Assembly: GCA_017467845.1 (NCBI GenBank)
Contig: JAFUKH010000032.1
Location: forward strand, 1-59,685
Length of the DNA stretch: 59,685 nt
Reading direction: 5' to 3'
From: Lachnospiraceae bacterium
GTDB taxonomy: Bacteria > Bacillota > Clostridia > Lachnospirales > Lachnospiraceae
Below, one piece after another: positions 1 through 59,685 of this stretch. The notes beneath the pieces are model-generated. The model was given only the letters and a program-made list of their open reading frames with translations, was not told the origin of the DNA and did not search any database. Each line of letters begins with the position of its first letter. Position 1 is the stretch's first letter. The position numbers and the translations under genes are program-made.

Positions 1-127
1 AAATTCCTGTTTACTCACCCAAAACACCTCCCACATTATGAACATTTTCACGCTCTAACCATGAACCCACGCTACTTCTCTTATGGATAGTGCCGGAGCA
101 AATGATGAATTGGTCACTTCAATACAT

Positions 128-165
128 AAAGAAAAGTCCCAGAAATTCAGCATTTCCAGGACTTA
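128..165 (-). terminator. gdhA intrinsic terminator
   Basis: Arms AAGTCC..GAAAT and ATTTC..GGACTT form a hairpin just after the gdhA stop, followed on the minus strand by TTTTCTTT. Positions 1-127 to the left show no gene that I recognise. Confidence 0.8.
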
Positions 166-197
166 TCAATATCAATTTTTATCTTAGATTTTCGTGC

Positions 198-1571
<1,374 letters not shown>

Positions 1572-1594
1572 CTATTATGAAAAGCTTCTTTTGT

Positions 1595-1626
1595 AAAAAA
1601 AGTCGCAGGACTACCCATCCTGCGAC
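1595..1626 (-). terminator. Terminator-like hairpin in gdhA leader
   Basis: A perfect 9-bp stem, GTCGCAGGA/TCCTGCGAC, with a 7-nt loop, followed on the minus strand by seven T. It lies downstream of the gdhA promoter and about 50 nt upstream of the gdhA start, so it can terminate both read-through from the SH3 gene and gdhA transcription itself. Confidence 0.85.
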
Positions 1627-1655
1627 CCCATTGTCACTGCTTTTCTCTATGATGT

Positions 1656-1684
1656 ATTATAATACGAATTTCCAATTTATGCAA
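1656..1684 (-). promoter_or_regulatory. Probable sigma-A promoter of gdhA
   Basis: Minus strand: -35 TTGCAT (1679-1684), 17-bp spacer, -10 TATAAT (1656-1661). Predicted transcription start is near 1650, about 105 nt upstream of the gdhA start codon. Confidence 0.75.
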
Positions 1685-1743
1685 ATACTTTATCGCACTA
1701 AATTAGAAAAGTTATAACTCTTTTTTTGGTGATTTTGCACAAA

Positions 1744-2970
1744 TTACTGAGTTACAAATTCAGACTTCACATATCCCACCTGACCATCGTATGCAATCTT
1801 ACACCATTCGCCTTCGACTGCAATAAGATCTACGCTGTCACCACCGGCAAGAACACCGATTCTTTCCGATTCTGTGGTAGCCTGAGAACGGACATTAATA
1901 TTGGTGGTCGCAGTAACCTTACCGATAAACTGGCTGGAATCAACTGCCTCTGCCACGCTCAAATACTCCGACTTAATATAGCCCTCCTGGCCATCTACAA
2001 TAATCTTACTCCATCCATTAGGACGCTGCTCTAGAACCTGCACTTTAGTGCCACCACTAATCTTCGAAATCTTCGTAGCCTGCTCACTGTCAGAACCACG
2101 CACATTTACGGTGGTAGTAGCTGTCGCATAAACAATCTGTGACTCTGCCGGTGCTGCTTCTCCACCCTCTGCTGGTGCAGCCTCTGTACCCTCGGCAGTA
2201 CCTGCCTCACCGGTACCTTCGCCCTCACCGCTTTCTTCGCTTTCTGCTACCTGAGCTGCCAATGCTTCTCCGGTGGACTTCTGTACATCACTTACAATTT
2301 CCTGAATAAAGTAAAATAAATCTGCGTTATTAAGGAATGTCTCACTACACTCTACATTTACACGATTATAAAGCTCTACTACGTCATCCTGCAAATTCAC
2401 TTCACGGATATATTCCAGCTCTTCCTCACTTACATCGCCTTCATTCAGATAATAGGTACCATCCTCGTTCATGCACACATAGAAGGTCTCCATACCGGAA
2501 ATAACATCCTCAAAATCCTTTACAGTCATCTGAAAATATACATAAGCCAGGCAAGAACCCTCTACCGGGCCAGGCTTGGTATAAATCTCTAACACAGGAT
2601 ATGTCTCGATATACTCACTCATCTCCCTAATCTTGATTTCATCAGTCTCACTCATATAATTTGAAATCGACTTGATCGTCTCAATATCACCTGTAGCATA
2701 TGCGTTATAATAAGTAGCTACCAGAGTGTAAATCTCTCCGGTTTCATTTTTCTCTAATAATACAACAGGAGGCTCTGTATTAATTACTTCCTCCTCAGAA
2801 CTTTCCACTTCTTCCGAAGAACTGACAACTTCTTCAATATCTCTCTTTTCACCTGCCCCCAATGCAAATGAAACAGTCAACGCAACAGCAGCAATAATGA
2901 TGACAGGGAAGACGATTTTGCTATGCTTTAAAACAAGTAAAGCAATCTTCTTTAATTTCTCTTTCAACAT
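1744..2970 (-). CDS. Membrane-anchored protein with two SH3b domains
   Basis: A 408-residue exported protein. A short basic N-terminus and one hydrophobic segment (about residues 19-40) act as signal anchor. An acidic Ser/Glu linker follows, then a roughly 170-residue region with no domain I recognise, a low-complexity Glu/Gly/Ala stretch, and two C-terminal bacterial SH3 domains, each with a VNVRS/G..S core and ending GYIKSEYLS or GYVKSEFVT. Such SH3b repeats usually bind peptidoglycan, so an extracytoplasmic cell-wall role is inferred. ATG at 2970 has AGGAG 8 nt upstream; the GTG three codons earlier is too close to it. The gene follows tRNA-Arg and may be partly co-transcribed with it. Confidence 0.8.
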   Translation of the reverse strand: MLKEKLKKIALLVLKHSKIVFPVIIIAAVALTVSFALGAGEKRDIEEVVSSSEEVESSEEEVINTEPPVVLLEKNETGEIYTLVATYYNAYATGDIETIKSISNYMSETDEIKIREMSEYIETYPVLEIYTKPGPVEGSCLAYVYFQMTVKDFEDVISGMETFYVCMNEDGTYYLNEGDVSEEELEYIREVNLQDDVVELYNRVNVECSETFLNNADLFYFIQEIVSDVQKSTGEALAAQVAESEESGEGEGTGEAGTAEGTEAAPAEGGEAAPAESQIVYATATTTVNVRGSDSEQATKISKISGGTKVQVLEQRPNGWSKIIVDGQEGYIKSEYLSVAEAVDSSQFIGKVTATTNINVRSQATTESERIGVLAGGDSVDLIAVEGEWCKIAYDGQVGYVKSEFVTQ

Positions 2971-2998
2971 ACTATTCACTCCTATTAGGGTTTCTGGT

Positions 2999-3122
2999 TA
3001 CACAAGGTGATGTAAAATGCATCCGACAGGAATCGAACCTGCATTAAAGGCGTCGGAGGCCTCCGTTCTATCCATTAGACTACGGATGCAAATATTACAA
3101 AATTGTTACATCACCTTGTGTA
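2999..3122. repeat. Perfect 17-bp inverted repeat enclosing tRNA-Arg
   Basis: TACACAAGGTGATGTAA (2999-3015) is the exact reverse complement of 3106-3122, and the tRNA gene lies between them. The right arm overlaps the predicted transcription start, so in the precursor most of the leader could pair with the trailer. Confidence 0.9.
3018..3089 (-). tRNA. tRNA-Arg (anticodon CCG)
   Basis: Minus strand: acceptor stem GCATCCG pairs with CGGATGC plus discriminator A. The anticodon stem GAGGC/GCCTT encloses loop CTCCGAC, giving anticodon CCG, which reads CGG. The T-arm GGTTCGAATCC is canonical. 72 nt; CCA is not encoded. Confidence 0.96.
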
Positions 3123-3150
3123 TAATACCACAAAAGAAATTAGATGTCTA
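3122..3150 (-). promoter_or_regulatory. Promoter of tRNA-Arg
   Basis: Minus strand: -35 TAGACA (3145-3150), 17-bp spacer, -10 TATTAT (3122-3127). Predicted start is near 3115, inside the right arm of the 17-bp inverted repeat. Confidence 0.7.
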
Positions 3151-3157
3151 TGGGAAA

Positions 3158-4051
3158 TTATAACTTTATAATTCTTTTATCTTTTCGATTATAAAAATAC
3201 AAGCTGTCAGAAAGAACATCCTCCGGAGCAAGCTGCGTTCTATTCACCTCATAAATCATATCCTTCAGCACATTTCTGTCCGGTTCTTCCCGCATAGGCA
3301 TAAGGATCACTTCATGGACAGAGCTTGGGATAATATAAAAATCCTTCCCAAGCTTATCCCCGATATGCTCCAGCACCTCCGGGTATAGAATAGTAGCTGC
3401 TCCCTGAATTCTCTTCTTATTGGTAAGCACATACATAGAAGCCGGGTCGATTTCATCTAATATCTCCAAATCCTGTGCTCCCAAAATCTGTTCCATCACA
3501 GAACGCATTCTCATTATCTCAAAAGGATACAGCTTAGATGTATTCTCCTGTGCCAGAGAAAACAATTCTTTCTCATCTGTGTGCCACATTTCCAGATGAC
3601 TTCGCTGAATCAAGATAGCCCCCTCTCCAATCTGAGTATCTCCAAACGCATAATAAAAACAAATTGCTAAATCCAGATAGGGAATAAAAGGCACATCTGC
3701 CAAAAGCTCCTTATTATTCTCCAGATTCACAAGCCGGTATGCCACCCGATCTTTTACTTTTTCAAAATCTTTAAAAAAGTCCATATTGACGGCAAGCTCC
3801 TTAGGAACATTACGATAGCTGTCCACAATTGCTTCCACAATAGTGTCTATGGCAGTCCCTTTCTCATAAGCCTCATAAAAGCACTCCAGATATATGGTAG
3901 GCGAAATATTCTTCCCATCTTCCGTAATAATCAGCCCCCACAAACGTACCGAATTATTTTTTAATACGCTTCTTACTTTGACCTCTACAGTATCTCCCAG
4001 TGTTTCCTGTACCCGGTCTTTCACTAAATTCATAAAAACAGTAAATTTCAT
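3158..4051 (-). CDS. DUF5688 family protein
   Basis: A 297-residue soluble protein resembling the DUF5688 family, which is abundant, often in several copies, in Lachnospiraceae and has no established function. No signal peptide, membrane segment or catalytic motif is visible. The C-terminal half has the EILDEIDPASMYVLTNK and GAATILYPEVLE stretches typical of the family. The start at 4051 (MKFTVF) has AGGAGAGG 7 nt upstream; the in-frame ATG eleven codons earlier lacks a ribosome site. It lies between the efp terminator and tRNA-Arg. Confidence 0.75.
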   Translation of the reverse strand: MKFTVFMNLVKDRVQETLGDTVEVKVRSVLKNNSVRLWGLIITEDGKNISPTIYLECFYEAYEKGTAIDTIVEAIVDSYRNVPKELAVNMDFFKDFEKVKDRVAYRLVNLENNKELLADVPFIPYLDLAICFYYAFGDTQIGEGAILIQRSHLEMWHTDEKELFSLAQENTSKLYPFEIMRMRSVMEQILGAQDLEILDEIDPASMYVLTNKKRIQGAATILYPEVLEHIGDKLGKDFYIIPSSVHEVILMPMREEPDRNVLKDMIYEVNRTQLAPEDVLSDSLYFYNRKDKRIIKL

Positions 4052-4085
4052 TTGATTTCCTCTCCTAATGTAAAAGTAAATCAAA

Positions 4086-4118
4086 TAAAAAGACAGTGAA
4101 CATTACGTTCACTGTCTT
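4086..4118 (-). terminator. efp terminator
   Basis: A 12-bp perfect stem, AAGACAGTGAAC/GTTCACTGTCTT, with a 5-nt loop, followed on the minus strand by TTTATTT. It lies 14 nt after the efp stop. Confidence 0.85.
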
Positions 4119-4131
4119 ACAAGCTTCCAAA

Positions 4132-4689
4132 TTAAACTCTTGATAAATACTCACCGGTTCTGGTATCAATCTTAATCTTGTCTCCAAGGTTAACGAATAA
4201 AGGTACAGAAACAGTAGCACCGGTCTCAACAGTAGCAGGTTTGGTAGCACCGGTAGCGGTATCTCCCTTGAAACCTGGCTCAGTATCGGTAATCTCAAGT
4301 TCTACGAATAAAGGTGGCTCAACAGAAAAAACATTGCCGTTGTGAGAACATACCTTACACATATCGTTCTCCTTAACGAACTTAAGAGCATCATCAACGG
4401 TATCCTCATTTAAAGCAACCTGATCATAAGTTTCAACATCCATGAAGTGATATAAATCACCATCAGAGTATAAGTACTGCATATCTTTTCTATCGATACG
4501 AGCCTGAGGACACTTCTCAGTAGGTCTGAAGGTTCTTTCAATAACACCGCCGGAAATAACGTTTTTAAGCTTTGTTCTAACGAAAGCTGCACCCTTTCCC
4601 GGTTTTACATGCTGGAACTCAATTATCTGGAAAATAGCATTATCCAACTCAATAGTAATGCCATTTCTAAAATCGCCTGCAGAAATCAT
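4132..4689 (-). CDS. efp: Translation elongation factor P
   Basis: EF-P, which binds the ribosome beside the P-site tRNA and relieves stalling at polyproline. 185 residues, the usual length, with the KOW-like first domain and two OB-fold domains ending GEYLSRV. The loop that normally carries the modified residue reads [12 protein letters not shown], so the tip residue is lysine; which modification it carries, if any, cannot be told here. It is preceded by AGGAGG and is the last gene of the nrdR-yqeG-aroE-aroK-aroQ-efp run, ending at a strong terminator. Confidence 0.97.
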
Positions 4690-4762
4690 GTTCTTATATT
4701 CCTCCTAAATAAAAAATCGCAATAGTAATTCTCTAATAGTCTACACTATGCATGGACAAATT

Positions 4763-5200
4763 TCAACTCTTTTTTTGTGAAATTACGTAATCTATAGCCA
4801 TTAAATATCCATTTAAGCCCTGACCATAAATCTGGTTATCACATGCCGGTGCCGTCACAGAAATTTTCCGGAATTCTTCTCTCTTGGTAATATCCGAAAT
4901 ATGAATTTCACATTTAGGTACCACAATACTCTCCAATGCATCGTGAATCGCATAACTGTAATGAGTATATGCACCCGGATTGATTACAATACCCTCTGTT
5001 CCGTCAAAATAAGAATCCTGAATACGGTCAATAATTGCGCCCTCATGATTGCTCTGAAATACCTCAATTTCATTGCCGGTCTCCTCTGCTTTCTCTGCAA
5101 TCTTCTTCAGCAGATAATCATAATCCTGTGCACCATATACTGCTTTGTCACGTATCCCTAAAAAATTCAGGTTGGGTCCGTTAATCACTAGTATCTTCAT
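4763..5200 (-). CDS. aroQ: 3-dehydroquinate dehydratase, type II
   Basis: Third step of the shikimate pathway: removes water from 3-dehydroquinate to give 3-dehydroshikimate. The 145-residue length and NGPNLNFLG (residues 6-14), NPGAYTHYSYAI and CEIHISD motifs are those of the type II dodecameric enzyme, including the catalytic Tyr (here in VYGAQDYDYL) and His. It starts 3 bp after the aroK stop, so translational coupling is likely. With aroK and aroE it forms a compact three-gene shikimate operon. Confidence 0.95.
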   Translation of the reverse strand: MKILVINGPNLNFLGIRDKAVYGAQDYDYLLKKIAEKAEETGNEIEVFQSNHEGAIIDRIQDSYFDGTEGIVINPGAYTHYSYAIHDALESIVVPKCEIHISDITKREEFRKISVTAPACDNQIYGQGLNGYLMAIDYVISQKKS

Positions 5201-5203
5201 ATA

Positions 5204-5722
5204 TTACTCCTCCCCTACTCTACCTGTAATCTGTTCTAAAATCTCCTCTACGGAAAGCTGATCCACATCTATAATAAAGTCTGCACAGCTTTCATATGCA
5301 GTCTTTCTCTTCTCCATCAATTCGCAGATTTTTCCTTTCGGGTCTTCTCCCTGAAGAAGCGGTCTTGTGGTATCATTCTTCAATCTTTCGTACACCGTCT
5401 CTGGACGAATCCGTAGATATACCACAGTTCCCAAACATTTCAGTATTTCTCTGTTCTCTTCTCTTACAGGTGTTCCACCCCCCACGGAAATCACTCTGCT
5501 GGAAACAGTTTGCTCAAGTTCTGACAGCATCTGTGTCTCCAGCTCCCTGAAAAATCCTTCTCCCTCTGCAGCGAAAATCTCTTTAATCTCTCTCTGCTCT
5601 CTTTTTTCAATCAATTTATCCGTATCTTCAAAAATTCTACGCATGCGATAGGACAGGCGGATACCTACGGTTGTCTTCCCGCATCCCATAAATCCGATAA
5701 GTATTACATTGTTCTTTTTCAT
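5204..5722 (-). CDS. aroK: Shikimate kinase
   Basis: Phosphorylates shikimate at the 3-OH using ATP. 172 residues, single P-loop kinase domain: Walker A GFMGCGKTTVG at residues 10-20, the shikimate-binding DTD-type segment (FEDTDKLIE), and SVGGGTPVRE. It lies between aroE (one base away) and aroQ (3 bp away), so the three are surely one operon. Confidence 0.95.
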   Translation of the reverse strand: MKKNNVILIGFMGCGKTTVGIRLSYRMRRIFEDTDKLIEKREQREIKEIFAAEGEGFFRELETQMLSELEQTVSSRVISVGGGTPVREENREILKCLGTVVYLRIRPETVYERLKNDTTRPLLQGEDPKGKICELMEKRKTAYESCADFIIDVDQLSVEEILEQITGRVGEE

Positions 5723-5723
5723 A

Positions 5724-6590
5724 CTACTTTCTTGCCTCTTCCATCTGTCTGATACAGCCCTCTGCCACTTTTCTGGAAATACTCACATTATTCCAAAGCT
5801 CAAAGGCAATAACGCCCTGATATACAAGCATCTTAGCACCATTATATGCTCTTCCTCCATGAGAAGAAACAAGCTGCATAAATCTGGTATTTGCAGGATT
5901 GAAGATTAGGTCGTAGCCAACTTCAATTTTATCGTAAAATGCATCTTCTGCAATAATTACTTTTTCCACACCCGGGTGCATTCCCACACTGGTAGCCTGA
6001 ATCACAATATATTTCTCTTCCTTAAGCACATCTGCATAGTCTTCCAAGGCATATGCCTTTGCAAAGTCCGCTCCTGCAAATCCGTTCACTTCATCTGCAA
6101 TCTGCTGTGCTTTCTCTGGGGTACGGTTAAAAAGAATAACCCCCTCTGCACCCTTGTCATACAGCATAACAGCAACTGCTCTTGCCACGCCCCCTGCACC
6201 TAAGATGACTACCTTTTTTCCGGTGATATCCACACCATCATGAACCATAGCCCGGTAAAGTCCCGGCATATCCGTATTATAACCTTTATATCCGCCCTCC
6301 ACGCGTACCAATGTATTCACGGCTCCGATTCGCTTAGCCAACGGATCAATATCCACCAGATACTCCAGCACATCACTTTTGTATGGCACGGTTACATTAC
6401 AGCCCAGAAGATTTAAGGCATAAGCTCCCTTCACTGCAGCTTCTAAATCCCCCTGCTGCACATGAAATGGCACGTAAACCATATTCTTACCCGTTTCTTC
6501 TGCCATGAAATTCTGAATCAGCGGAGACATAGTATGCTCCACCGGATTGCCGATTAATCCGCAGGTTCTTGTATGACCGTCATATATCAT
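5724..6590 (-). CDS. aroE: Shikimate dehydrogenase
   Basis: NADPH-dependent reduction of 3-dehydroshikimate to shikimate. 288 residues. The N-terminal substrate domain has LIGNPVEHTMSPLIQN and NVTVPYK with the catalytic Lys; the Rossmann domain has VILGAGGVARAVA (about residues 128-140) and NRTPEKAQ, typical of NADP use. The stop is immediately followed by aroK, and the start is immediately next to the stop of the upstream YqeG gene, so the spacing is zero on that side. Confidence 0.95.
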   Translation of the reverse strand: MIYDGHTRTCGLIGNPVEHTMSPLIQNFMAEETGKNMVYVPFHVQQGDLEAAVKGAYALNLLGCNVTVPYKSDVLEYLVDIDPLAKRIGAVNTLVRVEGGYKGYNTDMPGLYRAMVHDGVDITGKKVVILGAGGVARAVAVMLYDKGAEGVILFNRTPEKAQQIADEVNGFAGADFAKAYALEDYADVLKEEKYIVIQATSVGMHPGVEKVIIAEDAFYDKIEVGYDLIFNPANTRFMQLVSSHGGRAYNGAKMLVYQGVIAFELWNNVSISRKVAEGCIRQMEEARK

Positions 6591-7103
6591 TTATTTTCCC
6601 TCTTTTCTCTTTAGACTTTTATGATAGAAATAAAGTACAATCCACTCCAATCTTCTCTTGAGCACAATCTGTATTTCTTCCTTGGGATGGATAGGCTTTA
6701 CCAGAAAAGACAGAATTCCGCTGCGCTTCGCTCCCCATACATCTGTAAAGAGCTGATCCCCTACAAACAGCGTATTTTTCTCATCCGTTCCCATCATTTC
6801 CATAGCCTTCCGATAGCCCTTACGTGATGGCTTGTCCGCCTTAAAGATATACTTTGAACCCACTGCATCTGCAAAGCTTTTCACTCTGGGCTCCTTATTA
6901 TTGGACAGGGTACAGGTATCAAAACCAATCTCCCTAAGTCTTTTAAAAAAAGCTATCGCCTTCGCATCTGCCGGTGCACCATGAGGAACCAAAGTATTAT
7001 CCACATCAAAAATCACCCCACGGTATCCCTTCCTATAAAGGCTTTCAAAATCAATTTCATATGTAGAATCCGCTTCTACATCCGGATAAAAACATTTCAA
7101 CAT
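6591..7103 (-). CDS. YqeG-type HAD (IIIA) phosphatase
   Basis: A 170-residue HAD-superfamily phosphatase of the YqeG type, with DVDNTLVPHG (nucleophile and acid Asp), TLSNN and KADKPSRKGY, then GDQLFTDVWGAKRSG. The substrate is unknown; the family is often found beside aroE and ribosome-biogenesis genes in Firmicutes. The frame can be extended to an ATG at 7160 with AGGAG upstream, but that extension runs through the nrdR terminator hairpin and is not family-like. The start at 7103 (MLKCFYPD) matches the MLK.F.PD beginning of relatives and has GAAAGG 6 nt upstream, so it is preferred. Confidence 0.85.
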   Translation of the reverse strand: MLKCFYPDVEADSTYEIDFESLYRKGYRGVIFDVDNTLVPHGAPADAKAIAFFKRLREIGFDTCTLSNNKEPRVKSFADAVGSKYIFKADKPSRKGYRKAMEMMGTDEKNTLFVGDQLFTDVWGAKRSGILSFLVKPIHPKEEIQIVLKRRLEWIVLYFYHKSLKRKEGK

Positions 7104-7118
7104 ACTAAACCTTTCAGC

Positions 7119-7148
7119 AAAAAAGCCGGAACACTTATGGTTCCGGCC
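7119..7148 (-). terminator. nrdR terminator
   Basis: Stem GCCGGAAC/GTTCCGGC with a 7-nt loop, followed on the minus strand by six T. It lies between the nrdR stop (7170) and the preferred yqeG start (7103), so it may attenuate the downstream yqeG-aro genes. Confidence 0.8.
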
Positions 7149-7169
7149 TAAAGTATTCATATATCACTC

Positions 7170-7619
7170 CTACTGCAATACCTTCTTCAGCTCATCCATA
7201 AAGGTATTCACATCTTTAAATTCACGATAAACAGAAGCAAAACGAACATAGGCAACCGGATCTAAATCCTTAAGCTTATTCATCAATAGCTCACCAATCA
7301 CCTGACTTGGGATTTCTTTCTCTTCCATATTAAAGATTTCGTTCTCTACCTCATCCACCAACTGGGTAATCTGCTGGGCACTTACCGGTCTCTTATGACA
7401 TGCTCTAAGCACACCACCTTCAATTTTAGAACGCTCATATGTCTCGCGATTATCATCCTTCTTAATGATAATAAGCGGAATAGTTTCAATCTTCTCGTAG
7501 GTGGTAAAACGCTTACCACACTCATCACAAACACGGCGTCTTCTGATGGAATTATTATCCTCCGCCGGTCTGGAGTCAATTACTCTTGTATTTTCATGAT
7601 TACAAAAAGGACATTTCAT
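7170..7619 (-). CDS. nrdR: Transcriptional repressor NrdR
   Basis: Repressor of ribonucleotide reductase genes that senses ATP/dATP. 149 residues, standard length. The N-terminal zinc ribbon has CPFC (residues 3-6) and CDEC with RRRRVC and GKRFTTYE; the C-terminal ATP-cone contains RKVIKK-like IIIKKDDNRETYERSKIEGGVLRACHKRP. It has AGGGGGAAG upstream of the ATG. No ribonucleotide reductase gene or NrdR box is visible nearby, so its targets lie elsewhere. Confidence 0.97.
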   Translation of the reverse strand: MKCPFCNHENTRVIDSRPAEDNNSIRRRRVCDECGKRFTTYEKIETIPLIIIKKDDNRETYERSKIEGGVLRACHKRPVSAQQITQLVDEVENEIFNMEEKEIPSQVIGELLMNKLKDLDPVAYVRFASVYREFKDVNTFMDELKKVLQ

Positions 7620-7659
7620 TTGTGCTTCCCCCTATATTACTTACTTTATTATATAAAAT

Positions 7660-7893
7660 CTAACATTTTACGTCAACCAAAATAATATCCGGACCAATTT
7701 GCTTTATTTCATTATAATTCACTGTCACCTGAGCTTCTGATTTAAAAAGATTACAACAGCTCAGCTTCTCTCTTACAAATAACTTACAGATACATCCCCT
7801 ACATTCATCAAATTCAAAATCCACTACTCGCCCCAGATTTTTGCAATCTCTGATGTTGATGACTTCCTTGCATTTAAATTCCCGAAACAACAT
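7660..7893 (-). CDS. YlmC/YmxH family sporulation protein
   Basis: A 77-residue PRC-barrel-like protein of the YlmC/YmxH family found in endospore formers. Visible family features are NIRDCKNLGRVVDFEFDECRGCICKLFV and the C-terminal IGPDIILVDV. Its precise role is not established. The ATG at 7893 has GGGGG 7 nt upstream; the ATG two codons earlier would be too close. It is divergent from sigG, sharing an intergenic region of less than 90 bp, which fits a sporulation context. Confidence 0.85.
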   Translation of the reverse strand: MLFREFKCKEVINIRDCKNLGRVVDFEFDECRGCICKLFVREKLSCCNLFKSEAQVTVNYNEIKQIGPDIILVDVKC

Positions 7894-7919
7894 TTTCATT
7901 CCCCCTTTTTATATCATAT

Positions 7920-7949
7920 GAATATTTTCCGAATAAGTAGACAATACTA
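7920..7949 (+). promoter_or_regulatory. Probable sigma-G/sigma-F-type promoter of sigG
   Basis: GAATA (7920-7924), 18-bp spacer, AATACTA (7943-7949). This matches the Bacillus sigma-G consensus (GMATR, N18, CATNMTA) at all but one position, which suggests autoregulation of sigG in the forespore. Confidence 0.55.
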
Positions 7950-7977
7950 CCTTCAAAAGAATGCGGAGGGTAAACAT

Positions 7978-8760
7978 ATGGCTATCGGAAAAGTTGAAAT
8001 TTGCGGTGTAAATACTGCAAAATTGCCCTTACTAAAGCAAGAAGAAAAGGAACAATTATTTGCAAAAATAGAAGAAGGAGACCAGGAGGCAAGAAATAGG
8101 TATATCGAAGGAAATTTAAGATTGGTACTGAGCATTATCAAACGATTCTCTTCCAGTAATGAAAATGTTGATGATTTATTTCAAATCGGCTGCATCGGCT
8201 TAATTAAGGCCATCGACCATTTTGATTCCTCATTAATGGTGCAGTTTTCTACCTATGCGGTTCCCATGATTATGGGTGAAATCAAACGATATCTACGAGA
8301 CAACGGAAGCAGTATCCGGGTCTCCCGCTCCTTAAAGGACACTGCCTACAAGGTTATCTATACCAGAGAACAGATGACGAAAAAGAATCTGAAAGAGCCC
8401 ACCATCGAAGAAATTGCCTCAGAAATTGGTATTTCTCCTGAGGATATTGTCTATGCCATGGACGCTATGCAGAGCCCCATGAGCCTATACGAACCTATTT
8501 ATACCGATGGTGGTGATACCCTATATGTAATGGATCAAATCAGTGATAAAAAGAGCAGTGAAGAAAATTGGGTAGAACAACTATCCATCGGTGATGCAAT
8601 AGAGCGTCTCTCCCCCAGAGAAAAGGAAATCATTACTCTGCGTTTTTTCGAAGGGAAAACCCAGACTGAGGTTGCAAGTTATATCGGAATCTCCCAAGCA
8701 CAGGTCTCCCGATTAGAAAAGAATGCATTAAAAATCATGCGATCATATTTAACCGCATGA
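7978..8760 (+). CDS. sigG: Sporulation sigma factor sigma-G
   Basis: Late forespore sigma factor. The 260-residue product begins MAIGKVEICGVNTAKLPLL, the diagnostic sigma-G N-terminus (KVEICGVNT). Region 2 has GNLRLVLSIIKRF, DDLFQIGCIGLIKAID and QFSTYAVPMIMGEIKRYLRD, region 3 has RVSRSLKD, and region 4 has LSPREKEIITLRFFEGKTQTEVASYIGISQAQVSRLE. The start at 7978 has GCGGAGGG 8 nt upstream. An in-frame ATG at 7918 is rejected because it lies upstream of and overlaps the promoter. It is the only plus-strand gene of the window and converges on the vanZ-like gene. Confidence 0.96.
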   Translation: MAIGKVEICGVNTAKLPLLKQEEKEQLFAKIEEGDQEARNRYIEGNLRLVLSIIKRFSSSNENVDDLFQIGCIGLIKAIDHFDSSLMVQFSTYAVPMIMGEIKRYLRDNGSSIRVSRSLKDTAYKVIYTREQMTKKNLKEPTIEEIASEIGISPEDIVYAMDAMQSPMSLYEPIYTDGGDTLYVMDQISDKKSSEENWVEQLSIGDAIERLSPREKEIITLRFFEGKTQTEVASYIGISQAQVSRLEKNALKIMRSYLTA

Positions 8761-8768
8761 CTTTCCTT

Positions 8769-9293
8769 CTAATCTCTTTTTTTCACTATAAGATGCACTA
8801 TGGTATAGATGATTAATCCAATCACCGTACCTAGTGCATTGGTGATGATATCATCAATCTGAAAATATCCCCTCTGGGTGATTAGCTGCATACATTCAAT
8901 GCCCCAGCTAAACAGTAGCCCCCATACAAGGCTGGTGAATATATTCCGCATTGCCGGAATACTCCATGCTGCCAGAAGGCCAAATGGAACAAATAAAATT
9001 ACATTCTCCACTACCAATGCCTTATTACGACTGTTGATTCCCCAAGTGGAACCGATTTCTAAGTCAAAGCCTAGTCTTGAACCGGATTCCCGGGATAAAA
9101 ACGTAATAATGATAATGGCAACAATATATGTACGAAACAGAGTGGTTGCAATCACAGGTCTTGGCATCTTCCCTGTAGTCTTCCGCCCGATATTCCCTGC
9201 CAGAGTAATCAACAGCATTCCAAGGGCGGCGATTCCCAGGTACGGCAAATAGAGAAACATCTCTCCAATGTCATTAATCAGATAACTGAGCAT
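8769..9293 (-). CDS. VanZ-like membrane protein
   Basis: A multi-pass membrane protein with the VanZ-like fold: about four or five hydrophobic segments, TFLSRESGSRLGFDLEIG, NVILFVPFGLLAA, and a final SWGIECMQLITQRGYFQIDDIITNALG, the most conserved VanZ element. VanZ itself gives low-level teicoplanin resistance; most relatives have no known function. The start is uncertain: the ATG at 9293 overlaps the upstream gene by 20 bp, and an ATG at 9341 gives a longer charged N-terminus. It converges with sigG, with 8 bp between the stops. Confidence 0.75.
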   Translation of the reverse strand: MLSYLINDIGEMFLYLPYLGIAALGMLLITLAGNIGRKTTGKMPRPVIATTLFRTYIVAIIIITFLSRESGSRLGFDLEIGSTWGINSRNKALVVENVILFVPFGLLAAWSIPAMRNIFTSLVWGLLFSWGIECMQLITQRGYFQIDDIITNALGTVIGLIIYTIVHLIVKKRD

Positions 9294-9615
9294 ATTCTTT
9301 CCAGCGTTCAGATGCCCGCTCCCATTTCTCCTTATCTTCAAATAATCTTTGATTCATCCACCGGATTGCATCTAAGATACCGTCCTCATCAAAGGAAAAG
9401 AAATTCTCCGTTTTGTCCTCCGATCTGGTATTAAAGTAGTTAAAAGGTTCCGGCCATACAGTGACCTTCAGCACCTTCTCCTCATCCTTCGTAGCCCCCT
9501 CCAGACGATACCGCATTCCCTGATGACACCCGGTGTATTCTGTTTTTTTCAAATATTCCATGGACAAAATGTCTTCTCTATTAATCACGATGCACAATCC
9601 TCTATTTCTATACAT
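9274..9615 (-). CDS. Hypothetical protein of up to 113 residues
   Basis: I do not recognise a family. Small, soluble, rich in aromatic and charged residues (KVTVWPEPFNYFNT, ENFFSFDEDGILDAIRWMNQRLFED), with no transmembrane segment. The 3' end overlaps the vanZ-like gene, so the two are probably co-expressed. A weak promoter (TTTTCA, 17 bp, TATACT) lies just upstream. That puts the ATG at 9615 almost at the transcription start; a GTG at 9588 with AGAGG 10 nt upstream is an alternative start. Confidence 0.6.
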   Translation of the reverse strand: MYRNRGLCIVINREDILSMEYLKKTEYTGCHQGMRYRLEGATKDEEKVLKVTVWPEPFNYFNTRSEDKTENFFSFDEDGILDAIRWMNQRLFEDKEKWERASERWKEYAQLSD

Positions 9616-9664
9616 AGTTTAAGTATATACAACTTTTCCGTTTTTGAAAAGGTTTTCTGAATGG

Positions 9665-10405
9665 TCAATTAATACTAATCATCTCTCGCTTCAGCCTCTT
9701 CATAATCTTTTTCTCTAATCGTGAGATATAGGATTGGGAGATCCCCAAAAGATCCGCAACTTCCTTCTGGGTCATCTCTCTTTCTTCTGCATCACATAGT
9801 CCAAAGCGAAGCTTAATTATGGTCTGCTCTCTGTCCGAAAGCTTCTCAATGGCCTTTTTTAGAACGCTTCGCTCTACTTCATTTTCAATTCCTCTGTAGG
9901 TGGTATCCTCTTCCGTTCCCAGAATATCAGACAAAAGAAGTTCATTTCCGTCCCAGTCCACATTCAGCGGCTCGTCGATAGATACCTCCATTCTGGTTTT
10001 GTTATTCTTACGAAGATACATTAAAATCTCATTTTCAATACATCTAGATGCGTAGGTGGCAAGCTTTATATTCTTATCCGGCTTATATGTATTGATAGAC
10101 TTAATAAGTCCAATGGTTCCGATAGATATTAAATCCTCTACCCCCACACCGGTATTGTCAAATTTCTTGGCAATATATACTACAAGTCTTAAATTTCTTT
10201 CAATCAGGATTGCCTTCGCTTCCCCTTCATATTCGGTTCCCAAATCCTGCAGTATCTGATTCTCCTCTGCCTGATTTAAGGGTGGCGGCAACACCTCGCT
10301 GCCTCCGATGTAGTGAATTTCTCCCCTCTTTTTCCGAAACACTCCATTGTCCCTGTAAGACACCTTCCATCTCGCCATTCCCGGCATTACAACTTTCCAG
10401 ACCAT
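9665..10405 (-). CDS. sigE: Pro-sigma-E from an internal start (alternative product)
   Basis: Early mother-cell sigma factor. In-frame internal ATG at 10405 with GGAGGGG 7 nt upstream, a better ribosome site than most in the window. The 246-residue product has a 31-residue basic pro-sequence before YIGGSE; the Bacillus pro-form has 27 residues before the same motif. Mature-part residues match sigma-E throughout, including [14 protein letters not shown]. It would be translated from the same mRNA as SpoIIGA, possibly by coupling, and processed by the SpoIIGA part of the same locus. Confidence 0.8.
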
Positions 10406-11215
10406 GTTCAATCCCCTCCATGCACTTTTCTTACTTTGCTGAAAGATTTCCGGATGAAGAATCATCCCAAACTCACTTTCCTCAGTTATTTCTTCACTGA
10501 TTGCTACATAAACATTAAAGAACTTATAATAAATTCCCTTTTTCTCAAAGTACATCATAGGAATAGGATACCCCTCCATAATTCCTCGCCGGTTTCCTAC
10601 ACTTGTGTAAGGAATCACACGCCCCCCCTTGGGTTTCCCGTCACGAAAAAGCATACGGGCATAACAGGCTCCTATTACACATACCGGCTTATCACTGATA
10701 GGCTCTATCAGTGAATTCCCACTATCTAAAAGACCTGGTAGCTGTAGCCTGTTACCTCCCCAGAAAAGGGTAACTCCCAGCTCTTCGTCCACCATTTCTT
10801 CCCTGAGATAACGTACTGCAATGAGCAGACACAAAGCTCCTCCTGCAATTGCACATGATGCCGTTCCCAGCCCCACATATAGGAATATAGGTCTTAGCAC
10901 AATGATTCCCCCTCCTAATATAAGGGTCAATAAGCTCATCTGCTTAATCATCTGTGCAAAGCCTTTTCTACTGTGGTGGCCAAAAGCAATACGAATCATT
11001 CCCAGAAAGGAAAGTACCATAAACGCCAACTTTCCCAATGTCCCCACACCCAATATATATGGGCAGCTTCCAATAATAGCTCCTGCCAAGGCACCTCCAC
11101 TAATCCTTCCGAAGGATGCCTGTAAAAGCATTATTCTTTGCAAGAGATACAACAAATATACGTTCAAGACCAAATGGATAATAAAAAGAATATCTAGATA
11201 AATCTCAACCTGCAT
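9665..11215 (-). CDS. SpoIIGA-sigma-E single reading frame (fused protease and pro-sigma factor)
   Basis: One uninterrupted 516-codon frame. Residues 1-260 are SpoIIGA: five or so membrane segments (to about residue 135) and an aspartic-protease domain with the active-site motif GLLDSGNSL (Asp164) and IPYTSVG. Residues 302-516 are mature sigma-[57 protein letters not shown], and region 4 ending [18 protein letters not shown]. In known spore formers these are two genes: SpoIIGA, in the septal membrane of the mother cell, cleaves the pro-sequence of sigma-E. Here the stop between them is missing. Residue 271 is an ATG with GGAGGGG 7 nt upstream, so a separate pro-sigma-E can also be made (see the internal feature). 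Whether full-length fusion protein accumulates cannot be told from sequence. Confidence 0.85.
10403..10418 (-). promoter_or_regulatory. Internal Shine-Dalgarno and start for pro-sigma-E
   Basis: Minus strand TGGAGGGGATTGAACATG: GGAGGGG with a 7-nt spacer to ATG 10405-10403, inside the SpoIIGA-SigE frame and in the same phase. Confidence 0.8.
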
Positions 11216-11236
11216 TGCCTCACCCTTTCCTTAGGT

Positions 11237-11271
11237 ATCATACTCTTTCTTAAGGGTGAAAAAATGTCGCA
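11237..11271 (-). promoter_or_regulatory. Spo0A-type promoter of spoIIGA-sigE
   Basis: Minus strand: -10 TATGAT (11237-11242), then a 22-bp spacer to GCGACA (11265-11270) in the -35 position. TGTCGCA (11265-11271, plus-strand reading) matches the Spo0A box TGTCGAA at 6 of 7 and overlaps that -35. The 22-bp spacing and overlapping 0A box are the known arrangement of B. subtilis spoIIG. Confidence 0.55.
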
Positions 11272-11308
11272 ATTTTGAAATGTAGTGATAATTCGTAAGC
11301 TTCAAATG

Positions 11309-11337
11309 AAAAAAGAGCTGTCCCATAGGACAGCTCC
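11309..11337 (-). terminator. ftsZ terminator
   Basis: Stem GAGCTGTCC/GGACAGCTC with a 4-nt loop, followed on the minus strand by six T. It separates the division cluster from the spoIIGA-sigE transcription unit. Confidence 0.9.
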
Positions 11338-11351
11338 AATCTTTAACTTAT

Positions 11352-12548
11352 TTATTTCTTCTGCAAGAAATCGGGAATCTTTAAGGATTTCTCTTCTACA
11401 TTGCTGCGGATATCTGTTGGCTTATTGATACCGATAATCGGTTTAATCGGCGCAGTACCTGTCGGTACGGTATTCGCAGTACTTGGTTTCAGAACAGAAG
11501 TAGGGATATTTAACCCCTTCATAGTAGGAGGTGCTACATGAGTAGTAGGATTCACATAAGCAAGTCCTGCTCCCACACGTCCGGAAAGAGTAGGTGTTGA
11601 ACCCTCCAAACCGGTTGCAATAACGGTAATAGAACAAGTGTCGGACTTAGACTCATCATACATTGCACCAAAGATAATGTTAACATCATCTCCTGCAAGC
11701 TCCTGAACGTATCCAACTGCATCAGATGCATCTGCAAGAGTAATATCACCGGATACATTGATAATAACATGGGTAGCACCGGAAATAGTAGTCTCTAAGA
11801 GTGGGGACTCCACTGCCATCTTAACAGCCTCAAGTGCCTTATCATCGCCCTTACCATCACCGATACCAATGTGAGCAATACCCTTGTCCTTCATAACAGT
11901 CTGAACGTCTGCAAAGTCAAGGTTAATAATAGAAGGTACATTAATAAGATCTGTAATACCCTGTACTGCCTGCTGAAGAACTTCATCTGCCTTCTTAAGA
12001 GCCTCCGGCATGGTAGTTCTGCGGTCAACAATTTCTAACAGTTTATCATTAGGAATTACAATTAATGTATCCACATTTTCTTTAATCTTTTCAATACCGC
12101 TTAAAGCATTTACCATACGGGTCTTTGCTTCAAAACGGAAAGGCTTGGTAACGACACCAACGGTTAAAATCCCCATTTCCTTAGCAACACGCGCTACAAC
12201 GGGAGCTGCTCCGGTACCGGTTCCACCGCCCATACCACAGGTAACGAATACCATATCCGCACCCTTTAATGCCTCTGAAATATCTTCTACGCTTTCCTCT
12301 GCAGCCTTCTCACCAACCTCAGGCTTAGCTCCTGCACCAAGTCCCTTAGTAAGCTTCTCACCAATCTGAATGTGCTTTGGTGCCTTACAAAGAGTAAGTG
12401 CCTGCTTATCTGTATTGATTCCAATAAACTCTACACCGTCAATTTTCTCATCTATCATTCTATTAACAGCATTATTACCTGCTCCGCCGACACCTACGAC
12501 AATAATCTTTGCAGCAGCCTCTGCTTCGTTTGTCTTAATTTCCAACAA
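11352..12548 (-). CDS. ftsZ: Cell division protein FtsZ
   Basis: Tubulin-like GTPase that forms the cytokinetic Z-ring. GTP-binding [13 protein letters not shown] near the N-terminus, tubulin signature [12 protein letters not shown]7-loop NLDFADV, and a C-terminal tail ending [11 protein letters not shown]. Start: TTG at 12548 has AAGGAGG 8 nt upstream and gives MLEIKTNE, like relatives; the ATG at 12566 has no proper spacing to any Shine-Dalgarno. The product is then 398 residues. It is the last gene of the division cluster and is followed by a strong terminator. Confidence 0.97.
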
Positions 12549-12655
12549 AGGTTTGTCCTCCTTCATCCTCGCATAAATTCCATATATTTTATCATATAAT
12601 TAAATTCTAAAATACGCAACACATTTTTTCCACATTTAAAAATATTTTTATCGCA

Positions 12656-13399
12656 TCATTTTTCTAAATTGTCTCCTTCGAAAACCACCATTTTCTCATC
12701 CTCTGAGTAGTTTTCCATGCGCAATGTACCACTTTTCCCCTGCAATTCCTTCAAAAAAACTGGTAAATCCATAATCTTCTCTTCCAGCTTCTCATTGCTG
12801 CCAAGAGCAACCTTGATATTGTCAAAAATCAAGGTAATATCTGAATTACTTTTATAATTTATCTTTTCCGCTATCAGCTCATATTTTCCAAGGAGCTTGG
12901 TAATGCTCATAATGCTCTCGAAAAGTGTCTCATCCTCCACCGGAAGCCTCTCTCCCAGCACTACATAATCAAAGGAAAGTCCGGTAATCTGCGGAACGCC
13001 CATGGTCTTTACATTGGAGCTCTCCGTCACATAACCATCCTTATCAAAATACATATAGGTATCCATGAATTCCACATAGCCTGCAAGGGACTTTTCATAT
13101 ACAGTGATTTTAATGGTGTCCGGTGCAAGAATGTCCACATCCATAACATCCACGAAAGGAATATCCTCCACACCCTTATCCTTATATTTGAAATTGAGAT
13201 ATAGGGAATTATTACCTAGGGGACCTTCCATAACCATATTCTGTATCTCTTCTGTAGAATAGTGAAGATTACCTTCCACATATACAGTTGTAATATTGTA
13301 TTGGTTTAAAAGGTAAAATCCTACACCTAAAATCGCGGCTACGAACATGAGAAATATAAGTATACCTACTCCAAATCTCTTTCGCCTTTTTTTATTCAC
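12656..13399 (-). CDS. ftsQ: Cell division protein FtsQ/DivIB
   Basis: 247-residue bitopic protein: basic N-terminus KKRRKRFG, one membrane helix (about residues 10-31), then an extracytoplasmic POTRA domain (VYVEGNLHYSTEEIQNMV) and the beta domain with IKITVYEKSLAGYVEF. It links FtsL/DivIC to the septal machinery. The GTG start has AGGAG 6 nt upstream. It lies between ftsW and ftsZ as in other Firmicutes. Confidence 0.9.
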   Translation of the reverse strand: MNKKRRKRFGVGILIFLMFVAAILGVGFYLLNQYNITTVYVEGNLHYSTEEIQNMVMEGPLGNNSLYLNFKYKDKGVEDIPFVDVMDVDILAPDTIKITVYEKSLAGYVEFMDTYMYFDKDGYVTESSNVKTMGVPQITGLSFDYVVLGERLPVEDETLFESIMSITKLLGKYELIAEKINYKSNSDITLIFDNIKVALGSNEKLEEKIMDLPVFLKELQGKSGTLRMENYSEDEKMVVFEGDNLEK

Positions 13400-13413
13400 A
13401 AGTCACTCCTAAC

Positions 13414-14559
13414 TTATTCCACTAATTTTATATTTCTGGCAACACTCATTACCACTCCGATTTCCAAAAGCAGGAAAATAACAGAGGTACCACCATAACT
13501 GATAAACGGCAGTGAAATACCGGTATTAGGAATCGTATTGGTTACAACGGCAATATTTAGTATCACCTGGATGGCAATCTGGGCAGTAACACCAATCACA
13601 AGCTGTGAACCGAACAAATCCTGGGCATTGATAGCGATAATCACCATTCTCCACAAGAGAATCAGGAATAATACAATAATCAAAATGCCACCGAAAAGTC
13701 CTAGTTCTTCACAGATTACTGAGAAAATCATATCATTCTGTGCTTCCGGGATAAATCCCAGTTTTTGCATGCTCTGTCCCAAACCTTTCCCCCAGATACC
13801 GCCGGAACCGATTGCATATAATGCCTGCACAGTCTGGAAGCCTTTGCCTTGGGCGTGAGCCTCGGGGTCAAGCCACGCTACAATTCGCTCGAAACGCCAG
13901 CTCAGGCCATCATCCATTCCCACATTCTTCATATACATTACAAATGCCACGACAGCAACAACTGCCAAAACAGCAAATATCACGAAAACGCTATAGTTAC
14001 GATTTTCAATAAAAATCATTACCACACCGATTCCCAGTACAATGATTGCAGAGCTAAGGTTAGAGGTACAAAAATAAACCATAAGAGCCATAACTGCACT
14101 TGCAATCATTAAAATTGCATTTCCGCCCAGCTTCCTCGCCCCCTTTCCCATCTTGCAAATCATGGTCGCACAGAAAAGGATTACTGCAATTTTTGCAATC
14201 TCCGCAGGCTGGAACTGAAAACCACCCGGCAATGGGAGCCATCTCTTTACACCATGGGATTCAATACCTATGAAAGGTACAAGTGCCAACAAAGCGCAGC
14301 TGATAAGATATCCCCAACCGTAAAGCTTTTCATACCAATGATAGGGGACGAAGGTTACCACAGCCATACCTATCAGACCAATAATCACGGAACGAAGCTG
14401 TTTAATCAGGAAAAAGGCTTCATTACCGTAATTGGTATATGCTTCATAAGAGCTTACGGAATAAATCATCATCAGTCCGAAGCCTACCAGAAACAATACG
14501 ATAAACAAAAGACTGTAATCAAAATAGTATTCCGTGTAGTTCTTTTTAGTTTTTTTCAC
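13414..14559 (-). CDS. ftsW: FtsW/SpoVE-type peptidoglycan glycosyltransferase
   Basis: A SEDS-family membrane enzyme of 381 residues with about ten membrane helices. It polymerises lipid II together with a class B PBP. Visible motifs: GFGLMMIYSVSSY in helix 1, KRWLPLPGGFQFQPAEIAK, GKGLGQSMQKLGFIPEAQNDMIFSVICEELG, and GISLPFISYGGTS near the end. FtsW and SpoVE cannot be distinguished by sequence alone; context fits either, since the cluster also holds two PBPs and sporulation genes. The start is the GTG at 14559, with AAGGAG 8 nt upstream, overlapping the murD stop region. Confidence 0.92.
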   Translation of the reverse strand: MKKTKKNYTEYYFDYSLLFIVLFLVGFGLMMIYSVSSYEAYTNYGNEAFFLIKQLRSVIIGLIGMAVVTFVPYHWYEKLYGWGYLISCALLALVPFIGIESHGVKRWLPLPGGFQFQPAEIAKIAVILFCATMICKMGKGARKLGGNAILMIASAVMALMVYFCTSNLSSAIIVLGIGVVMIFIENRNYSVFVIFAVLAVVAVVAFVMYMKNVGMDDGLSWRFERIVAWLDPEAHAQGKGFQTVQALYAIGSGGIWGKGLGQSMQKLGFIPEAQNDMIFSVICEELGLFGGILIIVLFLILLWRMVIIAINAQDLFGSQLVIGVTAQIAIQVILNIAVVTNTIPNTGISLPFISYGGTSVIFLLLEIGVVMSVARNIKLVE

Positions 14560-14564
14560 GAAAT

Positions 14565-15932
14565 TCACTCCTTAAGACCATTTACGTAATCTTTAAATAG
14601 TTTGCCTCTCACCTCATAGTTCGGGAACATTCCCCAGCTTGCACAGGCAGGTGATAAAAGTACCGCATCCCCCTCTTTAGCAAGCTCCGTACAAAGGGCA
14701 AGACATTCCTCAAAGGTATCTGCCATCTTAATGTTTTCAAAGCCATGTTCTCTTGCACACTGTGCAATCTTCTCTCTGGTCTGCCCAATCAGTACCAGCC
14801 ACTTTACCTTATCACCAAAAGCTTCAATCCACTCGTCATACTCGCTGTGTTTATCATACCCACCGCCAATCAAGATGGTAGGCTTACTCATCGCCTTAAT
14901 TCCTTGGATTGCCGCATCCGGATTGGTTCCTTTGGAATCGTTGTAATAATCTACGCCCCGCTTGGTTGCTACAAATTCAATACGATGCTCCACTGCCCGA
15001 AAGGCTTTGATTACAGCCAAAATTGTCTCCATAGGAACCTTCATTGCCTGGGCAATAGCAATGGCGGCCATTACATTTTCCACATTGCAGATTCCCACCA
15101 GATTCATATCCGTATGGATATTCATAATCGTAGTCACCACGCCGCCTTTCGCCTGACAAATCATTTCTCCGTCCAGGAAAAATCCATCTTCCAGCTTCCT
15201 TGCAGATGAAAAATAAACTACATTTGCCTGACACTTCTCGCCAAAAGCCCTGGTATATTCATTTTCATAATTGAGTACGCAGGTCTCCTCAGAGGTCTGG
15301 AACATAGCAATTCTTTCCTTTGCTCCTGCATAAGCTTCCATGGTATAGTGACGATTCAAGTGATCCGGCGTCACATTTAAAATAGCGGATACTGCCGGAT
15401 GAAAGGTCTGCACTGTCTCCAGCTGGAAGCTGCTGAGCTCTCCCACCGTTACTGAATCCTTAGAAGTCTTCAAAGCCTCCAAAGTATAGGGATATCCGAT
15501 ATTACCAACCACAAAGGTCTTCTCTTCTCCCACATGAGCCTTCATAATCTCGCCTACTAAAGTAGTGGTGGTAGTCTTACCATTGGTACCGGTAATGGCA
15601 ACAACCTTGCCCTGCTCTACCATATAGCCAAGTTCAATTTCTCCGATAATGGATGCCCCCATCTGACGAAGCTTATTCACCATAGGAATATCTGTAGGAA
15701 CCCCGGGACTTAGAACCACTACCTGAATAGTTTCGTAAACCTCCTCCGGAAGCTCTCCCGTATAACATACCGCAGAGATTCCTTCCGGCACCTTCTCCGC
15801 CAGCTGTGAAGCTGTCATATCTTTATTTCCGTCGAAGAAGATAATCTCCGCATTCATTTTATCTAATAAAGTAACGGCTCCCACACCACTGATGCCACAG
15901 CCGACTACTAAACATCGCTTTCCTTTTAACAT
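14565..15932 (-). CDS. murD: UDP-N-acetylmuramoyl-alanine--D-glutamate ligase
   Basis: Adds D-glutamate to UDP-MurNAc-L-Ala in the cytoplasm. 455 residues in three domains: N-terminal VVGCGISGVGAV, central ATPase GTNGKTTTTTLVGE with LNVTPDHLNRH, and C-terminal DSKGTNPDAAI and LLSPACASWGMFPNYEVRG. The ATG at 15932 has AAGGA 6 nt upstream and gives the usual start MLKGKRCLVVG; the upstream ATG at 15947 is poorer. Only 73 bp separate it from the PBP stop, where mraY usually sits. Confidence 0.95.
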   Translation of the reverse strand: MLKGKRCLVVGCGISGVGAVTLLDKMNAEIIFFDGNKDMTASQLAEKVPEGISAVCYTGELPEEVYETIQVVVLSPGVPTDIPMVNKLRQMGASIIGEIELGYMVEQGKVVAITGTNGKTTTTTLVGEIMKAHVGEEKTFVVGNIGYPYTLEALKTSKDSVTVGELSSFQLETVQTFHPAVSAILNVTPDHLNRHYTMEAYAGAKERIAMFQTSEETCVLNYENEYTRAFGEKCQANVVYFSSARKLEDGFFLDGEMICQAKGGVVTTIMNIHTDMNLVGICNVENVMAAIAIAQAMKVPMETILAVIKAFRAVEHRIEFVATKRGVDYYNDSKGTNPDAAIQGIKAMSKPTILIGGGYDKHSEYDEWIEAFGDKVKWLVLIGQTREKIAQCAREHGFENIKMADTFEECLALCTELAKEGDAVLLSPACASWGMFPNYEVRGKLFKDYVNGLKE

Positions 15933-16005
15933 GATTTTTCCTTCCATATGTAACGTTCATTCTTATTGATTATAATCTAAGCCGGCTCTCGTCGCAAGGA
16001 ATAAG

Positions 16006-17733
16006 TTAATTTCCGGCAATCCCCAGATAAGGCAGGATATTTTCATACAATTGACGAATAATGGGTGCTGCAACCAGACCTCCGTAGTAGAGCCCCTTCG
16101 GATTTGTGACAATGGCAATGGCAATCACCTGCGGATCCTCTGCCGGAGCAAAGCCCACAAAGGAGGAAATATATCTTCCGGTTCCTCGGGGAAGCGTCTG
16201 ACTGGTTGCGGTTTTCCCGCCTACAGAAAAGCCTTCTACCTTACCATTGCTTCCACCTCCCTCGGATACTACCTTTTCCAGCATTTCTCTCATAGTCCTG
16301 CTGGTTTCCTCGGATACGATACCACTTATCTCCGGAAAAACCAGCTGCTGAGTTGCCATACCACTTGCGTCTGCAATATAGTTTCCGAAATGGGGGGTAA
16401 TTCTCGTTCCACCATTAATAATAGAAGAAATGGTAGTCAGCAGCTGAATGGGCGTTATCTGGAAGGATTGCCCAAAGGCAACACAGGCCAGCTCCACAAG
16501 CCCCATATTTTCTTCCTTATGCATAATAGTTCCCGCTTCTCCCGGTAAATCTATACCCGTCTTACGAAACAACCCAAACTTTTCAAAATAGTCGTAAAAT
16601 TTTTCAATTCCAAGCCTTAGCCCAACATTGATGTAGCTCGGGTTACAGGAAGACATTGTAGCACCTTCAAAAGTAAGACTTCCATGCCCGCCTACCTTGT
16701 GACATTTGATTTTACGGTCTTCCACAATAATATATCCCGGACAAGAAAATCCAGTTTCCCTAGTTACCACACCTTCTTCTAAGCCCGCAGCTCCCGTGAT
16801 TACCTTAAAGGTCGAACCGGGCTCGTAAGTATCATTTACGCAACCATTACGCCACATCTGATTCAGCGCATCCTGCCTTGCCTCGCCGGTCAGATTATTC
16901 TGCTCCTCCGGCAAAGAGAACGGCTTGTTAGGATTAAATTCCGGCACACTTGCCATGGCATATATTTCACCGTTTTTGGGATTCATTACTATTATGGAAA
17001 CACTCTCCGCTTCTTTACTTTCCATAGCCTGATAAGCAAGCTGGGTTGCATAAGCCTGAATATTAATATCCAGCGTTGTAACCAGATTATCACCGGCCTC
17101 CGGCTCATCCCTACGCTCTCCCGCCAGAGAAAACTCAATGCCTCTGGCATCCGTCATAGTGAGAATCTGCCCCGGTTCCCCCTGAAGGTACTCATCATAC
17201 TTTACCTCCAGACCGATGATTCCCTGATTATCCGCTCCTGTAAAACCAAGCACCTTGCTGGCCAGCTCCTCGTAAGGATAATATCTTTTATAATCCTCAT
17301 CCACCTTTACACCATCTAAATCATACGCTCTGATTCGGTCTCCGGTTTCTTTGTCGACATTACTCTTTATCCGCTCAATAGAAGTGTATTTTTCCACACT
17401 TTTCCGGACGCTGTCCGGCGATATTCCAAGCTCCTTACTCAGCACCTCTACTACCCTGTCCGAATCAGTGATTTGATTATGTATCACAGAAATAGTACAC
17501 ACGGACACATTACCGGCAAGCACCACACCGTTACGGTCCAAGATCAGGCCTCGGGAGGCCTTGATATTTCTCTCCCTTTCATGAAGCTGGGTCGCCTTTG
17601 CAGAATAGTAATCCCCCTCTACAATCATCAAATAAGAAAGTCTCACCACCAGTACCGCGAATATAGCGGTACACGCCCATATAAAAAACTTCATTTTCTT
17701 CCGATGCACGCTCGTATTTCGTAAAACAGACAT
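16006..17733 (-). CDS. Class B penicillin-binding protein (SpoVD/FtsI-like) with KTA motif
   Basis: A peptidoglycan transpeptidase of 575 residues. One N-terminal membrane anchor (about 19-40), a dimerisation domain with RGLILDRNGVVLA, and a transpeptidase domain with SxxK as GSTFK, SxN as SCN, and the third motif as KTATSQ rather than the usual KTGT. No C-terminal PASTA domain, which B. subtilis SpoVD has. It probably partners with the FtsW/SpoVE protein at the division or spore septum. The start at 17733 has GAGG 5 nt upstream, but that Shine-Dalgarno is in the 3' arm of a strong hairpin. The longer frame from 17760 starts in the loop of that hairpin without a ribosome site. Confidence 0.88.
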   Translation of the reverse strand: MSVLRNTSVHRKKMKFFIWACTAIFAVLVVRLSYLMIVEGDYYSAKATQLHERERNIKASRGLILDRNGVVLAGNVSVCTISVIHNQITDSDRVVEVLSKELGISPDSVRKSVEKYTSIERIKSNVDKETGDRIRAYDLDGVKVDEDYKRYYPYEELASKVLGFTGADNQGIIGLEVKYDEYLQGEPGQILTMTDARGIEFSLAGERRDEPEAGDNLVTTLDINIQAYATQLAYQAMESKEAESVSIIVMNPKNGEIYAMASVPEFNPNKPFSLPEEQNNLTGEARQDALNQMWRNGCVNDTYEPGSTFKVITGAAGLEEGVVTRETGFSCPGYIIVEDRKIKCHKVGGHGSLTFEGATMSSCNPSYINVGLRLGIEKFYDYFEKFGLFRKTGIDLPGEAGTIMHKEENMGLVELACVAFGQSFQITPIQLLTTISSIINGGTRITPHFGNYIADASGMATQQLVFPEISGIVSEETSRTMREMLEKVVSEGGGSNGKVEGFSVGGKTATSQTLPRGTGRYISSFVGFAPAEDPQVIAIAIVTNPKGLYYGGLVAAPIIRQLYENILPYLGIAGN

Positions 17734-17788
17734 AAAAACCTCATAGTATGAACCCTTCATATTATTCTATGTTTCATACCATGAGGTT
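17734..17788 (-). promoter_or_regulatory. Hairpin hiding the PBP ribosome-binding site
   Basis: Minus-strand arms 17788-17773 and 17752-17737 pair over 16 bp with one mismatch, with a 20-nt loop. The 3' arm contains the GAGG Shine-Dalgarno of the downstream PBP and is followed by three further T and then its ATG. It can act as a weak terminator after the upstream PBP gene or as a translational gate. Confidence 0.7.
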
Positions 17789-17798
17789 ATTCGCTCTA

Positions 17799-19835
17799 CT
17801 AGGGTGCTGGTGATGCAGTGGCACTCTCCGGACTCACTTCCCCTGTCACCTCTTCCGGGGCCGGAGTTGGTGCATACATATTGGTAATCTCCTGCTCTCT
17901 GTCAGCCAACTCCTGCTGCTCTGTCTCACTGAGCTCTTCAGTCATAAAGATATTCAGATAAGGAAGCACCTCTGTCAAAACATTTCTTACGATACCGGTT
18001 GCAAATTTTGCATCGTCCTGGTCCTCTGCATTTGCCCTGTCTACTACCACATAAATGGCGATCTGCGGATCATCCGCCGGAGCATATCCCATAAAGGATA
18101 CTACATATTCGTCATTACCACGGGGAAGTGTCTCCGCAGTACCGGTCTTACCGCCGATGGCATAGCCTGCCGGTCTGGCAGTTCTACCCGTGATTCTTCT
18201 ATCGTTCTCACGCATTACTACCGCATTACAGTACTGTACAATCTTCTCGGAAGTGGACTCAGAAACAGTCTGACGTAAGATTCGCGGTTCAATATTTTCC
18301 ACTGTGGCCCCACTGGAAGTAGTGATTTTATCCACCAGATGTGGCTCGTAATAATTACCGCCATTAATCAGTGAACAGAAACCGGTAATCATCTGAATCA
18401 TCGTAGTATTGAAGTTCTGTCCAAAGGAGTTGGTTGCAAGGTCTGCATCTCCCATACTCGCATCAAATAAAAGTCCCGCTGTTCTCGCCTCTCCCGCAGA
18501 ATCAATATTGGTCTTTAGACCAAAGTTGAAAATCTGCTGGAACTTTGAAAAATTGGCTTTTCCGGTGGCCTGTGCAATTTCCATAAGTGCCACGTTACAG
18601 GACCATGCAATGGAATCTTCTACCGTTACCGCTCCGTCACCATAGGTATTGTGACAGGAAATATCGTGTCCTCCGATATGCAGACTACCATTACAGGTAT
18701 ATACTTCATTTCCGGTGATAGAGCCGGTCTCAAGTGCTGCAGCAACTGTAAATGCCTTCGCTACCGAACCCGGTTCGTAGGTATCTGCAATACAGAAATT
18801 TTTCCACAAATAGTTATAATTCTGATATAAATGGTCTCCTTCTAAGGTTTCCAATACACTCTCTGTGATATACGTGGTGGGCTTCACCTTGTTACCAACT
18901 TCATCCACCAACACATTTCCAAGAAGTGCTGACTTATCTCTCGGATTGTTCAAATCAAATGTAGGATAGCTAGCCATACCGAGAATATTTCCGGTATCAA
19001 CCTCCATGATGATACATCCCACATTTTCCGCACCATTACCGGTACGTACAGCATTCTTATGCTCTTCGTTGAACTGAAGCAGATACTTCTCAATGATGCT
19101 CTGAATATTCGCATCAATGGTTGTATGGATGGTATACCCATCCACCGCAGGTTTAATGGTCCTCTCCAGTGCAGAGTCATCGTTTAGATAACCAAACTCT
19201 CGTCCTGTGGTACCGTTTAAAACATCATTATAGTATTCTTCCAGGCCATAGGTTCCGGTATTGTCCTTACCGGTAAAACCGATAACATCCGCCGCCAGAC
19301 TTCCCATGGGATAAACGCGCTTATATTCCTCCTCAAACCAGATGCCCTTAATCTTATCATTAGCATCCATCTCTGCCTTAAAACCGCTGATTTGATCATA
19401 GGTCAGCTGCTTTAAGGGAACATAATATGCAGAAGAGGTATGAGACTGCACATACTCTCTGATTGCATTCATATCCAGCTCAAAATACTTTCCCAGTGCA
19501 GTCATGGTAGGCTCATAGTAAGGAGTCTTACCCTGCACTTCACTCATAATAACCTTAGAATCAATTACCAGATTATAAACCTTTTCGCTGACCGCAAGCT
19601 TCGTTCCCTGAGCATCCACAATATCTCCTCTTCTAAAGGGAAGTGTTGTGGAATCATATTCCTGCTGGGACAATACCTGCTTTGTGTAACGGGTTCCGTC
19701 CTCCGTGGTAATCTTTACCAATCTGAGGGCTAACCCCGCAAAAGCCAGTAGTATCACTGCAAAAGATACTACCAGCTTCTCTTTCATATGTTTCTGTATT
19801 TTCTTAACGTCTTTTTTCTTCTCCTCTTTCTTCAC
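17799..19835 (-). CDS. Class B penicillin-binding protein (FtsI/PbpB-like)
   Basis: A 678-residue septal transpeptidase. A short Lys-rich cytoplasmic tail, a membrane helix (about 20-42), a pedestal domain with PFRRGDIVDAQGTKLA, and a transpeptidase domain with GSVAK (SxxK), SCN and KTGTAETLPRG. The C-terminus is a Pro/Ala/Glu-rich tail; no PASTA domains. It follows ftsL directly, so it is the likely PbpB/FtsI that crosslinks septal wall with the SEDS protein. The GTG start has AGGGAG upstream. It is the first of two tandem class B PBPs, the usual Clostridia arrangement of a division PBP and a sporulation PBP. Confidence 0.92.
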   Translation of the reverse strand: MKKEEKKKDVKKIQKHMKEKLVVSFAVILLAFAGLALRLVKITTEDGTRYTKQVLSQQEYDSTTLPFRRGDIVDAQGTKLAVSEKVYNLVIDSKVIMSEVQGKTPYYEPTMTALGKYFELDMNAIREYVQSHTSSAYYVPLKQLTYDQISGFKAEMDANDKIKGIWFEEEYKRVYPMGSLAADVIGFTGKDNTGTYGLEEYYNDVLNGTTGREFGYLNDDSALERTIKPAVDGYTIHTTIDANIQSIIEKYLLQFNEEHKNAVRTGNGAENVGCIIMEVDTGNILGMASYPTFDLNNPRDKSALLGNVLVDEVGNKVKPTTYITESVLETLEGDHLYQNYNYLWKNFCIADTYEPGSVAKAFTVAAALETGSITGNEVYTCNGSLHIGGHDISCHNTYGDGAVTVEDSIAWSCNVALMEIAQATGKANFSKFQQIFNFGLKTNIDSAGEARTAGLLFDASMGDADLATNSFGQNFNTTMIQMITGFCSLINGGNYYEPHLVDKITTSSGATVENIEPRILRQTVSESTSEKIVQYCNAVVMRENDRRITGRTARPAGYAIGGKTGTAETLPRGNDEYVVSFMGYAPADDPQIAIYVVVDRANAEDQDDAKFATGIVRNVLTEVLPYLNIFMTEELSETEQQELADREQEITNMYAPTPAPEEVTGEVSPESATASPAP

Positions 19836-19846
19836 TGAACTCTCCC

Positions 19847-20281
19847 TTAGTTGCCACTATCTACTTTTCGCACATAGTCGTAACCGGAACTCTGGAACAT
19901 AATAATCTGACCCTCTTCCGGATAAGTCATACCAAGTTCACCGATTGCCACGCGCTTTACTTCTTCTAAATCAATACTACTTTCTATTCTACACAAGTTC
20001 TCGTCATTGGCAACCTTCAGATTGTTCAAATATTTTTCCCGATTTGCCACTTGTTCCGTCAAAGCTACAATATCTGCCTGAAGTTTTACGTAACCAATCA
20101 GAACCACACCGGCAACCAAGAAGGTCGCCAAAAGGAAGAGCACATAACCAAAGCTCATATGCTTTGCTCTTTCACGATTTTTTCTGGTAGTATGGCTCTG
20201 TTGCTTACGTGCAGGAGCCTCTAACTCGCGCTGTATATTAATTTTTCTTGCAGTACTACCATAATTATAATTACTCATCAT
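19847..20281 (-). CDS. FtsL-like division protein
   Basis: A 144-residue bitopic protein: a basic cytoplasmic part, one membrane helix (about residues 43-65, SFGYVLFLLATFLVAGVVLIGYV), then a short coiled-coil (LTEQVANREKYLNNLKVANDEN) and the DLEEVKRVAIGELGMTYPEEGQII ending seen in FtsL-like proteins. Sequence identity in this family is low, so the call rests on topology and position between rsmH and the first PBP. It probably forms a complex with FtsQ and the septal PBP. Confidence 0.8.
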   Translation of the reverse strand: MMSNYNYGSTARKINIQRELEAPARKQQSHTTRKNRERAKHMSFGYVLFLLATFLVAGVVLIGYVKLQADIVALTEQVANREKYLNNLKVANDENLCRIESSIDLEEVKRVAIGELGMTYPEEGQIIMFQSSGYDYVRKVDSGN

Positions 20282-20319
20282 AAAACCTAACTTTCTAGCA
20301 TAACTTGTTCTAGCTACTC

Positions 20320-20428
20320 AGTTCCCTCGTAGTCAGAACTGCAAGCCCATTTGAAATCACTTCGTGATCGGGGCTTGCTCTTGCATTTTTTTTGTTTTCG
20401 CACGGACTATGCAGCAAATGCATAGTCC
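20320..20428. repeat. Hairpin-rich intergenic element between rsmH and ftsL
   Basis: Three hairpins in a 170-bp gap: 20404-20413/20419-20428 (10 bp, GGACTATGCA); 20341-20348/20371-20378 (GCAAGCCC) enclosing ATCAC-TTC-GTGAT; and a short AGTTC/GAACT stem at 20320-20340. On the plus strand the middle one is followed by eight T (20386-20393), like a terminator, yet no plus-strand gene is present. It resembles a dispersed intergenic repeat. Confidence 0.55.
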
Positions 20429-20451
20429 TATTCTGAACAGTATCGCATGCA

Positions 20452-21381
20452 TCAGATCTTCTCGAAAACCCGAAGCTTAGCACTCTTGGATCTGCTATTG
20501 ACCTCCAGCTCCTCCTCGCTCGGTAAAATAGGTTTCTTTGATATCACCTTGCCTACAGGTGTCTTGCCACAGACACACACTGGAAACTCCGGCGGGCAGG
20601 TACATGGGTTTTCTTTATTCTTAAATGCTGTTTTAACTATTCTGTCTTCCAACGAATGGAAGGTAATGATACAGAGACGACCGCCCGGATTTAAAAGGTC
20701 CATCAAATCATCCAACGCATTTTTAAGGACCTCCAGCTCTCTGTTGCACTCAATGCGGATTGCCTGATAGGTCTGCTTGGACGGGTGACCGTTTTGTCTC
20801 AATTTGGCGGGAATGGCTGCTTTGATAATCTCATTCAGCTCTCCCGTGGTTTCAATTTCTTTATGTTGTCTTGCCGCTACAATATGCTTTGCAATATTTT
20901 TAGCGAATTTATCTTCTCCGTAGTCGCGTATGATACGGAACAAGTCCATCTCAGAATATGTATTTACGATATCCTTCGCCGTTAAGGTCTGCCTTCTGTC
21001 CATGCGCATGTCAAGGGGCGCATCAAAACGATAGGAAAAGCCTCTCTCCCCGGTGTCTAACTGATAAGAAGAGACACCAAGGTCGAGAACGATGCCATCC
21101 ACCTTCTCTACCCCCTGCTCTGCTAAAGCAGCCTTAGCATTACAGTAATTATTGCGAATCACGGTTACCATCCGGCCAAACTCTGACAATCTCTCACTTG
21201 CAGCCTTAATTGCTGCATCATCCTGGTCTATACCATAAAACTTGCCACCGGATAACCGCTTACAAACCTCATAAGCATGTCCGCCACCACCTAATGTTCC
21301 GTCTACGTAGATTCCATTAGGATTAATATTCAGATTTTCAATGGTCTCCTGTAATAAAACGGAATAGTGGTTAAACTCCAT
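20452..21381 (-). CDS. rsmH: 16S rRNA (cytosine-1402-N4)-methyltransferase
   Basis: RsmH (MraW) methylates C1402 of 16S rRNA. 309 residues, standard length. Starts with [15 protein letters not shown], then the SAM motif [38 protein letters not shown], and C-terminal LEDRIVK and [17 protein letters not shown] precedes the ATG. It follows mraZ by 13 bp as the second gene of the division cluster. Confidence 0.97.
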
Positions 21382-21394
21382 AACGTACTTCTCC

Positions 21395-21826
21395 TTAAAT
21401 GGATAATCCTAAGGATTCCATGGCTGCTGCGATATCATCCATATCCTTGTCCGCATCCATACTCTCCCAGTTTTCTTTACTCCAGATTTCAATTCGTGTT
21501 CCCACACCCACCAGCACAACATCCTTTTCCAGCTGTGCAAACTCTCTTAGGGAAGCCGGGAGTAAAATTCTTCCCTGCTTGTCCACCTCTACCTGAGCAG
21601 CACCTGCAAGGAAGAATCGGGTAAACATTCTGGCATCCTTATTGGACATGGGTAATTCTGCGAGCTTCTTTTCAAAGGCAGCCCAATCTTCATTGGCATA
21701 CACAAATAAGCAGCCATCCATTCCCTTTGTAACTACAAATTCATCACCTAACTGGTCCCTGAACTTGGAAGGAACAATCAACCTGCCTTTCGTATCCACT
21801 GTATGATTGTACTGACTCATAAACAT
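21395..21826 (-). CDS. mraZ: Transcriptional regulator MraZ
   Basis: AbrB-like DNA-binding regulator of its own division cluster. 143 residues, two MraZ repeats: [25 protein letters not shown] and [18 protein letters not shown], each with the conserved DxxGR. In several bacteria MraZ binds tandem GTG-containing repeats upstream of itself; five matching repeats lie at 21884-21930. It heads the unit mraZ-rsmH-ftsL-PBP-PBP-murD-ftsW-ftsQ-ftsZ. Confidence 0.96.
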
Positions 21827-21883
21827 CTCGCAATCACCACCTTAAAAGGGGGGGCATTGGATGACTCTATTTCTTAAAATCTA

Positions 21884-21930
21884 CCACTTCGTACCACTTG
21901 GATACCACTTTCATCCACTTTCCACCACTT
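21884..21930 (-). promoter_or_regulatory. MraZ operator: five AAGTGG repeats
   Basis: Minus strand AAGTGG occurs five times, with plus-strand CCACTT starting at 21884, 21894, 21905, 21915 and 21925 (spacing 10, 11, 10, 10). This is the AAAGTG-type direct repeat bound by MraZ in Mollicutes. The array begins right at the predicted transcription start. Confidence 0.8.
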
Positions 21931-21937
21931 TTATGTT

Positions 21938-21966
21938 ATTCTACGCTACTTTTTTCAATAATGCAA
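21938..21966 (-). promoter_or_regulatory. Promoter of the mraZ division cluster
   Basis: Minus strand: -35 TTGCAT (21961-21966), 17-bp spacer, -10 TAGAAT (21938-21943). Predicted start near 21931, just upstream of the MraZ repeats. Confidence 0.7.
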
Positions 21967-21999
21967 GGAAATTTTGTGACCATGTTCCTAATTTTGCGC

Positions 22000-22036
22000 A
22001 AAAAAAATAACGTCTTGCCGTAAAAGGCAAGACGTT
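22000..22036 (-). terminator. lgt terminator
   Basis: An 11-bp perfect stem, AACGTCTTGCC/GGCAAGACGTT, with a 6-nt loop, then on the minus strand A and eight T. It isolates lgt from mraZ. Confidence 0.9.
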
Positions 22037-22085
22037 TCAACAACATCTGGATATTCAATTTTCAACGAACACCATATGTTGGTGT

Positions 22086-22979
22086 TTAGTCTGTGGGATT
22101 TTCCCCCACTTTTTTCTTTTTTAACCGGGTTCTGATAACCACATCAGCCACAAGCGCTGCTACAAAACATACGATTCCCACAAGCTGTGAAACCGCAATC
22201 CCCGTTCCCGGAATCAGAAGCTGGTCGGTACGAATTCCTTCCACGAAGAAACGGATAATTCCGTAACCACCGAAATAAAGAAGACATATCTCTCCGTCAA
22301 ACTTCTTGCGCTTTGTATAAAGAAGCATTGCGATAAACACAATCAGATTCAATCCACTCTCATAAAGAAATGTGGGATGCACCTGAATATAATTGGTTCC
22401 TTCCGCAATATGCGCACTGATATCTGTAGTAATATCTCCCGCATCTCTCACCGCATCAATGGGAATTCTCATGGCAAGCAGTGAATCCGTATATCCGCCG
22501 AACACCTCTCTGTTAAAGAAATTACCCCATCGGCCGATAATCTGACCCAAAATAAGTCCCGGTACCGCAGTATCACCTATTAACAGTGCATTCTGCCTTT
22601 TAAGCTTAGCATAGATAAAAAGGGTAATAAACGCACCAATCACCGCACCATAAATGGCGATTCCACCGCTTCGGAGATTGAAAATACCAAGCAGATTGTC
22701 CTTAAACTCGTCCCAGGAGAAGATTACATAATAAGATCTGGCTCCGACAATGGAAAAAATGACCGCATAAATCGAAAAATCCCAATACAAATCCGGATCC
22801 TGCCCGGTCACCTTGGCTATATGCGCTGCCATCATAATACCGGCAACTACGCCTAGTGCAATGAAGCAGCCATAAAACGCAATGTAAAAGTCCCCTACAT
22901 AGAAGCCCTGCTCCAACTCTTCCAGATAGATTCCCATGTTCGGGAATGCTATATCCTTTAAACCCATGATATCTTTCAT
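22086..22979 (-). CDS. lgt: Prolipoprotein diacylglyceryl transferase
   Basis: Membrane enzyme that moves diacylglycerol from phosphatidylglycerol to the lipobox Cys of prolipoproteins. 297 residues, about seven membrane helices. Signature GRWGNFFNREVFGG at mid-protein with the conserved Arg and Asn, HPTFLYESGLN downstream, and FFVEGIRTDQL near the end. The ATG at 22979 has AAAGG 7 nt upstream. It is followed by a strong terminator and so is a single-gene unit or the end of a ychF-lgt unit. Confidence 0.95.
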   Translation of the reverse strand: MKDIMGLKDIAFPNMGIYLEELEQGFYVGDFYIAFYGCFIALGVVAGIMMAAHIAKVTGQDPDLYWDFSIYAVIFSIVGARSYYVIFSWDEFKDNLLGIFNLRSGGIAIYGAVIGAFITLFIYAKLKRQNALLIGDTAVPGLILGQIIGRWGNFFNREVFGGYTDSLLAMRIPIDAVRDAGDITTDISAHIAEGTNYIQVHPTFLYESGLNLIVFIAMLLYTKRKKFDGEICLLYFGGYGIIRFFVEGIRTDQLLIPGTGIAVSQLVGIVCFVAALVADVVIRTRLKKKKVGENPTD

Positions 22980-23030
22980 ATTCAAGCCTTTCCATTACCC
23001 ACGAACTCTGAACAGTAGGTACAAATTCGT

Positions 23031-23065
23031 ATGTGAAAAATCTTGCACATATGGATTTTTCACAT
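23031..23065. repeat. 12-bp perfect inverted repeat after ychF
   Basis: ATGTGAAAAATC (23031-23042) and GATTTTTCACAT (23054-23065) with an 11-nt loop, beginning 2 nt after the ychF stop. There is no convincing T-run on the minus strand, so termination is uncertain; it may protect the mRNA 3' end. Confidence 0.6.
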
Positions 23066-23066
23066 T

Positions 23067-24164
23067 TTAAACATTAAAGCGGAATAAAATGACATCTCCG
23101 TCCTTAACCACATACTCTTTACCTTCCATGCCTACAAGACCCTTTTCTCTTGCTGCTGCCAGAGAACCGTTCTCTAATAAATCCTTGTAGTTTACAACCT
23201 CAGCCTTAATAAAACCTCTCTCAAAGTCAGAGTGAATCTTACCTGCAGCCTGTGGTGCCTTGGTTCCCACCTTAATGGTCCATGCACGGGTCTCATCTTC
23301 ACCTGCGGTTAAGTAACTGATAAGTCCAAGTAAAGAATAGCTTGCCTTAATAAGCTTCTCCAGACCTGACTCTGAAAGTCCCAAATCCTCAAGGAACATT
23401 GCCTTCTCATCGTCATCCAGCTCCGAAATCTCCTGCTCAATCTGAGCACAGATTACAAACACTTCACTATTCTCGGTCTTAGCAAACTCACGAACTGCCT
23501 GTACTCCTTCGTTGGTAGCTCCGTCATCTGCCAGGTCATCCTCCGCAACATTTGCTGCATAGATTACCGGCTTATAAGTGAGCAGATTGTATTCCTTTAA
23601 TAATGCAAGCTCGTCCTCATCCTCTGTCACAAAGCTCTTAGCCAGCTTTCCGGCCTCTAAGTGGTCCTTCAGCTGCTCAATTAACGCCTGCTCCTTAGCA
23701 AGAGTCTTATCCATTCTTGCAGCCTTCACAACCTTTGCATATCTTCTCTCTAAGATTTCGAGATCAGAAAAAATCAGCTCGAAGTTGATGGTCTCAATAT
23801 CTCTCATAGGATTGATGCAGCCATCTACATGGATAACATTCGTATCCTCAAAGCAACGAACTACATGCACAATCGCATCTACTTCACGGATGTTACTTAA
23901 GAACTGGTTACCAAGGCCTTCACCCTTGGATGCGCCCTTTACCAGACCTGCAATATCTACGAACTCAATTACCGCAGGGGTCACTTTCTTAGACTGATAC
24001 ATATCTCCCAAAAGCTTTAATCTCTCATCCGGAACCATTACAATACCCACGTTAGGATCAATGGTACAGAATGGGTAGTTAGCAGATTCTGCACCTGCCT
24101 TGGTCAGGGAATTAAAAAGTGTACTCTTTCCTACGTTAGGAAGACCTACAATGCCTAATTTCAT
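23067..24164 (-). CDS. ychF: Redox-regulated ATPase/GTPase YchF
   Basis: Obg-family P-loop protein that prefers ATP and binds ribosomes. 365 residues, exactly the usual size. [24 protein letters not shown], switch [37 protein letters not shown], a coiled-coil insertion, and a C-terminal TGS domain ending [13 protein letters not shown]. The start at 24164 has AGGAGAT 8 nt upstream; the in-frame ATG 18 codons earlier is not family-like. Its promoter overlaps an upstream terminator. Confidence 0.97.
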
Positions 24165-24221
24165 TTTATCTATCTCCTTTGGTTTTCTTACGTGATAATG
24201 ATAAAGGTAGGCTCTCAAACG

Positions 24222-24273
24222 AAAAAAGAGCCCAATACAACTTATGAATCATATCATAAATAGGCTCTTTTTT
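24222..24273. terminator. Bidirectional terminator upstream of ychF
   Basis: AAAAAAGAGCC (24222-24232) and GGCTCTTTTTT (24263-24273) are perfect reverse complements, with an inner TTATGA/TCATAA stem. It gives an A/T-flanked hairpin on either strand and stops read-through from the excisionase side. Confidence 0.75.
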
Positions 24274-24276
24274 CAA
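24248..24276 (-). promoter_or_regulatory. Promoter of ychF inside the terminator
   Basis: Minus strand: -35 TTGAAA (24271-24276), 17-bp spacer, -10 TATGAT (24248-24253). RNA starting near 24241 lacks the first hairpin arm and so escapes the terminator. Confidence 0.65.
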
Positions 24277-24307
24277 TATTTCCCACGCTTTTTGTGAAGA
24301 TTTCTGA

Positions 24308-24468
24308 AACAGTTCAGCCATAATCTGTATGACAAGCAAATCGTGCTTGCATGAATTTGCTTGTTGTACAGGTTATGAGCTGAGCGCCATCCGATGAGCA
24401 AAGTTAGCTGCAACGCAGCGGGAAAGCACCGAAGGTGCGGCTTTGCGAATGGCACAAGCTGAACTGTT
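24308..24468 (-). ncRNA. Candidate multi-branched structured RNA downstream of xis
   Basis: Outer perfect 11-bp stem (24308-24318 with 24458-24468, AACAGTTCAGC) encloses a long hairpin (24319-24329/24367-24377 with one mismatch, plus 24332-24341/24355-24364 perfect), GCTGC/GCAGC at 24407-24419, and GCACC/GGTGC at 24426-24438, which on the minus strand is closed by C(UUCG)G. It starts 17 nt after the excisionase stop. Strand is inferred from the UUCG loop and the neighbour. Confidence 0.5.
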
Positions 24469-24484
24469 GCCGCTCTCATTGCAG

Positions 24485-24703
24485 TTATATCTCTAGATGT
24501 CTTTCTATGAACTGTTCAAACTGTTTCCGCTTAATGAGTCTCTTCCTGCCAGCGTAGAGAACAAAGTCACAATTGGGACCATTGATTAAATTCTCAATTT
24601 TGTTGATTCCAATGTTGGAATACTCTGCTGCTTCACGAATCGTCAGCGTGGTTTTCAGCCAGATAGGGACTGATATATGGTTGTTTTTGATGTTGTCGCT
24701 CAT
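24485..24703 (-). CDS. Tn916-type excisionase (orphan)
   Basis: A 72-residue winged-helix DNA-binding protein resembling Xis of Tn916: IPIW-like VPIWLKTTLTIREAAEYSNIG followed by KIENLI, and the C-terminal RKRLIKRKQFEQFIERH that closely matches the KRKQFE ending of that family. Xis bends DNA and helps the tyrosine integrase excise the element. In Tn916 the integrase follows directly; here no integrase follows, only a structured element and the ychF terminator, so this is probably a remnant. The ATG at 24703 has AAGGAGG 10 nt upstream. Confidence 0.8.
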   Translation of the reverse strand: MSDNIKNNHISVPIWLKTTLTIREAAEYSNIGINKIENLINGPNCDFVLYAGRKRLIKRKQFEQFIERHLEI

Positions 24704-24788
24704 AATGGTGTAGCCTCCTTTCAATATGGAAATTGCACCAATATGAGACGGTAGAAAAATAAATTGTCATATGACATATTCAATTACA

Positions 24789-24848
24789 GTAACCCTTTCA
24801 GTCACCTTTTCGGTCACCTTTTCGGTCACCTTTATAGTCACCTTATAT
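24789..24848. repeat. 12-bp tandem repeat encoding KVTE units
   Basis: Five units of a 12-bp repeat; GTCACC (first unit GTAACC) recurs at 24789, 24801, 24813, 24825 and 24837. Read on the minus strand, in frame with the upstream ATP-binding gene but after its stop, they code KVTIKVTEKVTEKVTERVT. Confidence 0.85.
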
Positions 24849-24865
24849 CTTGGTATACATACAAT

Positions 24866-26084
24866 TTATCCTTCTTTTCTATCAATAGTTTTATATATTG
24901 TATTATTTGTACTTCCTTCTGCTTTTATATATCCCGTCTGAGCTAACATTTTCAAATACCTACGCACGGTTGCAGAAGATTTTCCACAGATTTCTTCTGC
25001 TTCCTTTGGAGTTATTTTCCCGTTTTCCTCAATACACAAAATAATCTTTTTCACTTTTTCAAAATCACATTGTTTCAAAACTTCGCTCAAAACTTCGCTC
25101 AAACTTCGCTCATTTTTGGCACCAACTTCGCTCAAACTTCGCTCATTCGGCTCCTGTAAAAAACCTTCATGTATAAAAAATCTGCTGATAAAGTAACTTC
25201 TCGCTTCATCTGTTTCAAATTCCGGCTTGGGTGAACCATTACGCTCTAGTGCATTCAAAATCTTCTTAAATCCCGTATTTCTGCCTTCTGTTAAATGCAG
25301 TTCCTTCAAGAAATCACCAATTCTACGATTTCTATAACGACGATTTGACACTCTATAGGATTTCAGTCCTTCTATGGTCACAGAACGGTCCGGTCCAGGA
25401 AAGCTTACAATTTCGATTCTGTCATTTTCCACTCGCACTTCGATTGGCTCACGTTCATCATATGCACGATGATACACGGCATTTGACAATGCTTCCTCTA
25501 CTGCTGCATATGGAAAATTAAAGAAACGGTCTGCCTCTGCCCTGTCAGGATGCTTTACGACCTTCTCTGTAATAATTACGTTACGAATATACTGCAACGC
25601 ATCCCGAAGCTGTTGCTGAATCGGTCCCTTAAAGGTCTTTTCAATGATATCATCGCCTCCCAAACCTTCAGGAAACTGCACCACATCAATCTGTGTATAA
25701 GGGAAGAACTTGTCCGGCTCCATACTAAAAAACATCAATCCGACATTCTTCGGTTTCGTGTATTCTGGTAGATTGCTGATGATGTTCATATCACGACACA
25801 CCTCGACAAAATTCCCTGTCTTTGCCTTCTCGTACAGCGAACTCCCCACTTCTTTCAAATAATTCTGAATAAGCGTGATGTTCAAATCAGACATCTCGGC
25901 CTGATGATTTCTCCTCTTCTACACCATTAACAATATAGCCACCGCCCCAGTTATCAAGGTCATTGGCAAATGCACAAACCGTTTTCAAGGAAGCGGCCGG
26001 ATCCCATGTTTCTTTAAATTCAATTCTTGCCCATTCGACTACATCGCCGGATAATAGTGTTTTTATGTTTGTTGGTATTGCCAT
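24866..26084 (-). pseudogene. AlbA_2-type ATP-binding protein gene with internal deletion
   Basis: Two pieces of one family member. The first (26084 down to 25887) codes MAIPTNIKTLLSGD and WARIEFKETWDP up to GGGYIVNGVEEE, the AlbA_2 (Schlafen-like) N-terminus. The second (from 25879) begins MSDLNITLIQNYLKE and carries EEALSNAVYHRAY and GRNTGFKKIL, an HSP90-like ATP-binding region, then a winged helix (SSATVRRYLKMLAQTGYIKAE). Roughly 100 residues expected between them are missing and the join shifts the frame; the other frame reads NHQAEMSDLNI across the join. The second piece could still be translated from its ATG. Function of the intact family is unclear; many members are ATP-dependent regulators on mobile DNA. 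Direct NERSLSEV repeats lie before the winged helix. Confidence 0.7.
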
Positions 26085-26140
26085 GATTGTCACTTCCTTT
26101 CTTCTAGTGATAACTATGTTGTCAAAATCATCTCTTATCC

Positions 26141-26473
26141 CTATAATTCATCATATTTTTTAGCACTATCCCTGGCTTTCTCCACCGGATATTTCGCATT
26201 GTTATGCTTAATCTTATCCTGTACAATTTCATCCATATCCAAGCCACACGCATCAGCCATGAGAATACAATAATTTAACACATCAGCTAATTCTTCTCTG
26301 ATTTTATCCTTCTTTGCTTCACACACAGTATCTGAACCGCTCCACTGAAATACTTCCAATAATTCAGCAGCTTCTAAGCTAATTGATAGGGCCAAATCCT
26401 TTGGATTGTGGAATTGCTTCCAGTTTCTATCATCTCTAAATTTTAATACCTGTTTTATTGTTTCTTGTGTCAT
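26141..26473 (-). CDS. MazG-like nucleotide pyrophosphohydrolase
   Basis: A 110-residue all-alpha NTP pyrophosphohydrolase like RS21-C6/MazG. Metal-binding pattern EAAELLE (ExxE) and EELADVLNYCILMADACGLD (EExxD), with WKQFHNPKDLALSISLEAAE at the start. The family splits non-canonical or modified (d)NTPs into NMP and PPi. It starts 4 bp after the stop of the nuclease-helicase gene, so the two are translated from one mRNA; this pairing suggests nucleotide-pool control linked to nucleic-acid cleavage. Confidence 0.88.
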   Translation of the reverse strand: MTQETIKQVLKFRDDRNWKQFHNPKDLALSISLEAAELLEVFQWSGSDTVCEAKKDKIREELADVLNYCILMADACGLDMDEIVQDKIKHNNAKYPVEKARDSAKKYDEL

Positions 26474-26477
26474 TATG

Positions 26478-28277
26478 TCATCCCTCTTTCAGTGTAAATT
26501 CATTTGCAGAAGAAATATATTGTTTTAGATATTTTCGTAAATTGGGATTGCAAGCATACACATAACACCCTTTTATTCCTCTAGCCAAAATAGTTGTATA
26601 CGTATTCACAATAAGCTCTTTTAGTACACTTTCCTCAGTTCCAGCCTTAACCTTCTTGTCTTTGTATCTTTCCAAATCAATCACAATAGATTTTGTTTCA
26701 AAATCATAATCAATTTCTTCACCAAATATTACTCCAACATAATTCATGTCATATCCTTGTGACGTATGTATACATCCAATTGTGCAATGCGAATCTTGTC
26801 TTGTTACCCAATCTTCATTTGTCAAATTCCAGATATAACGATTATTTTCAATTAAAATATCATATTCGCCTGCCTTGACCAACATGTCATAACAATCCAT
26901 ATTATCCTTGGGCTTTTTCCTTTGCTTCGTCCTCCAATCCCATGCAAAACCTGCAACAGTTTTGCTTAGTCCATACACTTTATCCTTCTTTCTCACTGTT
27001 TCTACCATCAGATTGACATCATCGAAAATCATGAAATCATAATTTTCTATCTTCTCAAACCGCTCTCGAGTAGCACTCATAATTTCTTTTATATATCTTA
27101 AATAAGTATCTCCACCTTCGCACCTCATCTGTGTTTCAAGTTTATGTTTTCTAATATTATTAGCATATGCGTCCAAAGAACTTTGATACTCGCTATACGT
27201 TATATCAGACGATTTTACACTCTGATACTGATCATAGAAAAGCACTACATGTTTTGCCGACTTTAAAATCCATTCGAGCTGATTGGTTTCCATAGGGTCA
27301 AGTCCCAATTCTCTACTTGTATCATCAAATGATTTATATCCTGTAAGATTCTTTCTTTTTGATAATCTATGTGATTCATCAACCACCAGTATATCATAAT
27401 CTTCTTTCACTACATCACATGGCGCAATAACCATTCCTTTCTCCAAACCATTTCCACATTCTTTAAAGACCTTAGAAACAGTTTCACGAATTCCGGGCAT
27501 AGGAAAAACAAATCCTATCTTAAACGGCTTACCATTACGTTCTTTTTGAATATAATTCTTTAAACGTAATAAAGCTATTTTTTTGTCTGTATCGATTTCG
27601 TCATCAAATACATTTGCCTTTGTCTCAAGCAAATCATCTCCAATGTTTATCGCATTAATTAAAGAATTTATTATACTTATTGCCAAAACTGTTTTCCCAG
27701 TACCCGCACAACCATCCACAATACTAACTCCTGTGGCATTTTTTTCGAATGAATCTAAAATATCATTTATGACTGCTATACTGATTTCATTTTGTTCACC
27801 GGTCAACGCATTATAAGGGGAAAACTTAAAAATATTATCATTTTCTATGATATCAAGAGAATGATTTGCAAGTCCATTATCTTTTAATTGCTTCCACAAA
27901 ACACGAAATTGATTTCGATAATATTTACGATTAAAATAATCATGTGCAGCTTGCTGACCTTTGTTTTTATTCAAAATATTTTTAAACCTTTTATCAACAG
28001 AACAATATTTTATCAATCGTTGTTCATAGTCTAATACAACAGATTTATTAAATTTTCCATCAAAAACAATCTCGATAATCTCAAGTTGTTTTTTCTCTTC
28101 ATTTTTCAGATGTTGACTCATTCTTGTTGCAACGCTCGTTGTTTCGCCTATATAAAGATTTTCATCATCATGAATAAGATATACTACTGGCCAATTTTTA
28201 CCATCTCTCGTTGCTCGCACCTGTTCTAACCCATCCTCATTAAATGGAAAAGAACGTATTTCATTCACTGTTGGCAT
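26478..28277 (-). CDS. GIY-YIG nuclease fused to Schlafen-group-3 (DUF2075) helicase
   Basis: A 599-residue protein. Residues about 30-110 are a GIY-YIG nuclease: VYLI (32-35), LYIGET (41-46), Arg52, His56, and a later conserved Glu in DYEQRLIKYC. After a linker, residues about 180-590 are a superfamily-1-type helicase: Walker A GCAGTGKT (189-196), Walker B LVVDESH (DESH 300-303), TQMRCEGGD, and SQGYDMNYVGVIFGEE (motif V-like). DUF2075 is now named the Schlafen group 3 helicase domain. Cytoplasmic and probably nucleic-acid targeting; a phage-defence role is inferred from architecture and island context only. The ATG at 28277 has AAGGAG 8 nt upstream; own promoter upstream; codon use is more AT-rich than neighbours. 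Confidence 0.85.
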   Translation of the reverse strand: MPTVNEIRSFPFNEDGLEQVRATRDGKNWPVVYLIHDDENLYIGETTSVATRMSQHLKNEEKKQLEIIEIVFDGKFNKSVVLDYEQRLIKYCSVDKRFKNILNKNKGQQAAHDYFNRKYYRNQFRVLWKQLKDNGLANHSLDIIENDNIFKFSPYNALTGEQNEISIAVINDILDSFEKNATGVSIVDGCAGTGKTVLAISIINSLINAINIGDDLLETKANVFDDEIDTDKKIALLRLKNYIQKERNGKPFKIGFVFPMPGIRETVSKVFKECGNGLEKGMVIAPCDVVKEDYDILVVDESHRLSKRKNLTGYKSFDDTSRELGLDPMETNQLEWILKSAKHVVLFYDQYQSVKSSDITYSEYQSSLDAYANNIRKHKLETQMRCEGGDTYLRYIKEIMSATRERFEKIENYDFMIFDDVNLMVETVRKKDKVYGLSKTVAGFAWDWRTKQRKKPKDNMDCYDMLVKAGEYDILIENNRYIWNLTNEDWVTRQDSHCTIGCIHTSQGYDMNYVGVIFGEEIDYDFETKSIVIDLERYKDKKVKAGTEESVLKELIVNTYTTILARGIKGCYVYACNPNLRKYLKQYISSANEFTLKEG

Positions 28278-28328
28278 ATAATTATCTCCTTCTTTTATCC
28301 TCAATAATGCTCAACACACCACAAGATA

Positions 28329-28357
28329 ATTATATTCCCCAAAACAAACACTTTCAA
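28329..28357 (-). promoter_or_regulatory. Promoter of the nuclease-helicase/MazG pair
   Basis: Minus strand: -35 TTGAAA (28352-28357), 17-bp spacer, consensus -10 TATAAT (28329-28334). Leader of about 45 nt before the ATG. Confidence 0.75.
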
Positions 28358-28372
28358 TATTATTCTACCTCA

Positions 28373-28409
28373 ACAAAAAACCGCCATAAGCCAATCCCTT
28401 ACAGCGGTT
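28373..28409 (-). terminator. rsgA terminator
   Basis: AACCGC..TAAG and CTTA..GCGGTT pair around a 7-nt loop; on the minus strand TTTTTTG follows. It lies 12 nt after the rsgA stop and marks the right border of the island. Confidence 0.8.
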
Positions 28410-28420
28410 CTCCTTCAAAC

Positions 28421-29299
28421 TCAATATTTCTTCTTCCCCTTCAGCTCCTCATACAGCAGCTTATAGTTCTCATATCTCAGCTGACTAATCTTCCCTTCCG
28501 CCAGCGCGTCCTTCACGCCGCACACGGGCTCTGCAATATGGGAGCAACCGCCGAACTTGCAGAATATCTCATACATCTCAAATTCGGGGTAGAACTTTGC
28601 CAAGTCCTCCTTCTCCATATCAAAGAGTGCTAACGAGCTAAAGCCCGGAGTATCCAGGATATAAGTGTCCTCGCCGATGGCAATCAGTTCGGAATGTCTG
28701 GTAGTATGCTTGCCACGTTCAATCTTTTTACTGATGGAACCGGTCTCCATGGTAATATTGCTCTGGAGTCTGTTAATCAGCGACGATTTACCCACGCCGC
28801 TGGGGCCGGCCACAGTCGTTGTTTTGTGATGAAGGATCTTACGTACCTTCTCAAGGCCGATACCTTCCTTAGCACTGACACTCAAGGTCTCATAGCCGCA
28901 GGCTCTGTAGATTTCCTCGTAATTCTCCCCCTGTCCTTCCTCGTCAATATCTGCCTTATTAAAGCAAATGATACACGGAATATTCTGCTGCTCCATCATA
29001 ATCAAAAATCGATCCAGCAGATTAAAGTTGGGTTGTGGCTTTACGATAGAAAAGATTACCAGTGCCTGGTCAATATTGGCAACCGCCGGACGGATAAGCT
29101 CACTCTTTCGGATAAGAAGTGTCTCAATATTCCCGGTCATTTCTTCTTCATCTAATATCTGAATCAGTACATCATCTCCTACAAGGGGCTTCTGCTTATC
29201 TTTACGAAAGATTCCTTTCGCCTTGCACTCATATATCCCCTTACCCGGAACGTGTACATAATAGAATCCTGCAATTCCTTTTACAATCTTTCCCTGCAC
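28421..29299 (-). CDS. rsgA: Ribosome small-subunit-dependent GTPase RsgA
   Basis: Circularly permuted GTPase for late 30S maturation. 292 residues. OB domain with GKIVKGIAGFYYVHV, then the permuted G motifs: NKAD (G4), GPSGVGKSSLIN (G1), DTPGFSSL (G3), and the zinc motif CKFGGCSHIAEPVCGV near the end. GTG at 29299 is chosen because AAAGGAG is 5-6 nt upstream and it begins VQGKIVKG; the ATG at 29329 overlaps prkC. In B. subtilis the same prkC-rsgA order occurs. Confidence 0.95.
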   Translation of the reverse strand: MQGKIVKGIAGFYYVHVPGKGIYECKAKGIFRKDKQKPLVGDDVLIQILDEEEMTGNIETLLIRKSELIRPAVANIDQALVIFSIVKPQPNFNLLDRFLIMMEQQNIPCIICFNKADIDEEGQGENYEEIYRACGYETLSVSAKEGIGLEKVRKILHHKTTTVAGPSGVGKSSLINRLQSNITMETGSISKKIERGKHTTRHSELIAIGEDTYILDTPGFSSLALFDMEKEDLAKFYPEFEMYEIFCKFGGCSHIAEPVCGVKDALAEGKISQLRYENYKLLYEELKGKKKY

Positions 29300-29309
29300 T
29301 TTTGCTCCT

Positions 29310-31289
29310 TTACTCCTGTACGAACTCAACCCTTCTGGAGAAGGACTTAGTATCGATTTCCGCCGGCATCGTTATCTGTTCACCGGTAGCGGGGTCAGTA
29401 ATCGTCTCTCCCGGTGTGGTAATCGTATAGTAGAACTCTATCGTACCACCGGAAGAAGTAATACCATAAGAATTCACAGTCACCGGAAAACTGGTTACAT
29501 TGGTATCTATGAGAAATTTGCCCTCATCCGTTACCAATGCTACCTGTATCACATTTCCCGCCACATAGTCAGGAGCCTCTTCCTTGGTGGGTGCTTCGAT
29601 ACTTATATTGCACTTGTAAGTAGCAACCTCCGGGCCCTTACTTATCTTAATATCCACTGCAGTTCCCTTTTCCAGATATTTGCCCTGGGACTCTCCCTGA
29701 TAACAAACCAAATCCTTGGGAACTTCGTCGCTGTGCACATGTGCCACACTCTTAACACTTAGTCCCGCTTCGGTTAAAACAACCGTAGCATCCATCTCAT
29801 CAAGACCAATCAGATTGGGCATTTTCACCTGATTTTCCGATACACCAATGCTGACCGTTACAACTACTTCACTTCCCAGAGGAGCAGATTCTCCCTGCGC
29901 AGGAACCTGACTCATCACAAGTCCCTTGCTGACTTCTGTGGAATAGCTCTCCTCACGCTTGATTTTAAAGCCGGCATCCGATAAGGTATTGAATGCTTCC
30001 TCGTAAGTCAGGTCAAGTACATAGGGAACGGAGGCCACTTCTATTTCCTCAGAAAAAGACTCTGATGGTCTTACCAAAGGCTCCTCCGAATCCTCAATAA
30101 TCGGATCGCTGATAATCGGTCCCTGACTGCTGCTTGGCGCGGGTACACTGGATTCATGATTAAAGAATCCCATAATCTTCCCCATAAGTACAATGATAAT
30201 GATACAGATAATCACTCCCGCCACAATTGCTAAGATAGTGGTAATCTTCTCCATACGGGAATGTGTATCCTCTTCGTATTCTTCCTCAATATATTCCTCA
30301 GGAATTGTCTCCGTATTTAAACGAAGTCCTGCCTCTCTCTGACGCACGGGTTCCTCATAAACCATCTCTCTGGGAGCGGTTTTACGCTTAATCTGCGCCA
30401 TATCCTCCTCAGAAATCATACGGGTTCCTGCCTGAGTATCCATGTTGCTGCCTGCCACCACAAAACCATCCGGATTCATCAGTGACTGCTTCAAATCTGC
30501 AACCAACTCACCCATACTCTGATATCTTCGATCCGGTGACTTCTGACAGCACTTCTGCACAATGCCTTCCACACTGCTTGGAATCTCCATCACATAGTCC
30601 CGTACCAGAGGTAAATCCTCCTGAATATGCTTAATGGCAATAGCTACCGTAGTCTCTCCGTTAAAGGGAACTCTTCCGGTAAGCATCTCAAATAAAGTAA
30701 TACCCAGAGAATAGATATCACTCTTCTCATCGCTGTATCCGCCACGAGCCTGCTCCGGAGAGGTGTAGTGTACAGATCCCATTACGTTAGAGGTAATGGT
30801 ATTACTGGTGGCCGCTTTAGCGATACCGAAGTCTGTTACCTTCACCTTCCCGTCCTTAGAAATAATAATGTTCTGGGGCTTAATATCTCTATGAATAATA
30901 TGATTGTTGTGAGCAGCTTCGATTCCCATACAAATCTGTATGGCAATACTGACTGCTTCCTTATAAGATAATCTTGCTTTTTTCTCAATATACTTTTTCA
31001 GGGTGATTCCTTCCACCAGCTCCATAACAATATAATGGATGCCGCCTTCTTCCCCAACATCATACACATTCACAATGTTAGGATGCATCAGCCCTGCTGC
31101 CGCCTGTGCTTCAATGCGGAACTTAGACACGAAATTGGCATTCTCCCCAAATTCCTGCTTCAGTACCTTCACCGCCACAAAGCGGTTCAATTTATGACAT
31201 TTTGCTTTATAGACATCTGACATTCCGCCGGTGCCGATTTTTTCTAATATCTCGTACCGGTCTCCTATCATCATTCCAATTTTTACCAT
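29310..31289 (-). CDS. prkC: PASTA-domain Ser/Thr protein kinase
   Basis: Membrane eukaryotic-type kinase that senses muropeptides or lipid II. 659 residues: kinase domain about 10-275 with GTGGMSDVYKA, the invariant AVKVLK Lys, HRDIKPQN and DFGIAKA; a juxtamembrane stretch; a membrane helix (about 350-375); then two clear extracellular PASTA repeats (YEEAFNTLSDAGFKI and LDEMDATVVLTEAGL) and a C-terminal beta-rich domain of about 90 residues. It is next to its phosphatase gene (stp) with 22 bp between, the standard pair that controls growth, division and spore germination. Confidence 0.95.
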   Translation of the reverse strand: MVKIGMMIGDRYEILEKIGTGGMSDVYKAKCHKLNRFVAVKVLKQEFGENANFVSKFRIEAQAAAGLMHPNIVNVYDVGEEGGIHYIVMELVEGITLKKYIEKKARLSYKEAVSIAIQICMGIEAAHNNHIIHRDIKPQNIIISKDGKVKVTDFGIAKAATSNTITSNVMGSVHYTSPEQARGGYSDEKSDIYSLGITLFEMLTGRVPFNGETTVAIAIKHIQEDLPLVRDYVMEIPSSVEGIVQKCCQKSPDRRYQSMGELVADLKQSLMNPDGFVVAGSNMDTQAGTRMISEEDMAQIKRKTAPREMVYEEPVRQREAGLRLNTETIPEEYIEEEYEEDTHSRMEKITTILAIVAGVIICIIIIVLMGKIMGFFNHESSVPAPSSSQGPIISDPIIEDSEEPLVRPSESFSEEIEVASVPYVLDLTYEEAFNTLSDAGFKIKREESYSTEVSKGLVMSQVPAQGESAPLGSEVVVTVSIGVSENQVKMPNLIGLDEMDATVVLTEAGLSVKSVAHVHSDEVPKDLVCYQGESQGKYLEKGTAVDIKISKGPEVATYKCNISIEAPTKEEAPDYVAGNVIQVALVTDEGKFLIDTNVTSFPVTVNSYGITSSGGTIEFYYTITTPGETITDPATGEQITMPAEIDTKSFSRRVEFVQE

Positions 31290-31311
31290 CTTAACCTCGC
31301 TACTTTCTTTC

Positions 31312-32043
31312 CTACAATTCTGCTACTTCCAAAAGTACTACGGAAATATTGTCCCTTCCGCCTCTTTCGTTTGCCATGTGCACCAACTGCTGTGCCTTTT
31401 CCACCACATCTCTCTGACCGCGGACAATCATCAAGATTTCTTCATCGTCCAGCATATTGGTCAGACCATCTGAGCACATCAAAATTGTATCCTGCTTAGT
31501 TAATTCTACAGAAAAGAAATCTACTAAAACCTGCTCTGATACTCCCACTGCTCTGGTAATAATATTCTTGTCCGGATGATTTCTGGCAGCTTCCCTGTCG
31601 ATTCCACCCATTCGAATCATTTCTTCCACCAGAGAGTGATCCTTGGTAATCTGCTTAATCTCCTCATTTATCACATAAAGTCTGCTATCGCCCACATTGG
31701 CAACCTGCAGATTGTTTCCTAAAATAGTAGCTGCCACTACTGTAGTACCCATGCCCTCAAATTCAGCATCTTCCTTTGCCTTTTCATGAATTCTTCTGTT
31801 AGCTTCTTCAATGGCCTCTTTTAAGATAACTGCCGGGTCTTTTTCAAAGGAACGCTCCACCCACTCACGCATGGTTTCCACGGTGCATTTTGAAGCATAA
31901 TCTCCTGCTTTATGGCCTCCCATACCATCTGCCACAATAAACAAATTGGGCAAATTGCCGATAGAGACTTCACTGGAAAAAACACTGTCTTGATTCATTT
32001 GTCTCTTCCTACCTACATCGGTAATGGAAAATGTCTTTAACAC
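31312..32043 (-). CDS. stp: PP2C-type Ser/Thr phosphatase
   Basis: A 243-residue PPM phosphatase that reverses PrkC phosphorylation. Motifs: FSITDVGRKRQMNQDSVF with the metal-binding Asp, VADGMGGHKAGDYAS, GTTVVAA, NVGDSRLYV, DHSLVEE, LMCSDGLTNML and GRDNISVVL. The first codon is GTG, overlapping the rlmN stop; AGGAGG lies 10 nt upstream. This pair order (rlmN-stp-prkC-rsgA) equals that of B. subtilis. Confidence 0.96.
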   Translation of the reverse strand: MLKTFSITDVGRKRQMNQDSVFSSEVSIGNLPNLFIVADGMGGHKAGDYASKCTVETMREWVERSFEKDPAVILKEAIEEANRRIHEKAKEDAEFEGMGTTVVAATILGNNLQVANVGDSRLYVINEEIKQITKDHSLVEEMIRMGGIDREAARNHPDKNIITRAVGVSEQVLVDFFSVELTKQDTILMCSDGLTNMLDDEEILMIVRGQRDVVEKAQQLVHMANERGGRDNISVVLLEVAEL

Positions 32044-33107
32044 TCCTTACACTCCTCCTGCTTCATATGGGAACGACGCAGCTGTCCACAGGCTCCGTCG
32101 ATATCTCTCCCCATTTCCCTTCTTATAGTAACATTGATTCTGTTTTTTTCAAGTACGTTTTTGAAGCGCTGAATGTGCTTCTCATCGGACTGTACATAGT
32201 CTCTTTCATTAATTGGATTCACCGGAATAAGATTCACATGGCAGCCCAGTGGCTTTGCCAAAGCAATAAGCTCTCTGGCATCCTCATCCGTATCATTTTG
32301 CCCGCCTACCAGACTGTACTCGAAAGTAATACGTCGTCCGGTCTGCTCCATATAAAAGCCACATGCATCCATAAGCTCCGCAATAGAGTACTTATTGGCG
32401 ATGGGCATCAGCTTCTTTCGCTTCTCATCGGTAGTAGCATGCAAAGAAAGAGCAAGGGTGATCTGCAAATGCTCCTTTGCCAGCATACGCATCTTCGGTA
32501 CGATACCGCAGGTAGATACAGTGACGTTTCTCGCACTGATATTCAATCCGTTCTCATCGGTAAGAAGATGGATAAACTGTAACAGATTATCATAGTTATC
32601 CATAGGCTCGCCACTTCCCATCACTACCACATTGGAAACCCGTTCTCCCGTATACACGCTGATGGCATAAATCTGATCCAGCATCTCTGAAGGCATCAGA
32701 TTCCTCTCCAGCCCATCCAAAGTAGATGCGCAAAATCTACAGCCCATTCTGCATCCCACCTGAGAGGAAATGCACACAGAGTTTCCGTGCTTGTACTTCA
32801 TCCACACACTCTCCACCAGGTTACCGTCCCTCAGCTGGAAAAGAAATTTTCTTGTACCGTCAATCTTAGATTCCTGGACACGCACCGGTTTAAGAGAAGT
32901 AAACTCATAGTTATCCCTAAACATCTGTCTGAAATCCTTAGACAGGTTGCTCATCTCATCCACATCCCGCACCAGCTTTTTGTGCATCCACTCATAGCAC
33001 TGCTTTGCGCGGAAAGCCTTCTCTCCTCTGCTCTTAAGCTCTTCGGTAAGCTGCTCTAAATTAAGGGATTTAATATCCAATTTCTCATCTACTAAAAATT
33101 GTTCCAT
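32037..33107 (-). CDS. rlmN: 23S rRNA (adenine-2503-C2)-methyltransferase
   Basis: Radical-SAM enzyme that methylates A2503 of 23S rRNA and A37 of some tRNAs. 356 residues. Radical SAM cluster CRMGCRFC (CxxxCxxC), GSGEPMDNYDNL, SLHATTDEKR, and the C-terminal catalytic Cys in IDGACGQLR. The four bases shared with stp suggest coupled translation. Confidence 0.97.
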   Translation of the reverse strand: MEQFLVDEKLDIKSLNLEQLTEELKSRGEKAFRAKQCYEWMHKKLVRDVDEMSNLSKDFRQMFRDNYEFTSLKPVRVQESKIDGTRKFLFQLRDGNLVESVWMKYKHGNSVCISSQVGCRMGCRFCASTLDGLERNLMPSEMLDQIYAISVYTGERVSNVVVMGSGEPMDNYDNLLQFIHLLTDENGLNISARNVTVSTCGIVPKMRMLAKEHLQITLALSLHATTDEKRKKLMPIANKYSIAELMDACGFYMEQTGRRITFEYSLVGGQNDTDEDARELIALAKPLGCHVNLIPVNPINERDYVQSDEKHIQRFKNVLEKNRINVTIRREMGRDIDGACGQLRRSHMKQEECKEC

Positions 33108-33116
33108 CTTACTTCC

Positions 33117-34412
33117 TTACTGCCTTCTAAGCCTTGCATAGAAAAATCCGTCCGCCTGTGCAAAGCCCGGTAAAATCTGCCTCTGCTCTTCCACCTCGAA
33201 GGGGTAATTGTCGCAGATATACTTTACCATATCCTCATTCTCAGCTTTATGAATGGTGCATGTACTGTATAAAAGTACTCCACCCTTTTTTACATATTGC
33301 CAGCTGTTATCCACAATATCCTTTTGAAGCCTTCCCAGACTCTCCATAGATTCCGGGGAAATATTGTATTTAATATCCCTCTTCTTCCCCATGACACCAA
33401 GACCGGAGCAAGGTACATCCATAATTACCACATCTGCCTGTTCCTTCATGGTTTCATCAAAAACCGTGGCATCATGTACCTGAGTCTCTACCTTATCCTC
33501 CAGTCCCATGCGCTGAAGATTCTCTCTGATAAGGGCTACCTTGTCCTCTGATACATCACGGCTGAGAACCTTATCTGTCCTCTCTGCCGCCAGCATGGAT
33601 TTCCCTCCCGGTGCCCCGCAGATATCCATGACAAAATAGCCGGACTTAATATCCGCCGCCTGCACTGCCATCATGGAGCTTACATCCTGTACAGTAAACT
33701 TTCCTTCTTCAAAACCTTCCAAACCGGATAGTCCGTCCACTCCGGATAAAAAGTACGCACCCTCCACATCCTCTGATGCCTTCACAGATACGCCACTTTT
33801 CTCCCACCCGGAAAGTAAGGCTGCTCTCTCTTCCTGCGAAATCCCAGAAGAAAAACGAATACTGATAGGATGAATCTCCATTAATCCTTCCAGTATCCGC
33901 TCGGTATCCTCTACTCCGTAGTCCCCCGCAAACTGCTCCACAATCCATTGGGGCATGGAATATTTAATACTCATATAATATACCACATCCTTTGCCTTAT
34001 CCGGCATAGGTATACAGTCCTTATTTGCCGAAATCTTACGAAGCACACCATTTACAAAGCCCTTAAGATTGGTGAACTTTCTCTTGCCTGCCAGCTTCAC
34101 CGCCTCGTTACAGGCTGCACTGTCCGGCACACTGTCCATATAAAGAATCTGATAAGTGCCCATACGTACCAGACATCGAATCAGCGGCTTCATCTTATTT
34201 ACCGGCACAGAAGAAAACCGGCCGATAATGTAATCCAGCTCCAGTCTTCTCTCGATACATCCTTCCGTCAGCCGCTTGATAAAACGCTTTTCCTGACTCT
34301 CCAGGTAATCATATTTATCCAGTACTGCTTTCACCAGCTTGTGGGAAAAGGTCTTGCTTCTCTCCATCTCAAGCAGCATATCCAATATAATTTCTCTGCT
34401 ATTATCAGCCAT
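33117..34412 (-). CDS. rsmB: 16S rRNA (cytosine-967-C5)-methyltransferase
   Basis: RsmB (Sun) makes m5C967 in 16S rRNA. 431 residues: an N-terminal NusB-like RNA-binding domain (ILDMLLEMERSKTFSHKLVKAVLD), then a SAM methyltransferase domain with DICGAPGGKSMLAAE, the catalytic PCSGLGVMGKKRDIKY and YSTCTIHKAENEDMV. It lies between fmt and rlmN as in most Firmicutes, 4 bp after the fmt stop. Confidence 0.96.
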   Translation of the reverse strand: MADNSREIILDMLLEMERSKTFSHKLVKAVLDKYDYLESQEKRFIKRLTEGCIERRLELDYIIGRFSSVPVNKMKPLIRCLVRMGTYQILYMDSVPDSAACNEAVKLAGKRKFTNLKGFVNGVLRKISANKDCIPMPDKAKDVVYYMSIKYSMPQWIVEQFAGDYGVEDTERILEGLMEIHPISIRFSSGISQEERAALLSGWEKSGVSVKASEDVEGAYFLSGVDGLSGLEGFEEGKFTVQDVSSMMAVQAADIKSGYFVMDICGAPGGKSMLAAERTDKVLSRDVSEDKVALIRENLQRMGLEDKVETQVHDATVFDETMKEQADVVIMDVPCSGLGVMGKKRDIKYNISPESMESLGRLQKDIVDNSWQYVKKGGVLLYSTCTIHKAENEDMVKYICDNYPFEVEEQRQILPGFAQADGFFYARLRRQ

Positions 34413-34416
34413 ACTC

Positions 34417-35346
34417 CTAACCTAACTTATCTCCTTCAGCTACCTTTACCCCCAAAAGGAAATCATGGGTACTCATACGCTTCTTGCCTTCTAACTGCAG
34501 GCTTGTAATACAAAGAAGTCCCTTTTCGGTAGCTACCTTAATTTCATTCTTGGTTACTTCTGCAACCTCACCACATGCTACAGCGGTAGGCACGTCCTCC
34601 ACATGAGCTTCCCATACCTTCAGCTGTTTTCCCTTATAAAAGGTAAAGGCACTTGGCCAAGGGTTCATACCACGGATTAAGCGGTCCAATACTACCGCAT
34701 CCTTGGTAAAATCCAGCTTACCCATTTCCTTGGTAATCATGGTTACATGGCTGCTCTCTGCATCATTCTGCTTCTCACCCACCAGCTTACCTGCCTCTAA
34801 CAATGGAAGTGCCTCCACGATAGCCTCTGCACCAACTGCTGCCAGCTTGTCATGAAGAGTCTCGAAATTGTCGGTATCCTCGATAACCACTTCCTTTTTA
34901 TATAGCATATCGCCGGTATCAATCCCTGCGTCCATCTGCATGATGGTAACACCGGTCTTCTCCTCACCGTCAATAATAACACTCTGAATAGGCGATGCCC
35001 CACGATACTTCGGAAGGAGAGATGCATGAATATTAACACTGCCGTACTTTGGCATATCCAGAATCTCCTGAGAAAGAATCTGTCCAAAAGCAGCTACCAC
35101 AAATATATCCGCTTCATATCTCTTTAATTCTTCAATTGCTTCAGGCCTCTTGATTCTCACCGGCTGAAATACGGGTAAATCATATTTCATTGCACATACC
35201 TTTACCGGAGACGGCATCAGTTCTTTACTTCTTCCCTTTGGCTTATCCGGCTGGGTTACAACCAGCGTAATCTCATGTCCCGCCTGAATCAGTGCTTCTA
35301 ATGCGGAAGCAGCAAAATCAGGGGTTCCCATAAATACTATTTTCAT
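34417..35346 (-). CDS. fmt: Methionyl-tRNA formyltransferase
   Basis: Formylates initiator Met-tRNA using 10-formyl-THF. 309 residues. MKIVFMGTPDFAASALEAL start, folate-binding SLLPKYRGASPIQ with the catalytic Asn-His-Asp set (NIHASLLP, TGVTIMQMDAGIDTGDML), and the C-terminal OB domain. The start at 35346 has GGAG 7 nt upstream; the in-frame ATG 8 codons earlier would overlap def. It is one step after def in the operon. Confidence 0.97.
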   Translation of the reverse strand: MKIVFMGTPDFAASALEALIQAGHEITLVVTQPDKPKGRSKELMPSPVKVCAMKYDLPVFQPVRIKRPEAIEELKRYEADIFVVAAFGQILSQEILDMPKYGSVNIHASLLPKYRGASPIQSVIIDGEEKTGVTIMQMDAGIDTGDMLYKKEVVIEDTDNFETLHDKLAAVGAEAIVEALPLLEAGKLVGEKQNDAESSHVTMITKEMGKLDFTKDAVVLDRLIRGMNPWPSAFTFYKGKQLKVWEAHVEDVPTAVACGEVAEVTKNEIKVATEKGLLCITSLQLEGKKRMSTHDFLLGVKVAEGDKLG

Positions 35347-35347
35347 A

Positions 35348-35830
35348 TTATTCTCCGTCCTGCTGTGCAAAAGTCACATCCATCAAATCGCCTTCTACCT
35401 TTTCAACATATAAATGACCATCTAAGTGATCTAATTCGTGGCAGATAGCTCTTGCAAGAAGCTCCGTACCTTCTAATTCAAAGGTCTTCATATCCACATC
35501 CTGAGCCTGAACCTTTACATAATTTGGTCTGGTTACCTGACCGGACTTACCCGGCACGCTGAGGCATCCCTCCTGGCCTGTCTGCTCACCGCTCTTTTCC
35601 AAAATCACCGGATTAATTAAAATATATGGCGATTCGCCGGTAACATCGATTACCACAATACGTTTTAAAATACCCACCTGTGGAGCAGCAAGTCCTACAC
35701 CATTTGCTTCATACATGGTATCTAACATATCTTCAATTAATTCTCTGGTTCTGGGAGTCATCTCCTTTACTTCCTTACACTTTTTGGTAAGTACTTCATC
35801 ACCCATTTCTCTAATATTACGAATTGCCAT
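35348..35830 (-). CDS. def: Peptide deformylase
   Basis: Removes the formyl group from nascent proteins. 160 residues with all three motifs: [18 protein letters not shown] (metal-binding Cys) and HELDHLDG (metal-binding His residues and catalytic Glu). Neighbour of fmt, the enzyme that adds the formyl group at initiation. Confidence 0.97.
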
Positions 35831-35895
35831 TTTAATCTATATCCTTTCATCATTTTATAATCATGTACTCCTTGGAGAATCCAAGCAATATATGA

Positions 35896-38145
35896 TTATA
35901 ACCCATTCATTGGGTCAAAGTCAAACTGTACACTGACTCTGCTCACATTACTTTCATGAATCTTCTCTTCCAGTACATCCTTGACCTGTACCAATCTGCT
36001 ATAATCCTTATGCTTAACATAAAATACAAAGCGGTAAATATCCTCGATTTTACCAATGCCTGCCGGCGACGGACCGATGACCTGAAGCTGATTGCGGATG
36101 GATTCCTGTGCCGGATTCATTCCCTTCACAAGTTCTGCCAGACGTTTTCCTACCTGCAATGCTTCTGCCTCATTTCTTCCAAACATCTGCACTGCCAGCA
36201 TATGTGCCGAGGGAGGATACTGCATCATCTTCCGGTACAAAATCTCCTCCTCATAGAAGGATAGGTAATCCTGCTGCCCGGCGTGAATAATTGCATAATG
36301 CTCCGGCTGATAGGTCTGCACCACCACTTCTCCCGGAAGGGTTCCACGCCCTGCACGGCCTGCTGCCTGAGTAATCAACTGGAAGGTCCGCTCCCCTGCT
36401 CTATAATCCCCTACAGATAAGGACAAGTCTGCTGCCAGTACTCCCACCAAGGTTACATTAGGGAAATCATGTCCCTTTACAATCATCTGGGTTCCCACCA
36501 GCACATCCGCCTCTCCGTTTCGGAAAGCAGTAAGGATTTCCTCGTAACTATCCTTAGTCTTGGTAGTGTCCGCATCCATTCGAAGAACTCTCATCTGTGG
36601 ATACAGCTCCTTTAGCTTATCTTCAATCTGCTGGGTTCCTGCACGAAAGCCCGAGATATATTTGGAGCCGCACTCCGGACAACTTTTCATGCTTGGCATC
36701 TCATAGCCGCAATAATGACATACAAGTCTACCACCACGGTGCTCCGACAGTGATACATCACAGTGGGGACACTTAGCTACATATCCGCAGGACCTGCAGG
36801 ACACGAAGCCTGCCAGACCTCTCCGGTTGATAAAGAGCATACTCTGCTGTCCCTTGGAAAGTCTGTCTGCCAGAAGCTCCTGCAGCTTCCAGCTGAAAAT
36901 CGTCCGATTACCACGCTTTAATTCCTCTCGTAAATCCACTGTATATATCTGTGGTAAGGCTCCTCCGGTAAGTCTCCTTGTCATGGAAAATAACTTATAT
37001 TCTCCCTTCTGTGCTTTATAAAAAGCCTCCAGCGACGGTGTGGCAGAACCAAGCACCACCGATGCACCATAGAGACTTGCCAGATAGATAGCAGTCTCCC
37101 TGGCATGATACTTGGGCGCACTCTCACTTTTATAGCTGGACTCATGCTCCTCGTCTATAACGATTAATCCCAAATTGGGAAAGGGGGTAAAAAGAGCCGA
37201 TCTGGGACCAATAATCACATCGATTTCCCCATGCTTTGCCCTTTCACATTGGTCATACTTTTCTCCGGGTGACAGGCTGGAATTCAGTACACTGACCCGA
37301 TCTCCAAAATGTCTGTAAAACCGAAGAAGCGTCTGATATGTAAGGGCGATCTCAGGAATCAGCACAATAGCCTGCTTTCCCCTTGCCACTATTTTCTCAA
37401 TCAGGCGAATATACACTTCCGTCTTACCGCTTCCGGTGATACCATGTACCAGATAGGTTCCCCGGTTTCCGGTATCATAATCCTTTATCACTTCCTGAAC
37501 AATCTCTGACTGCTCCTGACTTAGCCTTTTATTCGTCTCCTGACTATCCATCCGCTTCACCGGATTGCGATAGGAGGTAATGACCTCCTTTCGAAGGATT
37601 CCCGCCTTCTCAAGGCTGCTTACTGTAGCCGCTGAAACCATCAGCTTTCCTGTCACCCATTCATAAGGAATTTCTCCCTCGCTTAAAAGTTCCCTAAGAA
37701 GTCTGGCTTTCGCAACCTGATGCTTCCTTTCAGCCTGCCCCAAGGCGTCTAACGTTTCCTCTCTGCCTGCCCTTAAAATAAGCTTCCTATGCTCTATCTT
37801 TTTTACCGACTTCCGGGCAGGTATTACGGTCTTGATTGCCTGAATCATGGTGGCACCATAGTTTTTCTTAATCCATGCAGCCAGCTGAATCTGCCTATCC
37901 TGAATAGCGGTAGAGTCCACCACTATCCGATGGATGACTTTCATCTTGGCAGGGTCCCAGTTACACTTATCCGAAAGTCCTACCACGTAACCTTTTATTA
38001 ATCTATTACCATTTCCAAAAGGAATCTCCACACACATGCCGTAGTCCAGGGTATCTCTCATGCGCTCCGGAATCTCATATTGGAAGGGTCTGTCAACCTG
38101 TTCATGGGAGATGTCTACAATGACATCTGCATACCTCTTTCCCAC
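35896..38145 (-). CDS. priA: Primosomal replication restart helicase PriA
   Basis: Superfamily 2 helicase that reloads the replisome at stalled forks. 749 residues: N-terminal 3'-DNA-binding domain (VIVDISHEQVDRPFQYEIP), Walker A GITGSGKTEVYIR, DEEH, zinc-binding module CRSCGYVAKCPHC..CHYCGYEMPSMKSCPECG, and helicase motifs GTQMIVKGHDFPNVTLVGV and QAAGRAGRG. It lies 9 bp after murE and may be co-transcribed with it. Confidence 0.97.
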   Translation of the reverse strand: MGKRYADVIVDISHEQVDRPFQYEIPERMRDTLDYGMCVEIPFGNGNRLIKGYVVGLSDKCNWDPAKMKVIHRIVVDSTAIQDRQIQLAAWIKKNYGATMIQAIKTVIPARKSVKKIEHRKLILRAGREETLDALGQAERKHQVAKARLLRELLSEGEIPYEWVTGKLMVSAATVSSLEKAGILRKEVITSYRNPVKRMDSQETNKRLSQEQSEIVQEVIKDYDTGNRGTYLVHGITGSGKTEVYIRLIEKIVARGKQAIVLIPEIALTYQTLLRFYRHFGDRVSVLNSSLSPGEKYDQCERAKHGEIDVIIGPRSALFTPFPNLGLIVIDEEHESSYKSESAPKYHARETAIYLASLYGASVVLGSATPSLEAFYKAQKGEYKLFSMTRRLTGGALPQIYTVDLREELKRGNRTIFSWKLQELLADRLSKGQQSMLFINRRGLAGFVSCRSCGYVAKCPHCDVSLSEHRGGRLVCHYCGYEMPSMKSCPECGSKYISGFRAGTQQIEDKLKELYPQMRVLRMDADTTKTKDSYEEILTAFRNGEADVLVGTQMIVKGHDFPNVTLVGVLAADLSLSVGDYRAGERTFQLITQAAGRAGRGTLPGEVVVQTYQPEHYAIIHAGQQDYLSFYEEEILYRKMMQYPPSAHMLAVQMFGRNEAEALQVGKRLAELVKGMNPAQESIRNQLQVIGPSPAGIGKIEDIYRFVFYVKHKDYSRLVQVKDVLEEKIHESNVSRVSVQFDFDPMNGL

Positions 38146-38154
38146 TTGTCTCTC

Positions 38155-39615
38155 CTACCTGTTTTCTAATATCTCTTGAATAAGTACTCTCTCATCCATA
38201 GGGTACTTCACGCCCTTAATTTCCTGATAATCCTCGTGTCCCTTACCTGCAAGCACCACAATGTCTCCCTCCTGTCCGTGCTCTATGGCATAGCGGATGG
38301 CCTCCTTACGGTCACAGATTTCCACAAAGGCACCGTCTGTCTTACCAATACCGGTCTTAATATCCTCAATAATATCCTGAGGTTCTTCAAATCTTGGATT
38401 ATCAGAAGTAATAATTGTCAAATCTGCCAGCTTACCACTGATTTCTCCCATCTCAAAACGTCGAAGCTTAGAGCGATTTCCTCCACAGCCGAAAAGGCAC
38501 ACCAGGCGTCCCGGCTCATACTCCTTTAATGTAGTAAGCAAACTCTCTAAGCTCATTGCATTATGCGCATAATCAATAAGTAAGGTAAAATGGTCGGATA
38601 CCTTTACCATTTCGATTCTGCCCTTTACCTTTGCAGATAAAAGTGCCCTCTGAATCGCCTCTACCGGTACGTTAAAATGTCTGCAAATGGCAATGGCTGT
38701 CAGAGCATTATAGACACTGAAGCGTCCCGGTGTAGTTACCTGAGCATCAAAATCCATCAGCCCCTGCACCTTGAAGCTGACGCCCAGCTGTCCCGGCTTC
38801 TTTATCAGTTCCATATCCTGTGCATATAAATCATTGCCTGCATTCATACCATAGGTCTCAATCTCACAGGTATGACCGGCGATAACCTGCTGACAGTGCT
38901 TATCATCACCGTTTACGATACCTACCTTGCACTGCTTAAACAGCATTCCCTTACATTCCATATATTCTTCAAAGCTGGCATGCTCATTCGGTCCGATATG
39001 ATCCGGCTCTAAATTGGTAAAGATACCGAAGTCAAATACAAAACCGTTACTTCTATGCTGCATCAGTCCTTGACTGGATACCTCCATCACCACAATATCC
39101 ATACCTGCTACTACCATCTTGGCAAAGGTCTCCTGAAGCACAAAGGACTCCGGTGTGGTATTCACCGCCGGGATGTGTTCCTCTCCAATAATCGTCTCAA
39201 TGGTTCCCATCAGACCAACCTTGTAGCCCGCATTCTCTAAAATGGACTTCACCAGATAAGTAGTGGTAGTCTTCCCTTTCGTACCGGTAATGCCGATGGT
39301 CTTTAATTTCCTTGCCGGATGCCCCAAATACGCTGCAGCAATAAAGGACATGGCGTATCGAGTGTTCTCCACCTGAATCACAGTTACGTCGCAGTCCTTC
39401 AGCCCCTCTACTTCCTTTGATACAAGGACTGCCGCTGCCTTTCCTGCCATCTCCACAGCAAAATCATGGCCATCGAACTTGGCTCCCTCAATGCAGATAA
39501 AAAGGCATCCCTCTGACACCTTTCTGGAATCATAGACCACCTGTGTAATCTCTGTCTGCAAACTTCCCTGTAATACTTTATAATCAATTTCCTGTAATAA
39601 TTTTTCTAAATTCAT
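38155..39615 (-). CDS. murE: UDP-MurNAc-tripeptide synthetase (meso-DAP type)
   Basis: Adds the third amino acid to UDP-MurNAc-L-Ala-D-Glu. 486 residues: N-terminal VSEGCLFICIEG, ATPase motif GTKGKTTTTYLVKS, and C-terminal DYAHNAMSLESLL and SDNPRFEEP. The DNPR sequence indicates meso-diaminopimelate as substrate, in line with lysA elsewhere in the window. It is located away from the other mur genes, with its own promoter. Confidence 0.95.
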   Translation of the reverse strand: MNLEKLLQEIDYKVLQGSLQTEITQVVYDSRKVSEGCLFICIEGAKFDGHDFAVEMAGKAAAVLVSKEVEGLKDCDVTVIQVENTRYAMSFIAAAYLGHPARKLKTIGITGTKGKTTTTYLVKSILENAGYKVGLMGTIETIIGEEHIPAVNTTPESFVLQETFAKMVVAGMDIVVMEVSSQGLMQHRSNGFVFDFGIFTNLEPDHIGPNEHASFEEYMECKGMLFKQCKVGIVNGDDKHCQQVIAGHTCEIETYGMNAGNDLYAQDMELIKKPGQLGVSFKVQGLMDFDAQVTTPGRFSVYNALTAIAICRHFNVPVEAIQRALLSAKVKGRIEMVKVSDHFTLLIDYAHNAMSLESLLTTLKEYEPGRLVCLFGCGGNRSKLRRFEMGEISGKLADLTIITSDNPRFEEPQDIIEDIKTGIGKTDGAFVEICDRKEAIRYAIEHGQEGDIVVLAGKGHEDYQEIKGVKYPMDERVLIQEILENR

Positions 39616-39658
39616 GTGTTTTGCCTTTCTCTTAATATGTAAAAAATACTCTTATTTT

Positions 39659-39688
39659 ATAATACGTGAAAAGCAAGTTCAAAGTCAA
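39659..39688 (-). promoter_or_regulatory. Promoter of murE-priA
   Basis: Minus strand: -35 TTGACT (39683-39688), 18-bp spacer, -10 TATTAT (39659-39664), about 35-40 nt upstream of the murE ATG. Confidence 0.65.
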
Positions 39689-39743
39689 TGGTCTGCTAAG
39701 TTTCTGAAAAGATTGGCAAAAATGGAATATATATAGTATAGAC

Positions 39744-39779
39744 GTGGAAAAGCTCCGGCATGCACCGGAGCTTTTCACG
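39744..39779. terminator. recJ terminator (bidirectional)
   Basis: AAAAGCTCCGG (39748-39758) and CCGGAGCTTTT (39765-39775) with a 6-nt loop, extended by GTG/CAC. The 302-bp gap 39616-39918 otherwise holds the murE promoter and no gene I can support. Confidence 0.75.
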
Positions 39780-39918
39780 ATTTTCTTATGAGGGGGGAGA
39801 TAGTTTTTCAACTACCATGTGTCTATCATACCTATAATTTGTGTTCAAAATGTGTCCAAATAATTAAATGAGTATAAGACTTTTCTTTATAGTTTTTTAA
39901 GACTTGCATCATTTCTGC

Positions 39919-41691
39919 TTACGAGTAATTGGTCATGATATATTGCAGACTCTCCTGTCCACGGAAAGCATTGATTCCCAGCTGATACACCACAGACATG
40001 GTAACCTGACTGCGACCATTCATCATTGACTCACTGCTTCCCGGACCATGCTTCTCATCCACTGCTACCAGGAACGCTTCCAAATCACCAAAATACATCA
40101 AATCCTCTCGTCTCCGGTATCCGTCACGCTCTACCAGCACACTGAATTTTCCAAAATTCTTGTTAACACCAATTCTTCTTCCCCCCACAAAAACTACATC
40201 CTTCTGTGCAAAAAGAGGCTTCGGATTCCCCACACCATAGGGCTCTAAGCGTTCAATCTCCTTTGCCAGGGACATGCTTGCATAGGATAGAGGCATGGGT
40301 ACATCTATATGCACCACCGGTACAAAATCCTCTGCCGCAAGCTTTGACTTTTTGTTGAGCTGCATTCGAAATATCTCCACATTCTCCGGTGGCAGAGACA
40401 CCCCTGCTGCCAGTTTATGTCCGCCAAACTTCGTTAAAAGTTCTTTCACCTCTACCAACGAATCATACATAGGATAACTTTCTATGGAACGTCCGGAGCC
40501 CTTTACGCCTTCTTCTCCATCTGTCAGTACAAATACCGGATGATAATACTGCTCTCTGATACGTCCGGCAATAATTCCTGCCAGACTCTCATGAACCTGA
40601 GGCAAATACACCACCATTACATCCTGTTCATACAATTTCTCAACCTCAATCTGCTCCTTTGCCTTTTTCACACCCTCCAGAGTCAAATTTTTACGACTGT
40701 CATTTAATTCCTTAAGTTCTCTGGCAGCCTTCATTGCAACCTGCTTTGTATTACTTTGTAAAAGTTCCAAAGCCCTCACCGCACTATCCAGTCTTCCGGT
40801 GGCATTGAGACAGGGACCTATTACGAAGCCAAGGTGATAACCTGAGATATTCTCCTTGTCCAGCTCATTTACCTCCATCAGGGCCAACAAGCCATGATTC
40901 TCTGTAGTTGCAAACCGTCTTAAGCCTTCCTTCACGATGATGCGGTTTTCATCCTTCAGTTCCATAACATCACATACGGTGGCCATAGCCGCAAAGGGAA
41001 GCAAATACTCTCCCAACCATTCTTTTCGTACAAACTGCAGCTTCTCTGTCAGAGCCTGAATTACTTTATAAGCTACCACACCTCCACAAATGCTCTTAAA
41101 CGGATACTTACATGCTTCCTGCTTTGGATCTACCACAGCATCCGCCGTGGGAAGAAGCTCTACCTTTTTCTCCCCATTCATTTCATAGGGTACCTCATGA
41201 TGATCCGTGACCACCACTCGGATTCCATAGCTTTTAGCCAGTGCAATCTGCTCCGGCGCCGCGATACCGTTATCACAGGTAATAATCAATCCCACACCAT
41301 CTGCTCTCGCTTCTTCAATCAGAGAATCATTCAATCCGTATCCATCCTTAATACGATGAGGAATGGCAGTATCTACCTTGGCGCCACACTCCATAAGTCC
41401 CTTGGTCAGAATAAATGCGGAACAGATTCCGTCCACATCATAGTCACCGATGACGCGAATATATACCTGCTCGTCGATGGCAGCACACAAAAGCTCCACC
41501 GCCTTATCCATATCCTTTAAAAGCCATGGACTATGACAATCCTTCAGACCGCCGTTTAAGAAAAGCGACACCTGCTCCTCCTCAACAATATCTCTATTCC
41601 TAATAATTCGTGCAAGCACGGGACTGATATTATAATCCTTGGCCCATCTATCAAAATCAGCCTTTTTCGCTGCAACCATCCACTTTTCCAT
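39919..41691 (-). CDS. recJ: Single-stranded-DNA exonuclease RecJ
   Basis: 5'-3' ssDNA exonuclease of recombination and mismatch repair. 590 residues: DHH phosphoesterase domain with GDYDVDGICSAF, the TDHHE motif and DPKQ; DHHA1 domain with LAGIIAGRIREQYYHPVFVL and GSGRSI; and an OB-fold C-terminal domain. The length equals the core RecJ without long extensions. It stands alone between secDF and murE, with a terminator on each side. Confidence 0.94.
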   Translation of the reverse strand: MEKWMVAAKKADFDRWAKDYNISPVLARIIRNRDIVEEEQVSLFLNGGLKDCHSPWLLKDMDKAVELLCAAIDEQVYIRVIGDYDVDGICSAFILTKGLMECGAKVDTAIPHRIKDGYGLNDSLIEEARADGVGLIITCDNGIAAPEQIALAKSYGIRVVVTDHHEVPYEMNGEKKVELLPTADAVVDPKQEACKYPFKSICGGVVAYKVIQALTEKLQFVRKEWLGEYLLPFAAMATVCDVMELKDENRIIVKEGLRRFATTENHGLLALMEVNELDKENISGYHLGFVIGPCLNATGRLDSAVRALELLQSNTKQVAMKAARELKELNDSRKNLTLEGVKKAKEQIEVEKLYEQDVMVVYLPQVHESLAGIIAGRIREQYYHPVFVLTDGEEGVKGSGRSIESYPMYDSLVEVKELLTKFGGHKLAAGVSLPPENVEIFRMQLNKKSKLAAEDFVPVVHIDVPMPLSYASMSLAKEIERLEPYGVGNPKPLFAQKDVVFVGGRRIGVNKNFGKFSVLVERDGYRRREDLMYFGDLEAFLVAVDEKHGPGSSESMMNGRSQVTMSVVYQLGINAFRGQESLQYIMTNYS

Positions 41692-41706
41692 GGATAATCT
41701 CCTTCC

Positions 41707-41737
41707 AAAAAGGGCTGTCGCCTTTTGGCAACAGCCC
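41707..41737 (-). terminator. secDF terminator
   Basis: GGGCTGT..GCC and GGC..ACAGCCC pair around AAAA; on the minus strand five T follow. It starts 8 nt after the secDF stop. Confidence 0.85.
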
Positions 41738-41744
41738 TATATCA

Positions 41745-43997
41745 TTACTCTTCTTCCACCTTAGGAGGGAACTTCTGGCGAAGTACATACCATAACGCAC
41801 CTGCAAGGCAGATGGATGAATAGGTACCGCAGAAAATACCAACCATAAGTGGTAATGCAAACTCACGAATACTGGTTACACCTAAAATATATAATACTGC
41901 AACCATAACAAAGGTAGTCAGAGAGGTAAAAATACTTCTGGACAATGTCTGAGTGATACTGGCATTCACAATATCCTTTAAGTCATCCTTCTTGGTCATC
42001 TCAGCCATGCTCTCACGGATACGGTCGAAGATAACGATGGTCGCATTGATAGAATAACCTACAATGGTAAGAATACATGCGATAAAGGTATTACCTACAG
42101 ATACTTTTGCAATTGCATAGAATGCAAGTACTACAAGTACGTCATGCCCCAACGCAACCACACTACTGATACCGAAACGAATATCACTGAAACGGAATCT
42201 GATATAAATCAGCATACCTACAATTGCTACCAGAATTGCAACAACAGTATCTCGGGACATTTCACCACTAATGGTAGAACTAATCGTTTCAGTAGTGATA
42301 AGCTGCTCGTCTACGCCGAACTCACTTACAAAGTACTGATTCAGCTCATCTCTCGTGTCCATATCCAAAGTACTTGACTTAAAGATTACCTCACTGGAAT
42401 CCTGGACAGTCTGAATCTGAACAGCACTTCCTACAATCTCTTCTACTCCCGGAAGAACATCTGCGTTAATCTCTTCCAATGTCATACTTTCATTGAAATT
42501 AACAGTCGTAGCAGTACCACCCTTAAATTCCAAACTTAAGTTCAGGAAATCTCCGGTAGTAGCCTTATTTACACCCATTACCACAAATCCGGCAACAATC
42601 AAAGCAATGGAAATACCGGCATATAACTTCTTCTTTCCAAGGAAATCAATGGTCTTTCTCTCTCTGCCCACGCCATACCACTTCTCATGACGGACACCCA
42701 GAGCATATAAAGCATTCATAATCGCCTTGGTAACAAAAAGTGCGGTAAACATGGAAACCACGATACCAAGGGCAAGAGTCTGTGCAAAGCCCTTAACATT
42801 ACCGGGGCCCAATAAATAAAGCACTGCTGCCGCAATTAAAGTAGTAATATTACCATCGATAATCGCAGACAACGCCTTATCGTAACCAATCTGCATAGCA
42901 CTCTTCACTGTCTTACCGGTCACAAGCTCCTCACGGATACGTGCAAAGATAATAACGTTGGCATCTACTGCCATACCGATAGAAAGAATAATACCTGCAA
43001 TACCGGATAAGGTAAGTGTTAAATCAAATCCCTTTAATAAAAGAACTACAATTGCTACATAAAGTGCAAGGGCAAGAGCAGATGCCGCACCGGAAACATA
43101 GTAAACCGCAATCATAAAGACAATAATGATTACAAGACCGATCGCTGCTGCCAAAATACTGGTTTCAATGGCTTCTACACCCAGCTGGGCACCTACCACC
43201 TTAGAATGAAGCTCTTCCAGCTCTAAGCTAAGACCACCGATACGAATGGTGGACGCCAGTTTCTCAGCTTCTTCAAAGGTAGACTGACCGGTAATCTGAG
43301 CCACACCGTCGGTAAGCTCTCCCTGTACACGGGGTACACTGATAAAGCTTCCGTCATAATAAATACCGATGGTCTCACTGTTTACACCACCGTTATAGGC
43401 CTTTCTGGTAGCCTCAGCAAACTTACTCTTACCTTCTTCAGTCATTACCAGATGTACGATAATCTGGGAATTTCCCATGGAATCGGTCTGCGATCCCGCT
43501 TGGGCTTCCTTAATATCCGTACCTACCAGTACAATGGAGCCGTCAGCTTCCAGCTCCTCAATAGTACGGGTTAAAACATAATTCCCAACCTCTGTACTAT
43601 AGGAATAGTTTAACTGTCCGTCACTGCCTGTCTGGGAAATAAAATACAAAGTACCCGGTCTTCCCAGCTCTGTCAAAATTGCAGAAGCATCGGTGACGCC
43701 CGGAATCTCAATATTGATTCGATCTGCGCCTTCCTGATACACAATCGCCTCTGTACTGTAATTCCATACACGCTGCTGCAGCTTAGAAATTGTATCGCTC
43801 ATATCAGTTGCACTGGGCTCTTCCTCGCCTACAACCTGATAAGTAATACTTACACCACCTGCCAGGTCAAGACCCAGCTTAATCTCACTTGCACTTCCTG
43901 TACCCTTTCCGTCGATACCAAACAAATCTACGAAAGTGATAAAAATCAGTGCAACAAACATTGCTACTAACGTAGCAACTGCTCTGCTTTTTTTCAT
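41745..43997 (-). CDS. secDF: Fused SecD-SecF protein-export subunit
   Basis: Proton-driven helper of the SecYEG translocon. A 750-residue fusion with twelve predicted helices: SecD half (helix 1 at about 8-26, LGLDLAGGVSITYQV, large periplasmic P1 domain, GIILSIGMAVDANVIIF) and SecF half from about residue 445 (FLGKKKLYAGISIALIV, LSLEFKGGTATTV, IVGYSINATIVIFDRIRE). Separate secD and secF occur in many bacteria; the fused form occurs in Bacillus and several Clostridia. The upstream TIGR04086 gene is the common neighbour. Confidence 0.95.
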   Translation of the reverse strand: MKKSRAVATLVAMFVALIFITFVDLFGIDGKGTGSASEIKLGLDLAGGVSITYQVVGEEEPSATDMSDTISKLQQRVWNYSTEAIVYQEGADRINIEIPGVTDASAILTELGRPGTLYFISQTGSDGQLNYSYSTEVGNYVLTRTIEELEADGSIVLVGTDIKEAQAGSQTDSMGNSQIIVHLVMTEEGKSKFAEATRKAYNGGVNSETIGIYYDGSFISVPRVQGELTDGVAQITGQSTFEEAEKLASTIRIGGLSLELEELHSKVVGAQLGVEAIETSILAAAIGLVIIIVFMIAVYYVSGAASALALALYVAIVVLLLKGFDLTLTLSGIAGIILSIGMAVDANVIIFARIREELVTGKTVKSAMQIGYDKALSAIIDGNITTLIAAAVLYLLGPGNVKGFAQTLALGIVVSMFTALFVTKAIMNALYALGVRHEKWYGVGRERKTIDFLGKKKLYAGISIALIVAGFVVMGVNKATTGDFLNLSLEFKGGTATTVNFNESMTLEEINADVLPGVEEIVGSAVQIQTVQDSSEVIFKSSTLDMDTRDELNQYFVSEFGVDEQLITTETISSTISGEMSRDTVVAILVAIVGMLIYIRFRFSDIRFGISSVVALGHDVLVVLAFYAIAKVSVGNTFIACILTIVGYSINATIVIFDRIRESMAEMTKKDDLKDIVNASITQTLSRSIFTSLTTFVMVAVLYILGVTSIREFALPLMVGIFCGTYSSICLAGALWYVLRQKFPPKVEEE

Positions 43998-44096
43998 CTT
44001 ACTAAAACCTCCATGACAAAAATCTGCTTAATTATAGCACATCCGACATAATTATGAAAGACCTTTCCCCTTGGAGAATCTTATAAAAATATGTAA

Positions 44097-44480
44097 CTAG
44101 CTCAGCATTCCGCCCAGCATTCCGCCTCCGCCACAAAGTAAAAAAGTGGTTAAAAAGCTTTGTGCTACCACGGTTCCTTCCCCATGGTAGATATAGGATA
44201 CTAAAAGTAGCACCAGATAATAGGCGCAGCCCATAAGCAGTCCCCACATAAATCTGTGCACCTGCATCTTCTTCCCTGCCAAAAATCCTGCAATCCCTGT
44301 AGAAAGTATGTAAAGAATAATCACTACCACTGATACTACCTGCAAGGGCAGATGCAGCTTATAAAGAAGTAATGCCAAAATCCCTATTCCAAGTGCTGTG
44401 ATACACAGAGAGATTATTAAATAAATCAACATACAGACTGCTATTTCCTTTTTGCCATTTGCGGCATTTGCTCGTTCCAT
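44097..44480 (-). CDS. TIGR04086 family membrane protein
   Basis: A 127-residue protein with four predicted helices: residues 13-40, 45-70, 80-100 and 105-125. It fits the TIGR04086 family, small four-helix proteins found mostly in Clostridia next to secDF or yajC. Function unknown; a link to export is inferred only from the neighbour. The GGGGGMLGGML C-terminus is typical. In many Clostridia a six-cysteine peptide (scfA) and its radical-SAM maturase lie in this spot; I looked and found neither here. Confidence 0.75.
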   Translation of the reverse strand: MERANAANGKKEIAVCMLIYLIISLCITALGIGILALLLYKLHLPLQVVSVVVIILYILSTGIAGFLAGKKMQVHRFMWGLLMGCAYYLVLLLVSYIYHGEGTVVAQSFLTTFLLCGGGGMLGGMLS

Positions 44481-44579
44481 CCGATACCTCCTGAATAAAG
44501 TATAACTTACTACTCCATGTGTATTCAGAAGGAATCTAAAAAATGAAAAAATCCGGAAAGCATTTCTGCTCTCCGGACA

Positions 44580-45899
44580 TCATTCTTCAAATATAATCTT
44601 CATTGTTGTCCCCTTATCGGGTTCACTGGTAAGCTCCAGCTTCGCATCGTGGGAAACTAATATATGTTTCACGATAGCAAGTCCAAGTCCGGTACCCCCC
44701 GTAGACTTAGAACGGCTCTTATCCACTCGATAGAAACGTTCAAAAATACGTTCCTGATGCTCCTTTGAAATGCCGATACCGGTATCGCTGACTATAAGTG
44801 CCACCTTTTCACCCTCGTGTCCAACCTTTACGTAGACCTTACCATTTTCATAATTGTAGCGGATGGCATTATCTACCAAATTGTATATCAGCTCATCTAT
44901 CATGGTCCGATTGCCCATGATATAACAATCCTCTCCCTCCACAGAAATGGTAACATTATGCTTCTGTGCACTAATCTGCAGCATCTCCGCACAAGCATTT
45001 ACCATCACCAAGAGATTGATTCGCTCTAAATCCAGCTCACCTTTGCTGACATCAAGCTCCGCCAACCTGATAATATCATTAATCAATGTTAACAGTCTGG
45101 TAGCACTCTTATGGATTCCTGCTGCAAACCTTCTGGTATCCTCTTCCGTACCCATTCCCGCTTCTATCAGCTCCGCATAACCTGAGATAGAGGTTAATGG
45201 AGTCTTTAGCTCATGAGACACGTTCGCCGTGAATTCCTGACGCATATTAGCACTATGGCGCAGGTCCTGATGCTGCTTACGAATCATATGAATAAAGGGT
45301 TCCAACTCCTCGTAATAAGTGATGTTCTCCCCATCATCCAGATGCTCTGCCAATTTCTCAATGGGCTCTACCAAATTATCTGTTAAAACCTGCGCAAAAA
45401 TCAGGGATATAATCGTTAACAGCCCTGCAATCACAAGAAGTGTGGGTATGGCACTAAAGAAAAAGCTGAAAATATTCTCCGCCTCCTCCGATACTCTAAG
45501 TACCATTCCGTCCTCCAGACGCACAGCGTAATAATAGGTACTCTGGTCCAATGTCTTCGAGATACGAATATCCGTGCCTTCCCCATTCTCATAAGCAGAC
45601 AAAATCTCCGGACGATCACTATGATTCTCCATCGTTTCACTGTCTGTTGCACTGTCGTAAACTACACTTCCATCCTTCTCAATCAGAGTAACTCGCACTC
45701 CGTCCTGACTATTCCTATCTCCGGCAGCCATGATTTCATCAATGGTATCGTATTCCCGGATAAAATTGGAATAGATTTCCAGATTGGCCATAATCTGTTT
45801 TCCAAACAGATCGTAATATACCAGTGTAATACAAAGCATTGTGGAAAAGATTGCTAAGATTGATAAAAATACCAGTCTGGCATTAATCTTTTTCTTCAT
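44580..45899 (-). CDS. PhoR-like sensor histidine kinase
   Basis: A 439-residue membrane kinase: helix 1 (about 10-30), an extracytoplasmic sensor domain of about 115 residues, helix 2 (about 148-170), HAMP, HisKA with HELKTPLTSISGYAE (phospho-acceptor His229), and HATPase with NLVDNAIRYN, DTGIGI and GTGLGLAIVKH. It overlaps the response regulator gene by 17 bp. With the regulator and the Na/Pi symporter gene it makes a phosphate-response unit, so PhoR is the probable role. Confidence 0.88.
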   Translation of the reverse strand: MKKKINARLVFLSILAIFSTMLCITLVYYDLFGKQIMANLEIYSNFIREYDTIDEIMAAGDRNSQDGVRVTLIEKDGSVVYDSATDSETMENHSDRPEILSAYENGEGTDIRISKTLDQSTYYYAVRLEDGMVLRVSEEAENIFSFFFSAIPTLLVIAGLLTIISLIFAQVLTDNLVEPIEKLAEHLDDGENITYYEELEPFIHMIRKQHQDLRHSANMRQEFTANVSHELKTPLTSISGYAELIEAGMGTEEDTRRFAAGIHKSATRLLTLINDIIRLAELDVSKGELDLERINLLVMVNACAEMLQISAQKHNVTISVEGEDCYIMGNRTMIDELIYNLVDNAIRYNYENGKVYVKVGHEGEKVALIVSDTGIGISKEHQERIFERFYRVDKSRSKSTGGTGLGLAIVKHILVSHDAKLELTSEPDKGTTMKIIFEE

Positions 45900-46566
45900 T
45901 CAGAATATACCCCACATTTCGAACTGTTTTAATCATGCTTCCCGCATTTCCAAGCTTCTTTCTAAGGGTTTTAATATGCATATCCAAGGTTCTGGACTCA
46001 CCTTCGAAATCAGTTCCCCACACCCGGTCTAAAATCACCTTTCTGGTGGTCACGATTCCTGCATTGGTCATAAGAAGCTTTAAAAGCTCATATTCCTTAT
46101 AAGTAAGCTCGCACAGTTCCCCATCTACGGTAACACTGTGACGCTCTTTATCCAAAATCACTTTTCCGAAAACAAGAGCCATCTCCTTGGGTTCTGCCTT
46201 GCTCCTTCTGAGCATGGCTTTTACACGTGAAATCAACTCCATCACCCCAAAAGGCTTGGTAATATAATCATCTGCACCGATATCCAGCCCCTTTACCTTA
46301 TCAATTTCGGTTGCCTTGGCAGTCACCATGATAATGGGGATAAGCACCGTTTCTTTCCTACTGCGCAGCTTCTTGACAATGGACAATCCATCCTCATCCG
46401 GAAGCATAACATCCAGCAGAATCAAATCCGGCACCCTCTTGTCAAGCGCCTCATAAAAGGCTTTTGCATTGCCAAAGCCTTCCGTTTCGTAACCGGAGCC
46501 AGACAATGCAAAAGTTTCAATTTCCTGTATACTTTTATCATCCTCAACGACATAAATCAATGCCAT
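45883..46566 (-). CDS. PhoB/PhoP-like response regulator
   Basis: A 227-residue OmpR-family regulator: receiver domain with acid pocket VEDD (residues 7-10), phospho-acceptor Asp52 (LLDVMLPDEDG), Lys in KPFG, and a winged-helix C-terminal domain with LTYKEYELLKLL, RVWGTDFEGESRTLDMHIKTLRKKLG. It starts 15 bp after the symporter stop, so it is in the same operon. It would bind the 11-bp repeats at 48421-48460 upstream of the operon, closing a feedback loop. Confidence 0.9.
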   Translation of the reverse strand: MALIYVVEDDKSIQEIETFALSGSGYETEGFGNAKAFYEALDKRVPDLILLDVMLPDEDGLSIVKKLRSRKETVLIPIIMVTAKATEIDKVKGLDIGADDYITKPFGVMELISRVKAMLRRSKAEPKEMALVFGKVILDKERHSVTVDGELCELTYKEYELLKLLMTNAGIVTTRKVILDRVWGTDFEGESRTLDMHIKTLRKKLGNAGSMIKTVRNVGYILNEEKD

Positions 46567-46581
46567 AAAAGTTTCTTCCCT

Positions 46582-48357
46582 CTATTTCTGTGGTAATGCA
46601 TAAACTTTACGATATGAATCCACCATCTTGATAAATTCCGGATTATTCTCCTTCTTCAAGGACTTAATGTATGCATGGGTATCGAACTCATTCTCATGTA
46701 CCTCTAACAGACAAACTGCAATGTTGGAACAGTGGTCAGAAATACGCTCTAAGTTGGTACTTACATCTGACAGAATAAATCCAAGCTCGATGGTACACTT
46801 GCCCTCGCGGAGACGCTTAATATGTCTCTGCTTAATTTCATCACTAATACCATCAATCACCTCTTCCAAAGGCTCTACCTGCTTTGCCATCTCTAAATCA
46901 TCATTAGCAAAACAATCCATGGTAATCTGAATAATATCTGAAATTGCATTTCTATACTGCACCAGCTCTGCTGATGCTTCTTCAGAAAATGAAAGATTCT
47001 TCTCTGCCATCTCCTGTGCAGCCTCTTTCAAGTTGCGGGCATGATCGGAAATACGCTCAAAATCACCGATGCAGTGAAGTAACTCGGATACAACCTGGCT
47101 GTCCTTCTCAGATAAATTCTTAGAACTAACCTGCACCAGATAGGTTCCCAGACGGTCTTCAAAAACATCCACTTCCCGTTCTAAATCCACAACGCGCTGT
47201 GCCACTGTTTCATCATATTTATCCAGTAGAGGTAATGCAAGGGCAATCGCTTCCTGCGACAGCTTTGCCATCTCATCCGCAACCTTCTTACTCTGCTCAA
47301 TAGCGTAAGACGGCGTCTCTAAGAAACGAGAATCCAGCCAGCCAAGAACCTCATCCGTACGAGACTTAACCTTATCTTCCGGATCATCCTTAATAGTCTT
47401 GGTTGCAAGTGCAACAAGCCCCTTGGAGAATGGCAGTAAAATAATCGTAGCAAAGATGTTAAAACAACTATGCAGAGTTGCAATACCGGATGCAGTTGCA
47501 AGCTCAGACATAAACGGTAATTCCACTACTGCATTTACAATATAGAACACGGTCATAAAAATAATGGTACCGATAATATTAAAATACAAATGCACTAAAG
47601 AAGCACGCTTCGCGTTCTTATTAGCACCAATACTGGAAATCATTGCGGTTACACAAGTACCGATATTCTGTCCCATAATAATAGGGATAACAGAACTGTA
47701 ACCGATAGCACCACTTACCGCCAACGCCTGTAAAATTCCTACTGATGCAGATGATGACTGAATAATCGCAGTTAATATAAGACCTGCTAAAAGTCCTAAA
47801 ATAGGATTAGAGAACTTAACCAGCAAGCCGGTAAATGTAGGATCATCTGCCAAAGGCTCTACTGATGTACTCATGGTATCCATACCATACATTAAAATTG
47901 CAAAACCGATTAAAATCTCTGCAATATTACGATGTTTTTCTTTCTTAGAAAACATGATAATGATGATACCGATAAGTGCCATAATCGGTGAAAAGTTGGT
48001 AGGCTTACATAATTTTAATAAAAATGCCGTGCCTTCAATTTCCGCCAAGCTTAAAATCCAAGCAGTCATTGTGGTACCAATATTGGCACCCATGATGATA
48101 CCGACAGCCTGAGACAATTTCATAATACCTGAGTTAACAAAACCTACAACCATAACCGTGGTTGCTGAAGATGACTGGATTACTGCTGTAACGCCGGCAC
48201 CTACCAATACCGCTTTAATAGGATTTCCGGCTAACTTTTCCAGAATTTTTTCCAATTTTCCACCGGATGCCGCTGCTAATCCATCACCCAGCATGTTCAT
48301 TCCATATAGGAACAGCGCCACACCGCCCAACATGGCTATCCATCCAAAAATATCCAT
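46582..48357 (-). CDS. Na/Pi symporter with PhoU-like domain
   Basis: A 591-residue NptA/YjbB-type sodium-phosphate cotransporter. Two inverted membrane repeats carry the signatures GAGVTAVIQSSSATTVMVVGFVN and GLILTAIIQSSSASVGILQAL (the QSSSA motif in each), with about eight to nine helices to residue 320. The C-terminal 250 residues are a cytoplasmic PhoU-like helical domain (SELLHCIGDFERISDHARN; DVSTNLERISDHCSNIAV). First gene of the phosphate operon and preceded by PhoP-box-like repeats, so induction under phosphate limitation is inferred. Confidence 0.92.
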   Translation of the reverse strand: MDIFGWIAMLGGVALFLYGMNMLGDGLAAASGGKLEKILEKLAGNPIKAVLVGAGVTAVIQSSSATTVMVVGFVNSGIMKLSQAVGIIMGANIGTTMTAWILSLAEIEGTAFLLKLCKPTNFSPIMALIGIIIIMFSKKEKHRNIAEILIGFAILMYGMDTMSTSVEPLADDPTFTGLLVKFSNPILGLLAGLILTAIIQSSSASVGILQALAVSGAIGYSSVIPIIMGQNIGTCVTAMISSIGANKNAKRASLVHLYFNIIGTIIFMTVFYIVNAVVELPFMSELATASGIATLHSCFNIFATIILLPFSKGLVALATKTIKDDPEDKVKSRTDEVLGWLDSRFLETPSYAIEQSKKVADEMAKLSQEAIALALPLLDKYDETVAQRVVDLEREVDVFEDRLGTYLVQVSSKNLSEKDSQVVSELLHCIGDFERISDHARNLKEAAQEMAEKNLSFSEEASAELVQYRNAISDIIQITMDCFANDDLEMAKQVEPLEEVIDGISDEIKQRHIKRLREGKCTIELGFILSDVSTNLERISDHCSNIAVCLLEVHENEFDTHAYIKSLKKENNPEFIKMVDSYRKVYALPQK

Positions 48358-48404
48358 TTCTCTTACCGTACCTTTCCTTCATACGAATCAAAATTTACAC
48401 CCCT

Positions 48405-48460
48405 ATCATATCTTACGAATGTAAAATCTATAATCAACGAAATGTAAAATCTAAGTAAAA
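48405..48460 (-). promoter_or_regulatory. PhoP-box-like direct repeats and -10 of the phosphate operon
   Basis: Minus strand: TTTACT, N5, TTTACA, N5, TTGATT, N6, TTTACA, then TATGAT (48405-48410). Plus-strand GTAAAA begins at 48455, 48444 and 48421. The spacing of 5-6 nt is that of Bacillus PhoP boxes (TTHAYA-N5), placed where the -35 should be. Confidence 0.5.
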
Positions 48461-48470
48461 TCATTTTACA

Positions 48471-48995
48471 TTATAACGCATTTAGGATTCCGTCTGCAAT
48501 AGCCTGTGCAATTTCCTCAAAACGGTCATCAAACAGCCTATTATCCGCATCATTATTAATAAATCCTACTTCCACCAAAACCGCAGGCATATTTGTCCTG
48601 CGAAGTACCGCCAGATTTTGTCTTACATTGACTCCTAGGTTCACAAAGCCAATCTGCTCCAGCTCCGCATTAATGGAATAAGCCATATTGGCAGCTGCGC
48701 CATAGGGATAATACACCAAACTTTCCACTCCGGTATACTGATTAGGGATGGGACTGGAATTGCGGTGAATGGATATAAAATATTCCGCACCAATCCTGTT
48801 TGCATCCAACGCCTTCTCCGTAGGTGTTTCATAAATGTCCGTTGTTCTGGAATAATACACGTCCACACCATTTCTTTCCAGAATCTCTCCCACTGCCATG
48901 GTAAGTGCCAGGGCATCATCCTTCTCCTGTCTTCCCTGATATACTGCTCCCGGGTTATCGCCTCCATGGCCGGCATCTAAAACTATAAGCGCCAT
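48471..48995 (-). CDS. N-acetylmuramoyl-L-alanine amidase (Amidase_3, CwlD-like)
   Basis: A 174-residue zinc amidase: LDAGHGGDNPG (zinc His), the ligand Glu equivalent near QGRQEKDDALAL, ISIHRNSSP (second zinc His), and LVEVGFINNDADNRL with the catalytic Glu. It cleaves the lactyl-amide between MurNAc and L-Ala. The start at 48995 has GAGG 6 nt upstream and leaves no signal peptide, so either export is unusual or lysis is needed; CwlD-like spore amidases normally have a signal. It stands alone behind a terminator. Confidence 0.88.
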   Translation of the reverse strand: MALIVLDAGHGGDNPGAVYQGRQEKDDALALTMAVGEILERNGVDVYYSRTTDIYETPTEKALDANRIGAEYFISIHRNSSPIPNQYTGVESLVYYPYGAAANMAYSINAELEQIGFVNLGVNVRQNLAVLRRTNMPAVLVEVGFINNDADNRLFDDRFEEIAQAIADGILNAL

Positions 48996-49008
48996 ATTTG
49001 TCCTCACA

Positions 49009-49042
49009 AAAAATTTGCTCTCATATTACTATATGAGAGCAA
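49009..49042 (-). terminator. Terminator of the DUF6056-like gene
   Basis: A 12-bp perfect stem, TTGCTCTCATAT/ATATGAGAGCAA, with a 4-nt loop, followed on the minus strand by ATTTTTTG. Confidence 0.9.
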
Positions 49043-49067
49043 TCTTCAAAACGTCCGATATTCGTTC

Positions 49068-50621
49068 TTAATCCCTTAATTCTATAATGGCATCCTTTTC
49101 ATACCATCTTGCCAAAAGACCACTTAACTCGCCGGATTCCAATACCGACTTTTCTGTCTCAGTATTTATCCATAATGGATATACTTCTATGGAATATGGT
49201 TCTACATAAACTACTTTATCCGGATTATTTTTATATTCATTCAATCTTACCAGATACTCCTGATAATAGCTTTCTCCATAGCCGGTAGCAATCACATCAT
49301 AGGCACCATAAGAAACAAAGGTTGCCTTTTTCTCAACAAAATCCAAATTCATGAATGAAACAACAAAAATAATGGCAGATAACACTAAAACACTTGTCCA
49401 CATCCATACATTCTTACCATGAACAGGAACTATATACCTTACTACCTTAAACTTCTTTTCCAGCCATCCAAGCACATATATCTCACACAGAATAATTCCC
49501 ATTAAGAGAAACATCTTGCATATATTCTGATTTCGCGCCAAAGGCTCACTTCCCCCAAACGCATAAAAACCCGGAGCAAATAAAGAAGCATATAAACAAT
49601 ACATTCCCACAACAAAAATCAGCGGATAATAAAACTTAAATGTACATTTACTTACAGCCTTCAAAATAACAGGAATAAGAATAATCAGCAAAATCCATAC
49701 AAAAATGTCCAGCCACTCCACCGCTTGGGATGCTGAATATTCAAAGCAACGTAATATGGTCTCCCATACCGTTCCTTTCTCAAAATATGACTGACGTACT
49801 GCGTTACCGGGAGCTAACACATTCATAACGAATCCCACTTCCGAGATGACAAAGGGAATCAAATACAAAAGATATTTTTTATTTTTACACCTTTTCCATA
49901 ACACAAGGGACATTATCAGAAAAAGCACAAAGCATTCCGCATTCAACAAAGCAGTGGAAAAATTGGCTCCCGATGCAATAAATCCCATCACGGTTGTCAC
50001 TATGGTATATCCTACCGTCTTTTTATGATTTCCACCATTAATTGCCATTAACAACAATACAGACAATCCAATCGATATTATTGCAAAGCCCTGCATAAAA
50101 ACATAATGAACCGCACCATTGTACCAATACAGCCCCGATGCCGGTGTATGCATAAAGGTAAATTGCACCAAAGATGCAATGCAGGAAACGCTAAAATATG
50201 TATAAAAATCAAAGCGAAGTCCCTTTCTGAGCAATACATAAAAGAGAAAAAATGTTGAAATACAAGTCATGCCAATCATCATATACGGCACCACAGCAGC
50301 ATATTGCTCCCCGAACACAATAGGTGACAATGCAAAAAAGAAAATAGAAGAATACGTTCCCTGCCATGATTTATAAAAATCCTGCACAACATATAAAGCT
50401 GAATCCAATACTGAAAAAATATTGTGAGAATCCGCCCATGCACAATGCGGCCAATATGCAAACCAATAGCAGTCCCCTGCAATATGATTATATTTTGCTA
50501 TATATAATAACGGAATCATCAAGATAAGAAAAAACTGGAATATTAATCCACAGAACGCTCTTCTGGTGAATAATTCCTTCTCTATTTCTCGTTTTAGTCG
50601 CTTTAAACGTTCCATGGACAT
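49068..50621 (-). CDS. Multi-pass membrane protein (DUF6056-like)
   Basis: 517 residues with about ten to eleven hydrophobic segments, after a Lys/Arg-rich cytoplasmic start. The first loop (GDCYWFAYWPHCAW) and the periplasmic FMHTPASGLYWYNGAVHYVFMQG and APGNAVRQ resemble DUF6056 proteins, thought to be GT-C-type glycosyltransferases or polymer-modifying enzymes on the cell surface. I cannot name a substrate. A soluble C-terminal part of about 80 residues faces outside. Codon use is AT-richer than neighbours and it has its own promoter and terminator, as an independently acquired gene would. Confidence 0.6.
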   Translation of the reverse strand: MSMERLKRLKREIEKELFTRRAFCGLIFQFFLILMIPLLYIAKYNHIAGDCYWFAYWPHCAWADSHNIFSVLDSALYVVQDFYKSWQGTYSSIFFFALSPIVFGEQYAAVVPYMMIGMTCISTFFLFYVLLRKGLRFDFYTYFSVSCIASLVQFTFMHTPASGLYWYNGAVHYVFMQGFAIISIGLSVLLLMAINGGNHKKTVGYTIVTTVMGFIASGANFSTALLNAECFVLFLIMSLVLWKRCKNKKYLLYLIPFVISEVGFVMNVLAPGNAVRQSYFEKGTVWETILRCFEYSASQAVEWLDIFVWILLIILIPVILKAVSKCTFKFYYPLIFVVGMYCLYASLFAPGFYAFGGSEPLARNQNICKMFLLMGIILCEIYVLGWLEKKFKVVRYIVPVHGKNVWMWTSVLVLSAIIFVVSFMNLDFVEKKATFVSYGAYDVIATGYGESYYQEYLVRLNEYKNNPDKVVYVEPYSIEVYPLWINTETEKSVLESGELSGLLARWYEKDAIIELRD

Positions 50622-50663
50622 ATGCTCCTTTGTATGTATTCTAATTTGTCACATTTTTACCCT

Positions 50664-50692
50664 ACTTTATCTCACTTTTTGCCAATGGTCAA
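50664..50692 (-). promoter_or_regulatory. Promoter of the DUF6056-like gene
   Basis: Minus strand: -35 TTGACC (50687-50692), 17-bp spacer, -10 TAAAGT (50664-50669), about 40 nt upstream of the ATG. Confidence 0.6.
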
Positions 50693-50720
50693 TATAAAAG
50701 ACTCTGTTTTTATCTGCAAA

Positions 50721-51002
50721 TCAACATTCCGTCTTCCTTTTGTCAAAATCAAACAAATTCCTCACCAGCTCATACATCCCTGTGGATGCCAGACCGCTGA
50801 TCATTCCCTCTAAAATAACTTGAGGCGTGATACCACCGGACATATTTATGATGATTGCAAGTACCACTCCCGTGCAAAGTGCCGCCAGAGGAATATATTT
50901 GTTTGGAAACCTTGTAAAAGCTGTTTTCAGCGCATACCCTGCCACCAGACAGATTCCTAAAATAATGGGATCCACAAGCTCTAGTAAAAATGATAAATCC
51001 AT
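50721..51002 (-). CDS. Holin-like small membrane protein
   Basis: 93 residues, three predicted helices (about 9-29, 38-55, 62-80) and a charged C-terminal tail FDFDKRKTEC. The pattern LELVDPIILGICLVAGYALK, NKYIPLAALCTGVVLA, GISGLASTGMYELVRNL resembles phage holins of the Phage_holin_5_2 type. No endolysin or other phage gene is adjacent, so it is either a phage relic or a host protein adapted to another use. AAGGAG is 9 nt upstream of the ATG. Confidence 0.65.
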   Translation of the reverse strand: MDLSFLLELVDPIILGICLVAGYALKTAFTRFPNKYIPLAALCTGVVLAIIINMSGGITPQVILEGMISGLASTGMYELVRNLFDFDKRKTEC

Positions 51003-51016
51003 ACGTTCTTCTCCTT

Positions 51017-51038
51017 ATTTATGTACTTCTACATAAAT
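51017..51038. repeat. Short inverted repeat before the holin-like gene
   Basis: ATTTATGTA and TACATAAAT around a 4-nt loop, just upstream of its ribosome site. A possible leader hairpin; a second one (GATGAGTC/GACTCATC) lies near 51082-51100. Confidence 0.4.
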
Positions 51039-51187
51039 ATGCAGACTGAACCTATTTCATCCACGCATCAGCCTCAAAATTTGATGAGTCCATGACTCAT
51101 CATGCAACTCGCGAATAAACTTCCATGCCTCATTTGCAGGAGATTTGGCGCAGACCTTGGACCTAGGTACAATGTCCCCTCTACTTC

Positions 51188-51235
51188 CAGCACGAAAAAA
51201 AGAGTAGGTCATCGACCTACTCTTTCCGTGCTATA
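51188..51235 (-). terminator. tRNA-Leu terminator
   Basis: AAAGAGTAGGTC and GACCTACTCTTT form a 12-bp stem with a 3-nt loop; on the minus strand seven T follow. It begins within 5 nt of the tRNA 3' end. Confidence 0.85.
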
Positions 51236-51236
51236 C

Positions 51237-51319
51237 TGCAGGAGATGGGACTTGAACCCACACGTAGTCACCTACGTCAGATTTTGAGTCTGATGCGTCT
51301 GCCATTCCGCCACTCCTGC
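51237..51319 (-). tRNA. tRNA-Leu (anticodon CAA)
   Basis: Minus strand: GCAGGAG/CTCCTGC acceptor stem with discriminator A; anticodon stem TCAGA/TCTGA around CTCAAAA, anticodon CAA for TTG. A long variable arm (GTAGGTGACTAC), typical of class II Leu tRNAs, and T-arm GGGTTCAAGTCCC. 83 nt; no encoded CCA. Confidence 0.96.
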
Positions 51320-51346
51320 GTGTTGCCATTCCTAACAACGAATTAT

Positions 51347-51375
51347 ATTTTAGCATATCATCTCTGGAATAGCAA
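51347..51375 (-). promoter_or_regulatory. Promoter of tRNA-Leu
   Basis: Minus strand: -35 TTGCTA (51370-51375), 17-bp spacer, extended -10 TGCTAAAAT (hexamer TAAAAT at 51347-51352). Confidence 0.6.
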
Positions 51376-51409
51376 GGTGTTTTTTCTATTTTTAATACAA
51401 TTCAGATTA

Positions 51410-52462
51410 TTAAATGTATTTCATCTCGATTTCCACATCATTACCGGATACATGTACCTGTGCAACACTGCCACACACCAGAGGCATCATCGGCGACTTG
51501 TGACCGATGTCTAAATCAAAAATCACAGGAACATCGTATTTTGATGCTACCGGAAGTACTGCCTGATAAGCATCCAGTCCAAACATAGGCTCATCATTCA
51601 ATGCGCGTCCGAATAAGAATCCTTTCGTGTATTTAAACCAGCCTGCCTGCTCCATCTGCCACATGGCACGACGAATAGAAAAAGTATTTAAATCACATGC
51701 TTCCAAAAACCAAATAATTCCGTCCTCTTTGTAACGCTCAATAAACTCTGTGGTCTTATCAAATCTGGTGCCGAGCAGATTTACCAGACAATCCATACAA
51801 CCGCCCAAAAGACGTCCTTTCATGGAAATCTGCTGTTCTCCCTCTCTGGCATCCTCAGTAAACACGCCACCCACGTATGTTTTTAAGATACGGGGCTCCG
51901 TAGCATTTATGGTAGCCAGCGGATTCTCTTCATTTTTCAGAGACTCCTTCTCCCACTTATCGTATCCCTTCATCGTACGCTTCGAACCCGTCAATAACTT
52001 ATAGGAATCCTCAATAGAAGGATGCAAAGGCTCCATTCCGAAAGCCGCTGCACATGGACCATAGATACTTGCTGTATCGCAAAGGGTCGTCAATAAATAT
52101 ATCAGATTGGTATTGTCCGAATACCCCATGTACCACTTAGGCTCTGCCTTCGCAATACTTTCAAAATCCACGTACTCCAGGATTTCGCACATCAGCTCCC
52201 CGCCACCGCAGGAAACAAGTACATCACTTTCCTCCGATAAAAAGCTTTCATTCACTTCTTTACCGCATTCTTCAGGAGTATTACTGATTCCCACACCCTC
52301 CATAGCGTAGCAGTTAGGACCGAGCACATAACGATAACCTCGCTCCTCCCATCTTTTCAGCCCATTATCAAAGGCACTTCTATATGGTTCAAAAGCACAT
52401 CCGAAGGATGGTGCCAAAAAGCCCACACATCCTCCCGGTTGTAAGTCTTTGGGATAACGCAT
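51410..52462 (-). CDS. S66-family LD-carboxypeptidase/MccF-like peptidase
   Basis: 350-residue S66 serine peptidase. Catalytic Ser115 in GYSDNTN, Glu in FLEACDLNTFSIRRA, His in DIGHKSPMMPL; the N-terminal domain has VGFLAPSFGC and LVSCGGGELM. The family splits into LD-carboxypeptidases that trim peptidoglycan tetrapeptides and MccF-type enzymes that inactivate microcin C; sequence alone does not decide. It starts by sharing one base with the lysA stop (TAATG), so the two are coupled; the link to diaminopimelate metabolism favours a wall-recycling role. Confidence 0.85.
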   Translation of the reverse strand: MRYPKDLQPGGCVGFLAPSFGCAFEPYRSAFDNGLKRWEERGYRYVLGPNCYAMEGVGISNTPEECGKEVNESFLSEESDVLVSCGGGELMCEILEYVDFESIAKAEPKWYMGYSDNTNLIYLLTTLCDTASIYGPCAAAFGMEPLHPSIEDSYKLLTGSKRTMKGYDKWEKESLKNEENPLATINATEPRILKTYVGGVFTEDAREGEQQISMKGRLLGGCMDCLVNLLGTRFDKTTEFIERYKEDGIIWFLEACDLNTFSIRRAMWQMEQAGWFKYTKGFLFGRALNDEPMFGLDAYQAVLPVASKYDVPVIFDLDIGHKSPMMPLVCGSVAQVHVSGNDVEIEMKYI

Positions 52463-53739
52463 TAGTTTCCTCCAAACATTTTGTCATAAATATCAAACTG
52501 ATCAAAGGTAGCAAAGTAATCCTTTGGAGTTTCTGCACGACGAATGAGCTGTACACTGCCGTCTTCTTTTAATAAAAGCTCCGCAGATTTAAGCTTACCA
52601 TTATAATTATAGCCCATGGCAAAACCATGTGCTCCGGTATCATGAATAGCCATATAATCACCAATTTCGATCTCAGGCAACATTCTGTCAATGGCGAACT
52701 TATCATTATTCTCGCAGAGAGAACCAGTTACATCATACATATGGTCACATGGTGCATCTTCCTTGCCGAGCACCGTAATATGATGATATGCACCATACAT
52801 TGCAGGACGCATTAAGTTTACGGCACAAGCATCCACACCGATGTACTCCTTATGAGTATGCTTCTCATGAAGTACCTTGGTTACCAAATGTCCATAAGGT
52901 GCCATCATAAAACGTCCAAGCTCAGTATAGATTGCAACATCTCCCATTCCTGCCGGAACTAAGATTTCCTCAAATGCCTTACGCACGCCCTCACCGATAA
53001 CTCTGATATCGTTTGGCTCCTGATCCGGCTTGTAAGGGATACCAATACCACCGGAAAGGTTTATAAAGGTAATATGGGCACCGGTCTCTTCCTTCAGCTT
53101 TACTGCGGTTTCAAACAAGGTTCTTGCTAAGGTTGGATAGTATTCATTTGTTACGGTGTTACTTGCAAGGAATGCGTGAATACCGAAGTTCTCTACCCCC
53201 TTTGCCTTCATAATCTTATATCCTTCGAAAAGCTGCTCAGTAGTAAAACCATACTTTGCATCCCCCGGGTTATCCATGATGTTATTACTGATAGAGAAAT
53301 ATCCTCCCGGATTATAACGACAGCTTAAGGTCTTCGGAAGATAACCGATCGTCTTCTCCAGAAAATCAATATGAGTGAAATCATCCAAGTTGATCGTTGC
53401 ACCGATTTCAGCCGCATATACAAACTCTTCCGCAGGCGTGTCGTTGGAAGAAAACATAATATCCTCCCCCTTACATCCCATGGCATTTGCAAGCATCAGC
53501 TCCGTCATGGAAGAACAATCACAACCACAACCGTAGTCTCTCAGAATATCAATCAAATATGGATTAGGAGTTGCCTTAACCGCAAAATACTCCTTATATC
53601 CCTTATTCCATGCGAAAGCCTCTTTCAGTGCCTGCGCATTAGCACGAATGCCCTTTTCATCATAAATATGAAATGGTGTAGGATATGCTTTCACAATCTC
53701 CTCTATCATCTCCTTAGTAACAAAAGCCTCTTTTTTCAT
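52462..53739 (-). CDS. lysA: Diaminopimelate decarboxylase family (LysA-like)
   Basis: PLP-dependent alanine-racemase-fold decarboxylase of 425 residues, probably meso-DAP to lysine, the last step of lysine synthesis. FAVKATPNP carries the PLP Lys55; HAFLASNTV, the glycine-rich NLSGGIGIP, and C-terminal DVTGSLCENND (with the active-site Cys) and YMAIHDTGAHGFAMGYNYNG. It belongs to the divergent DAP decarboxylase group common in Clostridia; an arginine or ornithine decarboxylase is less likely given the GSLCENND motif. It stands 17 bp from ung and overlaps the S66 gene. Confidence 0.88.
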   Translation of the reverse strand: MKKEAFVTKEMIEEIVKAYPTPFHIYDEKGIRANAQALKEAFAWNKGYKEYFAVKATPNPYLIDILRDYGCGCDCSSMTELMLANAMGCKGEDIMFSSNDTPAEEFVYAAEIGATINLDDFTHIDFLEKTIGYLPKTLSCRYNPGGYFSISNNIMDNPGDAKYGFTTEQLFEGYKIMKAKGVENFGIHAFLASNTVTNEYYPTLARTLFETAVKLKEETGAHITFINLSGGIGIPYKPDQEPNDIRVIGEGVRKAFEEILVPAGMGDVAIYTELGRFMMAPYGHLVTKVLHEKHTHKEYIGVDACAVNLMRPAMYGAYHHITVLGKEDAPCDHMYDVTGSLCENNDKFAIDRMLPEIEIGDYMAIHDTGAHGFAMGYNYNGKLKSAELLLKEDGSVQLIRRAETPKDYFATFDQFDIYDKMFGGN

Positions 53740-53756
53740 AATAACTCCTCTTCTCC

Positions 53757-54431
53757 TTATATATCCTCAATCTGCCAGTCTATAGGCTCTACTCCACCAG
53801 CCTGCAGAAAATTATTCGTCTTGCTGAAAGGTTTACTTCCAAAAAATCCTCTGTACGCAGACAATGGACTTGGATGGGGTGCCTCCAACACAAGATGCTT
53901 TGGATTATTCAGCATACTCTTTTTTATCTGGGCAGGTCTTCCCCATAAAATAAAAACAATGGGTCTGTCCTGCTCATTTAATGCCTTAATTGCAGCATCC
54001 GTAAACTGCTCCCAACCTTTCCCCTGATGGGAACCTGCCATATGAGCACGCACGGTAAGTACTGTGTTAAGCATGAGAACGCCCTGCTGTGCCCATTTCA
54101 CCAAATATCCATGATTAGGAATCTTACAACCCAAATCATCCTGAAGCTCCTTATAAATATTTACCAAAGAAGGCGGTGCCTCTACCGGAGGCTTCACTGA
54201 AAAGCATAAGCCGTGAGCCTGTCCTTCTCCGTGATACGGATCCTGTCCGATGATGACCACCTTTACCTTGCTCAAAGGGGTAAGATGAAATGCTGTAAAT
54301 ATATCATCCGCAGGTGGGAATACTTTTGTAGTATTATACTCATTTTTTACAAATTCAAATAATTTGGCATAGTACGGCTTGCGAAATTCCGGATTAAGCA
54401 CATCCAGCCAATCATTAGTAATCATTGCCAT
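53757..54431 (-). CDS. ung: Uracil-DNA glycosylase
   Basis: Removes uracil from DNA, the first step of base excision repair. 224 residues. Catalytic GQDPYHGEGQAHGLCFSV with Asp and the Tyr of the uracil pocket, VLMLNTVLTVR, LWGRPAQIKK and the minor-groove loop HPSPLSAYRGFFG. The start at 54431 lies 8 nt after the hisF stop; the longer frame from 54467 would overlap hisF by 29 bases. A canonical Shine-Dalgarno is missing, so coupling with hisF is likely. Confidence 0.95.
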   Translation of the reverse strand: MAMITNDWLDVLNPEFRKPYYAKLFEFVKNEYNTTKVFPPADDIFTAFHLTPLSKVKVVIIGQDPYHGEGQAHGLCFSVKPPVEAPPSLVNIYKELQDDLGCKIPNHGYLVKWAQQGVLMLNTVLTVRAHMAGSHQGKGWEQFTDAAIKALNEQDRPIVFILWGRPAQIKKSMLNNPKHLVLEAPHPSPLSAYRGFFGSKPFSKTNNFLQAGGVEPIDWQIEDI

Positions 54432-54438
54432 ATCGTTC

Positions 54439-55200
54439 TTATAAGCGTACTGAAACACCCTTTTCACGAAGGTATTCCTTTACCTGCTTAATCTCCAGTT
54501 CTTTATAGTGGAAAAGAGATGCTGCTAGTGCTGCCTCTGCCTTTCCTACGGTAAGTGCTTCATGGAAATGCTCCAGAGTACCGGCACCACCGGATGCAAT
54601 CACCGGTATCCTCACATTCTCTGCAATAGCTTTGGTCAGTTCAATATCATAGCCTGCCTTGGTTCCGTCTCCGTCCATACTGGTCAGAAGAATTTCTCCG
54701 GCTCCCATTTTCTCAGCCTTCATTGCCCACTCTACAGCGTCCATGCCCATATCCACACGACCGCCGTTTTTATAAATATTCCAGCCACTGCCGTCCGCGC
54801 GCTTCTTCGCATCAATGGCAACCACCACACATTGACTGCCGAACTTATCCGCAGCATCACTGATAAGTTGAGGATTCATAATCGCAGCCGAATTCACTGA
54901 AATCTTATCTGCACCTTCCCTGAGGAGTACCTTGAAATCATCTACAGTACGAATTCCTCCTCCAACAGTAAAAGGAATAAACACCTTGCTTGCAACCTGT
55001 CGCACCCACTCAAGCTGGGTATTACGAGCATCGGAGGAAGCTGTAATATCCAAAAATACAACCTCATCCGCACCGGCATTATCATATGCCGCTGCAATAT
55101 CCGCAGGGTCTCCAGCGTCACGTAAGTTCACAAAATTAACACCCTTAACAACTCTTCCATCTTTCACGTCAAGGCAGGGAATAATTCTCTTTGTATGCAT
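54439..55200 (-). CDS. hisF: Imidazole glycerol phosphate synthase, cyclase subunit
   Basis: Cyclase half of IGP synthase: uses ammonia from HisH and PRFAR to give IGP and AICAR. 253 residues, TIM barrel with [19 protein letters not shown] at the start, [10 protein letters not shown], the phosphate-binding [11 protein letters not shown] and [13 protein letters not shown]. Asp11 and Asp131 equivalents are present. Immediately follows hisH; no other his genes in the window. Confidence 0.97.
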
Positions 55201-55821
55201 TTAGTTCCCCTCCTTCACAATATCAATAAAGTTCTGCAATATTTTCAGACCCACCGAAGAGCTCTTCTCCGGGTGGAACTGGCACGCAAATACATTATCC
55301 TTTTCTACCGATGCATGAATATAAGTACCATATTCCGTAGCTGCTTTTACAATCTCAGGTTCCTCCGCCTGCAAATAATAGGAATGTACGAAATAAACAT
55401 AGGAATTCTCAGGAATCCCCTTATACAATCTTCCCTGATTGGGATAGGTTAACGAATTCCAGCCGATGTGTGGCACCTTGATGCCCTCTCCGTCGGGAAT
55501 ACGCACAATCTTGCCCGAAAGTATACCAAGACCCTCTACTCCCGGTGTCTCCTCAGACGAATCAAACATCAGCTGCAGGCCAAGGCAAATGCCCAGAAAT
55601 GGGGTTCCCTTAGCCACAACCTGTTTAATCACATCCACCAGACCATATGCATGAAGCTTATCCATAGCATCACCAAATGCACCTACGCCCGGAAGAATTA
55701 CTCCATCTGCATCAAAAATCACCTGGGAGTTCCGTGTCACTACAACCTCTTCCCCCAGAGAAATCAGTGCTTTTTCCACACTCTTTATGTTTCCTGCATC
55801 ATAATCGATAATTGCAATCAT
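55201..55821 (-). CDS. hisH: Imidazole glycerol phosphate synthase, glutaminase subunit
   Basis: Class I glutamine amidotransferase that supplies ammonia to HisF. 206 residues. IIDYDAGNIKSVEKAL, LPGVGAFGDAM, the nucleophile GICLGLQLMF (Cys), and the catalytic His-Glu in CQFHPEKSS. It is one base from hisF, the standard two-gene core of IGP synthase. Confidence 0.97.
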   Translation of the reverse strand: MIAIIDYDAGNIKSVEKALISLGEEVVVTRNSQVIFDADGVILPGVGAFGDAMDKLHAYGLVDVIKQVVAKGTPFLGICLGLQLMFDSSEETPGVEGLGILSGKIVRIPDGEGIKVPHIGWNSLTYPNQGRLYKGIPENSYVYFVHSYYLQAEEPEIVKAATEYGTYIHASVEKDNVFACQFHPEKSSSVGLKILQNFIDIVKEGN

Positions 55822-55845
55822 CTATACTCTCCGTTCCATTACCTC

Positions 55846-57399
55846 CTAAGGCTGTCTAGCTTCCTCTTCCGGTAACATATCTTTAAATATTGGCTCTACC
55901 ACCACTGCTTCCGTCTCATTTGTCCCCTCCAAAACGCGATATAAAGCCTTAGTATAATCCTTATCTGTCACCTCTCTTGCAATTGCAAACACATCCTCCA
56001 CGGTCACACCATAAGTCTGCAGAGCAGCCAATACCTCTGCATATGTACCCTCAACGATATCCACACCTTCATGTTTCGTTGCGTACTCTAATAATTGTTC
56101 ATAATCATATACAAACTGAACCAACTTGTCAACTGCCTCTAATTCCTGTCCTGCACTTAAAAACTCATTGACATGCTGTTTGAAAAGACGCATCTGAAGA
56201 ATCAATTCACTTCGATAGAACATCTTCTCCTGCTCCTCGGTCATATCCCGACCAATCAAAAGCTGGTAACATTCCATATATCTTTCATCATTATAAGCCT
56301 GAGCTGCCTGAATTCCGTTGGAATGATTTGCTAACACATTATTCAAAACAAGGAACGCCGCCAAAAGCATCATACATACCACAACAATTGTCACAGCCTT
56401 CTTTGTAGGGAAATATGGCTTCGGCTCTTTCTCTACCGGCTCTAAAGGAGTCAGCTTCTCTGCCTTGGGCTTTTTCTCCTTCTTTTCCTTTTTCGGTTTC
56501 TTCTCCTTCTTGGGCTTTTCTTTCTTTTTCTTCTCTTTTTTTGCTGCCTTTTCTTTTTTCTTGGATACCGCCTTTTCTTCGACTTCCATCTCCATTAAAA
56601 TGGCATCATTCTGCTCCTGTAATGTTGCAAGAATCTCGTCGGCGGTATCTTCTTCACTATCTGCAAAAAGTGCCGCAAATTTACTTCCAAGTCCACCCTT
56701 CTTTTCCTTTTTCGTCTTCTTTTCTTTTTTGGACTTTTCAGGCTCTATAATCTCAAGAGATTCCACATAAGCTTCCTGCTCTTCCGATTCATTTTCTTCT
56801 TCCTGAGTCTTTGCCTTCTTAGCCTTCTTCTCCTTTGGCTTCTTTTCCTTTTTCTTTCTACCGAATAGGCCCTTCTTCTTCGGCTCTTCCTCTTCACCAA
56901 GACTCGCCAAAAACAGATCTGATGCATCATCGAAACCTTCTTCCTCTTGCATCATCATATCTGCCATATTTTGATCAATCACTTCATTATTGTCTGCTTT
57001 CTGAAGAAGCTCTGAAATCTCATCACCACTTTCCGCAACATCACCATCAAGACCTGTCAGAAGCTGAGTCAAATCATCTCCATTCATGTCAAACTTCTCT
57101 TCAGAAGATCCATCTGAAGCTTCCTGAGTCTCTCGTAGGAGCTGCTCAATCTCCTCCTGAGTCATGGTCAATGCCTCTTCCAAATTTGCTTCATCTGAAG
57201 TAGCTCCCAACTGGGATGGCACTTCTTCCACTTCCGGGAAATTTCCTAATGAATCCAAATCAAGTGATTCTAAATCCAAAGAATCAATATCTGCCAAAAG
57301 AGAATCCATGTCAATACTACCTACATCCCCCGTTCCTTCCGGCGTATCGTCGGTAACCGATTTTAATAAATCATCTAAATAATCTTCATTAGTGCTCAT
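55846..57399 (-). CDS. Lys/Glu-rich single-pass membrane protein of unknown function
   Basis: 517 residues in four parts. An acidic N-terminal region (about 1-175) rich in Asp/Glu/Leu with repeated DLESLDLDSL-type segments; a highly basic low-complexity middle of KKEK-type repeats (about 180-330); one hydrophobic helix (about 338-358); and an extracytoplasmic helical domain of about 155 residues resembling TPR-like packing. I recognise no family. The topology suggests a cytoplasmic charged scaffold coupled to a surface domain. The ATG at 57399 has AAAGGTGG 5 nt upstream; the GTG three codons earlier is within that ribosome site. Confidence 0.7.
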   Translation of the reverse strand: MSTNEDYLDDLLKSVTDDTPEGTGDVGSIDMDSLLADIDSLDLESLDLDSLGNFPEVEEVPSQLGATSDEANLEEALTMTQEEIEQLLRETQEASDGSSEEKFDMNGDDLTQLLTGLDGDVAESGDEISELLQKADNNEVIDQNMADMMMQEEEGFDDASDLFLASLGEEEEPKKKGLFGRKKKEKKPKEKKAKKAKTQEEENESEEQEAYVESLEIIEPEKSKKEKKTKKEKKGGLGSKFAALFADSEEDTADEILATLQEQNDAILMEMEVEEKAVSKKKEKAAKKEKKKKEKPKKEKKPKKEKKEKKPKAEKLTPLEPVEKEPKPYFPTKKAVTIVVVCMMLLAAFLVLNNVLANHSNGIQAAQAYNDERYMECYQLLIGRDMTEEQEKMFYRSELILQMRLFKQHVNEFLSAGQELEAVDKLVQFVYDYEQLLEYATKHEGVDIVEGTYAEVLAALQTYGVTVEDVFAIAREVTDKDYTKALYRVLEGTNETEAVVVEPIFKDMLPEEEARQP

Positions 57400-57451
57400 A
57401 GTTTCCACCTTTGTGCATTAAGAAGCACATCCCTTCCTTTATTACTTTTAA

Positions 57452-58225
57452 CTATAAATCCTCTTCAAGTAACCAGTCAATAGAATTCTTAGGAATGCTG
57501 ATTCCTTTATCTTTCAAATCCTCTGTAAGCTGATATAATTTCTCGTTTACTCGTACAAATGATGCCTTCTGATTGTAAAAACCAACCTTTTCAAAGGGCC
57601 ATCGAATAACCGATGGATATGTCAGGTTGACACCTAACTCTAACACACAGAGTTTACGGTTTAAAGTTCCCTGAAGCCACTTGGTATAAATATTCCAATC
57701 AGGCAAATAACCATTTTCATCGTACTTTTCCGTATAAACATTATTCAGGCACATCTCTGCCCCACAGGTTGGACATTTACCGAAAGAAATCTCTTCTATG
57801 GCATTTTTATCCAGCTTCCCACATGCCTCTTCCAATTCCGTTTCCGTAATATCTCGCACAGAAGCTTCGCAATGATTCATACACTGAAGCTTAAAAATAC
57901 TCCCACAAGGTGAAACCAATCTGTCCCTCTTAAAGCCAGCCTTTTCTGTCAGACCATTTGCACACACTGATACTACATAATAGTTTTTATCTGAAAGTAA
58001 ATGTGCCAGTTTCTTCAAAGCTTCCCTTGCAGAAGGATTATTTTTTTGAATATAATGGTAATTCAATAATGGAATTAGCCACATCTTATTTTTTGCTTCT
58101 ATCTTCTCTACTGCCGCCCTATATTCTGCATTCGCCTTAGCATTTTTAAAATCATAAAACTCTTCCCCGATGCCTACCAGTACTAACTGCGCATCCTCAA
58201 TTAACGCCTTAATATCTGCGTTCAT
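57452..58225 (-). CDS. Divergent Sir2-like protein
   Basis: 257 residues. Resembles sirtuins in layout: Rossmann-like LVLVGIGEEF at the N-terminus, VVSVCANGLTEKAGF in place of TQNIDGLHERAG, a zinc module (C..C around LQCMNHCE and KCPTCG), and the C-terminal ELGVNLTYPSVIRWPFEKVG..VRVN. The key GAGxS and catalytic HG residues of active deacetylases are not evident (the position of HG reads CGS). It may be an inactive or altered NAD-binding protein. It is between cheV and the Lys-rich gene and has no clear partner. Confidence 0.6.
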   Translation of the reverse strand: MNADIKALIEDAQLVLVGIGEEFYDFKNAKANAEYRAAVEKIEAKNKMWLIPLLNYHYIQKNNPSAREALKKLAHLLSDKNYYVVSVCANGLTEKAGFKRDRLVSPCGSIFKLQCMNHCEASVRDITETELEEACGKLDKNAIEEISFGKCPTCGAEMCLNNVYTEKYDENGYLPDWNIYTKWLQGTLNRKLCVLELGVNLTYPSVIRWPFEKVGFYNQKASFVRVNEKLYQLTEDLKDKGISIPKNSIDWLLEEDL

Positions 58226-58243
58226 ACACTCTCCTCACTATAT

Positions 58244-58276
58244 AAAAAGAAGCCGGATATTTCCGGCTTCTTTTTT
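58244..58276 (-). terminator. cheV terminator
   Basis: GAAGCCGG (58249-58256) and CCGGCTTC (58263-58270) with a 6-nt loop, flanked by A and T runs, so usable on both strands. It lies between cheV and the Sir2-like gene. Confidence 0.85.
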
Positions 58277-58284
58277 AATGCATT

Positions 58285-59184
58285 TTATTTTTTGCCTACC
58301 AATCCATCTACAATCTGAACCAAATTTCCAATCTCAGGCTTAGACAGCTGTGCATCTGCACCAAGAGCCTCACCCTTGCGCATCATCTCTTCATTTACTA
58401 AAGAAGAGAAGATGACAACCGGAATATGTTTTGTTTTATCATCATTTTTTAACAAATAAGTCAAACGGTGTCCGTCCATAACCGGCATCTCAATATCGGT
58501 AATAACCACCTGAACATTCTTGTCCAAAGTTCCCTTGGCACTGAAATCCATAATTGTGTCATATGCTTCCTGACCATTTTCTGTATGGATAATTTTCTCG
58601 TAACCTGCCATTTTCAGAGAATCTACGATTAACTTATTTAATAAAGGAGAATCCTCAGAAATTAGAATCGGTACATCACTTCTCTCTCTTGGTCCTAATG
58701 CTGCGATTTCAGAAACCTTTAATCCGGTCTCAGGAGAAATATCAGCGATAATCTTCTCAAAATCAAGAATAACGATCAACTTCTCTTTAATCTTTACAAT
58801 ACCGCTTGCAACGCCACTATCCGTTGATGACACAGTTGCATTGGGCTTAATAATATCTTTCCAAGTAAGACGATGAATTCCAATTACCTGCTCAACATGG
58901 AAGGCAATATCAAGACGGTTGAAATTGGTTACGATAAACAAACCACCCGGCTGTGCCTGTCCTCTCTGAAGACAATTCTTTAAGTCGATTGCTGTAATCA
59001 TAACATCTCTCGGCATAAATACACCTTCAATACTTGGATGAGAATTAGGGATTGGAGTAGGTTCTAAGTAGTTAATGATTTCCTTAACCTTCGCTACGTT
59101 GATACCATAGTATTCACCATCAACCATAAATTCCAACACTTCTAATTCGTTTGTTCCGTTTTCAAGCAAAATCTTTGTATCCAT
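58285..59184 (-). CDS. Chemotaxis protein CheV
   Basis: A 299-residue CheW-receiver fusion. CheW domain about 10-150 (LEFMVDGEYYGINVAKVKEI, ITAIDLKNCLQ), receiver domain about 170-295 with acid pocket ISED, phospho-acceptor in VITDIEMPVMDGHRLT, and the KP near the end. It couples receptors to the histidine kinase and, when phosphorylated, aids adaptation. AGGAGG precedes the ATG. It suggests a motile organism, although no other motility gene is in the window. Confidence 0.93.
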   Translation of the reverse strand: MDTKILLENGTNELEVLEFMVDGEYYGINVAKVKEIINYLEPTPIPNSHPSIEGVFMPRDVMITAIDLKNCLQRGQAQPGGLFIVTNFNRLDIAFHVEQVIGIHRLTWKDIIKPNATVSSTDSGVASGIVKIKEKLIVILDFEKIIADISPETGLKVSEIAALGPRERSDVPILISEDSPLLNKLIVDSLKMAGYEKIIHTENGQEAYDTIMDFSAKGTLDKNVQVVITDIEMPVMDGHRLTYLLKNDDKTKHIPVVIFSSLVNEEMMRKGEALGADAQLSKPEIGNLVQIVDGLVGKK

Positions 59185-59240
59185 ACGTCCTCCTTGAACT
59201 ATATTAAAATTAGTACTATAGTCACTGTCTATTTTGTTTC

Positions 59241-59249
59241 ATTATAGCA
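59241..59249 (-). promoter_or_regulatory. Extended -10 promoter of cheV
   Basis: Minus strand TGCTATAAT: consensus -10 TATAAT (59241-59246) with the TGN extension and no good -35. Leader of about 50 nt. Confidence 0.5.
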
Positions 59250-59301
59250 TAGTTTTCTAAAAAATACACACAAAAATGTAGAAATTATTAAAAAATTACA
59301 T

Positions 59302-59328
59302 AAAAAAAAGAGTAATCAATGATTACTC
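59302..59328 (-). terminator. rRNA operon terminator
   Basis: GAGTAATC/GATTACTC stem with a 3-nt loop; on the minus strand eight T follow. First terminator after the 23S 3' end. The gap 59329-59463 holds hairpins (AAGAACGC/GCGTTCTT near 59410-59430) and no 5S rRNA. Confidence 0.8.
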
Positions 59329-59463
59329 TCTTGTTTATTCCCTGAAAACCGAACACAAAATCTAATCTCTGCAAAACATCTGTTACTCTTAAGAATAACT
59401 TCCCTCCAGAAGAACGCTTGCGTTCTTCCTAAGCGAAACTCTTTTCGCTTTTTTTCCAACCTT

Positions 59464-59685
59464 GGTTAAGCCCTCGACCGATTAGTAAATGTCAGCTGAA
59501 CACATTACTGTGCTTACACCTCATTCCTATCTACCTCGTCGTCTTCAAGGGGTCTTACTTATAGGGATATCTCATCTTGAGGGGGGCTTCACGCTTAGAT
59601 GCCTTCAGCGTTTATCCCTTCCGACCTTGGCTACTCTGCCATGCACTTGATATGCAACAGATACACCAGCGGTTCGTCCACCCCG
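59464..59685 (-). rRNA. 23S ribosomal RNA, 3' end (partial)
   Basis: The complement carries the conserved 3' domain of 23S rRNA: GGATAAACGCTGAAGGCATC, AAGCGTGAAGCC, ACTAATCGGTCGAGGGCTTA and the terminal TTAACC that pairs with the 5' end. The gene continues past the right edge of the window. Confidence 0.97.

Follow-up and report, generated by a model that had tools for sequence, protein, structure and literature searches.

In Bacillus subtilis, SpoIIGA is reported to be an aspartic protease, which responds to the forespore protein SpoIIR by cleaving off a pro-sequence of 27 residues (PMC13174948). The route from the SpoIIR signal to SpoIIGA-dependent cutting of pro-sigma-E is described as still under study, and spoIIGA and sigE as co-transcribed in the spoIIG operon (PMC13174948). 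The locus considered here lies in a stretch of 59,685 nucleotides from a Lachnospiraceae bacterium, which was analysed as a whole and is called the window; it resembles spoIIG in that it encodes both proteins in identical order, with the pro-sequence and the aspartic protease. The spoIIG operon of B. subtilis consists of two separate genes, whereas a single frame that contains an internal start is present in the window. Other members of the window's genus have the same operon, in which sigE starts inside or just after spoIIGA. Unlike the window, they place the genes in different frames or have a stop between them, so that no fusion protein arises. There is a general class of genes in which an in-frame internal start yields a short product beside the long one, and the window locus is like them in having one frame, two starts and a short product that is the C-terminal part. 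We know of no member of this class whose long product links a developmental protease with the sigma factor which that protease activates. A report of a SpoIIGA-SigE fusion was not found in the titles and abstract beginnings of the open PubMed Central collection, and passages of PMC13174948, PMC3533761 and PMC3416734 do not mention one.

The features of the locus are listed below. G000 is the genome of the window, G026 is a different species of the same genus, and A1 is an alignment of 50 rows.

9665-11215, minus strand: fused spoIIGA-sigE open reading frame, 516 aa (translation, Pfam, NCBIfam, G026 alignment)
10445-11206, minus strand: SpoIIGA membrane and protease part, residues 4-257 (PF03419 and hydropathy)
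10724-10726, minus strand: codon of the predicted catalytic Asp164 in LLDSGNSL (invariant in A1)
10406-10444, minus strand: linker, codons 258-270, where in-frame relatives carry their stop (relatives' junctions, G026)
9665-10405, minus strand: pro-sigma-E frame from the internal ATG (codon 271), 246 aa (sequence, G026)
10313-10405, minus strand: pro-sequence, codons 271-301, with the predicted cut at His301/Tyr302 (invariance in A1; 27-aa pro-sequence of B. subtilis, PMC13174948)
9668-10312, minus strand: mature sigma-E, residues 302-516 (Pfam and NCBIfam)
10413-10419, minus strand: internal Shine-Dalgarno sequence GGAGGGG (sequence; kept in G026)
10414-10446, minus strand: predicted hairpin pairing the internal Shine-Dalgarno sequence, inside a 37-nt identical run (prediction, no covariation)
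11352-12566, minus strand: ftsZ, upstream neighbour (also in G026)
7918-8760, plus strand: sigG, convergent neighbour (also in G026)

The initial annotation had described one frame of 516 codons without a stop between spoIIGA and sigE. This was confirmed; the frame starts with ATG, lies on the minus strand and contains a complete SpoIIGA protease and a complete sigma-E. PF03419 (Peptidase_U4/SpoIIGA) matched residues 4-257 over its entire profile (1-284 of 284) with 139.3 bits against a cut-off of 28.4, and Pfam placed sigma-70 region 2 at residues 337-406 and region 4 at residues 455-509 of the fused protein. Two NCBIfam equivalog models identified the sigma part as SigE, TIGR02835 and NF006158, which scored above cut-off at 381.7 versus 339 bits and 367.2 versus 348.6 bits, in that order. 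Asp164 (motif DSGN), to which the annotation had also pointed, is present, and the Asp is invariant in the 50 rows of A1; we take it to be the catalytic residue, as in the SpoIIGA family generally. Tyr302-Ile303-Gly304-Gly305 at the cleavage region is invariant in A1 as well, and the placing of the cut additionally uses the B. subtilis residues which we presume to flank it there. By hydropathy, the window protein has four hydrophobic segments and the G891 protein five, all of them before residue 150, which would leave the protease and sigma parts on the same side of the membrane. The computed masses are 58.1 kDa for the full product and 28.3 kDa for the 246-residue pro-sigma-E. A second SpoIIGA or SigE was not found in the window's genome, a draft of 2.99 Mb in 105 contigs that is 85.8% complete, and the next best match to SigE there (49% identity) is a different sigma factor, probably SigK. 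Among the best 60 of 82 matches to known structures (E 0.01), none covered the SpoIIGA half; all hit the sigma half.

The same fusion is present in G026, with 516 codons, no gaps, no stop and 97 amino-acid differences. The two genes share 81% protein and 77% DNA identity, and 229 of 516 third codon positions differ; by part, the counts are SpoIIGA 120 of 257, linker 1 of 13, pro-sequence 6 of 31 and mature sigma-E 102 of 215. For mature sigma-E, dN is 0.026 and the synonymous distance is too large to compute. Judged from these substitutions, the fused frame is under purifying selection, which is strong on sigma-E. The gene order in G026 (ftsZ, the fusion, a VanZ-like ORF, sigG and nrdR) is that of the window. 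In the window, the region 7918-9615 holds the VanZ-like ORF and an ORF without a family match between the convergent sigG and sigE.

The window's genus was searched in 138 genomes, and the locus was read at the DNA level in the 126 that have a piece with sigE. Full-length matches without a stop came from G000 and G026 alone among the matches listed. At the DNA level, 2 of the 122 genomes with both genes readable are fused and 120 have separate genes; 4 of the 126 were left out for want of SpoIIGA in the sigE piece, and 12 of the 138 for want of such a piece. The wider set for DNA-level screening comprised 373 loci, 57 without a sigE match and 7 with sigE and no SpoIIGA match. Open-frame length alone was misleading as evidence of fusion. 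For example, long open frames raised suspicion in G073, G130, G012, G019 and G318, whose genes proved separate at the DNA level. Also, the upstream part of a 563-residue open frame in G234 is not SpoIIGA, which lies there in another frame.

The annotation's premise that a stop normally separates the two genes held only in part: the stop is absent in the window, but elsewhere the genes do not always share a frame. Among 229 unfused loci, a set in which some genomes are counted twice and the query favours in-frame relatives, spoIIGA shares the frame of sigE in 82, with one or more stops, and lies in the other two frames in 55 and 92; the group of 92 overlaps sigE by a median of 41 nt. Only one in-frame stop separates the genes in 51 of the 82 in-frame loci. 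Although these loci are a single stop away from fusion, fusion is rare, so most lineages seem to keep the stop. In two unfused loci of the second family described below, L346 (G988) and L367 (G917), spoIIGA passes the sigma-E cleavage site in another frame, reaching 35 nt and 110 nt, respectively, beyond the IGG codon.

Wider screens were made at the levels of family (single sequence query; 397 genomes, 253 matched), order (392, 276 matched), class (391, 277 matched) and phylum (383, 319 matched), the last three with a profile from A1. Among the matches listed in these four screens, one further fused group was found, genus g456 of f41, another family of Clostridia, and no fusion lay outside the two groups. 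The genus is represented by 12 genomes. Nine carry a full-length fusion, G1217 carries one that is ended by the contig end, G988 is unfused and G1214 gave no match, so that 10 of 11 sigE-bearing species are fused. Four other f41 genomes have separate genes at the DNA level. In G857, the sole g456 member scanned with Pfam, both SpoIIGA and sigma domains were found. The catalytic motif of this group is DTGC, with the Asp kept, and its linker is loosely conserved. The probability of a stop-free linker in five lineages of the group was estimated at about 0.001 from base composition if they are independent, which is a best case because they are related. On a quick tree of 98 rows, built from SpoIIGA and mature sigma-E without the linker and pro-sequence and with SH-aLRT support only, the two fused groups stand apart; the fused state takes three changes, of which at least two are forced by the starred branches. 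This tree points to independent evolution of the fusion, at least twice, in two groups of Clostridia that are only distantly related. The third change would be either a loss of the fusion in G988 or a separate gain in G1218. The comparison with relatives, which the annotation had proposed as a check, shows the stop to be missing both in G026 and in the fused g456 genomes.

The internal ribosome site that the annotation had proposed is as described: GGAGGGG, a 7-nt spacer and an ATG at 10403-10405, which is codon 271 and the normal start of pro-sigma-E. G026 has the identical GGAGGGG and the ATG, although its spacer differs in 4 of 7 nucleotides (ATTGAAC versus AAAGCAT). A run of 5-7 nt resembling a Shine-Dalgarno sequence, with an ATG at the normal pro-sigma-E start, is found in 12 of 12 fused genomes, with a longer spacing in G1218. 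Since this start is kept in all of them, free pro-sigma-E is probably still made from it.

The junction is more conserved than mature sigma-E at third positions. Between G000 and G026, 7 of 45 of these differ in codons 258-302, whereas mature sigma-E has 102 differences in 214 (Fisher p 5e-5). A pro-sequence this conserved occurred in 0 of 2324 unfused genus pairs matched for mature sigma-E divergence, and in 0 of 426 pairs matched for SpoIIGA divergence too; these control pairs lack independence, and their SpoIIGA has on average diverged somewhat further. Equally conserved spoIIGA ends occurred in 296 of 2324 and 204 of 426 control pairs, many of which overlap sigE. In addition, a run of 37 nt (10412-10448) is identical in the two genomes, whose DNA differs by about 23% across the gene, and such a run was reached in 77 of 5000 codon shuffles. 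The predicted hairpin lies within it, and in the predicted fold the probability that the Shine-Dalgarno sequence is unpaired is 0.17 in G000 and 0.21 in G026. Values as low were obtained for 4 of 107 unfused loci of the genus and for 0 of 20 with a strong Shine-Dalgarno sequence. The region folds no better than shuffled sequences (z -0.54 and -0.83). A general rule of a hairpin hiding the Shine-Dalgarno sequence was rejected, as the second group is inconsistent (unpaired probability 0.17-0.90). For the window pair, the hairpin is a possible device of translational coupling. The 37 nt also contain an off-frame stop common to both genomes, a TAA of the -1 frame in the linker; the +1 frame has a shared stop early in the pro-sequence. 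An overlapping third gene at the junction was considered and rejected, because each of the two species has several off-frame stops, which partly coincide in position, and because G026 interrupts the longest off-frame stretch seen in G000.

SpoIIR was sought in both groups. No genome of the window's genus, fused or not, passed the PF09551 cut-off (0 of 138, the genus being the scope of that search), and TIGR02837, applied to five genomes of the genus (G000, G050, G026, G078 and G106), matched none of them. Most genomes of the genus have kept SpoIIGA and SigE despite the undetected SpoIIR. In a family sample, 46 of 100 genomes passed the TIGR02837 cut-off, and many of the others may not sporulate at all. 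In g456, TIGR02837 matched in 10 of 11 sigE-bearing genomes, including 9 of 10 fused ones, and 9 of 11 were above cut-off; G1031 had no match. The idea of the fusion as a bypass of SpoIIR was rejected, since SpoIIR is undetected throughout one genus and yet present in the second fused group. By these profile searches, SpoIIR status does not explain the fusion. In the window's genus, SpoIIR has either diverged beyond recognition or been replaced by another signal.

The annotation's two-product interpretation is partly supported by the absent stop, the conserved internal ribosome site and the recurrence of the fusion in relatives, and we consider it somewhat probable that one frame yields two products, a membrane SpoIIGA-linker-pro-sigma-E polyprotein and free pro-sigma-E, both cut at the normal site. 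Ribosomes starting at spoIIGA would meet no stop until the end of sigE under the standard code and would make a membrane-anchored polyprotein, and others starting at the ATG at 10405 would make free pro-sigma-E of normal length. The predicted hairpin of the window pair may keep the internal ribosome site closed until translation of spoIIGA unfolds it; the output of free pro-sigma-E would then be coupled to that of the protease. Activated SpoIIGA would cut both the fusion and free pro-sigma-E at His301/Tyr302, and the cut in the fusion would release mature sigma-E of 24.6 kDa and a 33.6-kDa SpoIIGA with a tail of linker and pro-sequence. More tentatively, the polyprotein may be the working form, a covalent protease-sigma zymogen in the septal membrane, and free pro-sigma-E would then be a second pool, coupled through translation. 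On the forespore signal such a zymogen would release sigma-E by cutting itself or a partner, and it would not need to search for its substrate.

How far the fusion has a role of its own depends on how the loss of the stop is read. The stop-free linkers that persist at high synonymous divergence in two lineages argue for such a role; the rarity of the fusion, the loose linker and the conserved free start suggest that it may be only tolerated. Under a neutral loss of the stop, free pro-sigma-E would do the work and SpoIIGA would merely trim a harmless C-terminal extension. The internal start kept in every fused genome would fit this, as would the loosely kept linker of the second group and the variable C-termini of SpoIIGA, seen in the 92 loci that overlap sigE in another frame and in the spoIIGA frames of G988 and G917. 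It is nevertheless rather unlikely, considering that the stop-free state has been held in both lineages though single substitutions could create a stop. It is also conceivable that a frameshift of the ribosomes or a cut in the mRNA comes ahead of the junction, so that hardly any fusion protein, or none, arises. The shared -1 TAA would end SpoIIGA about where relatives end, and the shared +1 stop is placed early in the pro-sequence, but off-frame stops are common by chance and a classical slippery heptamer was not seen by eye at the junction, which makes this explanation quite improbable.

A decaying sporulation locus in a non-spore-former might be suspected from the undetected SpoIIR in G000 and G026. 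The probability of decay is very low, given that sigma-E is under strong purifying selection, that spoIVA and sigG are present in both genomes, and that SpoIIR is equally undetected across the genus and present in the second fused group. An artefact of sequencing or assembly, for instance a frameshift or stop that was overlooked, would be a natural concern for an incomplete draft of 105 contigs, but G026 has the same frame without an indel beside the same ftsZ, VanZ-like, sigG and nrdR genes. The 10 further fused genomes of another genus already refute an artefact, and the chance of one is negligible.

A fusion of enzyme and substrate that has arisen repeatedly in nature suggests that tethering is compatible with development. 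The two-product locus would offer a defined construct for probing cutting in cis versus in trans, stoichiometry and membrane recruitment, and it makes testable whether it matters that a developmental protease is physically tied to its substrate.
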